The translations under genes were made by a program, and so were the position numbers. From assembly GCF_037975245.1 (NCBI RefSeq), contig NC_092568.1:13415501-13479500 (forward strand): DNA of 64,000 nucleotides, read 5' to 3'. Positions 1 to 64,000 of the stretch are shown piece by piece (within the stretch, counting starts at the first letter, position 1; every line of letters starts with the position of its first letter). Source of the DNA: Apostichopus japonicus (lineage: Eukaryota; Echinodermata; Holothuroidea; Aspidochirotida; Stichopodidae). The notes under the pieces are model-generated. The model had not been told where the DNA came from, searched no databases, and saw nothing but the letters and a program-made list of their open reading frames with translations.

Positions 1-1966
1 GCCTGATATTGTATACAAGAATCCTGTTGCTTGTCAGGACAAATTTCATTTGAGGTCACCCAAGGTCAAACTTTGAAAACCCTTTTACATGATATCTAAC
101 AATGGGAATCGTGGATACTTCTCATACTATGGTGTGTATGCATCGCATTGAGTACAAGACCCTCTCTTGTTTTTGGTGGAGGTGTGTATTGCCACCTAAA
201 GTAGACTGACCTGTGTTTATCATGTCATAGTGTAGTTGTACATCAAAATATTGTGACAGCTATTTCTGGTTAACTTCAAGCAAAAGTCTAGTGTAATGAA
301 GTCATCGAAACCTCCATACATTTTGCATTCTGGTTTATATTGCTGCTCCATACCTTCCACTGTCGGACATCTAAATACCAAGTATGAAAATTGCAAGCAT
401 CACTCCAACACAATGATGTCATGATACCATCATATGCTACAGTAAAACTGTCATCAATCAGAGAATCTGAGAACAATAATGTAATGGTTATACATGGAAT
501 ATTTATTATTGCTTTTGATATGATACTTCTGAACATGTCATTCACTATGTCTTTCATAAAACTAAATTTACCCAAAATGTATTGGGTTACATTAAATAGA
601 GGGCGCTGAACAATATTATGATTTCCATCTTAAGCCCAAGATGAAATTCACTGGATGCAATTTATCAGTCAGACATAAATGCACAGCTGGAGTCAATAAC
701 AAGCACTTGAAAATCAAAGTTTATAATATCACTGAATTGGGAAAACCTCCATTTCTTTTTCATGTCATAAAACCAAAAGATGTTTGCCATCATAACAAGG
801 TGCATACCTATAAGTATGAGGTCATTTCAGAAAAACCACCATCATCAACAATAACATTTCTGATAAACCTTAAACACAAAGAAATCTCTTCCAGCACCTT
901 GTATTTAGTACTAAACTATGTGATCTACCACACAGTGTGCTATGTTACACAGAAATCATATCGTGGAATCAGAGTCCACTGCTACAGATTTAATGCTACA
1001 GGAAGCTCTCCAAGACAGAACCTGGTCAGAAATCTCCAAAACTTCAGTCTGTACCATACTACAATCCAATGACCAATACTGTGAAATGACAATTGCTTTA
1101 TTGCACCTGAGCAACTGTGATATGCCTAGTACTTACACAAATTAGCCATTGATTCACAATACACTAGCCATTCTATCCAACATTAAATGTTGGATAGAAT
1201 GGTTTTAACACAGAACAAGCATCATTTGCTCAAACTTAGAAACTATTTAAGTGTCTGTGACTTTTCCCTATTCAATGAAACAAGCTACCTTTGATTAGCT
1301 ATTCACCTTTTCAATATATTAAAAGCAGCCGCAGCATGGAAAACACATTATCTTCTTGGTTAAATAATTTGTATGTTAAAGAAAATGTTTCTGCAGTTCA
1401 TGCACCTCTGATACATTCATAAACTTACACAAGACAAATGACACTTCACTGAATACCTGCATAATTACAACCCATCAGAACAAAGATCTGATCTATTGTA
1501 ACTTTTCTTATGGTAACATGGTTATAACATCTTACTGATTTGCAAGGTAGCTTAAAATATGTCAGAATACATATTTTCCCCCAACTCTGACAATTTAAAA
1601 CTGTAAATCTTACAACAAAGTGTTCAAACCATTGTCCAATTCTTACTGAATTGTGCACCTTCCAGCTTTCAACGTGAAGTTCTTGTCACAAAATATTGAG
1701 ATGTTTGCATGACAATTTTGTCTCTCTTTGGAGTTGCCAACAAAATTGAAAAAAACTTCAGTTCTCCCATCAGAGAAGCCCTCAACTAGAATATCCTCTT
1801 CTCGATCTAGCTACTTTATCCTTTTCACACAGATGAAGTTTTCCTTTTCCAAAACATCTTTCTCACTGCAGTAACAACCAATGGTTTCACCGTTCCAAAT
1901 AACGTTGACTCCTTCAATGATATCTGTACCGATGTACTTTAGGCATGGAACCAGTCTGTATGGAGG
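1..1966. other. SRP9 3' flank, no gene recognised
   Basis: AT-rich sequence holding the palindrome at 1168-1202. Bases about 90-200 resemble parts of 54470-54655 and may belong to a dispersed repeat. The 143-codon plus-strand frame at 641-1072 shows no recognisable domain and is not called. Confidence 0.5.
1168..1202. repeat. Perfect 17-bp-arm palindrome
   Basis: CCATTCTATCCAACATT is followed, after one A, by its exact complement. It lies downstream of SRP9, possibly in its 3' untranslated region, and would form a strong hairpin in RNA or cruciform in DNA. Confidence 0.9.
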
Positions 1967-4349
1967 CTACTTGGACACCATATTCCGCATTAATTGGCTC
2001 GTCAACTTTTCAAGTTTCTTCAGATCCTGTGCATGTTCAGTTCTGTATAACAGGCACTAAAATGAAATAATGTACACTTTTGATCATCTACCATAAACTT
2101 ATTACAGAAAATAATCTTATTATGGCAGTTTTTATGATTGTTATAATTCTTTTTTCATTTGTCAGTACTGTACCAAAATTTAGGATAATACAGTTCAGAG
2201 AGGTAGATGAGAAAATTGCATAAAGTCTAAAGGTGAATAAAAATTGTTAGCAATACCATGTCATTTCATCACAATTATGGAAATGTATATCATGCAAACA
2301 AATAAGATGTCCTATTGGAACTACTTGATTGAATCACCAACAACCTTAAGAAGTTGGCCTTAACTTTACAATTTTGGATAGTTCTGCAAAAGTAAACTAT
2401 GCTCACCATTTATGGGATGAGCTAACACGTACCACATACTACGGCTGTCAGCTGCTTGAACAGAAACAAGGGCATTCTTCATATATACTTCTGAAACCAA
2501 CCTTGCTTTCTTATGCACAGGTAACCATATTGTTACTTGCAACTATCCATAGGAAATGTTCTTGTTTGTGAAGGATATATATGTTAAGGAATTTTAGTCT
2601 TTGCTAAATGGAAATAATCCTTTTTCTTCCCATATCCCCTTAAATTTTGGCCTAACTGTGATAATTTGTTTCCTTTTTGCAGTTTATATTTCCTTCCAAT
2701 TGGACAGTTTCTGAGTGAAAATGTGACCCTCTCATTTATTGGCACTGAATTTTGGAGAGTGAAAATTATGTCTTGATTTTTTTTCATAATTTAAGTAAAC
2801 TTAACTCTCAATGAATCTTAAATGATGATAAAACAAAAGCCATTTGTTTGGAACTGCCAATTCCTTGATGAATACAGAGATAACCCCTGATCACAGATAA
2901 CTTGAACAGAGTTGTTAAAATATTACTTTCCTCACTGAAAGCAATGTAACAGCTTCTTTCTTAATTAAGTAACTTCTTACCACTTGATCGTCTGTAACCT
3001 TCACAATGAGTTTGCCTTCACAGTGTCTATACTTCGTAACTACACGAACCTGAAAAACAAAACAAGACATTTCATATTTATGATTGTTTTATGTTTAGCC
3101 CCAAGAGCAGCTACTGTAACATAGAAGGGAGGGGGGAGGGAGGACTCTAGTGAACTTTCAATTTTAACTGCAAGATGACACATAATGGAAGTGGCACCCT
3201 GGTGAAATTTTTTTAAACTGTATGGTGAGATTTTGAAAGGGATTTTTCAATGATGTTTACATCTTTTTCAATTTTTATCATGCAACATCCTGTCCTTAAA
3301 AAGTTTCAATGAAATAGGAATGATAAAGATGCACTGTCTTGACAGAATGTGACAATGTACTTGTTGTTAGACTGAAGTAATTCAGTGTGAAACAGCTTCA
3401 GAATATCAAGTAAAGGTTGTCTTTGCCATTTCCATGGGACCTTGTTGAGGTTATACTGCTGCTATACTGTGGTTATAAAAGAGACCATATATACCTTATA
3501 TAAGGTAATGAGATCTTCAAAATAAAATAAAACTGTTAGCAAACTGCTTATCCACTAGAGAGCCTGTGTAATAGAATGTGTAAAAGTAAGTTGGCCTGAC
3601 GTTTCGATCCTAGCAGGATCTTCTTCTGAGGCTAAATGAAGAAGCCTCTGAAGAAGATCCTGCTAGGATCGAAACGTCAGGCCAACTTACTTTTACACGT
3701 AATGAGATCTTGCAAGCATCTTCTGTTTTTAAGTAATGGAGAATTGTAATGCTGTAGCACACAACTTAAAATACAGCTTATACTTAGCTTTAGTAAGTGA
3801 ATACATTGTCTTCATATGTTTAGCTTTCAAATTCATAACCAGTATAAAGACTAGAAATCAAATTGTAAACATAAACATTCTTACCAAGGTTAAAGCAGAA
3901 GTGGTGAATAATCTGAGAAAGGATTATGATGCTTTTGCAATTGATCAGCACTTCAGACTTTTTCTATTCTACAATTGTGGCCTGTACCACCAGTACTAGT
4001 ATAAAAATTAATCTTAATTTTGCTGCAGCAGGCTGGTTTATCTCTAAGTTGTTGTAACCAAGCTAAGTCTTCCTGAAATATTGAGACACATTCAAGTTGC
4101 CCAGATTTCTTTGCAATCTTGTTAGTTATTGGATTCAAAGTTAGCAAGTTTCCAATCTCTTTGCTCTCGATAATATAGAGGTATACAGTGTGGCTTAAGT
4201 TGCACCCAGTTCGAGTCATAACAGTTAGGCTAGGCCTGCTTGTTGTGTTAGGCTAACTTCCATATGTAACTTATTACCCGAGATGGATCTTGCAGATATA
4301 ACCGTTCTGCGGCTTTAGCAAACTCCTCAAAAGATGCTATGTACGGCAT
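1967..4349 (-). CDS. SRP9: Signal recognition particle 9 kDa protein, 3 coding exons
   Basis: SRP9 pairs with SRP14 to bind the Alu domain of SRP RNA and slows translation while the ribosome docks at the ER. Exons read on the minus strand are 4349-4278 (24 codons), 3049-2981 (23) and 2056-1967 (29 plus TAG), all joined in phase 0 with GT-AG introns. The 76-aa product starts MPYIASFEEFAKAAERLYLQ, continues with VRVVTKYRHCEGKLIVKVTD and ends CLLYRTEHAQDLKKLEKL...MRNMVSK. Each part lines up with human SRP9 as I recall it: the EEF-AAE-LYL-DP start, the KYRH-G-L-VKVTDD strand and the C-terminal AQD-KK-EK helix. The protein is about 10 residues shorter than the 86-aa human form because it stops right after the helix. 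A possible minus-strand poly(A) signal (tttatt) lies near 1097. Exon joins are by eye; family assignment is very secure. Confidence 0.95.
3505..3711 (+). mobile_element. Penelope-like inverted-repeat insert with hammerhead-like motif and 13-bp target-site duplication
   Basis: GTAATGAGATCTT occurs at 3505-3517 and again at 3699-3711, flanking a 181-bp insert. The insert ends in an inverted repeat: arms 3578-3632 and 3644-3698, 55 bp each with one mismatch and an 11-bp loop. The right arm reads GCCT, CTGAAGA, a GATCC/GGATC hairpin, GAAA, CGTC, AGGC. That is the order of a minimal type I hammerhead ribozyme: stem I closed by GCCT/AGGC, CUGANGA core, stem II, GAAA core, very short stem III and a GUC cleavage triplet. 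Hammerheads with a nearly absent stem III are known from the ends of Penelope-like retroelements, which also make inverted copies. No reverse transcriptase is present here. One extra A before stem II leaves ribozyme activity uncertain. Confidence 0.6.
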
Positions 4350-4700
4350 TTTTCTCTTGAAATTCTGCCTCTCACAGTTAATATAACGAAATGTAATCAC
4401 TATAACTGTTAGGTTGATTTCACGTTTATCAATGTTACGTAGCCTAACAAGTAACACCTGCAATACAATACGTTTCGCTGTCAACAGTGTCGAACGGTGT
4501 TAGTCTCACTTTCGTGGTCCTGTAAACAGCTGTTGCTCTCTCTCTCTGGTGTGCCATATGTGCAAAAACAAAATCGCTCCAGGTAAATGAATAGCGGTAA
4601 ATGAATAGCGCTGCGGTAAATGAATAGCGTGGTAAATGAATAGCACTGCAACAACATAGGGTTTATACCTCAACTTTAGCAATTACGAAGCACATACACA
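4350..4700 (-). promoter_or_regulatory. Probable SRP9 promoter region
   Basis: The DNA upstream of the SRP9 start holds a pyrimidine-rich CTCTCTCTCTCT run (about 4539-4550) and the 14-bp repeat cluster. No TATA box is obvious. The assignment rests on position only. Confidence 0.4.
4582..4644 (+). repeat. Four copies of a 14-bp motif upstream of SRP9
   Basis: GGTAAATGAATAGC is exactly repeated at 4582, 4596, 4615 and 4631, the first two abutting and the others spaced by 5 and 2 bases. It lies 233-295 bp upstream of the SRP9 start codon, in the likely promoter region. Confidence 0.85.
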
Positions 4701-5229
4701 AATTCATATAAATAAATGAATTAAGATATGTCAACGTATGTGTATTCCACTGACAGACAACTAACAACTACAAGAAAGCACACTCGAGGCTTTAGAGTTT
4801 ATAACTATTACTTTTTCACTTGTTTGGCCATTAAAATTTCAAAGTGGTTAATTTTTCACTTTCAAAGATGAAAAAGAAAAGCAGAAGACCACTGACTCTA
4901 TTGTTAAACTAGATATAACAGATCAAGCGGTTTATTTACTGCCATGTCATTGGAAATGTGTAAATTAATCCCTGGTTCCAGTAAGCTTTGTTGATAAAAA
5001 TAAAAATAGAGACGAACTACAAATCTCCGCCAAGGCGTTCCGACACATTTCGAGATTTCTAGTTCTATTTCCCAAGGGTTAGGAAGCCAGCAGATGTTCA
5101 TTTGAAACTCTATCCATGTGATGATCCTGGGTGAATGCCTGCTTGACACAAAACGTTCTATTTGTGATGAGTGCTCAACAGGGCCAGGCATTACTGACGA
5201 ATACTGAAAAGTCGAGGAGGGCAATTAAA

Positions 5230-5960
5230 TCAGGGACCTTCACCCGGCGTAAAAATCATACAATATACCGAATAATATGTGGAAATTTTGATACAGAAAC
5301 ATATTCAGATAAAACAGTGAAAACTTCAAAAAGAAGGCGACATTTCAGGAACAAGTCAAATTTTGATATGAAAAATTAGAGAATTTTTCAGATAAGTTCA
5401 AATTTAGTAACAAGTCACATTTCAAAAAGAAAATGAAAGCCCACTGTGCGGTCCCTCCAGTGGTGCAGTTGGCCCCTAGCCTGGTCACCTAACTTAAAGA
5501 TGTTAAGTGTTTACAGAAATGAATCATTCATCCCCTAGCTACATTATTCGGTGGCAATTGGGGGCCAGGAATATCCACCCGGAAGATTTAGTCAGTACGG
5601 TACGTGCGGTGGCCCAACTATGACGCTGGGAATTTCAACTGATTAACTCCAAATTATGTTATCTCCTAATTTCCAATTTGTTTCGAAATGTCAAGTTCAG
5701 AAACATGTCTTGATTGTACTATTTATAACAATTTCCCTCTCGAATAGTCTCGACTTTATATAGAAATTTCAACTTGTTCCTCGTAATTTCGACTTTATGC
5801 ACCAACATGATAACTTTTTTGTGTTAAATTTGACCACTTTGGTATCAAACTTGCAACTCACACAAGTCTGCATTTCAGTTTCTTTCTCAAATATTTGTTC
5901 TCACTGTGTTACCAGAAATGTTGATTATCGCATTTTACCTCAAAATTTCAACCATATTTG
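5230..5960. repeat. Degenerate inverted-repeat region, possible foldback remnant
   Basis: Words such as AGGAACAAGT followed by an A/T block occur at about 5348 and, complemented, at about 5771. Both sides are full of short AAATTT/GACTT-type reiterations around a GC-richer centre (5440-5640). This looks like an old foldback element, but no clean ends or duplication are visible. Confidence 0.3.
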
Positions 5961-6705
5961 AAAAGTACCTGTACAATTTTTCGAGCCCAGGGGAGGGGGT
6001 TAGGAGGATTGAACATTTGACATTGCATGAAGCTTCCCTTGGATATTGTACAATATGGTATCATGGTTGAAGCCCCCCACCCACCTACACGCACACACTT
6101 GTGTATTCTGAAAATAGTCCCTACATTGGAGTGACAACACAAACAAAATAAATATACGGTTATATGAAGGTTGTTTCATTGTTACTAGAGGTGTCCCAAA
6201 CATTCTTATTCTGACAAAGCGAACTTTTCAAAAATCTCATCCCACATGAATCAGGTGTGCGAAAATTCATTCTACTGTTCTTCTTAGTTAAATATCACAC
6301 ACTTTCAATGGATAACTCTTAATAGGCGTAACTTCATGTATATGTGAAGAATTTGATTTCATTCTTTCTTTTCGCATTAGAGGCGATTTATCAGTTTCAT
6401 TTAGCAAAGGCCTGGGCTATAAGCAGCTCTTTACATGTTGGTATCAATGGACGGAGAATTTGGAGCAATTTGACCAAGTGTAAATGAGGGTATAGTATAC
6501 GTGTAGGACGAAGATTGCCAATTTTCCACAAACACAGCAAAAAGTTGAGTAAAAATATTAAACAATGAGAAAGTTTGACAGAAAACTGATTGATTACTTG
6601 TGATTGTAATACAAATAAATTTACTTCGGGGGACCAGAACTGTGGGGTTGGTCCACTGTGAGAACATAGTGGGCTGGGGGAACTTGTGTTTAAATGGCCC
6701 TCAGC

Positions 6706-7076
6706 CATAGGCATAGGAGCTTAATTTGATTTGGGGGAGCTGTAACGACTTGCCCGGAAATATAAAAAAAAAATTCGCGCTCGTTCAACATATTAATGTG
6801 CATATCATCATAGGCATTCAACGGTTATTACATCACATGCCAAAAACATACAATCATTTTCCGTGTTATTACCCTTCCATATTGGTTATAATTATTGCGG
6901 AAGTCGTCACAATAATAATAATAATATTATCATTTTAACTATTGACAAACACATTGCAACTTATTTTACTTTCAGTAGGTGCCCGAAAAATTTTCAGCGA
7001 ATTGCCCAAATTTTCACACAAATTTTGGTTGGGGGGTTGCAGCCCAAGCCCCCATCCCCCGCCTCCTACGCCTATG
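6706..7076 (+). mobile_element. Non-autonomous hAT-like element, CATAGGCGTAGG family, copy A
   Basis: A 371-bp element bounded by CATAGGCATAGGAGC and GCCTCCTACGCCTATG (inverted ends). The flanking octamers are CCCTCAGC (6698-6705) and CTCTCAGC (7077-7084), an 8-bp target-site duplication with one mismatch. Inverted ends starting CA..G and 8-bp duplications are hallmarks of the hAT superfamily. A second copy in the opposite orientation lies at 36646-37010 and shares the AATATTCTTC/ATTTTCAGC interior and the CAAATTTG-type end blocks. No transposase frame is present. Confidence 0.75.
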
Positions 7077-7345
7077 CTCTCAGCCCATGTACCGATTCAA
7101 TCTCCGTCCGCCACTGCATCTGAAGCGACTCAGCGCGGTTTTTTGTTTCTTTCTTTCTTTCTATCCTAGTTGGATAATTTGGTTTCCAGTTGTCATTTTC
7201 CCGTTTTGCACTTACGTCCTAATTACAGGTTAAACGACGTGAAATGTTGACGATCGTTCACACTAATTTACACTTGAATCATTCCTGGTTTAAAGCTATA
7301 TATCGCCACCAAATAACTGTGAGTTTCAAAACAATAGTAATGACT

Positions 7346-7394
7346 GTGAACAGCATAGAAATTGAACTACCTATTCAATTTCTATGGTGAACAG
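7346..7394. mobile_element. 33-bp miniature inverted-repeat insert with 8-bp duplication
   Basis: GTGAACAG at 7346-7353 and 7387-7394 flank 33 bp (7354-7386) made of CATAGAAATTGAA, a 7-base spacer and the exact complement TTCAATTTCTATG. The 8-bp flank and CATAG start resemble the hAT-like elements of this window, so it may be an end-to-end internal-deletion derivative. A chance hairpin with direct repeats cannot be excluded. Confidence 0.5.
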
Positions 7395-8136
7395 TCAACA
7401 AAAAGTGAAATCTGACTTCTATTCAGGAAACGTTGCCATATCAGACTGCAACATTTAGGTTATGAACCCATCCCAGACTGTATTGTAAAATAAGCCAGAC
7501 AACCAATTTCCGAAAATCGGTATGGACAACTTAATTCTTCTTTTTTCTTTATTCGTGCTGAGGCTTAATTGTGGGTGAGGGTATGTCAAAAGAACTAATC
7601 ATTTAGTTCTTTGGGTAGGCCCACATGCGCCAATGTATGACATAAGTATTTCTAAATACTGTGTGACATTCGTTTGGAGTTAGCCAGTTATTTCCGTGGT
7701 ATATCCTATACAGACATGGCTAGTAACATACATCTGGTAGTTGGTAGGACATTTATTTAGACCTAGGCCTACACCTATATTTCGTTATTCTTTGTAAATT
7801 CTCCATTCAGTTCGATCATTGTGGATCAATCCTAATGTCAGATAAAGGCATAAAGGATTAAGAGAATGTTTGTGCATGGTTGATTGCCTTGATGATGTGC
7901 AACAAGTCAATGGTTAGTTTGTCAAACTGATAAACTGCATTGCTATATATATGATTTAACTATCCAAATCCTGTTAAAACATTTATCAACATCAACTCCC
8001 ATAGTAACTGGGTAAAGATAAGGTAATTTTAATACGGCATTAAGTAACTTGGAGGGTTGTCACTCTATCATAAGTGTGGCTACATGTTCTGGCCATCTGT
8101 CATTGCAGCTAGGGATCGATAGCTGATGACTTAAAC

Positions 8137-8571
8137 TTAAAGGGTGTGAAGACTCGTGCACAAAGAAACGTATCATACCAGCATACCAATAATCTGACCT
8201 AGTTTCGAATGAGGTGTAACAGAAGTGTTAAAAGGCATTGAAGACTTGCCCCAAGCCGCATGCAGCGCTCTGAAAAAGTTAACTCTCTGTTGCTTGCAAG
8301 TGAAGTTTTCTTCTTGTCGCTACAAAATGCAGACAGTATTGAAATGTGATACTGTACCTTGTTATCTTTTATCTAGACCTGAGATGTGGCTATTGACCGT
8401 AGCTGTATGTATTGACTGTACACTAGTGTCTAATTACCGACGGTAGCAAGCTGTGTGTGTGTTTTCTGGGATCGATGGTGGTGTCTAACACTTCTGTTAC
8501 ACCTCATTCGAAACTAGGTCAGATTATTGGCATGAGACGTTTCTTTGTGCGCGAGTCTTCACACCCTTTAA
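8137..8571. mobile_element. Foldback/MITE-like element with about 90-bp inverted arms and TTAA ends
   Basis: Left arm 8137-8230 and right arm 8485-8571 are inverted copies, differing by a few bases and an 8-bp gain in the left arm. Both begin TTAAAGGGTGTGAAGACTCG and contain CTGACCTAGTTTCGAATGAG. TTAA at each extreme could be a piggyBac-type target duplication, but the AGGG that follows is not the usual piggyBac end, so the superfamily is open. The roughly 255-bp centre has no recognisable gene. Confidence 0.8.
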
Positions 8572-8954
8572 GTCTGTGTTGAAAAGATATTTATTGAATG
8601 ACAGGAAATCAGTGAGCACACAGCAAGCTCACAAGTCTGTAGCTTATTGTGAGTTTTTCTCAATATTTGCTGTAGGGGTAAACTGGGATAAAAACCACCA
8701 ATTTTCAAGTTTTTGTTAAATATCTCAGGATACTTGGAGACACTAGGAAATAAATGTGTGGTTTTCTGCAGTACATGTCTCCTCTATCGTGTGCAAATAT
8801 TGATATCATAACCATAATATTGATAAGGGGATATTTTTACGATGCTCAGTAAGCGACCACAAATGTAAGAGAAACTCGCAAGGGCTTATGGATTACAACT
8901 TACATGTAGAGTGGCTTCCAATTCAACTTTTTAACTAAAATTTGGAATCCTTTC

Positions 8955-9117
8955 AAGTTAGAGAGTCACTTTAGATGGGGGAAAAATAGATTGCTCTTGG
9001 ATGAAAAACCCTCCTTACTATGACCTGGCAGGGTATCGAACCCGGAACCTCCCAATTGCTATGCCTCATTGCTTCAAATGCCACTGCCTTTATCCACTCG
9101 GCCAAAGCATAATCCAT
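8955..9117 (-). mobile_element. tRNA-derived SINE fragment
   Basis: On the minus strand, TGGCCGAGTGG (complement of 9094-9104) and GGTTCGATACC (complement of 9032-9042) are good A and B boxes of an RNA polymerase III promoter, about 60 bases apart. The head resembles a Leu/Ser-type tRNA but the arms do not pair well enough for a functional tRNA. A pyrimidine-rich tail continues to about 8955. Exact 3' end not determined. Confidence 0.65.
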
Positions 9118-12100
9118 GTTATTTTTTTAGCCTACTGCAATAACCTGCTGCTTGTGAAATGCTAACTACTTTAAATGCATGTTCATCTGCCATTTGTTTA
9201 ATTTGACTATAGTTTTGCTAAGTATTCCTGATTCCTGGAAAGTGAAAAAAATCAATTACGTCATAGTAAAACTTACAATTTTTAAAGGAACTTTAGTCTA
9301 ATTGACCAAACCTGAATAACAAAATATAAGAACACAATGTTGTTAAATATATGTGGTAGGTTTCTAATAGCAAATACTTACTCATACAAAAAAAATGTAT
9401 GGCTGTAGAAATTTCTAACTTCAAGGTTTTTGAAGATAAATGACGCTGAAATAGTATTCCATTTAAGGATGCTGCTGAGTGTTTCTACCACGAGGCCCTT
9501 CATTTTGCATGGGGTAAAAATGCCCACTCAAATATCCATTATTAAGCAAATATTAAAATTGATTTTAATATTTTAATCATTTAAAATGATGAATTAACCC
9601 CCTTTCTAATATATATCAACTAATGAATAATAATCAAAAGAATAAAATCCTTTTTTTCTTGTAAAATCATTTTGAGTGATATAGGCTAAACCTTTGACAG
9701 TCATTTGTAAAACTTTCTTTTTCACATTTTGTTCAACAGCACTATAACGTACCCGTACAATATTCTAATGAATATAATCCCTAGTTTTGTTATTTTTTAT
9801 GGAAATTGTACTTTTAAGATTCCATTAAATAATTCATCTTGTCATTTTGTACTAGCAGTGGAAATAAGTCAAGTGGACATTTTTCCTCGTGGGCATTTTG
9901 ACCCAGTTATCATTTGTTGTACAGTATGAAAACTAATGTTTTTATTGGAAGTATATGAAGTTGAAGAAAATTCTGTGAATAAAGAGAGTGAAAGATGTCA
10001 CCATGGCAGTCGAGTTGAAGGTGTGTTTTGTGTCCTTTTATAATGTACAAATCATTTAACCACAAAATAATGATAAGATGTCATTTTGAAAGATAGGAAA
10101 TCTGCATTTCTTGTCAAAAGAAGAAAGAACAACTTAGAACCTAGAAGAAAGAACATCTTAGTTATCAAGTCTCAAAGAGATGATGTCAACAACAAGTTTA
10201 TCATACAAAACATTTTCATACCAGCAAATTTGCCATGAAAACATCATCTATAGTTCTGTTTGTATTTTCTGGATTGTTAACCAACCTTTGTTAAGTTGCC
10301 TTCACACAAGTATATATACATAGAGTTGGAAGAAATATGCAATGGGCTTTCAACTTGTTGTGTGGAATATTGATATAATATGAAAGTACCAAGGTATGAT
10401 AGTGTCTGCACCCAGCATATAGCATATACTGTATCTTTTGGAGTAATTTGGAAGTACAGCTTGTATGAACTGCCTGGCAGGACTAATAATTAGGTTGGTG
10501 AGCCCCTGCAAGGAGCACCTCTGACAGCACTAATCATCACCGCAGAGAGGAAGACAATGCAGGAAGTAGGTATGCTTCATCGGTGGAAATTAGAAAATCA
10601 ATAGCAGAGATTCAGTTCAGAAGTCACATCTTTGAAGAATTTTGACCTCGACAGGTAGGTTGCATCTAAACTTCATTTAATTGCTAATATATATATTTTA
10701 TTTGAATAGCTTTTTTGGTTATAATATGTAGCAAATAGCTGCTCACACATCGATATGATAAATGTTTTGAATGTGACATAGGCATAGTATGGTCTTAGAC
10801 CTTTGTAATGTACTACACGTTACTCCCCAAAAGATGCTTTTAATCTCAATATTGGTGTCATTTTTTAGCCCCCTCTGAATTTAATCTCTATAGCAGCATT
10901 TGATCAATGTATGTATGTACTATCTAAGGTCCCTTCTACTGTATGTCAAAGTATTTAGGCGTTATGGCAGAATTTGCAGAATAAGTTAATCATGAATAAT
11001 CCAGTGTGTAATATACACCTACACAATGCAGTATGTTAGTACATATATGTAAAGAACAGTTGCATTCTCAACATTTTATAATAAAATAATAAATATGACC
11101 CAAGAACTTCATAACTTCTATGCAAGATGTAAGTTGTACTATGATAGTATTACCTGACATGTGATGTTCCTAGACTAGAGTCTGCACTAAATGTTACATT
11201 CACATTCAATTTGTGATGACCTGCAGGAAGTGTGACAGTGGTCTTCTGTGATAACACTTATTGCTTTTCCATCAATTGTCCTTGCTTCCTTTTGCTATTG
11301 AAATAAGGTATAAGACAAATCATCAAGTTCCCATTCGATTGCATAAACTGTTAACAGGTTTGTAGCAGTTTGTGCCAAAGCAATTTATAACAGCTGTTGT
11401 AATTTCATTAAATTTGATTTAGAATTGTCATGCATCTTAGCATTAACATACAGAGAGGGAGGTGGAGAGTTGCAATTATTATTATTTAATATTCAATTTT
11501 TTACTTCTGTGCCCTTCACCCTACCCACTATACCCAATAAATCAAAAAACTGAAAAACTGAGCTGTGAGCACTTTAGGACTTGTTTTAGGAATTGGAGGT
11601 GGGTCCTGAGACTCTTGACTCAACCTTTTCTCAAAGACTAGAAGACTCTGAACCTGGACTATGGCGGATTCAGTCTGAAACGACCAGGACTTGACTAGGA
11701 GTATAACAATTCAGTCTATATTATTACCCTATCTACATTAGTATAATTTTTTGTCAAATCTTTATTAGAAAAGTAGCAAATAAAATGATTGGTCTTAAGT
11801 ATTTGTCAAATTTTCAGTAATAACTTACTCAGAATTCGCCTGAAAAGGTAGCATTTTATTTCTACAATGAATGTTTTCTCGCAACAGTGACACTATATAG
11901 GACTTGCAATTGCACGTAAATACCAAGGTCTCAAACTAGGACTAGATTTTGCATAGAATTAGTTCAAACTTGTTTATTTTTCAAGTTTTATTTGGGCCAG
12001 TGTTTGTCTACTTGTTTAAAGCTTTAGTACAAATTTGTTTGACAAAGAGTTGGGAAAACTCAAAGTACAGGGCGTTAGATACACAAAATGGAGAATACTT

Positions 12101-15100
12101 ATTGGTCCGTTGAAGTGGTTTCCTTAGCATCGTGTTGGAGACATTCCTCAGTATCTATTACACTGTCAAGACTCTCGGCCTTCATGTTTTTGCCCTTCAA
12201 GACTTACTCTTGTCTGTGATTTTGGCTTTCTACTTTCACAAGCATAGTGTGACCTTAAAACTGGTGTGTAAAAGGTAAGGTTTCACTTCTAGTTTACAAT
12301 TTGGTGGTACTGGATCAATTTGATGATGCATTGGTTGTTTTCTTGATAATGGGTGTGTCAGTCAGTACGTTGTCATGTGCTTGTGATCAATCATCCCACT
12401 TACCACTGTAAGGCTCAGTGTAATCTGTTGAGTGTACCACGCAACTGTTTAGTATAGTATGTCAGGTAAGTGGCTGTGGTTGTAATACCAAATAAACTTA
12501 CAAGAATAAAGCGAGTTTTAGGAGTCTTAGATTATGTCTGTTGCTATGTATTTAGTATCTACTTCAAACTGAAAAAAAAGTATATAATAGTATAACAGTG
12601 CTTTCTTTTTTTTGTTTTGTTGTTGTTGTTTTTTTGAGAGAGAGAGGATTGGCCACTGAACCTCTAGTTAAGTTGTTTACGTTTCACTCTAATATTCTAC
12701 ACCATTAGTACGGCAAAGTAACACATGTACCATCTGATTTCGTTGGGACTAGTGTTTGAGGATATTATTTTTAATCAGAACTTAATTGCAGTTAAAGTTA
12801 GTGCTACAAATGTGGAGAAGCTGACGAAGCTGTATAATATATCTTGGTTAAAGACTGTAAGCATAAAATTTTGCTAACACTTGAATAGTATACAGCAGGT
12901 TATATCTCATCTGATATTACTAGAAAACAGGCAAATCTCTACTTAATTTTAAGTTGAATGGAATGCTTTTGTACTAATTACCTTACAGTATTTTGGGTAT
13001 TTATGATAAACAATATGAAGTCGACCAAAAATCTGTTACACAAAATGTACGTTGTACTAAAATTATACCCTGTACACAGTATCTAGTTTCAATTCAGAAT
13101 ATCTGTATCTAAAGTAATGAAGATGGGGTGGTACATCTTTAAAAGAATATTAGTCTGAGGTTTTTCATAACATTGAAAGGTCATCCCCCCCCCCCCAACA
13201 AAAATATATATATATAAATGAAATTTGAAACCACCAGCCCAAAAAAATGTTAACATGAAGAGGTCATTCTCATGATGCTGATAGCTTACTTTTCTTCTAT
13301 GTATTAGCAATGGCATTGTTTCCACTTGTCTATAAACAAGTGTAGAATAGTTAACTCATGTGGGGGTCAACTCATAGAAATAAAGGGCTCACTGACCCCT
13401 CAGAGACAGAAAATCAATAATAAAGTTCTGTCTAAACACAGATAAATGAAGGGCCTGTTGAATTGACCTTCAAGGTGCATTGTGTGGTAATGAAAAGCTT
13501 ACTGACTATTCCTGCAGTATGTTAATCAGTAATATTATATTGAAGAATGCATGCTTTTGTTGCCGTGGTATTTTTTTCCATTCAGGTTTATTGATTCTGT
13601 TGAGGTGAGGAATTTAGTTGCTTCAGTACTGTGTGTGTGATAATGTTGATATATAACAGTAATTACAGTATAATGTTAGCAAGGGAGTAGACAGTTTGTG
13701 GTGTCATCGCTCTACATAAGTAGCCTTAAAGAATTGCTGAATGTTTTACCTTGTCAGGTGTTATATCTAGATCATCAAACCAAACTTAACCAGGTAAGCT
13801 GGCCACTCTAATAACAGTTCATTTTTGTCTGTAGCAGATACAGTAGCTGCAACAGGTTTGGTCTTGAGGAGGTGTAATTAGAGTTTTCAGAAGAGCGTTA
13901 GTTAGGTTAAAGCATGAAGCATGAAATTAAAGCAGCTCATTATGGAATATCTCCTTTAAATGCATATAGGCATATATCACAACATTTACTGCATACTGTA
14001 TATATGTCACATCAGATATGCGATACCTTGAAATCGTGGTATCTTTCAAAACAGTTAACACAGCCTAACTATGTAACACTTTCATGTACATCTAAGGCAG
14101 GCCCAGGTGATTTGCATGTAAATAATATGGTTTATAAATGATAAGGCTTATTAGTACACCCCACTGCTCTATCTATAATTAATAGTGTACAGTATGTTGG
14201 TTTAATGTTAAGCATTAGTATTTAATTAGAAATAAAATCAGTGGCTTCAGATGACTTATCTAAAAGACAAAATCTGATACTTACAAATTTGCATAGTTTC
14301 AAATAAAAAACCCATAAATGTAAATGTGAAACTATTTTTCAAGGAAATATTGCAAAGCAAAAGAAGGGATTGTTTTATACCTAAGGTCGTGTCAAAGATT
14401 GGTATTGCACATAGCACCACAGTCTTATAGATTCTGTCCTACTTAATAACAACTTTTAGTTGTAGAGAACATTGTTAAGTTCTACACAGCTATGTCATAA
14501 GTTTGTATATGTGGTGAGTTTTATCAATTGATGTTAACTAACTAAGACCTATGTTGCAATGCCTCTGGCATGGTTGTATCTATTTCTCTACCTCCTTCAT
14601 TTTAAGGATCATTTTACAAACTGATATAAATTAATGTAATCTTTTATCCAAACTGCAATTCAGCCGAACTGATCAGTTCTATTTTCAAAATTAAGTTCAC
14701 ATATATGGTAGACCATTTTTAAAACTTTAGATTTGAAACCATGGATTTTGCTTGAAAGTTATGATTAACTGTGCACTATATATATCGGATGCAAATTCTC
14801 CATAACTAAATGTTAGTTTCCATAAATTATACTTTGAAAATATAAAAATATTTAAAATGTTGAAACAGAAAGGTACTTAAACTATTAGTTTTCATGATTT
14901 GCAGTGGACATGTATTAGGAAGTTCATTTAACTATCACCACAACCAGAATAATCACTCCTTGTATCGCAAATGAACATACGAGGCAAGAGGAGACTCACA
15001 ATAGAGCAAGCAGTGAATTTGAAGGAAAGCTTTTGACTTTTTTACCCAATGGCTATGGAGATCATTCAATAGCAGATGCTGGAGTAGATTTTGATCAACT

Positions 15101-17045
15101 TTTGGATGTTTTCTGATAATGACGATCTTTTAAGGCTTAGTCAAGTTTCCTTTCGAATAGTGAAATGAAAGTACACAAATTGAACAAAAAAGGTACCATT
15201 TGTCAAGGATCTGGGATATGAAATGTTGAGGAACAAGTCAAACTCACTACTAATTAATCTCATGTCTCTTGATTTGGTGAAATATCTAGGAGGTTGTCTT
15301 AACACTAATAAATTGCAACCTTAGTTGGTAGCTTTACAAAAATTGCTGACCACCCTCAAAAGCTGCTTTCATACCAGTTATTATATAGTTTCCATGCTTC
15401 AATTTTTTTAGCAACAAGATGTCTGCTATGTACATATCATGAACCCAAAGGCAAGTCTTGAATGACTTGAAAGCCTAAGAAAGAGCTACAGTTGTGTGAA
15501 GAGTGTATAGGCTAAACTGATTAACCAGTGGACACAGCAGATATGATCATCTGTTTTAATTCCAGTACACTAGACCATGCTGTGTGGGAGATGTATGCTA
15601 GAATGTATGGAACTGTTCCAAATGAACATCTCTGTATCTTCATTGTCCCTGCAAGGAAGTAACTTTATCCATGGTCCCTGTTGCTTCTCTCAGTATTCGC
15701 CTTTCATGAGTCAGCGTTACATCACTTCAGGATGTAAACGGATTCATCTCGAGTCATAGTACTATACCTACAGATAATTTATAATGAGCACACAAGGAAG
15801 TAACTGGGATATCACTAAACAATAATTGAGCTCATAAATGATAAACATGTGATGATAAAGAATGGTTTAATTGGTATAGAAGGAAATGGTTTATGGGGAC
15901 TGGTTGGGTGTGATGTGTAGTACGTAGATTGAGTTAGTCACATATAATGGTAGGTAATAACTACAAGGCTAGGTGTATGATTTGAACTCACATTGTCTCT
16001 GTAGTGTACCATGCATATAGCATAGTCATAGGAAATGCTACATGAGATGTGAGGGCCTTTTAAAACATCAATTATTTAGTGTTTGATTGATTGTAGTACT
16101 ACAATTAGCAATTGCACTGGGTTTAAATACCAAAGCCATTATCTGGCCTCACAATAATTGACCTGATTGTGATTCTGATAGTGATTTTGATTGTTGAGTC
16201 AAATTATCAACACTATAAACACTGCATAATAGTCAAAGTATGCAAGTCTTCATGCAGGCCTAGAACTTCGCCAGTTTGGCAACTTGCTACAAACTGCAAG
16301 TGATAAAAAAAATAAGCCTACAGGCTAAAATGAAGTCCAGTGCTGTTACTCTCCTAAATTGTACAAGTTACACATCCTCAGTACAGGCTTACAGTACATG
16401 TAATTTACTTTGTAAAACATGAGTTTTAATACACACACAGTTCATTTGATAAATCAGTGGATGTATGACTGCTTATTAAAACATATTGCATATTACATAA
16501 AGTATATTGAATATTGGTTCTCAAATTTTTGCCATTGAAAATGGACTAATTTATACGTGAAGCAAACAGTTATGATTTATGTTCGATTCACTATGCTAAG
16601 TGGAATGAAAGTGAGACAGGTATGGCAATTAGATCGCTTGCTCGTTTATTCACATGTGCCCCGCACAGATTTCCCATAGTGTCTGCTTTTAATGTTGACA
16701 AAATAAACTTATACAAAGAGGGCCGATGTGCATCATTAACCTCTCTGACTATATCGGTTTAGAGGCTAATCATTCATGCTGCTAATAAGTTTCTGTTCAA
16801 GTTTCATTTGTGAAAACGAATTTACGAATGTCAAAAGCATGCAGCATTTCTTTAATTTTAGTGTCCTACAGTAGATGCTTCAATGCAGATAAGTATAGCA
16901 TTATAAGATGTGTGTCCCATCTGTTTAACCTGCTTCCAATGAATAATTTATACAGCATAGCATGCTATGCAAAATGTGCAACTTGCCGTACAAGTGTAAA
17001 GATGTATGGCAGTTATTTTGTATACAAAAGAAACCATAGTATTAT
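9118..17045. other. Gene-poor AT-rich stretch
   Basis: I see no conserved coding frame, no RNA gene and no clear element here. There are short poly-C and AT palindromic runs (about 13185-13196 and 9540-9600). Small untranslated exons of the downstream membrane protein A gene could lie here but cannot be shown. Confidence 0.5.
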
Positions 17046-18400
17046 AATAAGCAAATAATAAGCAAATATTTATAGAGCGCTTTATGCAAAGGCCTCAAAG
17101 CGCTTAAACAAGTACACAAATATGCAAGTCAAATCACTGTAAATTTTGGAATAAATGAGTTTTTAAGAGACGCTTAAAACAGTCAACCGATGGTGCATTG
17201 CGAATTGAAGATGGTAGATTGTTCCAGAGATGAGGTGCAGCAGAGATGAAGGCTCTTTCTCCATAAAACTTTGTGTTTGGGGTATGGCTGGTGGCAAGAA
17301 GACACTTTGTAGACGAGCGAAGTTGGCGTTGAGGATGATACTGAGGAATTAAATTTGTAATGTAACCAGGGGCAAGGGAGTGTTGTGATTTGTACGTTAA
17401 GAGGAGGAGCTTATAAATTGACCGTTGCTTTACTGGAAGCCAATGGAGTGATTGAAGCACTGGAGATATGTGATCATGACACGATGAACATGATATTAAC
17501 TGGGCAGCAGAATTCTGAACAGTTTGAAGTTTTTTCAGTGTAGAGTCAGGAAGGCCAAATAAAAGGGAGCTACAGTAGTCAAGCCTGGGCATTATCAAGG
17601 AACATACAAGTTTTGTAGTTATATCGTTGGTTAAAAACTTCCGTATCCGGCTGATCTTCCGTACGGCATTGTATGATGATTTACAAACAGCATTGACCTG
17701 CTGTTTCATGCTTAGATGGGGATCCAGTACAACTCCTAGACTTTTGACGTGCGTGGACGGAGTGATGGTAGTCTGATCAATTTTGACTGAAATAGATTTG
17801 ATTGTTGTGGATTTAAATTGCGAGGTAGCATGGAGGATTTCAGTCTTTGAGTCATTGATAAAAAGATTGTTTGATATAGCCCATGATTTTACATCTGCAA
17901 TACAGTTTTGGATTTTTTGAATAGCATCGGAACAATGATCAGGATGGAAAGATGTGAATAACTGAATGTCATCAGCATAAATAACAGTTTGCATATGAGC
18001 TGAAATGATTAAATCATGCAATGGAGCTACATACAAGGTGTAAAGTAACGGCCCCAGAACTGAGCCTTGTGGGACTCCAGTTGCAAGCGTAACTTCCTTT
18101 GACAGATTTTGATCCACAGTAACACATTGGGTACGGTTTGCTAAGTATGATTTCATCCAATACAATGGAATTCCATCAACACCATATCTTTCATGCAAAC
18201 GTGTTAAAAGTGTTTGGTGATTGTGTCGAAGGCGGATGAGAAATCCAACAGGACTAGTAAAGCACCTTTATGCTCATCAAGGGCACAGAGAAGGCTATTC
18301 TGCACATAAAGTTAAGCAGTTTCTGTGCTGTAATTTGCTCGATATGCAGATTGCATTTTCGCATAGAGAGAAATTCCAGCGCCTTCAAAGCTGCTACACG
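17046..18400 (-). mobile_element. 5'-truncated non-LTR retrotransposon (LINE, CR1/L2 type), reverse transcriptase part
   Basis: A minus-strand frame of 354 codons (18198-17134) carries the second half of a non-LTR reverse transcriptase: ATGVPQGSVLGPLLYTLYV, then VIYADDIQLF with the catalytic YADD, a thumb region, and the LDYCSSLLFGLP ... LHWLPVKQRSIYKLLLL ... AAPHLWNNLPSSIR end typical of CR1/L2-type LINEs. Upstream, LVLLDFSSAFDTI (about 18220-18260) and QSAYRANYSTETA (about 18310-18350) continue the domain but are separated by a change of frame near 18210-18220 and a stop near 18310, so the copy is not functional as it stands. Everything 5' of the RT (endonuclease, ORF1) is absent, as expected for 5' truncation. 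The 3' end is AT-rich with a short repeat of TTTGCTTATTA at about 17046-17070. Clade choice between CR1 and L2 is by motif memory. Confidence 0.88.
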
Positions 18401-20931
18401 AAATTGCATGCTAATCTATTCCCTGGTTAACTAAGGCTCACTCTGTTTTACTTTTGCCAAGTGAAACACATTGGCTCAAATATGGAAGTTACAATACAGT
18501 CAACTTGATCCAAATAGTCCCCTCTCCACCTTCCTCAACACTTGAGATGTATAGTTTGTGATCTGCAGATTCTTTGGAGAATCTCTGATTGTGAATATGT
18601 TTCATAAAATTTAATGAAATTTGACAACTTGCCAAACCAAACTATACAACTACCTGTACTTTTCTATTTGAGACTACTAGTCTTGTCAAATTCCTACATA
18701 AGTCTCATAAAATTGTGAAGTGTTTTGTCTTGTAAGGTAAAGTGTTAGTACATTGAAACGCCCTTTAAGCTAACTACCCCCCAATAAAGAAAACATCTTA
18801 ATTAAGTCAAAGGTCTGTTTGAGGATGAAGGTCGACATTGATTTTCAAGCTTTAAGTATTGACTGTTTGGTTTAGATAAATACTAGTCCTAATAGTGGAA
18901 TCTCTGTTAGAGATGGTCAGTGCTTTACACTAGTGTTTGTTCAGATATGACCTTAAAATGTCAGAAGGTCATGGATGCAAAAGTCAATTTTGCTTGGATG
19001 AAGTGTTACCTTAGTTCTACCATATGCTGGTATGTGACCTGTAGTATGCAGTCATTGAAATTAAGGTGTGCCTTGTCGGATGCAGTTCTTAGTTAAGTAG
19101 TCTCATTGAGTATCAATTTCAAAAAGTGCAGTAGATTATGGTGTATGTAATACTTTATATAATTCTGGGGTGTTATGAATTGGTCATTTTGAAGTATGTT
19201 ACAACCATTTTAAATAAATTTTTGTTCTAAATGAACAGCTATGTCACAAGATTACTGAACTAACAATTGAAAAAAATAAAAAAACTAGAGGTCACATTGG
19301 CAGATCAATGCTGTATAACTTTAGTTTACAACAATTTCACAATTAAACCTTGACCAAAAGAAACAATGAACATTGATGGGTTGGTTTGTTTGCTTCTGTG
19401 TAATTCAGCAATTTTCTATCATCTCATGACCTGAAAGTTGCAGCGATATGATGAGTCCACACATAACTGTTGCCATGGAACCCAAAGTGTCTTCAAAAAC
19501 TCAAGCTTAATTACTCACCACCCTATGAGTATTATAACTTGCTAATAGAAAAGTAGTTTGTTTATTAAAATATATTGCACACATGTTGCTTTTCTGTGGA
19601 TGGACAGTTTGTTAACAACTTTTAGTATTTAAAAGTATTAAGTTGTGAAAGTGAAACAGCTGTAACCTTGACGCATTGTTGCTGAGTTTGTAAGTTATAA
19701 TGCACAAAACGATTAGCATGGATGAAAGGTGTGAAATGAAAAGGGCTGACATCGTTAAATGAAAAAGGAAACAGATGATTCCTGATTGGGTGGACATTCA
19801 TATACTTGCTTCATGCATTACATTAAAGCAGTACAGGAATTGTGATTGTAACACGACAATTAAGGGTGTGGTTGCAACCCAAGGTCAATATTTAAAGGAC
19901 TTACATTTCTATGTGGAACAGTGGTAAAGGCAGTGGTGGCAGGTGGAGTGGGATGATCTTACAAATTTAACTCTTGCCTTTGATACTTGCCAAGAAGTAG
20001 AAGCATTTCTAGGGCATTTAATTCCAAATAACACACAATAATCACAAATTAGCTTTTGGATAACTCAGTCTGCTCTGCAAATTTTCCAAATGTCTTGTAA
20101 TATAGTTCCTTGGGTAGTCCGTTGAAAATGTGTAAAACCTCACAGGAAGTGGGGTGGGGGTAAATTGCCCCAATTCAGATGGTCATAGATTATACCAGTT
20201 TCAGAAACTACCATCATAAGTATCTGAGCATTATTACTCTCTACATGGTGACACTCACTCCAAAACTGCACAAGAAGATCAATGCTCGTACAATTTTGAC
20301 AAAAAATGTGCACTTACATGTTTTTAGAACAAAGGTCTCATAGTGACGAGAAAAATGATGAATATTAATCAATGTGCAAAAGGCAGTGCAACTTTGGTCA
20401 CCTATCTCTATACCTGCTACTATACAGTTTATATTAATGAGAAGGTTTGTTTAGGTTCGCTGAATGAAAACTAGATTTTAATGAGACAGTTTAAATTCTA
20501 TGATTGGAGACTGGGCAAAATAGTTTCAGGAAACTACATTGAAATATTATGTGGTTTTGTATTCAGTAATTTATGATAGTTTAACATTTTCTTTTCATCA
20601 AATACTATTCCAAGGATTTAGAAACCAGTTATATCCTCCTGCATGTCTCAAATGCGTTGACCAAATCAATTAATTAACCAGTATAATCCTATACTAGTGG
20701 ATTAATGTCTTGATTTTCAATTTTAATTTTAATGGAAATTAGTACAATATGAAACATGATCTGTATGTAGCAATGTATTTTAATTGTGCAGCAATTTTGG
20801 TGTTGAGTGATATGGCCTATTTCAAAGTCAAGGGTCTTCTTGTAGACCATATCCATTTCTACAGGATTGCTTAGAACCATTAGAAGTTATCTCTCACAAT
20901 AATTACATCTTTCTTTGTCCCACACGCACAG
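18401..20931. other. No gene recognised; upstream region of small membrane protein A
   Basis: AT-rich sequence without conserved frames. It ends at a pyrimidine-rich tract and AG (20930-20931) that could be the acceptor of the coding exon of protein A. Confidence 0.45.
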
Positions 20932-21000
20932 ATTTCCCAAGTCGTCTCCTTGGTTTTTCATCGCTGATTTGAATCTCGTTATCGGTTATCATCCTTCATC

Positions 21001-21225
21001 ATGGCAGGCGGTGCAGGTATCCTCTGGGCTATCATTTGGATTCTTCTCCTCATCTTTCTTGGCTGGCCGATAGCTTTCTTGATCGCTGGAATCTGGATTT
21101 GTCTTATGCCATTTGCAGTATGCATGGACTTCCTAAAAGACATTCAAGAAGCGTTAGCGAAGGTGGTCCATCTACCGACCACCCTCGGAGAAAACATTGT
21201 CGCCCAGAAGCCACTTTGCAATTAG
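21001..21225 (+). CDS. Small hydrophobic membrane protein A (74 aa), GWPI family
   Basis: A single open frame of 74 residues beginning MAGGAGILWAIIWILLLIFL, followed by GWPIAFLIAGIWICLMPF and a polar tail ending in HLPTTLGENIVAQKPLCN. The sequence shows two hydrophobic stretches (about 7-21 and 25-41) separated by GWPI, then an amphipathic tail, so a membrane hairpin or a single long membrane anchor is likely. No cleavable signal peptide is evident. The same layout and several identical positions recur in the 72-aa frame at 30783. Small metazoan proteins of this general shape exist, but I cannot name a function. The ATG sits in ATCATGG, a good initiation context. A pyrimidine-rich acceptor ends at 20931, so an untranslated upstream exon is possible. 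AATAAA at 21261-21266 gives a very short 3' UTR. Coding status is supported by the paralogue, not by transcript data. Confidence 0.75.
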   Translation: MAGGAGILWAIIWILLLIFLGWPIAFLIAGIWICLMPFAVCMDFLKDIQEALAKVVHLPTTLGENIVAQKPLCN

Positions 21226-21420
21226 ATTATTTTTGTCCTAGGTTTTAAAAAGTTCTGTCAAATAAAAGTAATTATACATGAATCCCAATGATTACATCGT
21301 TTGTGTGCTTCAGTAAACTGTTACATGATTTATTGTAATTGTTTATATTGTCTCTGAATCATTGTGCAACCACCGTGTGCCTAGCACAAGTGCTTCTTCA
21401 AAGATGGTATATGTGTACTG

Positions 21421-21620
21421 TATGTGTACATTAGGACACACAGACATTCCTTCTTCTAGTGTCATATTGGCCAAGACCTTCCTAGCAGTTAATAATGTCA
21501 ACATGTGCTTTAATCAACTGTATGTATACATTAGGACAAACAGACACTCCTTCTTCTGGTGTCAAATTGGCCAAGACCCCCCTAGCAGTTAATAATGTCA
21601 ACATGTGCTTTAATCAACTA
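21421..21620 (+). repeat. Direct tandem duplication, 100-bp unit
   Basis: Two copies of a 100-bp unit containing ACATTAGGACA, CTTCTTCT and AGCAGTTAATAATGTCAACA abut at about 21520/21521 and differ at a handful of sites. It lies about 150 bp past the poly(A) signal of protein A. Confidence 0.88.
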
Positions 21621-21883
21621 TACTTGTAGGTCATGTACACGAATTGACTACAGAACATTTTTCATATTTATAAACTCTCTCTGATGTTTGCTTGACCACT
21701 GTTTATATGGCAACAGTGAGGTTATGGCATAACTACAAAATACTTTTACAACAACTTTCCTTTGTTTTAAAGAATTTAATGTCAAGAGTGTTAAAGACAA
21801 GACCGTGTCTGACAGAACTCTGCAAAGTGACTAGAAAAATTTGAAGGAAATATATATAGATAAGATATTTTGATTTACAGATG

Positions 21884-22616
21884 CTGTTAGGATTTCACTC
21901 ATATTGCACTATTGTAGACCTGAAGATTTCTATCATACTTATAAAGTAACATTTTATCACATAAATTTGTTATTTAAAGTATTAAGGGATCATTAATAGC
22001 CTACACCAATAACTTAACTGTTCATGCATACAATGTATGAATATTACATCCTGTTTAATCTTATCTTCTACAAATTAACTTCTGTCATAACATAGTGCCT
22101 GTGTGTTCAGCTCTTAAACACAATCTGTCGTTCATCCACAAGTTTCCAAGTTTCAGTTTCTTATGCTTTTGGTGGGATTATTGATATTAGAAAAGTTGTG
22201 GTGTTGAACCTTTGATTTCTAGTTGACTTAACAGTCACCATTTTGACTTTCATATCTGTTAGGATTTCACTCATATTGCACTATTGTAGATCTGAAGATT
22301 TCTATCATACTTATAAAGTAACATTTTATCACATAAATTTGTTATTTAAAGTATTAAGGGATCATTAATATCTTAACTGTTCATGCTTACAATGTATGAA
22401 TATTACATCCTGTTTAATGTTATCTTCTACAAATTAACTTCTGTCATAACATAGTGCCTGTGTGTTCAGCTCTTAAACACAATCTGTCATTCATCCACAA
22501 GTTTCCAAGTTTCAGTTTCTTATGCTTTTGGTGGGATTATTGATATTAGAAAAGTTGTGGTGTTAAACCTTTGATTTCCAGTTGACTTAACAGTCACCTT
22601 TTTGACTTTCATATCT
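21884..22616 (+). repeat. Direct tandem duplication, 372-bp unit
   Basis: The block from CTGTTAGGATTTCACTC (21884) recurs at 22256. The copies are nearly identical; the second lacks a short piece near 22365 and has a few substitutions. No coding potential is visible, and the close match suggests a recent event. Confidence 0.92.
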
Positions 22617-25600
22617 ATAGCCTGCTTTTTATTAAGGGTCTAGTTTGGTATTGAAAAGTCAAACCCTTCTGTTCTCAGGGTTGCCTTGCTTAATTGTGTG
22701 CTGTGTTGCATGTACGATGCACAGAGCTACCAGAGGTTGAGTTCTGACAGCCAAGATAACAGTAATGAACACAGGATCATTCTCTTGAAGCTTAAAGCTA
22801 CAGTAATTCTAATTTATCCAGTAGTTTAAATCAATGTTATATTTAAGTTTTCTACTCCAGAACATGCCTTGTGAAATGAGGTTTATAATAAATCAAAAGG
22901 ATGAAATAAGAAATTTATTGGAACATTGTCATCACTCTCTTTGTTTCTCTGTTTATAGATTGACAAGAAGACTTATTACTTATTCACTTAGAAGCTTAAT
23001 ATTGTTTAAACATTTACCAAAAAACTATAAGTAAATTATTATAAAATAAGAGAATAAGTTGTGTACAGTCTTATCTGCCTGGTTTTGATTCCTGTAAATG
23101 CCCTTTGTTCTGTCTAAGTTTAGTCTATTCATTGTTCAACTTACAACGTTCCTGGTTGTTGAAAAACCCCATCTCTTATCATATTACTTTAACTTTTCTA
23201 ATTAAGATATGGTTGTTTGAATGTAAACATTTTTCACCAGATAGACCTTTCTATTCTGATAATGGGTCCTAGTTTGTGGTCTATGATGCCATCATGGAAG
23301 ATATTCATTTGAAGCTTTGTTTTCATTTAATTTTGCTTTTGATTTGTTCACTTGAAATTCGATACACTTGTAATCCTTGATTATTTGTCAATGTTCTCTT
23401 CATTTAAACTGTCATCACAGTCAACATGTTTGGTAAGAAATTTACTTTCCTCTGGAGATTTTTTTTTAAGTTTAAAGGGGTGGGAGGGGAGGAGGGACTT
23501 TAACAGTTTAATTGCCTTGTGAAATCACTACAAATATAGTGTTGCCAGATGCATTTATTGCAATTGCACCAACTTCTAAAAAACAAAAAAATTAAATCTC
23601 CACAGTAAAATTTGTCGTAAAAATAACTGATTATTATGATAATTATTATTATTATCATCATTATACAATGTTGAAACTAACACACTTAGATTAGTGCCTA
23701 TTGGGGGAGGGGGGGGGGGGGGCAGTGCTTGAGGAAGGAACTATTTATCAAGCTACATACACAAGCTATATATAACAACATTGATGCTATTATACAGTAA
23801 TGTGAACACTAGTATAAACTTCTGTACACTGAGATTGCCAATAAGGAATGGCTGTGGAAATTTCTCCCTCACGTCCAAAGTGTGGAATGTCTTGGTTTAG
23901 GAACACAAATATACACTATTTGTTGAAATATGCCAATGGATTTATAGTTTTTTAGCTAGGAGTTAGGATTAGTGTCCCAATGGGGCTGTAGTGGCCCCTT
24001 AGGACACCCTGTTCCACGGCCCCATATCCCATCTGGATCCACAGCCTGATTACAACAATTGAGACCTATGGTGGGCTAGGTGCAAATGAGATGGCAGTGT
24101 GGTAGGTCAACGTTTAACTCGATTCTGGTATTTACATCACTCCTTACTTCCCTGTCTCCTCACATTCATGGCACCCCTTCACTATATATTCCTATTGTAT
24201 GTAATGTATATGGCTTTTAAGATACTCTTTTTAAGATCTGAGAAAGATTTCATCAAACTAACAACATGGATATATTCACGTGTGTCTGATAGCAAGAGCA
24301 ATGACGTCACAAACACGACCAGCAAGTTCCTGATATAGTGGTCACAAAGCTGGGCCCAGAGATCTCTGTAATCTTAGTCTCTCTCCCTCCAAACTGTTCA
24401 ATTATAGAGTTCCCCTATATATAGCAAATAGTTATCATCTCAACCAGTAAGTTCTTTACAAATTGGTCACAGCCTCAGAAACTGACCCAATCCAAGCCAT
24501 TCTCCATGAACACTGTATATATCAATATGTTAAACAGTACCACCATGGGACTGTTATTACCTTGTAATTTGACATGTCTGTTAAACTCATCATATAGAAC
24601 ATGATAGACTATCCTGTGGTTATTTGTTTCATCATCTGTGACACAAGGTTATCAATATCATCATACATACTTTGTATGTGTGGTCATCTCCTGATAAGTC
24701 AATTGGGAGTCTCTGTTCTTCAGCCTGCAATATCTCTCAGCAGCACTAGTTCACAAAGCCTGCAAGTTAACCATGAGGCTGTGCACAGGCTAAATATAGA
24801 TTCAAAATATGATCACTGGTGATATTATTGTTATGTAGCTGTGATGTAGATTGAGGGAGCAATGGAGGGTGTGGAAGAGGGTGGACAACACACATCACAA
24901 ATAGTATTCTCACAACAGGTAAAGGTTACCTGTTAAATACTGTTTAAGCAGGAACCAGTCATTTTGCACTGGAATAGAAGCTACTGTAGCTAGTAGATTA
25001 AAGTAGTAGATTAAAGTCACTTTTGGACAGTTTAGATTTTAATGTGGTCTCACAGGGGGTGGGGTATTGGGAGGGATGGGAAAGCTGGTGTTTAAGTGGC
25101 CTTTCATTTCTTTGGGTTGCACATCTATGGTATGAATGCTAAGAATATGCACAGTGGTGAGCTTTTTCTTGATATAGGCCTATTTCTCAGATTTCAAAAA
25201 ATGGAGCAAGAAAATGCGGCAATACCATCAAACAACATGGACTATATTTTGCTGCAGTTCCCTTTTCTTGTTGTGGTTCAAGAAACACAGGATGTAATGT
25301 AGTGTTTCGAATATGCACAGCAAGTTTGAAGTTTATAGATCTCGTGCATCATAAAATATTTAGAATATATTTAGGTCCTGTGTATGAAACAGAAGCTTTG
25401 ACTCATCAAGCATTTATTTAGCGATTTACCACTTGGCTAGGCAGTTAGCCATGCAATACCAGATAAATTATTCAAGGTATTTCTCCATGGTAGCCTTGTT
25501 ATGTCCACATGAAGTTTGGGTTTTGTGAGTTTGATGTGTTGATGGAGTCTGACTATAATTCTTGGCATCAGAGAGACAATCAACACCATCTGTGTACATA

Positions 25601-25920
25601 TTATATACAAACAGGAATATCACTTTACTGCTTCAAGTACTCAGAATAGTTAACAAAACAAAAGGTTCAAGTACTCAGTCTGTTTTGCCATGTCATGTAT
25701 TGCTCTGCATGCAATTGTTGCAGTATGTGCTAGTACTTAAAGGATAACATTGGGTAGAATTGAAATCATTAATCTTCAAATGATTGATTAAAAAACGATA
25801 AAATATGAAGAAAAAAAGTAAATAAATAAATTGTGTGCTAGTAATGCTTTTATACTGTAGCTGTTCTGGTTATCAAGAAATCTAGCTTAAAAAAATGTTG
25901 ATTTCTGGAATGCTCCTTTA
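22617..25920. other. No gene recognised between repeats
   Basis: AT-rich sequence with a G-run at about 23703-23722. Short frames here lack conserved motifs. Confidence 0.5.
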
Positions 25921-25928
25921 AAGGTATA

Positions 25929-26306
25929 TAGGGATGCACAGGATCCAAATTTTTGGATCCAGCCTGAACCGGATTTTGCCAGATAGTACATGAAATTCGG
26001 CCAGATAAAATCCGGCCAGAACCGGATTTTTTATTACACAAAAGAAAATCATTAATAAGAAGTAGAAGTATGAAACAAGGAGTAAATCTTAGGTGAGGTA
26101 TACGCATATTATAAAGAAGGTGAAATTAACCATTGAGAAAATTAAATTAAACATGTTAAACCTAATTTTTCCTTACTTTGAATGTTTTTATTAATTTTTG
26201 GAAATAGTTTACATTGATTTAAGTTAATACCAACGCCTTTTTAAGGAATAATTCAGGCCAGATTTTGTAAAAGATCCGGCCGGACCGGATATCCGGTGCA
26301 CCCCTA
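25929..26306. mobile_element. Non-autonomous hAT-like element, TAGGGRTGCACMGGAT ends
   Basis: The 378-bp insert opens TAGGGATGCACAGGATCC and closes with the complement of TAGGGGTGCACCGGATATCC. Identical octamers AAGGTATA flank it (25921-25928 and 26307-26314). The subterminal CCGGATTTT and CCGGCC motifs repeat several times near both ends, as in many hAT ends. No transposase frame is present; a short minus-strand frame across it is a by-product. Confidence 0.8.
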
Positions 26307-27091
26307 AAGGTATATTGATAATGATTCAGCTCATTGGAGCATGCCTATAAATGTTGATGTTAATTAATGTAATTAAATGGGGTTATCTTTTGAGATTGGT
26401 ATTTTCCAGCCCCCTGATCTCCCTGTCATTCTACCTCCTCTGGCTATGATATAAAAATTGGTTAAAGAAGTAGGTAAAGGTTATTATCAAAAACATTGCT
26501 GTTGTTTAATCCTAATGAAAAATGTGCAAGAAATTTAATAACCGGAGACTAGCTCCATGCCTCCAGTTTGTACATGGTAGTATCCACAAGGTCATTTGCA
26601 GTACTGATAAGCAGCAAAACTCCCATGTATTCTGACAATATTAAAAATGTAAAACTCACATACAAACATATGAACATACTCATCTATATGAAGTTCCTTT
26701 ATTACATTGTCAGTGTATCCCCTTACTTTATGTGTAGGTTTTTCTGTGAATTGTACAACCTACCAGCAACTCTCTAACCGCCAGTAATTATGAAGTACTT
26801 GCCACGTGAGACTGATCATGAGTTGACTGTGACAATGGATGAAATGTAGTGTGGGAGGTGGGTGAGATAGTTGGGGGGGTTCAAGGAGGTTGTTTTAGGA
26901 TATTAATATGATGATTATTATATTGCTGAACTTATTGCTATTGTCCAAGTGGGGAATCAATCCAAATTTCCCTCACTTATCTTCTCCAAACAGAAATTAC
27001 TTTTTGATGTCTGTTTGAGGTCTGAAAATACTTGTCGCCTTTTACCAAACCCTATGAAGTTCTAAAATTCACATTTTTTAAGTCCTATACA

Positions 27092-27347
27092 TTAAAGGTA
27101 GTCAGTTAAAGGCCCCAAATTATAGCTCGGTATAATTGCAAGAAGTTTTCAAAAAGTACTTTCCTGGATGTCTAGCTTTACTCTCCAAATTGTTCTCAGA
27201 CATTGTTAAGGAACAAACAAGATGACTGAATGTCCCAGTGAGTTAAATTGCCTCGAAGGTTGTAATAAAAACAGTTTAAGAATTTTGACCAAAGGTGACC
27301 ATATTTGAATATCTAGCATATTTGGGGCCAATACAGCGTACCTTTAA
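27092..27347. mobile_element. MITE-like element with TTAAAGGTA inverted ends
   Basis: TTAAAGGTA at 27092 and its complement ending at 27347 bound 256 bp; further in, GGCCCCAAAT and ATTTGGGGCC also mirror each other. No gene and no longer flank duplication beyond TTAA is seen. Confidence 0.65.
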
Positions 27348-29881
27348 GTGCAGTTTTCATCCGGAATTCCCTGTCACCTGTCACTTTGTTACTAATATTT
27401 TATCAACTTTTGTCAGACTAATGTTAACCTTTGAACTTTATAAATAGTGATCATTAACATTCATAATTGACAAACTGCAGGAATCATCCATCAGAGGTGC
27501 TATATATCTTTGATATTTCGACCTGTATCAAACCTTATAAGCTTGATATCCTTGAATTATCAACATTGGTTTGTGACAGATGAGCAAAACAGATTACTAT
27601 TGATCAAAATAGGAACTGCACCCACAACCAATTAATATGGCTGAAGTATTCCATCATGTCCTTACTTCAGTAGTTCTGTTACGTATTTGTTTTGTCTTCC
27701 GCTCGGAAGTAAAATTAACTTGCTTCCTGCTCAATAGTTTGCTCAATAGTCTGACTCAACAACCTCAATTATTGGAGCACAGCTTTTATTAATAATGATA
27801 TGGAAGCTCTCGCTTATTCTCAGTTCCTTAGTACATGTGCTCACTTAATTTGTTCAGTTGGGCTTGTGATAATATTATTTTCAAGATCTCTTCTTGTTAG
27901 AACCTGAGGCAAGAAGCTAATGAATCATTAGTCACTGGGTCTGTAAATTTCATTTCAATATATGCCTGCTTGGCTAGAGTTCAATGTTCCATTCCTAGCT
28001 TGGACTCAGCACTATATTGTGAGTGGTATGTGAAAGATGCCCGAAGGGAACAACAGCAAAGCTGGTTAGATGTTTGACCTTGCCTTGGAGAAACGCAGGT
28101 ATTGGAAAAGCAGGGAGTGTTCAAGGCACGCTAGTAGTAGTAGCCATAGTCTGTGTTGTCTCAGTGCTCTTGATGCTGACATATGAATCATTGGGCTAAG
28201 GTTTATTGCTGCCATCTGCTAAGTGGGTGTAGTCTTCACAGTGTACTGATACTAACTGCACATGCTATTACCACTCTTATTGCTTAAACTAAAGCACTTG
28301 GATCATTACAATAGCTGGATATACTTCTTCAGTAGTGAAAGATATATTGAAGTTTTAAGGTTTGTATTTCAAGTTTGTTTTTCATGTCTTTTCTGTAATT
28401 AATCTAAGAAAGAGAACTTCAGTGTCCTGGTAGAGCCCGTTGACGGCCTGAATTTATGTTGACTATCGAGGTGTGTCATTGTATGCCTGGTTACATTGTA
28501 AAAGGTGTTGTTTGGTTGTATTGTTAGCGTACATCGTTGAAGTCTCATGATAAGTTTGTCACCTATTGGCTTTAGTATCCTGTTATTGGAAGATTGGCAA
28601 AGTATCCTTAATAGATATTACAGTACATATACTTGCACACAAATAATTAATTTAGCCTTATTATCAGTAAGAACAGATGTGTTTGTGTATGGTGTCCTAG
28701 ATTATAGTAGGATGGTTAATGGATGCAATCAGTTAGAGTTAAGTCAGTATATAACCTCAAAATTAAAATTCAGAGTACTTCTCATGGTGTAATTCTGTCA
28801 ATTTTCAAGTCCTCAGACTTCAAAGAATGTCAAGTTCAGCTGTAGACAAGGGGAAAAAAAGAAGCTTTGAGGGCAGTGAAGGGCTTGCTCAAATTTGAAT
28901 ACAGGTTACCAAATGATATTAGAATATCTAGCATATACTGAACAAGTTTTTACTGTTGGTTGGTTTCAATGTTTGTGTCTGTAAGGATCAAAGGAAAGAA
29001 GGGAAAAGTACCCAGTGTATAGCAAACCTAACAGTGTGAAGACGAGAGGAATGGTTAAGTCAGTGAAAGAATTGAATGAGGTAAAATGGATCATGCAGGA
29101 TGGATTTAAATTTAAACAAAACATTTTACCAGCATTTTTTTAGGGGGTGGGAAGGGTGGAGGAGGGGGTAATCATATATCTGTGTGCAATGCTTCATTGA
29201 ATGATCTCATGAAATATGGCAAGGAAACACTAAACCTGCTGGCTTCCTTGTACTACTACAAATGTTAATGAGCACCATAAGGATTGATCTTGTCTTATCA
29301 GATTTTAAAGATTGTTAGCATGTTATTGGTTGATTGTCCCTTAACTACAAACATGAGAAGCGTCTGGAACATGAGGATACATGAGTAGTGTTCGGTTTTT
29401 CTAAGAGCTCTCTCACCACTCAACAGATACATCTTAAACATGTTAAAAGAGTTAATTCAATAGGCTGAACAATTTGCTGGTAGATGCATTGTGTGCATCA
29501 GTTGCATAGCAGATCCGTAGTCATGTTACATTTAAAGGCCAGTTCACCAATATAATAATTGGCACTTATCAGTTCTTACCAGAGTAGATTTGTATAGAAT
29601 AAAGCAGTGGACTACAGCCTCTATGATGAAACAAAGGAGTTGCTAATGGAAAACTATTGAAATAATCATTTTAATTTAATCTGTTGCAAATGAAAAGCAT
29701 TTCAGCTAGGACCTAGGTATTGTCAAGCTATGTGTTACAAAATTGCAAATGTTGTGCATGAAAGTCAAGTGTGAAGTTGGCCTTGGTTGTCTTATTCCTA
29801 TTAGTGACTCATATATAACACAAAGGATTTCTAAAACTTAACACTTAGACTGGATGTAAGGCCGAGTGTCATTTAGGCATA

Positions 29882-30660
29882 TATCCATGCCCATTGGATA
29901 TATGTGCTGGTAAAATACCTCTCCCCTCCCCCATTAGTTGTGAACCCTAGAGTAAGGTGACCATATTTACCTGACTGGAATCAGGGACATTTATTGCATG
30001 ACTGATATGGGGGAGGGGTCTAAGGGGTGTCCCCCTCCCCTTTGGAAAATTTTCAAGTGCCTAAGGTGCTTTGATGTAAAATGGTGATATTTAGAAGCAC
30101 TTTTAAAATCAATTTTATTTTCAAAAATGTAGCTTTTTCTTAGATGAAATTTACTTACTTTACGAAAGAGTGCTAGGCTAGATCGATCTAGCACTTTACA
30201 CTGGCCCACCTGAAATACTGGTTAGTTCCGTTCTGCGACTGCACACTTGACTAAATTTTGTTTTTACAATTATTTTACTAAAAATGTGGGATATTTTCGG
30301 AATTCCTGAACATTTTGACTTTTCGGGGACACTTGTTCATCGGGGACAACACACTGTAATCGGGGACTGTCCCCGAAAATCGGGGACGTCTGGTCACCTT
30401 ACCCTAGAGCTATTGGGTCAACCATCATCGATCCTATACTATATACAGCCAGTTATCCATACTCAATGGGTATATATGCTGGTAACATCCCTCACCATTA
30501 GTTGTGAACCCTAGAGCTATGGTGTCAACCATCACCCATCCTCTAGTATAGCCAGTTATCCATACTCAATGGGTTTATATGCTGGTAACATCCCTCACCG
30601 TTAGTTGCGAACCCTAGTGTTATGGCACCAACAATCTTTCATCCTCTAGTTTAGCCAATA
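29882..30660 (+). repeat. Tandem repeat, about 103-bp unit, about 3.5 copies, interrupted by a hAT-like insert
   Basis: The unit runs through GTGAACCCTAGAGCTATGG, GCCAGTTATCCATACTCAAT and GCTGGTAACATCCCTCACC. Starts of GYGAACCC are at about 29940, 30504 and 30607; a partial unit precedes 29940. The first unit is split by the element at 29953-30401. The array ends about 120 bp before the small membrane protein B start codon. Confidence 0.8.
29953..30401. mobile_element. Non-autonomous hAT-like element inserted in a tandem repeat
   Basis: A 449-bp insert with ends TAAGGTGACCA and TGGTCACCTTA, flanked by identical octamers CCCTAGAG (29945-29952 and 30402-30409). Its right end is rich in CGGGGAC repeats. 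The intact target sequence AACCCTAGAGCTAT still stands in the next tandem unit at about 30507, giving an internal empty-site control. It lies about 380 bp upstream of the small membrane protein B gene. Confidence 0.85.
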
Positions 30661-30782
30661 GCCTGGCTACAATCATACTTTTTCATTCCAAGAAAATGTT
30701 TCTTTCTAGATTATCATCTAACTAGCTTGTATCTGTTTACTTTCTCCAGCATCTTGTTTGGTCTTGACATCTGGTTACTAAA

Positions 30783-31001
30783 ATGGCAAACTGTGGCTGG
30801 CTCTGGAGTATTGTGTGGGCTATCATCCTACTGATCATCGGCTGGCCTATTGGTATCATCTGTGGGATCCTCTATGCTATCCTCTGTGCATTCCCACCCT
30901 GCTGTATAGGCTGCCAAGATCTAGTCAATTTCATTCACAGAGGACTGGAGTTGCCGCGAACATGTGCCACCAACATGGTTGCTCAGAGATCTGGATGCTA
31001 G
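30783..31001 (+). CDS. Small hydrophobic membrane protein B (72 aa), paralogue of protein A
   Basis: A 72-residue frame beginning MANCGWLWSIVWAIILLIIG, then WPIGIICGILYAILCAFPPC, CIGCQDLVNFIHRGLELP and RTCATNMVAQRSGC. It shares with the frame at 21001 the LW-I-WAI start, the GWPI hinge, a second hydrophobic segment and the C-terminal LP-T-N-VAQ motif. It differs by a cysteine cluster (PPCCIGC, about 38-44) where protein A has a single Cys. The start is AAAATGG. A strong acceptor (tttctccag) ends at 30749, 33 bases before the ATG, suggesting a non-coding first exon upstream. Poly(A) candidates are AATAAA at 31432 and 31473. The gene lies directly after a 103-bp tandem repeat array that carries a hAT-like insertion. 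Function unknown; a shared origin with protein A by duplication is the likely history. Confidence 0.75.
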   Translation: MANCGWLWSIVWAIILLIIGWPIGIICGILYAILCAFPPCCIGCQDLVNFIHRGLELPRTCATNMVAQRSGC

Positions 31002-31079
31002 CGGGATCATCTTACTGCTGTGTTTGTCCTACAATATTAGCTGTGTTAAATGCAGAACATAGAACCGATTGAGGTGCAA

Positions 31080-33185
31080 GTTTGGGGGCCATTCACATAT
31101 TTGGCCATCACAAGAATCATGAATGAGGAGATAAACAGCGAAATGTTGTCCGACCAATCATGACAAAATTAAATCAGCTAAATTGGATCCTTGTGTGGTA
31201 AATGCAGTCAAATTGTAATTTTTATGTTCAGTCAATTTCACCTCATCCGTGAGATACCAGGAGCAGGTCATTTCACCCTTCAAATTCATTAATAAGTTTT
31301 CTCAAAGAACTGCTTACCTTACCTGGTTGGTAAAAATTGAAAGACTGAATATTTGAATTACTTCACTGAAGTGTTGACCTCAGTTATGAAGTAACAGAAT
31401 CTGGCTGAAAGTCTATTTCATCACTTTGTTCAATAAAATAATCACAGATAGAAAAAATTGTACAGGAATACAAATAAAGACAATGTCTTAACGCATGGGA
31501 TGCATTTAAATTGCTGTTTCTGAGCTCTGTTACTTACAGATTACTTACAATTTACAAACAGCTTTATTCAATTTTATGAATTATCCTGACATCATGAAAC
31601 AGAACACAGAGATATTTTACATAAATAGGCACTACTGAGAACGATTACAGAGTTGTAGAGTTCCTTTACTTGGTTTACTCTGACCTAGCTCATTGATTGT
31701 TCATTTTATTGTATGACCAGGTATTAGTTTGGTTTACTTTATTCCTAATCCCCCCACCCCCCACCTGTTTTAGTACTATCTGCTCCTGGTATCTACTGTT
31801 TTTAAAACTTGTTCTGTAATGCATTCAGTCTGTTGGTCCCTGATAGCTAAGCCATGACCTTACTTGGTTTATACTTCCACTGACTTGCTACTCTTGTCCA
31901 CCCTTTATCTGTTAGTTCATTCATGGAGCTAGTAATAGCTCCATAGCCCATGTTTCTGCATGCCTTTGTTATCATATTTTACAATTGTTGAAAGTGTATT
32001 ATATTCTACAGTAGTTAGCACTTTAATAATCAAATGCAGTGTATGGTTTGGGTATAATGCCAGTTTTTGCAAACATTTGTTGTTTCTATGACAATCTACA
32101 TGAGCTTGTACATAGTTTAATTACAATAGAATGGAAGTATCTAAGCAACAAAGCTTCTTCCCTGAATGGCTTACTGAAAGTCTGAATTTTAATTAGTTGT
32201 TACAATCACAATGAGGTTGCCAATTATCTGTTCCCTTTCCCATGATGCATTGGTTTGGTTTACATGGAAATCTACAGTTATGGACATTGCAGTATTAGGA
32301 CAGGACATATCAGTATGAGGACAGAATCAGAAGACGTCTGTTTCCAGAAGTATTTCTGCATCATAGTAGGGCTGGTTAATTGTTTTATAAACAGTAAATT
32401 TAACTTCACTATATTTTGGCTGAAAATACCTGTTTTTTATACCTTTATTTGTCGCATAATATACTAGTCTTATGCTCCACATAGTTACATGTTAAGTAAA
32501 AGAACTGTGTTATATGTAGTTTTCCTAAATGTATAGTTTTAACCTCACATCTTGTACTAGTGTAGCACATGCACTTCCCTCTGTAAACATCCCAAGAGAT
32601 GATTCTGTACGCCCTTTATGATTGTATACGGTGGCTTATCAACATCTGGATTGCTTCCTTTGGTTGCTAATATTACAAACAAAGAGTACAGAGGATGCAA
32701 TTTTAATCAGTATGAACAGGAAGGTAATCTGATCCCTTTATTAAGTAGACTTTGTGTTATGAGCGTGGATCACTTCCTCGATATTCTGAAAGATGTTCTT
32801 TGTTAGTCTAGATGAAGGCTGCGTGGGATATATTGAATATTCGTTGTTGGTAATGAGACATACAGATATGGCCATGGCTGGATTTATCATTGAAGTCATC
32901 TTTGTGTTTTTACTTTGTTGATACACTGCTCTGGTCATTCATTTATAGACAGTGTTAAACTTTCTGACTGTCACTGTAGTTGTCAGTAATGTTTCTGCTA
33001 GTATATATACACAATCCTAGTATACCTCAGTAATACAGTATTTGCCAAATGTGGATGTAACAATGTTCTTCCACGTAACTAATCAACCTCTTAAGGTTTT
33101 GTCTCAAAAAGTCATTTGCAGCTATACTTTATAATGTTCATCTTCATAAGCAATTGACTAACTGTAAAAACTCCTTACCATTTAG
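31080..33185. other. 3' flank of small membrane protein B, no gene recognised
   Basis: Holds poly(A) signal candidates at 31432 and 31473 and otherwise only short, unconserved frames. Confidence 0.5.
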
Positions 33186-33777
33186 ATATACTGTGTACTT
33201 TAAAGTATCTCTACAAAGCATAGACCATGCAGCAATTGGTACTTTGAACAAAGTATGAAATATCTGATTAGAGGCTTTTTCTGCTGTTGTCTGAACTTGA
33301 GAAGTTTTTTAAAGCTTGCTTGTAAATGAAAATCCTTTGCAGAGGCTGTTGTCTTCAATTTTAATATTCTATAATTGCCTTGTATGGAACCTTTATTGAC
33401 AATGGGTGGGCTGAAAAAAACTAAACCCATACACCCACACTGTGTGAAACCATTTCAGTGAAACATTTAACTGTACTGTAGATTCACTGTGTACTTTAAA
33501 GTATCTCTACAAAGCATAGACCATGCAGCAATTGGTACTTTGAACAAAGTATGCAATATCTGATAAGAGGCTTTTTCTGCTGTTGTCTGAACTTGAGAAG
33601 TTTTGTACAGCTTGCTTGTAAATGAACATCCGTTGCAGAGGCTGTTGTCTTCAATTCTAATATTCTATAATTGCTTTGTATGGAACCTTTATTGACAATG
33701 GGTGGGCTGAAAAACACTAAACCCACACACCCACACTGTGTGAAACCATATCTGTGAAACATTTAACTGTACTGTCA
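33186..33777 (+). repeat. Direct tandem duplication, 296-bp unit
   Basis: ACTGTGTACTTTAAAGTATC starts copies at 33190 and 33486; the pair ends with AAACATTTAACTGTACTGT in both. Identity is roughly 95% by eye. Each copy has a minus-strand frame of 76-88 codons (33430-33200 and 33762-33496), very similar to each other but like nothing I recognise. Confidence 0.92.
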
Positions 33778-36117
33778 TGTGGCATGATCTCTGTACCTTA
33801 ATGAATATTCATAAGATATTAAGAATGTATATCAGACACAAATTAGTGTGACAAAATGAAATGATTTGTGTTGTAAAATATTCACCTACCTATAGCTGCA
33901 GTACCATTACTTAAGGTTCAGTGACAACAAGCAGTGAACATCAAAACTATGCGTTGTGTACAGAATCATATACCACCATAAAAGTTATGTACATTTCAAC
34001 TTTATAGTTTGCAATGCTTCATAAACACACCAAGTATTTGTTTGCTGTTACTGATGTCTGGAATTTATTGAAAAGTTTGTCTTACTCAGCCATTGTATGC
34101 GAACCTTTCAGTCTCAGACACATAGGTCCTCAGACATTTCAAATACCTTGTAAACATATCTGTATATTTAATCACAATATCTCTATGGCATGTGTATGCA
34201 GTGTCTGTAGCATTGTTATTTTAGCATAACTAGCAAATTGTGGCATCTCTTATTAGTCTCCAATGCCATCCCAGAGAACATTTAGTAGTCTACTGGACAC
34301 CAACACTGATCTCATTTTTATGAGTGAGATTATTGTCCTAAATGTTTGTGGGGTAGTCAGTCTGCCACACCTATTGGTGGTATTATAGAATACCTAAGTA
34401 AGGAGCAGGTTCCCTCACTGCTGCATAGATAAAGCAGTTTCTCTCTCTAAGCAAACTTGAGTAGAGTTTATGTTAATTTATCAGTCAGTTGATTTGTTTG
34501 TGTAGTATGGAGACGTAACTACATACAATGTAGCCTCTGTGTTGTATCCAATTCCGCACAGCCACAGCTGGATTTATAATTAAGAAGAAGTTCCTGTACT
34601 GCCTAAATTATTACATTTTCAGCCAGCCATGCATGGTAAAGAATAAATATTGTACCATGTGATCAATACATCAGAGAAAACTATAGTGTGCAGGGAATTA
34701 ATGCCTTAATGAACATAGAGTTCACAAGAAACAAACAGGGAATGTAAGAACAAATATGTAAGAATATTACTACTTAATTAATTTATGCTTGTTTCTTTAT
34801 CATGCAATGCAAGTGATTCAAGTGTGATGTGTCACCTATTTGGGGCAGTGGTTCAAATTCTACAGCTTATTAAAAATAATCAGAATGTCACAAATTAAAA
34901 ATTTAAAAAAAACTTTTTCTCTTTTTGGAGAGAATCCTGAGGTCATTAGTTTAAATCATGTTCTTGCCAAGAAAATTCTTTCCTTTTTAATTTGTTCATA
35001 AATTCCCACATGATTTTTTTAAATTCTTAATTTACTATAATTACTTTTTGCCAAATCTGTAACTTTTGCAGTTTACATTGATAATATCTCCTGAGAAGTG
35101 CCAAATCATACACCTTGAAGGACTTGTAATATGTGTCATAATTAAAATCACATTAATAATACCTTGAATAGCAAATTAGTTAAAATAACATATTACTGTT
35201 GCTGTGTTTTAATGTGGTAAAAATACACAGACAAAGGTTAAGCAGAAAGGTTTGAAGATGTAAAATGTTTGCAAAAGAAAATGTGAAAGTGTCGTTGCAT
35301 AGTTCTGATGTACTGTCAGTCTGTTTGTACATGGTTAGTTGTCATACAGACAATGTAATAATTACTATGGCTGAAGTAAATAATTTAAGGTTTAATTTAC
35401 ATTGTATAACATGAGTGATTAAACCAGTATGATGGGGTTGCTACTCTACGGCAATTGCTTCCTTTTGACAGTGATTTAATTTCTCAAGTCTTCCAATCAA
35501 CTCATTGGTTCACGACCCCTTCACCATCTTTCAAAGTTCACATGATTTACAACATCTCTGATGATGTCATTTCATAAAATGAATCTTAAATCAGCTACAT
35601 TGCAGTCTTTCTTCAACTCATTGCTGCGGCTGAAAAGTAGTGTCCATGTTTTAGGTGCTTTTTCATTGTTTTATACTCCTTTTGCATGAAATATATTTAC
35701 CCTTGTCTTGTTATAAATGTCTTTGCAACAATTCAATACAACACACATATTGAAACTGAATCCTACTCTTGACTTTTTCTTTGTTATTAAATTGATGGAC
35801 AATCTCAATGATGTTGGCAATTTAGGCACATGTAAGTTGTTAGAGGAAAGTGGGATGGGTAGGAAAATAGTCGGACTTTGTAAGCAACTGTTCAGGTGAG
35901 AGGGTTGTGGTCAAATTTGACTCACCATCTGTGTGTGGTCACGACAAAGACAAGAAGTACGAAGAACAATTTGTTTGGTTCATACGGCATCATCTGTGCA
36001 CTGAGTTCATCTTCTATTGGAAAACTTGCTAAAACTACAATTAAATACAATCATAAGATTAGTGAACAATGGCACAGTTGAAAAACAATCCAGGTACAAA
36101 GACAAATATGTTATTTA
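33778..36117. other. No gene recognised
   Basis: AT-rich, with no conserved frame and no clear element ends. It lies between the 296-bp duplication and the nested hAT-like elements. Confidence 0.5.
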
Positions 36118-36125
36118 CACCTGTA

Positions 36126-37177
36126 CAAGGGCGGCGGAAGTACTTTTAATCTGGGGGGGCACCAACGTCGAAGGGCACTTTATAGAAATTCGATTGGACT
36201 GATGCAGCCTGATATTTAGTACCCTTTATAACTCTTATTGTATTATCTTATTTGCGTATACACATCACTGCATCAACGCCCCCTCCCCCTCAAGGAAACA
36301 ATGCATACTAGCACTGCAATATCCAATGTGCAAATTGGGAAACAAGGAACAAGTTTTCTTTCGAGACAAAATGAGGTGAAATCATTATCAAGTCCAAGTC
36401 CCTGCACACGCGATCGATACATGCATGAAAGCAAATGAAATATGTCAAAATACGAAAGGATGGGGTAGGTTATGGGATATTAAAACTATACTCATTATTT
36501 ATAGTAGGCTATAAATGGCTTCTGCTTATTACAAAGTCACAATGTAATATAGCAATGCATTTTTGGAAATGCACTAGGATTTTTTGGGCAAATTGAATAT
36601 GCATAATGGCACCCACCAGAATGTTAGAAGCCTTGTGGTAGTAAACATAGGCGTAGGAGGCGGGGGGGCCCCCCAACCAAAAATTTTTGTAAAATTCGGG
36701 CAATATGCTGAGAATTTTTCGGGCACCTACTGAAAGAAAAATAATTTGCTATGTGTTTTTCAATTGTTATACTGATATTATTATGATCATGATTGTTGTA
36801 ATGACTTTCCCAATAATTCTAACCAATATAGAAGGGTAATAACACGGCAAATGATTGTATTTTATTGGCATGCGATGTAATAACCGATGCATGCCTATAT
36901 GATATGCACATTAACATGTTGAACGCGCGCGGAGCGCGCGAAAAATTTGGGTAATATTCTTCGGGCAAGTGTTACAGCCCCCCAAATCAAATTGGGCCCC
37001 TACGCCTATGGTAGTATACATATAAAACTTCCCGAAATATTTCAATAGACGTGGGTTTCGCTTTGTAAACTCTTTTTTTTTTATAGAAATTTTAATGTAG
37101 AAAAAGGGCACATTTTTAACCTGAGGAAAAGTGGGGGGGCACGTGCCCCCTGTGCCCCCCCGGTTCCGCCGCCCTTG
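36126..37177. mobile_element. Non-autonomous hAT-like element, CAAGGGCGGCGGAA ends, host of a nested insertion
   Basis: A 1052-bp element with perfect 14-bp inverted ends, CAAGGGCGGCGGAA at 36126-36139 and its complement ending at 37177. It is flanked by identical octamers CACCTGTA at 36118-36125 and 37178-37185. Perfect inverted ends plus an 8-bp duplication place it with hAT. About 365 bp of the length is a second element (36646-37010), so the original insert was roughly 680 bp. No transposase is seen. Confidence 0.85.
36646..37010 (-). mobile_element. Non-autonomous hAT-like element, CATAGGCGTAGG family, copy B (nested)
   Basis: Ends CATAGGCGTAGG and CTACGCCTATG with flanks GTAGTAAA (36638-36645) and GTAGTATA (37011-37018), again an 8-bp duplication with one difference. 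It is the reverse-oriented sister of the copy at 6706-7076 and lies wholly inside the larger hAT-like element. It contains a GC-only palindrome around 36925 (CGCGCGCGGAGCGCGCG). Confidence 0.78.
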
Positions 37178-37185
37178 CACCTGTA

Positions 37186-39130
37186 AATATTCTTCAAAAA
37201 CCCAGAGTAATAGTGCTCCCACCCCTCCCCATCTTCCTAGTCACTATTCAACCTCTCCCTATAGACCAAGCTCTTTAGGAGGACATAAAATCAATTTCTT
37301 CTAAAACACTTTTCCAAAACCTAGAACAATTTACAGAAGTTAACAATAAAGGTACTGTACAGGTTAATGATAAGACAGTGATAAAAAATATACAAATATC
37401 AATAAAAGTATCACTTGCTATTTAAGATAAATTCATCTACCCCACATAACGAGTGTATGATATTATTACTACACTAATACAAGTACCTAAGAGACTTTTT
37501 AAATCTGTCATTAACACAGCACTTGCAATGGCTGTAAACTACAAGACATAAGAATATTTTGTACACAAAAGTTATATCAATATTATATTCTGACCTATCT
37601 AGTGAACTGCCCTTCAGCTTACATGGTATTTAATCTATTAGCCTTAGCAAACTATGTCTTTAATAGATAGGCTTAGGTTATCCTGATGTGACCTGGTCTT
37701 TTGCTCAGTAACTATCATAAGCTGCACTTGCACTATGACAACTGCAAAACTGAAAGTTATACACCTGAAAATTCTTCTGCATAGAACAAAACAGTGAGAC
37801 ATGTGACAAAACTTCAGGAAATGTTGGTATTCAGTCCTTCAGATGAGACATGATGGGTCACATGCCTGGTTATGCAATGGTAACAAACAACTGTAGCATG
37901 TGATTGCATTGTTTATCACTGAGTTGGGCAGCAGTGAGGATACTGAAGGTAACAATCGCACAGTAACATTTTACTTCCTGTCAATCAAGTTATCAACACA
38001 CTGTTATTCAGATAACCATTCAAAGTATATACCACTCTTTTGTCAAATGATATATCCCTTGACTTTAAATCAACAAAAATTCTACCACTCTTCTGAACTC
38101 TTGGTTGACTCCATACTGAATCAAATTTTAGTGACATGAAAGGGGACAATATTTACCTCCATATTATGAAAATTGACATCAAGAGCACACCATTACTGGG
38201 ATTTGTGTGCATCACCTTCCTGTTACCATGTCAACCTGCTATGGGGAGCCCTGAAAAATATTTTCTACCATCAATGGTCCACACTTTGAAGTACAGCCTA
38301 GGGAATCATTGTTTTGTCATTGTTATGATTTCCTTATTCTTTGAGAGAACAAGTACCTTTGTTATGCTCATATGAAAATAGATTACATATCAGAACAAAG
38401 GAGATGAAACAGGTTAACTAATCCCTGATTATAATAGAACACATAAGTTACAAGTTTGTGAACAAGGCAAGAAAATATACTTATCTATACCCCACAATTT
38501 AACAGAACTTTGACAACAAGATTAAATTATTAACTGGATTAACCATGTATATTTTCAGCAATGTTACCTTCCTTTAACTGTGCTGCATGATAACCAGAGG
38601 CTGTGGCAAGCTCAATGCAAAAACCAGTGACTGCAGCATACTTTTATTTGGTATCATCCATTAAACCAGCAAGTTTCATTCATGACACAATAAAAGTGCT
38701 AGGAACTTCTGTTTTGTCATGATTGGACATCAAAACTATTTGAGTACTCTGCATGAGGCCGCAAACTTGAAATAGTTTTGTAAAATGACACACCAAAGCT
38801 ATGATAATAAAAGGAGGATATGGTATTTAAGGCCTCAGTGTGCTTTTCCTGCTAACAGTACTTCATCCATCCTGTTCTCATCTTCCAATATTTATGTTAC
38901 CTAAAATATTCAAAGCTTTTAATCTGACTAACCATTTTACATAATTACATTACTGGCGGGCAACAGCTTTGTGCAACATTGTGTAAAATGAGAAAGAACA
39001 TAAAATATGAGATTGCATAACTGCGTGCAATGCATTTGTCATTATAGATAATTGTATATAGAGAATCCAATAATGGAATGCTGGTAGCAAGTCATATGGT
39101 ACATATTTACAACGCACTGTCAGGGTTCCT
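37186..39130. other. NUSAP1 3' flank, no other gene seen
   Basis: The NUSAP1 3' untranslated region should start at 39130 and may end near the minus-strand AATAAA at about 38642. The rest shows nothing I can name. Confidence 0.5.
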
Positions 39131-42100
39131 CTATACCACAGATAAACCCCTTCTTGTCATCATATTATCTTTCCTACTCTTTGTTCTGTGTTTAGTTGCC
39201 GCTCTCTGTCTCTCTAGCTTGCTACCCAGTTTCGGTTTCTTCAAATTTTCTTTTGCTTTGGCAATGTGCGAAATGGGTCGTGATTTAACTGGTTGAGTTT
39301 CAGCTAACGGTTTCAATTTACCTAGTAAAGAAAAAAAAGTTTGCATGATCATCATCATTATGATATTAATGAAACGAAACGATATTATATGAGTGAACAT
39401 GTACATGGTGTGGAATGTAGCCTAGGTTTGTTATTACTGTAGCATAACACAGCCTATGTCTAGACTAGTGTGTCACACTCTGCAGTCAGTTGTCCAGTAT
39501 TCATTTGATGAACTGATCTTTTACAAACCATGGTTAGGTGGACATAAATCATGAATATTGGGCTAGAACAGAATAGGAAACATAGACCTGAGCAGTCATA
39601 TACCTAAACCAAATGAGCTTAGGATGCCAGTAAGAAGCCAATGTACCTAATGTATCATGCAACAAACAGTCACAACCCATTCATTACACACAGCCCCAGA
39701 CTGAAGCAGGGAAGGGATTTCGATACACGTAGTTACTGTATAGAAGCAAGGAACTGGTTGATTGAAACAAATTATTCCATTATCGAGAAAATTAGCGTAC
39801 ATACATGTGTGGCCTACAAATTTCTGTCAGTCGGGTCATGTTTGGGATGGGGTTGGGTGGGCATGCATTGATAATCTACCAGGATTAGGCTTGGGTGGAC
39901 ATGCATTGATAATCTACCAGGACTAGGCTTGGGTGGGCATGCATTGATAATCTAGCAGGATTAGGCTTGGGTGGGCATGCATTGATAATCTAACAGGATT
40001 AGGCTTGGGTGGGCATGCATTGATAATCTAGCAGGATTAGGCTTGGGTGGGCATGCATTGATAATCTAACAGGATTAGGCTTGGGTGGGCATGCATTGAT
40101 AATCTAGCAGGATTAGGCTTGGGTGGGCATGCATTGATAATCTAGCAGGATTAGGCTTGGGTGTGCATGCATTGATAATCTACCAGGATTAGGCTTGGGT
40201 GGACATGCATTGATTATCTACCAGGATTAGGCTTCATGACTGTCTTTCATTGCTTTCATGTATAATGTGGGTACATGTGTAATGTATATAATGTAATGTA
40301 TAATGCATAATGTGGGTACATGTAAAATGTTTTACATGTGGTTTAACATAAGTTATATGGCTAATTTGTTGCACCAGGAAAAGATATAATTGAACTTACC
40401 ACTGTAAGGTTTATACGTCAGTGGCTTGGACAAGGAAGCCTTCAAATCAAATTTCTTCTGAGTGGCGGGTGAGTTGACCGAGGTATTGGAAAACTTAAAA
40501 GGTGTGGTACTGGGTCCTAAATTTGGCAAAAGAAAAAAACAAAGTATATTTCATTTCTTCTTTGCCTCCTCCCAATGAGTGGGTTTGAGGTATAGAAGTG
40601 CCCTTGCAGACAGCATTTACTAAACAGAAAAATATATTAATAAAATTAGCAATAATAAGATTTGAAAACAACTGGTTGCCTGTCACATTGCTAGTCCACT
40701 GATCACAACAATCACTAAACTCACATGTTCAGCTAGACTCGACGAGGATAATAGCTTCAGATTGGAATAACATTTGCAGCAAAATGAACAAGGCATAGGC
40801 ATAGGCAAGGTACTTCTACTATCTAAAGACAGTGTGATAGCTATCAAATACATTTCAACAGAATCTATCTTGATTCTTACTTTTTTGTCACAACAGTTGT
40901 TTAATATAAATCTCTGTTGATCTTCAAAATTTACATCAAGAGTAAGCTGAGTGACCTTTCTGCACAGGTTAATGAGTAATCATTCACTAAAAGTTTCTGC
41001 TTTGTTTGGCTATATCATCAACTACATATTATTCCTTCTTACATTGTCCGTTTCAGAAGGTCAAACCTCATGAAGCCCCCTCCTCCCTCACACCATTTAC
41101 ATTGTAGTCAGATCATTTGAAGAGTTTTATCTTTTTTATCTTCTGGATAATGAAAGCCCACCCTCACCTGACACAGACTTCCTGCTGACTGAGCCACTCA
41201 TGACCGCAATGGATTTACGGCTTCCGGGTGTTGCAATTCTCTGCTCTGTGCTGGTCTTCCCAAAGATAAATGTGGAAGGCTTTGCTGGGGTTTTAAGCCG
41301 TGAAGCATGGAAGGTTACCGTCTTGGTAGTTGGCTTACTCGGTTTTGGAGAGAAGAAGCTAGTCCTCTTCATAGCAGGTTTAGCATCCTGTTAAATATAA
41401 GTGTTAGATATCACATTATACATGAATTACTTCAAGCAAAATACACAGATTCATGAACTGTTTATAACTGAAGGCCTGTTAAGTAGACACTATGTGAAAG
41501 AAACTTTAAAGGAAGAGGAGGATACAGTTAAAGGTAGATGATACTAGTCTGGAATGGAGAGTGAGATGCATCGAGTATCAAGATATCTTCACATAAAATA
41601 TAAACGATGAATTGAATCAGATTTTTTCTGTCGTCGAACATAACATTTTATGATTTTCTAAATCTTTCTCATAATCTCATGAGAGCAACATCTGAGAACT
41701 CTTTACAAGACAGTATTGCCAACATAGAAGACCAAATGATGAAAGGCTTTGTGAATAATTGCCTGATTCAAAGACATCAAGGTAACCTTAGCCAGCACAC
41801 TTGAATTTTGACTATTGTTGAGCTTTAGAAGTTCAGCAAGGTTCTTGGACTGACTAAGAAGGATCCTTCCCACATACCAGATATGAATTTCAACCAAGGT
41901 ATCATTTTGAGTTATTTAGCTTTGAACTTAATCACCAAAACTGATCTTCCAACTGGTGATAAAGTGTTAGGGTAACCCCTAGCAGGTGATTAAGTGTTTA
42001 GGGGTATCCCTAGTAGGTGATAAAGTGTTTAGGGGTACCCCTAGCAGGTGATAAAGTGTTTAGGGGTACCCCTAGCAGGTGATAAAGTGTTAAGGGGTAC

Positions 42101-45100
42101 CCCTAGCATGTGATTAAGTGTTTAGGGGTACCCCTAGCAGGTGATTAAGTGTTTAGGGGTACCCATAGCAGCACATGTATGTCAACTTCTCCAGTAATGG
42201 TTGTGAATGTATCACCAATACCTATCACACCTATATCACCAATATCTACCTATATCACACAAAAAAAAGGTTCTAATCTTGAATAGTGTGCAGACTTATG
42301 AGAACAAAAGCTATTTGTTTAATAAACAGAAGAAGATACAGAGCATGCTACCTATGTTCCGAAGATGAGTACAGTGCTAACAAATAACGTTGTTCCATTC
42401 TATGAAAGGTCAACTCATATTTCTCAAGTTACAATATTATGGACAAGTACAGCTTTTTGCTAATCCAAAGCTTTACAATGGCAGCAATATAGCTTTGGTA
42501 CTAGCTTACATATGTGTTTCACTATATAAAATGTATGTCTTTGCTTGTGCTGATGGGTGTAGTCTGTAGGCAATGAGCCTTTGTTGATGTTTGAGAAGTT
42601 GATTGTGAGATGTTTACTTCTCTTGTTGGACTCACCTTTGGAGTCTTCTTGGGAGTCTTCTTGGAAGAAGATGGAGCCTTTGGAAAAGAAAAATTCGGAA
42701 ATTATGTTACTGTTAACTGATGAATGCATATCAATGATGTGGTCATTACATTCTTAACATATACAGTCAGCTTTAAGATGTGTCTTCAAGGTGACTTCCT
42801 AAACAGAAGTTAGCTTCAAAACAAATCCCTGTGTCACATTTATTGATATGCTTGCGGAATCATAAAAGCAGCTGCTTTATGCTATACAGAATTGCGATAC
42901 TGCGTAAACAGAGATTTATGCATCATTACATTTGATAGTGTTGAAACATCCTCATCATAGCTACACATTTAATTCAAAATTATTAGTTGAAACATTGTGT
43001 ATTAGAGTGCATACCAATCTTATCACATTAAATGTGTCCAATTATATATTAATTTTAATTATTAAATTTACAACATATAGGAAGTATACAAATTTCCACA
43101 GAGGTAAAAAGCAAAATGTTAAAAAAGTACATGGCAACACTTCAGTATTTCAACATTACTGTGATAGTTCCCAGTGCCCTGTACGCTACAGACAGACCAC
43201 GGTCTAAACAGAACCACCCCCACATCTACTTCCAACAAATTTGTCTGACAGGTGTATAATAAAACAAATACCTATTTAGATGACTAACCTTTTTGTATGA
43301 CTGAGTCAATGCTTCAATTCGCTTCCTCTTTCTCTCCAAATAATCATCGATTGATTCCAGTTTTTCAAACTGAGCTTTGTGAGCTTTCTTAAAGTTTAAA
43401 GATTTCCCAGGAGTAACATTTTCAGAAGAGGCCTTGATTTTTGGAAGGGGTATGCCTGTCTTCTTGGTTGCAGGTAAAGCTAATAATTAAAGTTGAAAAA
43501 TTGTTATCAGATAAGATTAATACTTAAAACTTGTTAACAATGTTTACCAATGACTATAAAATGTAAAATGATATACTTACATGTCAGTTGCATTACTTAT
43601 AAACTGAGGTTTTACTCATGCTCAAACATACATCATGAAAAATCAATAAATACACATTAAGGAAAAATATTTTTATGCAAATTATATGGGATACTAACGT
43701 TTTTGTGGTGAGGTCTTCAATTCCAAACCAGTGATTGTTTCTGGCTTCATTTTATTTTTATTTTCTGGCGAAATCCTTTCTGCTCCTCCTGTTTCTCTTT
43801 TCTCATTCGCTGAGCTGCCATCTTGATTTCCGTCCATGCTGGTTGCTTTCATTTCTGACTGACTTCCATTCTCTGTTACTTCACTTTTTGGTGACATTGA
43901 AAAGGTCCTTTTCCTTGTTGATTTTCTGTAATAGAAAACATTATGGAAGTCAGGGTTGGCCGGTTCACATCACATTGACTTAAAGATTGATTTAATCACT
44001 TGATTTTTTTTTAAAGATTTAAATGATTGATACTGTTAATCCATTTTTTATAAACTCTATATCACAACCAAAACATGTTCTTTTAACTTCATAGAAACAA
44101 CAGAACACCCTCGGATGACATACACCACCATCAGTCCTTAACTGAATAAGCTTGGATGTATCAAGGGACATGTCTCAAAGAATAAACATGTTATAGAAAC
44201 ACAACCTGGACTGTAGCAGTGTTTTATAACGGTCTAAAATGTATCAAATTAATTTGTGCTAGAAGTTATGTATTCATGATCAACAAAAAATGGAAGTAAA
44301 CAAAATTTGCAACAAATGATCTAAATCAAATCACTCTTTTTGTTTATATCACCAACCTTGAACCTTTATAGAAGTGCAAATCCAGTTTGATAAAAAATTG
44401 CAAATTTTGTAAGATGATATGATATTTGATATGAAGTTTTGTGTTATGAAGTTTTTATGATATGAAGTTTTATGATATTGAAATTGGTGCACTGTAATTA
44501 TCAAAAGTTGGAAAAGTTGCATTTCTTTTACCTTGTAGCAGGGATAGGATCTGCTGGTTCAGATATTTTCTCCACATTACCAGCTGGAGCGAGTCTCTGC
44601 TGCTTGGCAGGCGGTAGCACTAGTTCATCGTCAGAACGACTTCTCTTCTGAGATGACTTTGGTGTCTTGGAAAAGTAAGAAGAACCCAAATCGCAAATGA
44701 CATCTTAACTACAAATATTCTTTCATGTTGTATCTCATTGTAGACAGATCAAGTTGGTTTAACCATATACTACTCTAACTAGTTAAAAAATATTGTTATT
44801 TAACTGTCTATAATGATCCAAATAGTTTGAAACCCTCCTCTGATTACTTCATCAGCATCTTCTGGTTTCCTTACGGCTTCAATTTCATTACATTGGTATA
44901 ATGATGCACAGTGCATTTTCTTCTTTAATAGCATACAGTATGTAATTGTATTGTGTACTACGATATTAAATTAGAAAGCAGACATTAAATTAATATTGAT
45001 ATACTCTGTAGAACATTACAAATCACTGCACTATCACTACTGATAGTATGTTTATGGAGACCTCTTATTATTACTGGCTCATCAATGCCATTTACTGGGT

Positions 45101-48100
45101 TACTTGATATAGCTATAGCTACTTGATGACAGCTCAAAGCAGACATTCAATTAATCTTGATATACACTGTAGAACATTGAAAACCACTGCACTATTACTA
45201 CTTATAACTTATGTTAATCGAGAAATGAACCTTCAACTATTACTGGCTCATATATGACAGTGGCTGGGCTACTTAATATAGCACACAGCTCAAAGTAACA
45301 CAAAACTCAACAGAAAACCATGACAGAATCAATCGCATCTAAGAAGATGTTCACAATACATTACAAATGTGTATCATAATGTAGTTGGGTTTCATCTATG
45401 GGTGCTCTATTGTTTGTATGGAGTTAAAATAATAGTTTAGAGATAACTTTAATTTGACATGTAAATGTAGAGTATAGGCTTAATCTGTGTTGTGTGAAGA
45501 ATATTTATATGCTAGTTATACATTCACATACAGGAATCACGTTCTGGAAGAGCTGTATACATGATTAATTCTTCGTACCATCTAGTTGATTTGGCGACCA
45601 TTACTAACCATCTATGTTATGTACTACTAGTTTTACTCTCTAGTATGCAAACTGCACTAGATTCTTGGAAAAATATATACCTTAACTACTTCCTGGGGAG
45701 TTTTGATCACAGAGGTGCGCTTTCTCCTCAACCTTTGACCTCTTCTTCCTCCTTTCACCGACTTTTCCTGTTTGGTCTCTGTATCAAGTTTGGGTAACGA
45801 TTCTGTGATTTCATTCTGAAGAGAACAAGAAAATAATATGTATGATCCAACAGACCATTAAGTAACCTACCTTACTGTATTTTAAACTTGTCAACTTTAA
45901 GTTAGGGTAATAGCTAAAGACAGTTGCCAATCCTTTGAATCAATATGCATCTAGGTTGACAACATGACATGATGATAACGTGCTAAGAAAATGGTTGGGA
46001 ACCACATTAATGAAATCAATGTTATTGACTTTCAACTGATATAAAAAAAGAAAGAACTGATATTAAAGAAAGTGTCCATTTGATGTAAGTGTAATGTCAA
46101 GAAACATTTTCTTTCTGAGCTTGCTGATCTTATAATCTACAAGTGGCACAACATATTAGCCATATGTGTTTTCTTCATAATTTGCTCGCTCATTCCTTAT
46201 GGTGGGAAACACTGTTAATTTTACCTAGGATTAAATAACATACAGTTTATACACAGTTTCACTGAGCAAATGCTTTCGAGAGCACTGAGGAAAGTCATGC
46301 AATGACTGCATAGTTTTTGTGTTACATACATGTACACTGTAAGCAATTTCTTGTTTCATCCCTCGTGAGCAGAGATCATAAGAACAATAACCATGTACCA
46401 AAGGCACAGTATGAGATGAACCAGTAAGTAGTAACTGTGAAAAGTCAAAACAACATAGATATGCAAAAAAAGTAGTTTAACATTACAAAGATGAAGCAAA
46501 AAATGACCTGCACTGGTTCAGGATCAGGAGTGTCATCTGGTGGAGAGGCTTTCTTGCGCCCCCTTCCACGTCCTTTTTTGACTCTTTGAGGCTTTGCCTC
46601 ATTTGTCAGCTCACTTACAGAGTCTATCTGTAATGGTAAAGAAAGAAAGAAAGAAAAGTAAAAATGAAAACATAGAAGTGCTATTCATTCCTTAGCTGTC
46701 TGTTGGTATGAAGTATACTGACACAAATCAGTTAAGTAATGTGTTACTAAGAAAAAAGCACACTTAAGTATACAGCCGTAGTGCTGATTGTAATGTAGCA
46801 GTCATCATGTATCATGTATAAAGTTATAAACTGACCACTTCTTGATTGATTTAAAACCTTGTGGCAATAAGCTGATAGTTAAACTCAAATGCTATAGTAT
46901 ATTGCTCATAGTTTTCATGACTGTTAAACTCAACACAGTGCATATTATATGCAGCATATTATATAATCATGACAAATTACAGACATTTTCAATACCAAAC
47001 ATGTTTTATGGTTTACTGTGTGTGTGTGGCCTGTACATTAATGATGATGTTATGGCAAGGAAACACAACCAGCTGCTTAAAGGTGAACCCCTCCATGATA
47101 AAAATCGACCAACTAGAAGCATGAAGTGACCATACCCGTAGAATCATTACCGTACCTTAACAGAGGTGCTTGCAGCTTCATCTCCCTCTGTTTCATTTTT
47201 TGCTGTGTTGATATCTTCATCTGATGGATTAAGTTGACTCTGATAAGCAACCAGTGCCTTGATTAATTCTTCAGTCTGAAAGTTAAAATTAAATAATTTC
47301 ATGAGTCATAGGAAAGCAAATTCATGCAAAAAAAAAAGTATTCCAGTGGCAGATGTAGATTGCTTTGAAACATTGCAATGGAGGAGCGAATTAATTTCCC
47401 CACTACTTTCAAACCTGAAAGTGTTTTGTTTTGTTCATAGGCATACACATAGAAAGTAGTGCAAACTACTGTAGGTAATCAATGACAAATACCATCTAAT
47501 CAGTAATCACTGTATCAACATTTTGTTAATAGTTTGAAATATTCTTATATACTTAATAATAATGCTTCCTCAGTCAAAATTATTATTCATTCATATTCAT
47601 TCTTCATTTTCAACTAATCTTATCCAACATTTATCCTGGGCTCTTTGCAAGCAATCATCTATACGAAAATTACAGTAGGCCTATGTGAATAGCTTTTTAC
47701 GCAATGTAGATTTAAAAAAAAAAATCAGTACAGTCATTTACAAATGAATGTTGCGCCACAATAACATTTACTGAAGCACGTGGTTAATTGGACCGTGAAA
47801 ATTTTTTGCAACAGAAACTACTTATTGCAAGAATGCACATTTTACATGAGCAACTATTAATGCAGAGAGAAGAAACATACTGTGAGCTGAAATATCCTGA
47901 TCAGGATCAGAGATGTTAGCTTCCCACAAAATTCATAGATTGTCTCCACTCATTAACATTTTCTGATCAAAACAATGATTCAAATATTACGTGATAGTCT
48001 CAGAAACAATGCAAGTGCATCTTCGTTGTCAAAATGCATACGTACTGTATGTGGCAAGGCCTAACGTTATGATATTGGAGTACAAACACATGATAGCCTA

Positions 48101-49218
48101 TATAGCGAACTTCACTATCTCTACACAGGGGAAAGTAACTGTTGCACGTAATTGTTGTGAAACAACATACTACGTGTTCATTGAGCACTACAGGTGCAAG
48201 AATATTCACAGACAATGGATGGGGACTATTAACCAATCAAATCACGGGAATTTTGAAAAGCATCATTGTCTATTTTTAGCATGAGAATCTCCGTAATTAG
48301 AATGAGAATCTCTGTGTTGTTAACCCTGTACAGTACCTTGCGGTTGATTGTTATGATATATTTATTTTCAAACAAATTCAATGATCTGTGGGAGTAGGAG
48401 AACTTTTGGTTCTTGTAAGAAGTTGTGGTTTTTGAAAAGAAATAATGAAAGATGTTCATTCAAAAATGTGTTTTGTTATGTTTTCCGTTGACCTAGTTGT
48501 GAGTGTGTATACTTGGGGTTTGTTTCTCAAAAAATTTTTTTTGCATCCGCCGGATGCAAGCAATTTGAAGATTTTGCGTCCCTGGCCAAAACATTGTGTC
48601 CCGGACGCAGAATCCTGCATTCATAACCATGCTGGGACTCCACACTTTGGATGTCTGTGTCACTCTGATATATATTTTAAACCAACCAGAACAATTAACA
48701 GGTGGATATTCCAGAGCACTATAGGTGCTAACCACAATAAAATTTAGGCCTAGGCCTACCTGCCATTGTGATGACATAATACTAGTTACTATTACCAGTG
48801 GTGAAAGGCCTCACTGTTTTATAGATTGCATCTTCTAAGTTCTAACATTGGCCTTCTTTTCTCTCTCAACTAGGCCTAAGTTTGAAACTTTAAGAATATT
48901 ATTGTAAGCAGTGAGTCTACATTATTTAGTCCAGATTCCCTGTTAATCCATTCAACTAGCCTAGTTCTACTGTAGGCTAGTTGACTAGGCCTAATTCTCC
49001 AAACTTGTTATGCCCTAGCCTTACTTTACCTAGGCTAGCTAGTACTTCGGTATAGGCTTACAGTAGGCTAGTGTAACTTATGTTATAGCCTACAAGACAA
49101 GTTTCGTTGCTCATTAGTGAGACTTAGCGTAGGCTACCTTCATGTTGGCCCTTATACCAGCCTTCTTTGCACACTTCTGCAATTCAGTCCGTTTCATGCC
49201 TTCGAATTTTAGCTCCAT
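39131..49218 (-). CDS. NUSAP1: Nucleolar and spindle associated protein 1, 11 coding exons
   Basis: NUSAP1 is a microtubule- and chromatin-binding protein that bundles and stabilises spindle microtubules near chromosomes. Coding exons on the minus strand: 49218-49138, 47275-47156, 46627-46508, 45815-45681, 44665-44532, 43925-43699, 43479-43289, 42677-42636, 41387-41168, 40516-40400, 39321-39131 (TAG). All phases agree and give about 525 aa (human 441). The N-terminus (residues 1-45, [19 protein letters not shown] then [11 protein letters not shown]) fits the SAP-like start of NUSAP1. An AT-hook-like [10 protein letters not shown] follows at about 84-93. [17 protein letters not shown] matches the family's [27 protein letters not shown] and GKLKP match the conserved C-terminal block. 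A KEN degron candidate falls at 486-488, where vertebrates also have KEN, and the end TRRGL matches MRRGL. The exon at 42677-42636 is only 14 codons of K/T/P/S repeats. Exon 5 and 8 acceptors are AAG rather than CAG. A minus-strand AATAAA lies near 38642. Family call is firm; middle exon edges are by eye. Confidence 0.92.
39852..40234 (+). repeat. Minisatellite, 38-bp unit, about 10 copies, 3' of NUSAP1 exon 10
   Basis: Units begin GCATGCATTGATAATCTA and continue to AGGCTTGGGTGG. Starts fall every 38 bp from 39861 to 40203. A variable site reads TACC, TACC, TAGC, TAAC, TAGC, TAAC, TAGC, TAGC, TACC, TACC along the array. It lies in the last NUSAP1 intron (39322-40399). Confidence 0.95.
41956..42172 (+). 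repeat. Minisatellite, 31-bp unit, about 7 copies, in NUSAP1 intron 8
   Basis: Units read GGTGATWAAGTGTTTAGGGG then TACCCCTAGCA. Each carries the palindrome TAGGGGTACCCCTA, so the array is a row of potential hairpins. Confidence 0.93.
43951..44360. mobile_element. Weak candidate TIR element in NUSAP1 intron 5
   Basis: CAGGGTTGGC at 43951 and the complement of CAAGGTTGGT ending at 44360 could be a 10-bp inverted end with two mismatches. Subterminal blocks rich in GATTTAAAT and AATCACTT appear at both ends. No matching 8-bp flank is visible. If real, its left end is only 25 bp from the exon at 43699-43925, just outside the splice acceptor. Confidence 0.4.
44975..45296 (+). repeat. Diverged tandem duplication, about 161-bp unit, in NUSAP1 intron 4
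   Basis: AAAGCAGACATT starts copies at 44975 and 45136; both continue through GTAGAACATT, CACTGCACTAT and TTACTGGCTCAT to ACAGCTCAAAG. The copies differ by about a fifth, so the event is old. Confidence 0.75.
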
Positions 49219-49410
49219 TGTTTCAAATTTTAACAGCTTATACAGCTTTGAAAAGTTTGTTTAGGCTCCTCTGTCTACTTTCTATTCGGGTATTATCCAA
49301 CTTCCTAGGATAATTTCAAAATCGTCCTCGCATGAAACACTAAATATGATTGGTTAACCAAATGATGGCGCAATACAACATAATTGTAATAAGACTACGG
49401 ACGCTTAAAT

Positions 49411-49721
49411 ACGGAAGTTTAAAAGTGCCATCAACATAAGAAAAACTTTGCCCCATTAGTTGACATTTTTCGGTAAATTCTTTAGACAACAAGATAATAT
49501 CTTATCAAAAATCAGAAAAACATTTTGCAGAAACATGTTAAAATTGACGAGATATGAGTTGTCAATTACACATTTTGCAGAAAAATGTTCAATTGCTTGA
49601 GCAATCCAACATTTTTCTAATTTTTGATAAGATATTATCTTGGTAATTAAACAATTTACTTAAAAAATATTGACTTATAAGGGCAATGTTTTCTTATGTT
49701 TGTGACATTTTAAGCTTCCGT
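49411..49721. mobile_element. Foldback MITE-like element just upstream of NUSAP1
   Basis: ACGGAAGTTTAAAA at 49411 is mirrored by TTTTAAGCTTCCGT ending at 49721. The arms stay complementary through AACATAAGAAAA, and the AAGATAATATCTTATCAAAA block at about 49491 is mirrored at about 49620-49640. Within the centre, ACATTTTGCAGAAA occurs twice directly (about 49521 and 49570). It begins about 190 bp upstream of the NUSAP1 start codon. Confidence 0.7.
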
Positions 49722-50111
49722 GGCTATGAATTTGTTTGGAGATCACGACAAGGGGCCATATAGACTCCACTCTGTTACGAACTCGAACTTAGCCAATCCA
49801 AAATTTTGTTTCGGTAAAGGGGTTTTTGATGCAAAATGGTGTTATCCCCAGTCAGGGAATTTCGCTTGTATTTATATAATTATACATGACACCATAGACT
49901 CTACCCTCTGTAACACGCTTCCCTCTTTTCAATCATTTTACTACATTTGTGAATACGACTTTGCGTGTGTGTGTTATAAAATGTAAGGAATTTGCAAGAC
50001 AATTGTGGGGAGGGGGATTGCTGTCCCTGACATATATAATGATATCAGACATTTAAAAAACATTAAGTACTTTTGAGTAGGTATACGCATGTACCCCTTT
50101 TATGTCATATA

Positions 50112-50657
50112 CAATGGCGGCACCAAAAATTCAAGAGGGGGAGGCGGGGCCGGGAAAGCAAGCAGTTTGGGAAGGATAAGGAGAGGGGGAGTCTCAAACG
50201 TACCTATCTAAAGTGTACATCATGGAGTTTGAGGATATTAGGGAACACGTCCTGCTCCCCCCCCCCCCCCCCCATCTACCTTTTCATCGGTGAACAAAAT
50301 TTATTTTTTTACATCATGAAATTCAAAATTGTGACAAACTTTATGCAGAGTCGAACATGCACCCTTTTCAAAAGCAATGTTGATCGATTTCAAGACTGAC
50401 TTCCATGCAGTGACTAGCTGAGCAACGTTTCCGAAAATCACTAATGCGGTAATTTACTTTATATTTGTATCGGGGACCTGGTGGGAGTCTAGGGTAAATT
50501 AGCCCTCGGAAGGCTTAGCATTTTGTAGACTCATATTATACCCACACATGATAAAGGAAATTTGTTTTAGTTTACCACAGCTCACTCAGGGGGGGGGGGG
50601 GGGGACAAGCATCATGATTGGGTTAGAAATCCGCCAGCCCCCTTGGCGCCGCCACTG
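50112..50657. mobile_element. Candidate hAT-like element with CARTGGCGGCRCCAA ends
   Basis: The stretch opens CAATGGCGGCACCAA and closes with the complement of CAGTGGCGGCGCCAA, about 15 bp of inverted ends. The flanking octamers (GTCATATA and TTCATACC) agree at only 5 of 8 positions, so the target-site duplication is decayed or the ends slightly misplaced. It contains long C and G runs at about 50247-50272 and 50589-50604. Confidence 0.6.
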
Positions 50658-51829
50658 TTCATACCTCAGTGACCCAGAGATGTTTTATTTTTCATTAAAG
50701 ACTACAATCCAGTTCCATACGACTCACGGAACTTTCACTAGAACTGTCATGCACTTTGAAATTTAGTAAATGCTCCGCCACTATAAATGTGCAGCAAACG
50801 TGTCAAACAGAGCCGTATATCGCTGTCTATCTGGTGTCAAATACGGTCCTAAAATAGATTTGAAGCTATTGATTTCGTATAACGCCACTCGAGTATACGG
50901 CCTTCTATATACTTCTAGAAGTTGTTACAAAACTTAGCATAATTTGGCAGTTTTTTGCACATAAGCAACCTTGAATGACCTTGGATGACCTAATGGTTTT
51001 TATAAAAAATGTTCTCCTTGATGTCCTAAAGTCTGTCCGAAAATTGTTATTTGCTCCAATGTACACACACAATGTTATTGCTAAAAAGGTATCAGATCCA
51101 ACCTTTGGCCCCTCATAACTTGAGAACTGGGTGTCCGATTGAAGCGGGAGTTGGATTCCTCTATATAGCACACAGAACTCTTATATCAAAATATTGACAA
51201 ACTTTTTTTCTTTGACCCGTATCTCCCAAAATGAGCATATTTTTCCAGATTTGACATTTTAACCTCATAGTAGAATGTAGTTTGACAGACTGATTCAAAA
51301 AAGCAACATTAAAAGTCTGTAAGACCATCCTAACCTGCATGTAAGTTTATTAAAACCAAACCAAACTTTGACCTCTGATAACTTCGCACAGGAACGTCGC
51401 ACGGGGGTCAACTCATGGACAATTTTGATCGGAAAGTACCTTTGAGATTTGAATATGGCTACAAAAATTCAAATAACCAAAGAAACTATTACAGGTCACT
51501 GGAGGTCAACCTGAGGGCAAAGGTCACCCAGATGCGGATCGACTATTGGATTACAATAGCGTAACTCCCAACCTTGATGGACATAAGAATAAGTGAAGTG
51601 CTAATAACATATTATAACTAGTCCGGTTTGCGAAAAAAAATATCTGGAAAGCTATATCAAGAGTAAGTTGATGACGACGTCTTCGGCTCCTCGTGGAGTG
51701 GCCTATTGTTAATCCATTGTTTAATTAATTGTAATACTGACTCCGACGACCAACAACAATTAGTTCATAAAATGGATGATATTCAACAACACTTTAAGTT
51801 GGAAAAAATCCGATAGGAGTACCAAAAGG

Positions 51830-52479
51830 TATACTCGAGTAAAGACTCTGGTACGAGTTCGAGTACACCGAGTATCTATTTACCATGTGCACTCACGAAA
51901 CATATATGTGATCTATTAAGATTAATGTACTTAGTTTGCCATGGAAAAGACAGAAAAGAACGATTATTCTTCACGGTCTGTCATAGAATTAATTTGACCT
52001 CCTGAGCTGGAAGGAGATGGGAAGAGGAGTACTGAGATGGGAGACCGGCCAGGGAACGGCAGCCTCAACCTAATAATCAGACTTACAAGCATTTGATCCT
52101 AATTTGATTCCACGCACAACACATACAGAGAGGCTGGTTGTATTACTCATCCATGCCAATTAAAAATAAGTAAGGAATACAAGCACAGGCACATACATTA
52201 ACACAATTGTCAATACCAACAACACCGACAAAAATACATAACACTAACACAAAGTAACCTATACTACATTATAGTGCAGAACAAACTTGAACTACTTATA
52301 CGGTAATGGGTGTTTCAGGCTAAATAAATCTCGAGTACGATAAAGATGCAAGTACTAAGCTCCGGTTGCGAGTACATGACATTGGCCTTATCATCCCGAG
52401 TAAGAGTATATACGAGCAAAGCCCCGCGGAGTACGAGTACAGGAAAATATAGTTTAGTACGCATACGGACTCGAGTATA
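51830..52479. mobile_element. Candidate TIR element rich in ACTCGAGTA motifs
   Basis: TATACTCGAGT at 51830 and its complement ACTCGAGTATA at 52469-52479 are perfect inverted 11-mers. GAGTACGAGTAC-type words crowd the first 70 and last 170 bp. No clear target-site duplication was found. The ends are best read as subterminal repeats of a DNA transposon. Confidence 0.45.
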
Positions 52480-52775
52480 CTATTCCAGTCTGGTATTGGC
52501 CCCAAATTAAAAGTTGCTAAAGGTTTGCAAAAGTACATTCCTTGTGTTTCTACCTCTACAAATGATTCCATAAACAATAATGAGCTTTAATTTAGACACT
52601 TAAATTTTACAGTGAGGAAAAGACTTTGATGGTGGTATTAAAATGTTTGTTGGCCGGAGTTAGAACATGAGTGACCATTGCTTGACTTTGTAGCGTGTTT
52701 GGGGCCAATAATGATGACTCTGATGTTTAATGGGCCATCTCTCAATATTCAGAGGAATAGAAATACAGCCTGGGC

Positions 52776-52794
52776 ATATATATATATATTTATA

Positions 52795-52862
<68 letters not shown>
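52776..52862. repeat. TA dinucleotide microsatellite
   Basis: About 85 bp of almost pure TA with a few TTTATA interruptions at the left end. It lies about 510 bp upstream of the pinin start codon. Confidence 0.97.
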
Positions 52863-52863
<1 letters not shown>

Positions 52864-53369
52864 TGATCATGGTCTAGACTCTAGAACATATCCTGAAGTT
52901 CTTCTGGCATGTCTTCTGCCCCTCAAATTATTCACTGCATGCCATTCCGGAAAATTTTCATACGACAAAATTCATATCTCAGTGAATGGATAAGCTTTGA
53001 CAGTAGCAGCAATATCTCTGTTAATAGTGGAACATGATTAAAGATTATTTTTGCTTTCTGACCTACTGTGGGAAAAGCAGATGTCTAATCAACACAATGA
53101 TCACGACTGTTTCTGCTACAGCTAAACGGCGCTCCATGTATCAAAAGGACTGAGACCCATTACCGTCACATGTACTTGTCACAGAAATTTATGTTTCTGT
53201 GATACATGTATTACCCTGCAGCGTAACACACACTATTTACAATAAATGCCACGGCGTTGATATCACGACTGTATGGTATGCATATGTAGGCCAGGCCTAT
53301 ACCATACTCTTCAGACTACTGTTACTTGTTAGCGTTGGTGAGACGAACAAGTAAGATACAATCGGAAAG

Positions 53370-56300
53370 ATGTCTGCAACTGTTTCTAGACTCATCCAAC
53401 AAAGGATCGAAAAGACGAAGGAGAGGCTAGAAAATGTTGATGAGAGCATTCGAAAACTTACAGGCCGTGATGCGGAAGAGTGGGGGTACTGTAGATTTTT
53501 TTAAAGCAATTCAGTCTCTAGCATGCCCTAACGTTTGGCCTAATTAAGGCTAACGTTAGGCTACTGACATACTGTTGTGTATACTTTTGGCCTAATCATC
53601 TCGCTAGGCCTTAGACTACAGTGTGGCCTATGCCCAGACTTCTTAGTCAAATGATATTACAACTAGGCCTTTACAATTGGGCGTGCAGTAGCAGAATCGC
53701 TTCCACCAAGCAGTAGGCCTAAAAGCAAAATGTAGTAGTGTAGTAAAGGCTTCATAAATGATGCACCATCGTAGTTGACGCATGTTCAAATATTACTGGT
53801 ACTAATTTAGAATCCGTACCATTTGACTATTTCTGTTAATCCATATCCCGCTTACTATCTCTCTCCCACATTCATGTAGTCACTCCCTATCTCCACCTCC
53901 CGTTCTTCTATCCCCTAATCCTAACCGGATTATACAGTTGTTATTCTGCCGATTCGAAGTAGCCTAAGCTTTCCCATTCATATGATACGGATTCTAAAGT
54001 TAGGCCATATTACTAGCAACGATACAGCAGGCAACCTAAACTTTTTGCAGCCAAGCAGAGTTACATATTTCATGAGTTTTAATTCATTTCAGGTATATGC
54101 TGATCAAATTTTGTTTTTTTTATAGCTTTTAACACCTTCCCCCCAGTTCACACATTTTTTGGTCAGTATGATACCACTATTCTGTGGGACCTGACCTGTC
54201 TGAGCTTAGGAGGCTCAGAGCATAGCAAACAAAGTCAATGGATGTATACTTAGGCCTACACTACAGTTAGTTTATATACATGGCGGAAAGGATCGAAACC
54301 TTTGGAGGAAAGGTATGCCAGTATGTTCCTATGGTGGAATGGCACTAGATCCAGTAGGCCTCACCTAGTGCTAACTGCCAAGCCTAAAGAAAGTTCAGAG
54401 TTTGTATTCTTGAATTATTCACAAGTTATATTATTGAGACCTATAACATTTTTGTATGCATTTTTTATTCCTTGCCCAAAGGCTCAAGGAATCTATGCGA
54501 TGGTGATTGCGTGTGTGTGTGTATGTGACTCCCTTGGCTCGTAAACACGATAACTCAACAATGGCAAGTTGAATTGAAGTCGTACTTGGTACATAGATGC
54601 GCCATACTGAGTAGAAGAACCCTATTGAGTTTGGTGCTCATCTCGTGAATAATAATGAGGTCTCAGGCAGGCCTGTAAAAAGAGGGCAAAACGGGAAGCT
54701 CATTGCCGGGAAATCTTGAAAACTCGCGGGAAATCTCACACGCAGCAAAAAAAAAAAAGGGTTAGAGAAAGAGCCAAAGAGGAAATAAAATTTAAAAAAA
54801 TTATAAATAAAAAATCAGAAACACTAACTTTAGTGTCTGGGTGTCTTTATTTCTCACTTGAAATAACCCAAAATAGCATCATAATTATTTAATACACTTA
54901 ATGGCATCGCCGCCGCAACCCCGCTGAATCTCTCAAGCAAATGTTGGAAAACCTTGTTCAATTTCCCGCGAACACACTGCCGATTTCCCGTCGGTGTTCG
55001 CGCAGTACCTGGGAATTTTCCCAGGTACTGTACATTGCCAAACAACTGTGAGCACTTCCCCTGTCTAACACCTGTTGGTTAACCTTTATTCTTTTTTTGG
55101 CATGTTTCCAAGGAACGTTTTATGTAGTACACGAGGCACAGCCCATACGTACATACACTCATATCATAATAACTTATGTTTTAGGCCACTTGGCATGATT
55201 AACTAAATGCTAAATATTGTTTCCATGTTCTTGTAGAAAACGTCAACTTCGCAAAATACAGTTAGTTGTGTTTTTGTAGTTACGTGAGATCCGTAACCGA
55301 CAAGGTGGTTAGGCTATTTGATATGCACTTAACTATTGTAGGATATTATTTTTTCCGTATTTTTGGAAATTCTAGAAAATACTTTCTTTTTCCCCCGCTT
55401 AACACCAGATGTGGTCTTACGGTTTATTCATAAATGGGTGTACTAGAGCCTTGTTTACATGACATTAGTTGCATTTAAGACGATATGCCAGTTTCGCGTG
55501 AATTTTTCGAAAGTGTTTTGCTCGATCTTTCGTCAAATTTGAAAGGTGTACCAACTTACTTTTCGTACACAATTGGTAATTTCTCTACTGATTTTCAGAG
55601 TTTTTATCTCCATACAGTCAAGTATATACGTTGTGTATTGAGTATAAACTAATCGAGAATGCAACTTATGCAAGAAAACAATGCGGGGATTTCCAGCAGA
55701 CAAATTTTTTCTTTGCGGGATTACTGAGTCAGTTGAAGGAATCCCGCACCTTAGAGGGAACACTGAGCTGAAGTCAAATTCATACGACAGAAAACGTTTA
55801 CTTTCTAACATACAATATAAATTTTTAAAAATGTGGAATGGCAATATTGTTGTTCAAAACATTTCCCGCCAGGCAAATTTTTTACAGCAACCTTCCCGCG
55901 CTGTGCCGTGGGTGTCAGTTTGACATTGACATTGCCCTTGTGAGTGGTTTGGGGACACATCATTACTCGTTATATTGTGACAAAGATTGCGCGCACGCAG
56001 AACTTTTCGTAGGTAGTGTGATGCACTGATTGTCAACATGTGATTGTCATTTTAAAAAGTTTCGATATTATTTGTACGTGAATGAGAGTGAAGTGAGGAG
56101 TGGTTTTTTTCTCGTGCGCTTTGATAAATTGATAGGGGTAGTCGGGTAGGCCCACACGTCAACAAAAATACAAAATGGCTTCGTTTATTTAGTCTTTATC
56201 AAAAATATTTGAAGAAGTGTAAAGTCTGCTCAGTTTGATCGATCCAACACAATTTAATAATAAAGGCTTACTGGGCGTCCTCTTTGAAGGATTTTTATTT

Positions 56301-59300
56301 CATTTGTTCTATTTTTATCGTGAACCATATCCAATTTATCTCTCTGCTCCAAGCCATGCAGCACACTGTACATAAAAACTGATGGGATCCATCGCGCACT
56401 CCATTGCTAAAATACACGTGCTCGCTCCAGCTCCACTGATGTGTAGAGATCAGTGGCTCACTTGCATCTCATGTAACTTTACGATGTTTGTTTACATTAC
56501 ATATTAATAATTGATGTGGTACAATGTGACAGCCGGGTTATAGATGTATAATAAATTATTATCAGACTGGAGTGATTGCTTGAGATGAGACTACTTTGAG
56601 TTTTGTCAAGGTAAGAACTCAAGAAACTGACACACTAAACCAGTTTGTTTTAAAAATTATATTTATTACCTTTTTAAGTTCAAATTAGCACTGGTCTCAA
56701 CGATTGCAAGTTGTTTTAAATCGCCAAAAAGGTGCACCAAATGGCGCCAATTGCATCCTCATTTTCAAAAATCTGTACCTTGTGAGGGGGGGCACATCCC
56801 CCCTCACACACCCCCCTGCGCCGCTAAAGCGGCGCAATGGCTGCTCAGCAGCCATATGGTTCGTGGGAAATTATACCGTCCTTGCAGGGAAAAAAACATT
56901 TTTTACAGCCCTGGTCTCAGGGTCAAATGTAAACATTTTCAGAATTGAATCATACTCTGTGTGAAGGTGTTGGTAGGTAGCGGGTACATGATAATGTATG
57001 TTCAATGCGATATTATGCACATTTATTAGGGGGCAGGGCTAGAGCTGATTTTTGCTAAAAATAGCTTGTAAACATGGTAAGTTAACATATTTAGTAGGTA
57101 GGTCCACAGTTAGTGAAAGTTTATAAATAGGAGTGTAGCCATATTGCCATAGCCTACCTGAGAAGTGGAATGGCCTTCCATTCATTGAAAATTAATAGCA
57201 TTCAGTGTATTGTATTGTTTTATGCAGTTTTCATATAAAATTATTAAAAGTCAATTTATTTTTATTAAGCTCATTAATTCCAAAGCATGTCAAGGTGACC
57301 ATTTGAATTATGTGAGCCTGGTAGGTTTGTAAGTTTATTAGTTGTCTGCAAGAGAAGCTTGCATGCAATAAATGATCATCTGGCATATATATATTTCAAG
57401 GTTTTCAATTTTTCATCTTACAGGCAAGCAGGTGACCAAAGGCGGGTTTCCATTGGAGATAGAGGAGGAGGAGGAGGAGGAGGGAGTAATATTGGAGGGC
57501 GACTTGGCCAACGTGGGGTGGCAGGGAGACTGGGTCCCAGAAGAGGAGGTGGCAGAGGCAGAGGACAGATTGGGCTAGGGTAAGCACAGCTTTGGTACAG
57601 TGGGTCAGACTGTAAAGTTATTTTTGCACTGGGAAATCAAAAGGGAGCATTGAATATGCGTGGAAAACACAGCTTCAGATCAATTTTTCTGTGGAAATGT
57701 TCATAAGACCATACTGTTGGTGCATTACCTATCTTGGAAAGGTAACTACAAATCACAGCGAGGTTCCAAGGCGTGAGTATAAATGAATGAATGCAGGTGT
57801 TTGTTGGTTGAGAGCCAGAGTGTAACTGTCTCCTGTATTTACTATCAGGCCAGAGTTACATCACAACGGATGTATTAATTAGCATAGCATGTAGAGCTTT
57901 CAATTGCATAATTTGTTTGGCACAACTATACTTATAGGTGCAGTATGTGTTTGAATATATAACACATAACATCCGAGGGACATCAATTCCATTCCAAATG
58001 AAAATATTTTTGCCATAAAAAAAAAGGCTGTCAACTACATATTTTATTATATTAAACAACATCTTTAAGATGTCAATAATATATTCAAACCAATATATGC
58101 TTATATAATAAATGTTCATGGCTAGCTCACCTCTGAAGCAGAGTGAAGATATATTAAGTCAGTTTGTAACAACAGAAAAAAGAAAGAGTGAATATTAAAT
58201 GATACAAAAGTTGCTTTTTCACCTGGACCTTCATCAGTCTGGAAGCCACTGTTATTTTATTTTCTGTTAATTTTATTTAAAAATGTCTCCGAATTGTTGG
58301 GTAGTTCCAATAGTTGCATGGAATGGATGAACATTCGCAACTGTGATTTGTACTTTTGGCAACTCCAATTTGAGCACAGAAAGGCAAATTGTTTATATAG
58401 TAACAGTAACATTTCCTGAAGCGGCTGATGAACAGCAGGTACTGAAGAAAAGAAAACTGTTAAGTTTGACCAAAAACTGAGTCGGGAATGCTTTGCAATC
58501 AGACAAACTTTGCACAGATTTTAATAGTGTCACTGAAATTGTGCAAGTGACTGTCTATTGTGACCAGCCATTCTTAAATTATGTAATCTGAAGAGAAATC
58601 ATTGGAATGCACATGTACTGTTTGACAGAATATAAATTATTGACATTAAGATGCATTCGTTACAAAACTTTTTATTTTGCCACCAACGCTGTGGGTAATT
58701 AATCTTTTTGCTTCTTTTTCAGATCGAGGATGGAGACTTTTCAGAGACCGGGAATGCCCGTGAGACGGCAAAGCACAGGCAGTGCCTTCAGTAGGTGTGT
58801 ACTGCATGCCTCTTAATGTCAATTATTCATTCTTAGCTGATGTATTATTACCACAGTAGTTTTATCTTTCATCAAGGAAAAGGAACGAGACAATCCAGTT
58901 TGAATCTATTGCATTTAATATCAGCTGGTTGCAATTGCAGCATAATTTTTTAAGCTATAAACCTGCATGAAAATATGTTGCCTTGTTAGTGTTTTGCGTT
59001 AACGTTTCATTTGAAAAATTATTAATATCTGGAGAACATGTACTAGATTGCATTACATATTAACACTAAACATAGACCTACCACACTTTCATAACATATG
59101 TTTATATTCTAGTCTACTGTTCATATGTGAATTTCAGCTGAAGCTGTAATTGTCATTTACTGGTGAGGATAATCCTCTATTTGTTTCATCTTTTGGAATT
59201 TCTATGAAGGATGTGTACAAACAATATATTAGTAACTTGAGTGATTTTGGTCGGAAGTGGAATACATATTTATGAAACACAACCAGCTAATTATGATGTG

Positions 59301-62300
59301 GTAAAGTGACAAAGCCTAATGTTTTGGTCTTAGAATGGTCTTGTCCAAAATGTATTTTACAATCTTGAAACTGACTACAATTGTTTCTTTCGTCACCCTC
59401 AAGGCTTGGTAGCCGTGTGGAACCCAGGGACAGGGATCGGGACAGGGATAGGGAAGAAAGTGATGAAGAAGAAGAAGAAGATGAAGCCAAGAAGGTACGG
59501 GATCTTCATAAGAACGAAATGACTTACATAATTATAGTATTATAGTCTGTCAATGATAGCTAAAACATGGGTTAATTTTCCTTAAGCAGGGTGGTGGTCA
59601 CTTTGGTTAATTATAGTTATTGCAATGTGTTTGTTTGAGCAAATACAGATTTCATCCTGTACTCTTGAGTTGTTTATCCTTGTTTTCCTCCAGCCCACTC
59701 TGCAGTCCTCAGTTGTAGCCACTGCTCCTGTTGTCAAGTCCAGGGAAGATACCGTAAAGGACCAGCAAAAAGATACTCGTGGTCGAGCCAGGTATGTTAG
59801 TAAATTTTCTGACTGTTGTGTCAAGTAAACTTGCTTTGTATATATAATGTCAATATAACAATGGTGTTTCATTCATTCCCATACCAGTGATGTGGTAACC
59901 CCATCCCAGTAAACTTGCTTTGTATATAAAGTGTCAATATGACAGTGTACCTGGTGTTTCATTCATTCCCATACAAGTGATGTGGTAACCCATCCCAGGC
60001 ATATCATGAACACTTACATACTTTCCAATAGCTATTTAAAATAAATGCCAATAGTGAGTAATAGATGCCAATAAATCTTAATCAAAAACATCATATTTCA
60101 TGGTTTACCACCAAATACTTGGAAAAGAATAAGTTCAGTTGTGGTGTTCACACATCTCAAGAGACTCAAGTTTGCTGATACAGGAAATATATAGCTCTGT
60201 CTGTTATCTCAGTCACTGCAAGACCAATGTCCATTACTACCACAAATATTCAATATACATCTCCTGTCTCCATTGGCTGTCTAAACACTGTCCTAGAGGC
60301 TGTTTACCTCTCATGACAGAGTATTTCACATTTTTTCTTTGCCACATGTCTCCTGCGATACTTCACTATACAATATAACCTTTACCTGGTTTAATGTATT
60401 TTCATACCCATTGCTCCAATGCTCAGCATTACCTATTAAAAAGTGGTGTTTGGTATATATTGACACTGTGGAAGGTGATGTATGTGTGATCATATATATC
60501 GTATATAAAGCATATGTGTACTTACTCTCTATATCGATTTTTTCACAGTTGCTACTATGTTACCCAATATTTGCTCGCTAAATGAAAACATAGCACATGT
60601 TGCATCCTACATAAAATTGCTTGTTACTTTAAGCAGTTCTAAGGTTATGTTGACTTTGTCCACGGTGTAGTGATTTCTAAAATGCGTTTTGAATATCCTT
60701 GGTCAGTTAGTAGTACTAGGACATACTCTGTTTTAAAATTTCCTCTGTTTTTCTTTAACATAACTCTGCCTGGTAATATCACTCAGCACACCTATATTTT
60801 TCTTTTTGTCTTCTTCTTTACAATGTCTCATTGAAAAAATATCTCCGAAAACAGTGTTCAATGTTTAAAATTATGTGATGGACATGTCAGTGTAAGTTTT
60901 TTACCTTTTTTGAAAGAGACATAAATGTGGCATTCATGTGTTTTACAAAACTAACTGTTTGAGATTCTCTCTGCCCTCACAAACATATATATATATCAAT
61001 ATTTTCTTCTGTTACTGTTACTTGTCATTTAGCCTTTGAAGAAGATCTTTCTAGGATCGAAACGTCAGGCCAACTTACTTTTACACACACACACACATCA
61101 ATATTTTCTCATAAGATCAATTTATTTTTATCCTTGCTGGAGGCAAACGGAATCTATGCCTTGGTGATGGCCTGTGTGAATATGTGTTTGTGTTGCCTTG
61201 TCTTGTAAACACTGTTACTACAAAAGTAAAAGTACAAAAGTAAATGGACATCATATTTGCTATACATAGACTCAGCTTATTGAGTACAAGAACACTGTTC
61301 CTCTTTGTAAAGAAAAATGTTGTAAACTCTGTGTATTGAACTGCTGGAGAGCAAGGAAAATTGCTGAAAAGGAGAAAAAATTGGGTGGTAAAAGTTTGCT
61401 TTCTGCTAAACTTGAATTCTTTCTGTGACTCTATGATTGCTCACATGACAAATTGTCAATTTTTTACAAATAAGTATTTTGTCAGCACATCTCCTTCTTC
61501 CAGTAGTAATGAATATGTAATAATACTGTGCATGTCTTTGTACAGTGTTGCAAGTATAGACATTCTTTACAATGTAATGATTGTGGACATTTGTGTCTGA
61601 TTTAAGCATAAAGGATCTGATGAAACTTGATGTCATCTTCTTTTTCTTTCTTGCAGGAATAAGAGAATGTTCGGTCTGTTGCTTGGGACTCTTCATAAAT
61701 TCAAACAAGAAGCCACTCATTTTGAAGACAAGGTGAGAAAACTACATGTGATAACAAGAATTTAGAACTACTTTTGTTTTCTTGAAAGAAATCACTTTAA
61801 ACCATGTAGTGCTTAGTGGATGTTGTTTCTCCTGTATGAATTCACAGATCTTGCAAACTCATTAGCTCCGCTGTTTAGTAATCAATGAATATTCACAATT
61901 GCGGTTATAAAGAGGGTCAGACACAAATGTAACCTATCCCAAAGTATGAACCTGACAAGAAGTAACTTGGCCACCTGTATGTCAGAACTAAAACCTTTCG
62001 CCAGCTTTAACGATTGTCATCTGACAATTTCCTTTCTGATATGCACTCTTTGAACGTCAGACGTCCAACGTTGCCTTTCTTTCTTTCCTTTGTGGAGTGG
62101 GCAAGTTCGTCTGCTTGGCGTTCAAGCAATGTTGTCTGGGCATAAAGTGTTCTGCATACCTATACTGTGGATGTATTCCCCGTATAGTATGTGCGGTTCT
62201 ATATTACGTAGATTGATTACACATTTACCCTTCTGTGTTTACTACTTCAAATAATAACATCTACCCGAGACTGGAAACTTCATCCCTCATTTATCTTGCA

Positions 62301-63897
62301 GAATGTGAGACGGGCACAGATAGAACAGAAACTAGATCAGAAGGCACAGCAAGAAAAACAAGCCATTGCCACACAGAGGAAAGACTTGTTTAATGAAAGG
62401 AGAGAAAAACAAAGGGAAATGGTGAAATTGGAAGACTTAATGACTTTAGCCAATGAGGTACATTTTTGTGACAGATTTATCCATTCTCATGTTTTACATA
62501 TGTTACAAATATGTCCTATTTAGGTCTTTCAGAGTCTTCTTGTAGCTAGGCACAATCAAACATACTCTGAGATGTATTTCATTCTCAGCTAAATGACATT
62601 TCTACTTATCCAATAGAAGTTCATAGATGTCAATGGTCCAAACTTGATACCTCTATTATAAGTTAGGTATTACATTTTAAACAGTGATAAGATTCAATAA
62701 AAATAAAAAACAATGGAAGGCAAAACTATATGATTTACCTTATATGATACAGTTACATTCTAGGATCTGTTTCAGATAAGTCTCAAGAATTATTATATTT
62801 TCATATTTTTGGGGGGCTTTCAATTGATTGACACTGATGTAGTAGAAGTACATGGGAAGCACTTTTGTTTATAACTGAATGGATTCAGTAGTTATGCTAC
62901 TTACTGCTCTTTAGGCAAACAAAAAGATGGTAAGATGGTGTTTTAATACATAGCAGTCATATTTTTGTGTATAATAGATGACATATTGGAAAATAGTCAC
63001 AGTCTAATGATGGATTACAAAATGATGCTCTAGAATGTTTTCACAGATCGGAGAATCTAAATACTTGCTGGAGTACCATAGCTCATAAAAATAGCAATGT
63101 TACCAAGGTAAAGTTTGAGCTGTACACAACTTTAATGAGAGCTGAAATGTTTGTTTTCAGCTGCTATAGAATAAAAAGAAACACCATATCATATGAGAAG
63201 GAAACACCCATCTCAAGCAAACCGTATTAAGTGCTTGTATGACAGCTGCAGATAAGGAGAACATCACTGCTGCCTACTCCCTAGTACAACAAGCCTTAAC
63301 AGTCTTTGGCAGGGTACTCTCACAATCTGTGTTCTACACATGAGTGTAGTAATGCCTTCTCAAGCAGCAATATTTTCAACTGATGAGGGCCTCCACATGC
63401 TCTCAATGATACTTAAGACTTCTGTGAAGTCTACTGTTTAATGTTCTCATATATATCACAAGGAATCACCAAGCTATATTGTCTTTCTGGTTTGATGTTG
63501 GGGGTCACTTTTATATGCTGTTTGATCACAACCTTAAAATCCAATGAACAAAGTACATGTACTATATAATATAGTCAGCATAATGTGAGTCATGGAAATA
63601 ATGCCAATGATTGTCATGTGTAAATCTTGTTCTCAAGTGACTCACTAAACACAGTTTATCAAGTGAGTAGGGACAAGAGTTAAAATATCAAACGGTTATC
63701 TTTTTTCACATATGGAAGGTGAATTGCCAAGAACATGTTTGTGTTTTTTTTACCACAGCAAGAGGCATGGGATGAACATACAACTAAGTTGTCCAATTTC
63801 ATCTGCACCAAGACCAAACCAAGAATATTCTACATGCCCAAGACCCACACATCAGACACTAAGAAGAAACTGGCGGAGTCGAAGGATGATTTCATGG
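53370..63897 (+). CDS. PNN: Pinin, 5' part: first 8 coding exons, gene runs off the window
   Basis: Pinin is a nuclear-speckle protein that joins RNPS1 and SAP18 in the PSAP complex on spliced mRNA; in vertebrates it is also found at desmosomes. Exons: 53370-53485, 57424-57579, 58723-58794, 59404-59494, 59694-59791, 61657-61732, 62302-62457, 63759-63897. Phases agree throughout and give 301 residues before the last visible donor. Residues 1-36 (EKTKERLENVDESIRKLTGRD) match the pinin N-terminal coiled coil. Residues 40-90 are Gly/Arg rich, 116-145 hold an RDRDRD run followed by acidic EEEEEDEAKK, and PTLQSSVVAT (146-155) is the conserved pinin motif. NKRMFGLLLGTLHKFKQEA (179-197) opens the Pinin/SDK/memA domain, followed by a charged helix and HTTKLSNFICTKTKPRIFYM. 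The SR-rich C-terminus is not in the window. Exon 1 uses a weak donor (GTACTG), chosen because it alone keeps the phase into exon 2. The gene diverges from NUSAP1 across about 4.15 kb. Confidence 0.93.
54466..54655 (+). repeat. Dispersed repeat, GGAATCTATGC family
   Basis: GGAATCTATGCGATGGTGAT, a GTGTG run, CTTGG-CTCGTAAACAC and a TACTGAGTAGAAGAACCCT end recur in order at about 61140-61300, and the last part also near 120-165. It is an old interspersed family of unknown type. Confidence 0.45.
54668..56913. mobile_element. 2.2-kb hAT-like element in pinin intron 1
   Basis: Ends are CAGGCCTGTAAAAA at 54668 and the complement of CAGGGCTGTAAAAA ending at 56913. Identical octamers GTCTCAGG flank them (54660-54667 and 56914-56921). 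The size, ends and duplication indicate a hAT element of 2246 bp, larger than the others here. I could not recognise a transposase among its short frames, so it may be a decayed autonomous copy or a non-autonomous one. A second TIR-like block, CTTAGAGGGAACACTG, sits inside at about 55750, hinting at a nested fragment. A CGCCGCTAAAGCGGCG palindrome lies near the right end. Confidence 0.82.
59826..59998 (+). repeat. Tandem duplication, about 84-bp unit, in pinin intron 5
   Basis: TAAACTTGCTTTGTATAT starts at 59826 and 59910, each copy ending in GATGTGGTAACC and CATCCCAG. It begins about 35 bp after the pinin exon at 59694-59791. Confidence 0.88.
60995..61109 (+). mobile_element. Second hammerhead-like insert with 13-bp target-site duplication, in pinin intron 5
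   Basis: ATCAATATTTTCT at 60995-61007 and 61097-61109 flank an 89-bp insert. Its core (about 61032-61086) is the same sequence as the arm at 3644-3698, through the GATCGAAACGTCAGGCC block and the CTTACTTTTACAC end, here followed by a short CA run. Sharing the 3' end but not the 5' end with the 3.5-kb copy, and having its own direct repeat, indicates an independent insertion of a 5'-truncated element. It departs from the first copy within the ribozyme-like core. Confidence 0.55.
61133..61310 (+). repeat. Dispersed repeat, GGAATCTATGC family, second copy
   Basis: GGAATCTATGCCTTGGTGAT, then TGTCTTGTAAACAC and TTATTGAGTACAAGAACACT, in the same order as the stretch at 54466-54655. It lies in pinin intron 5, just after the hammerhead-like insert. 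Confidence 0.45.
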
Positions 63898-64000
63898 GTA
63901 TGTATGATGACTGTAAGATTGTGACTTCAAAGTGTGTATGATGGCAGGCCAAATGGGCAATATTGTCCTGTCTGAGCACTAAGCAGCAATGTAGTAACAT

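What the first reader, a model, noticed from the sequence alone, without database searches (positions are those of the whole stretch)
3505..3711. Hammerhead-like inverted repeat inside a 13-bp target-site duplication
A 181-bp insert flanked by GTAATGAGATCTT on both sides ends in 55-bp inverted arms. The right arm has the order GCCT-CTGAAGA-stem-GAAA-CGTC-AGGC expected of a minimal hammerhead with almost no stem III. Such ribozymes are known at the ends of Penelope-like retroelements. Two head-to-head copies in one short insert would give both strands a ribozyme-like sequence.
Basis: partly seen in the sequence, partly recalled or inferred. Interest (0 to 1): 0.72.

Follow-up and report, generated by a model that had tools for sequence, protein, structure and literature searches.

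The report
Tiny Penelope retroelement doubled head-to-head
A 181-base insert looks like the smallest form of an abundant Penelope-type jumping element: two copies of its ribozyme-bearing first stretch joined head-to-head, and its many sister copies suggest how such elements copy themselves into both strands of a cut chromosome.

Summary
In detail: a 181-bp insert (3518-3698) with 56-nt inverted arms lies in an exact 13-bp duplication. The arm's hammerhead motif has 1,642 hits in this unnamed 671.6-Mb genome. The arm is the leader of a Penelope-like element (PLE): locus L074 runs hammerhead, tail, RT and GIY-YIG frames, 3'UTR, hammerhead. No Rfam hammerhead model scores it; it fits the published description of PLE minimal hammerheads. 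Head-to-head copies carry one 'ACAC' end and one 'tail' end: 19 of 19 resolved among 22 picked without regard to ends, including 5 of 5 kilobase-long pairs. Of the first 30 motif hits, 13 begin at the hammerhead's outer edge; at most about 44 of 2,547 strings could begin at its cleavage site, so uncut RNA is the likely template. Best reading: each target strand primes at a different site of one RNA, both cDNAs run to its 5' end and are joined. Fold-back copying is the main rival. Inverted pLTRs, tails and duplications are known for PLEs; the counted one-of-each rule and leader-only inserts are what this adds. 'Ribozyme on both strands' fails: the minus-strand core is mutated and a hairpin buries both.

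The parts
3505..3517 (.). left copy of the 13-bp target-site duplication GTAATGAGATCTT
   Evidence: exact repeat
3518..3577 (-). 'tail' of the PLE leader (60 bp, read on the - strand); outer end of tail type (inferred RT start site 2)
   Evidence: tail-type copies stop at about the same place; the same 60 bp follow the 5' hammerhead of L074
3578..3633 (-). left arm = PLE leader positions 1-56; hammerhead-like motif with a core change (CTGAAGA to CAGAAGA, position 3627)
3634..3642 (.). junction of the two arms; with 3633 it carries 7 nt (TCATTTA on the - strand) that match the PLE 3'UTR just upstream of the hammerhead, then a few bases of unclear origin
   Evidence: junctions differ between copies (40 distinct of 43 rows)
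3643..3698 (+). right arm = PLE leader positions 1-56, ends ..TTTTACAC (inferred RT start site 1)
3644..3682 (+). minimal hammerhead: stem I 3644-3647/3679-3682, core CTGAAGA 3648-3654, unpaired A 3655, stem II 3656-3660/3666-3670, GAAA 3671-3674, CGT 3675-3677, C 3678; predicted cut 3678/3679
   Evidence: read; fold -10.8 kcal/mol; hammerhead numbering and cut site recalled
3699..3711 (.). right copy of the target-site duplication
61008..61096 (+). second copy of the family in the window: one arm, ACAC-type end followed by (AC)n, 5' limit about -23 from AGCC, inside its own 13-bp duplication ATCAATATTTTCT (60995-61007, 61097-61109)

Best explanation
The insert is a leader-only insertion of an endonuclease-containing Penelope-like element. 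SHOWN from sequence: the arm equals the first 56 bases of the PLE unit, a minimal hammerhead followed by TTTTACAC, and the 60 bp beyond the left arm are the PLE tail. Copies mostly stop at one of two 3' limits (ACAC or tail end). Head-to-head inserts, short or kilobases long, use one of each, and most are flanked by a duplication of about 13-15 bp. Many arms stop at the same 5' point, just outside hammerhead stem I. INFERRED: the PLE protein cuts both target strands with a stagger of about 13-15 nt; one 3' end primes at site 1 (ACAC), the other at site 2 (tail end) of the same RNA (or of RNAs from one source); when priming is in the 5' leader both cDNAs soon reach the RNA 5' end, may gain untemplated A residues, and are joined head-to-head. 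Priming in a downstream leader of a tandem transcript would give the kilobase-long head-to-head pairs; use of one strand only would give single 60- or 120-bp inserts. The template is normally not cut by its own hammerhead.
For: PLE identity: L074 has two direct hammerheads 3.25 kb apart with RVT_1 (7.3e-9) and GIY-YIG (24.1 bits, cut-off 22.6) between them. Duplications: a shared string of 9 nt or more in 26 of 35 head-to-head rows (25 of 33 without two duplicate loci) against 20 of 1,190 mismatched pairings; 12 of 28 rows treated as single against 7 of 756. Heterotypic ends (ACAC-type limit 51-67, tail-type 98 or more): 12 of 15 fetched rows with 3 unresolved, L015 and L023 of the first 30 motif hits, and 5 of 5 kilobase-long pairs with duplications = 19 of 19 resolved, of 22 looked at; 6 of the 19 also stand in the list. 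A further 16 of 16, the window copy included, were picked with the whole insert as query and are biased. Common 5' limit: 13 of the first 30 motif hits at -10..0. Uncut template: 2,468 strings have C before AGGCC, 79 do not, 46 of the 79 keep CGT upstream. One source for both arms: substitutions shared by both arms in L004, L044, L051, L069, L070. Precedent in vitro: both target strands cut and extended, internal RT start at two sites that bound the tail (PMC11167929, section 'Main text' read).
Against: [quoted passage not shown] No RNA data: the RNA 5' end and the A additions are inferred from DNA. 9 of 35 head-to-head and 16 of 28 single rows show no duplication of 9 nt or more (age and search window may explain part). 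In the window copy the tail arm runs about 4 nt past the usual 5' point. Arms sharing substitutions fit fold-back equally; over all loci compared one search counts 7 shared and 71 private substitutions, and three older inserts (L015, L040, L041) differ at the variable position 42. Three rows (L046, L047, L053) have an unassigned end. The 13 of 30 and the 33 of 79 come from differently chosen sets.
Confidence: 0.62

Rival explanations
1. Fold-back: one cDNA, started at the tail end, reaches the RNA 5' end, turns back and copies itself; the second arm is then joined to the other target end at the ACAC point.
For: Explains matching arms and shared substitutions. Self-priming was proposed for head-to-head inverted pLTRs with palindromic junctions in Adineta vaga, there on an antisense template (PMC3846280, passages).
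Against: 5 of 33 junctions are perfect palindromes without a loop, which a fold-back in cis cannot make directly; 11 of 33 have A/T runs of 5 or more. It gives no reason for the second arm to stop at ACAC, the point where single inserts with duplications also end (L016, L032).
Confidence: 0.25
2. Internal deletion of a longer head-to-head element, leaving the two outer hammerheads.
For: Kilobase-long head-to-head elements exist and have the same kinds of outer ends. The window copy keeps 7 nt that match the 3'UTR upstream of the hammerhead.
Against: Deletion points should scatter and arms should usually keep 3'UTR sequence; instead many arms stop at the hammerhead edge, and 22 of 33 junctions show TTTA or TTCA on the tail side, 11 of 33 with A/T runs.
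Confidence: 0.06
3. Independent small retrozyme spreading as a self-cleaved circular RNA.
For: Size (RNAs of about 170-400 nt) and a type I hammerhead fit animal retrozymes (PMC7229834, passages). L020 has two partial leaders in direct order, and two exact strings lie 57 bp apart in direct order on C2.
Against: Those are tandem repeats, mostly of canonical hammerheads; here the usual short multi-unit form is inverted, few copies can begin at the cleavage site, and junctions are nearly all different.
Confidence: 0.03
4. MITE-like DNA transposon with terminal inverted repeats.
For: Short, inverted arms, flanking duplication.
Against: Ends are not symmetric; single-arm copies have duplications; the arm is part of a PLE.
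Confidence: 0.01

Closest known systems
Endonuclease-containing Penelope elements of Adineta vaga, e.g. Pen2a_Av (PMC3846280, passages)
   Same: One ORF with RT and endonuclease, pLTRs, an adjacent inverted pLTR, a 31-bp tail at one of the inverted pLTRs, 8-10 bp duplications in the examples seen, solo pLTRs, palindromic head-to-head junctions
   Different: Here the inverted leaders can be the whole insert (181 bp), the tail is 60 bp, duplications mostly 13-15 bp, and the one-of-each-end rule is counted over many copies; that paper explains inversion by self-priming
PAc, Poseidon of Anolis carolinensis (PMC11167929, section 'Main text' read)
   Same: Hammerhead at the start of the unit, internal RT start at two sites that bound the tail, both target strands cut and extended, AT-rich target, hammerhead mutants still insert in vitro
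   Different: No strand difference in start site was reported in vitro; here the two ends of one insert use different sites
Minimal PLE hammerheads (PMC6155905, passages; the primary paper PMC4209133 is not held)
   Same: Hammerhead core, helix III all but absent, in the repeated leader of a PLE
   Different: An unpaired A follows A9 here, as described for the plus hammerhead of the viroid CChMVd (PMC3705267, passages); whether other PLEs have it I did not test
Animal retrozymes (PMC7229834, passages)
   Same: Small non-coding inserts with type I hammerheads
   Different: Those are tandem repeats giving circular RNAs; this is inverted and PLE-derived

Membership tests
Endonuclease-containing Penelope-like element | Reverse transcriptase in the same unit | tested here: met
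   L074 RVT_1 7.3e-9
Endonuclease-containing Penelope-like element | GIY-YIG endonuclease C-terminal to the RT | tested here: met
Endonuclease-containing Penelope-like element | Repeated leader (pLTR) at both ends of the ORF, and an inverted leader | tested here: met
   L074: direct leaders at 212 and 3462, inverted one at about 117-173
Endonuclease-containing Penelope-like element | Optional tail at one end | tested here: met
Endonuclease-containing Penelope-like element | Target-site duplication | tested here: met
Endonuclease-containing Penelope-like element | RT placed among PLEs in a tree | not tested
   no PLE reference set was at hand; the RT frame has 0 matches in PDB sequences at E<=0.01
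Hammerhead ribozyme (type I, minimal) | Conserved core CUGANGA ... GAAA ... UH with stems I and II | tested here: met
   read for the + strand arm, with one extra A; the - strand arm has CAGAAGA; consensus recalled
Hammerhead ribozyme (type I, minimal) | Covariance-model match | tested here: not met
   no Rfam hammerhead at gathering or at E<=10; no positive control run
Hammerhead ribozyme (type I, minimal) | Compensatory changes in stem II | tested here: inconclusive
   a pattern with G-C in place of the second pair gave 1 place, its control also 1
Hammerhead ribozyme (type I, minimal) | Self-cleavage | not testable with these tools
   needs in-vitro transcription
Retrozyme | Tandem units cut at the hammerhead | tested here: not met
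   arms inverted; few copies can begin at the cut; exceptions in direct order: L020 and one place on C2
MITE | Symmetric terminal inverted repeats | tested here: not met
   one end is tail, the other ACAC

The most novel reading that the evidence does not exclude
Penelope elements integrate by a two-strand rule: one RNA offers two reverse-transcription start sites 60 nt apart, each target strand uses a different one, and the optional 'tail' marks which strand primed where. Leader-only inserts such as this one are the smallest complete products of that reaction and record the RNA's uncut 5' end.
Probability: 0.45. Interest if true: 0.68.

Novelty: new member of a known kind. Interest (0 to 1): 0.47.

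Why it matters
How Penelope elements insert, why some ends carry a tail, why copies are inverted, and what their hammerhead does are open questions. These short inserts are natural end-products in which both ends, the junction and the duplication can be read within about 220 bp. The counts give a rule (one ACAC end and one tail end, 19 of 19 resolved) and a limit (at most about 44 of 2,547 strings begin at the ribozyme cut) that a purified PLE can be tested against. Two inserts (L069, L070) carry a T at core base C3 in both arms, which suggests that an RNA with a damaged ribozyme core could still be inserted.

Tried and rejected
Rfam at gathering and at E<=10: no hammerhead; what came up below its gathering score were mainly microRNA, CRISPR-repeat and other models that fit a hairpin. 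Compensatory change in stem II: 1 place, control 1, uninformative. Arms from two different RNAs: no discordant variant that I could call a source variant in the young inserts; of 12 private differences at recurrent sites 9 are at the two CpG sites and 3 at position 42 in older inserts, so I dropped this for one source. Retrozyme and MITE readings are disfavoured as listed. The 377-aa RT frame at 17137-18267 was checked as a possible partner and does not resemble the PLE RT. Literature: the listings and the passages I read show no statement of the one-of-each-end rule as a counted rule; the library lacks most subscription journals, the primary PLE hammerhead paper and a PLE phylogeny paper. Wording mended on review: the five long pairs were first called full-length; only the right half of one was read inside (L074), and the distances (1.8 to 6.5 kb between 3'UTR hits) show that some are truncated.

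Full report
What is there. Its arms 3578-3633 and 3643-3698 are 56 nt, 98% complementary, 9 nt apart. The right arm reads GCCT-CTGAAGA-A-GATCC-TGCTA-GGATC-GAAA-CGT-C-AGGC: the order of a minimal hammerhead with four pairs in stem I, five in stem II, almost no stem III and one unpaired A after A9 (numbering recalled). Such an extra A is described for the plus hammerhead of the viroid CChMVd (PMC3705267, passages). The left arm, read on the minus strand, has CAGAAGA, a core change. Outside the left arm lie 60 further bases that the right arm lacks.

The family. The motif CTGANGAN{8,24}CGAAACGTC has 1,642 hits in the genome, the reversed control 11. The whole insert has 1,016 first-look candidates, of which the best 40 were scored and match. 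Upstream of the arm, longer copies share a pyrimidine-rich 3'UTR and the end of a protein. A piece of that upstream region has 1,837 candidates, 40 scored, 98-100% alike, and led to L074: an inverted leader, a junction of about 40 A, then hammerhead, tail, a 794-codon open stretch with RVT_1 (7.3e-9), a further frame with GIY-YIG (24.1 bits, cut-off 22.6), a 3'UTR and a second hammerhead ending at TTTTACAC. This is an endonuclease-containing Penelope-like element; in this copy the RT and the endonuclease lie in different frames.

Two kinds of end. Aligned to the leader with AGCC as position 0, most copies stop either near +56 (TTTTACAC) or at about +110 to +122 (the tail end). Head-to-head copies have one of each. 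Counting only copies picked without regard to their ends, with ACAC-type meaning a limit of 51-67 and tail-type 98 or more: 12 of the 15 fetched of 43 rows (L046, L047 and L053 have an unresolved end), L015 and L023 from the first 30 motif hits, and 5 of 5 kilobase-long head-to-head pairs give 19 of 19 resolved, of 22 looked at; none has two equal ends. Six of the 19 also stand in the list. The five pairs are five of six '- then +' clusters among the 40 hits, 1.8 to 6.5 kb between hits; the sixth, on C20 at 22.66 Mb, was not fetched; only one of them was read inside (L074). A further 16 of 16, the window copy included, were picked with the window insert as query and are biased. Three more of the first 30 (L014, L018, L025) show an inverted second piece of the opposite end type but are less clean and are not counted. 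The other 25 of those 30 are single: 10 of ACAC type, 15 of tail type.

Target duplications. The longest string shared by the two flanks is 9 nt or more in 26 of 35 head-to-head rows (25 of 33 without the duplicates L065 and L068) against 20 of 1,190 mismatched pairings, and in 12 of 28 rows treated as single against 7 of 756. So 9 of 35 and 16 of 28 show none of that length. The five long pairs have duplications of about 13-17 bp by eye, terminal letters shared with the element included. The 37 duplications of 11 nt or more that I listed are mostly 13-15 bp and 78.6% A+T, against 63.9% for the window. The window's second copy, 61008-61096, single-armed, has its own 13-bp duplication.

A common 5' limit. 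In the first 30 motif hits (all on contig 1, not a random draw), 13 stop at -10..0 relative to AGCC; the other 17 are spread from -34 to -600 or beyond. Genome-wide, 977 of 1,814 exact strings AGCCTCTGAAGAAGATCCTGC continue into the 3'UTR as TGTCATTY; the remaining 837 are a mixture of copies that begin there and copies mutated upstream. Junctions between arms differ: 40 distinct strings in 43 rows (two rows overlap at one place). Of 33 junctions oriented by their tail arm, 22 have TTTA or TTCA on the tail side, 15 have TAAA or TGAA on the other, 11 contain a run of five or more A or T, and 5 are perfect palindromes. I read this as cDNAs that reach an RNA 5' end about three bases outside stem I, may gain untemplated A, and are joined. 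RNA data would be needed to show it.

The hammerhead cut is not the usual 5' end. Copies made from RNA cut by the hammerhead would begin at AGGCC. Of 2,547 exact strings AGGCCAACTTACTTTTACAC, 2,468 have C in front and 79 do not; 46 of the 79 still have CGT in front and are point mutants. That leaves at most 33, or about 44 (1.7%) if a chance C in front is allowed for. The test sees only exact strings, that is, well-kept copies. One place (C1:102422-102467, not fetched) has two leader ends facing each other 4 bases apart and may be such a case. Two inserts with their own duplications, L069 and L070, have in both arms a T at core base C3, which suggests that a source with a damaged core was still inserted. 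Both points agree with the in-vitro finding that hammerhead mutants do not affect insertion (PMC11167929).

Mechanism. In that in-vitro work the PLE protein cuts and extends both target strands and starts inside the RNA at two sites that bound the tail. The genome adds that the two ends of one insert use different sites, which the paper, seeing no strand difference, does not predict. Arms in an insert can share substitutions (C54T in L004, A47T in L044, C6T in L069 and L070, A42C in L051), so both come from one source; over all loci compared there are 7 shared and 71 private substitutions, the private ones expected from later mutation. The simplest picture is one RNA with two start sites, one for each target strand, both cDNAs running to its 5' end. 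When the sites used are in the 5' leader the product is this 181-bp insert; in a downstream leader of a tandem transcript it would be a head-to-head pair of long copies, as on C8 at about 906-912.6 kb. Fold-back copying (PMC3846280, passages) remains possible but does not easily give loop-free palindromes or a stop at ACAC.

What it does not do. The whole insert folds into a hairpin of -110.6 kcal/mol on either strand, against -10.8 for the hammerhead fold of the arm. With the minus-strand core mutated as well, two working ribozymes on opposite strands are very unlikely.

Against known systems. Inverted pLTRs, a tail on one of them, duplications, solo pLTRs and minimal hammerheads are all described for PLEs. 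I file this as a new member of that kind. Rfam hammerhead models do not match, no positive control was run and self-cleavage was not tested, so 'hammerhead' rests on the core sequence and on the published description of PLE hammerheads. I saw no statement of the one-of-each-end rule in the listings or in the passages read, in a library that lacks much of the subscription literature.

Noticed in passing
61008-61096 (duplication 60995-61007 / 61097-61109): Second copy of the same PLE leader in the window: one arm only, ACAC-type end drawn out into (AC)n, own 13-bp duplication; core base C3 is T.
   Followed up: yes
17137-18267, - strand: 377-aa open stretch with RVT_1 (2.4e-17), not similar to the PLE RT: another kind of retroelement fragment.
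   Followed up: partly
39853-40234, 41955-42171, 33183-33775, 21867-22616: Tandem arrays: 38-bp unit x10, 31-bp unit x7, 296-bp x2, 359-bp x2.
   Followed up: no
L074:173-212: The junction of the two long head-to-head PLE copies is a run of about 40 A.
   Followed up: partly
C1:102422-102467 (not fetched): Two leader ends face each other with only 4 bases between them, as if both cDNAs stopped near the hammerhead cut.
   Followed up: no
L020 (1320-1553) and C2:23018269-23018354: Two leaders in direct order close together, unlike the usual inverted form.
   Followed up: no
genome hits of PF01541: 37 GIY-YIG matches, several in open stretches over 400 codons (e.g. C13:25221818, 910 codons), probably other PLE families.
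   Followed up: no
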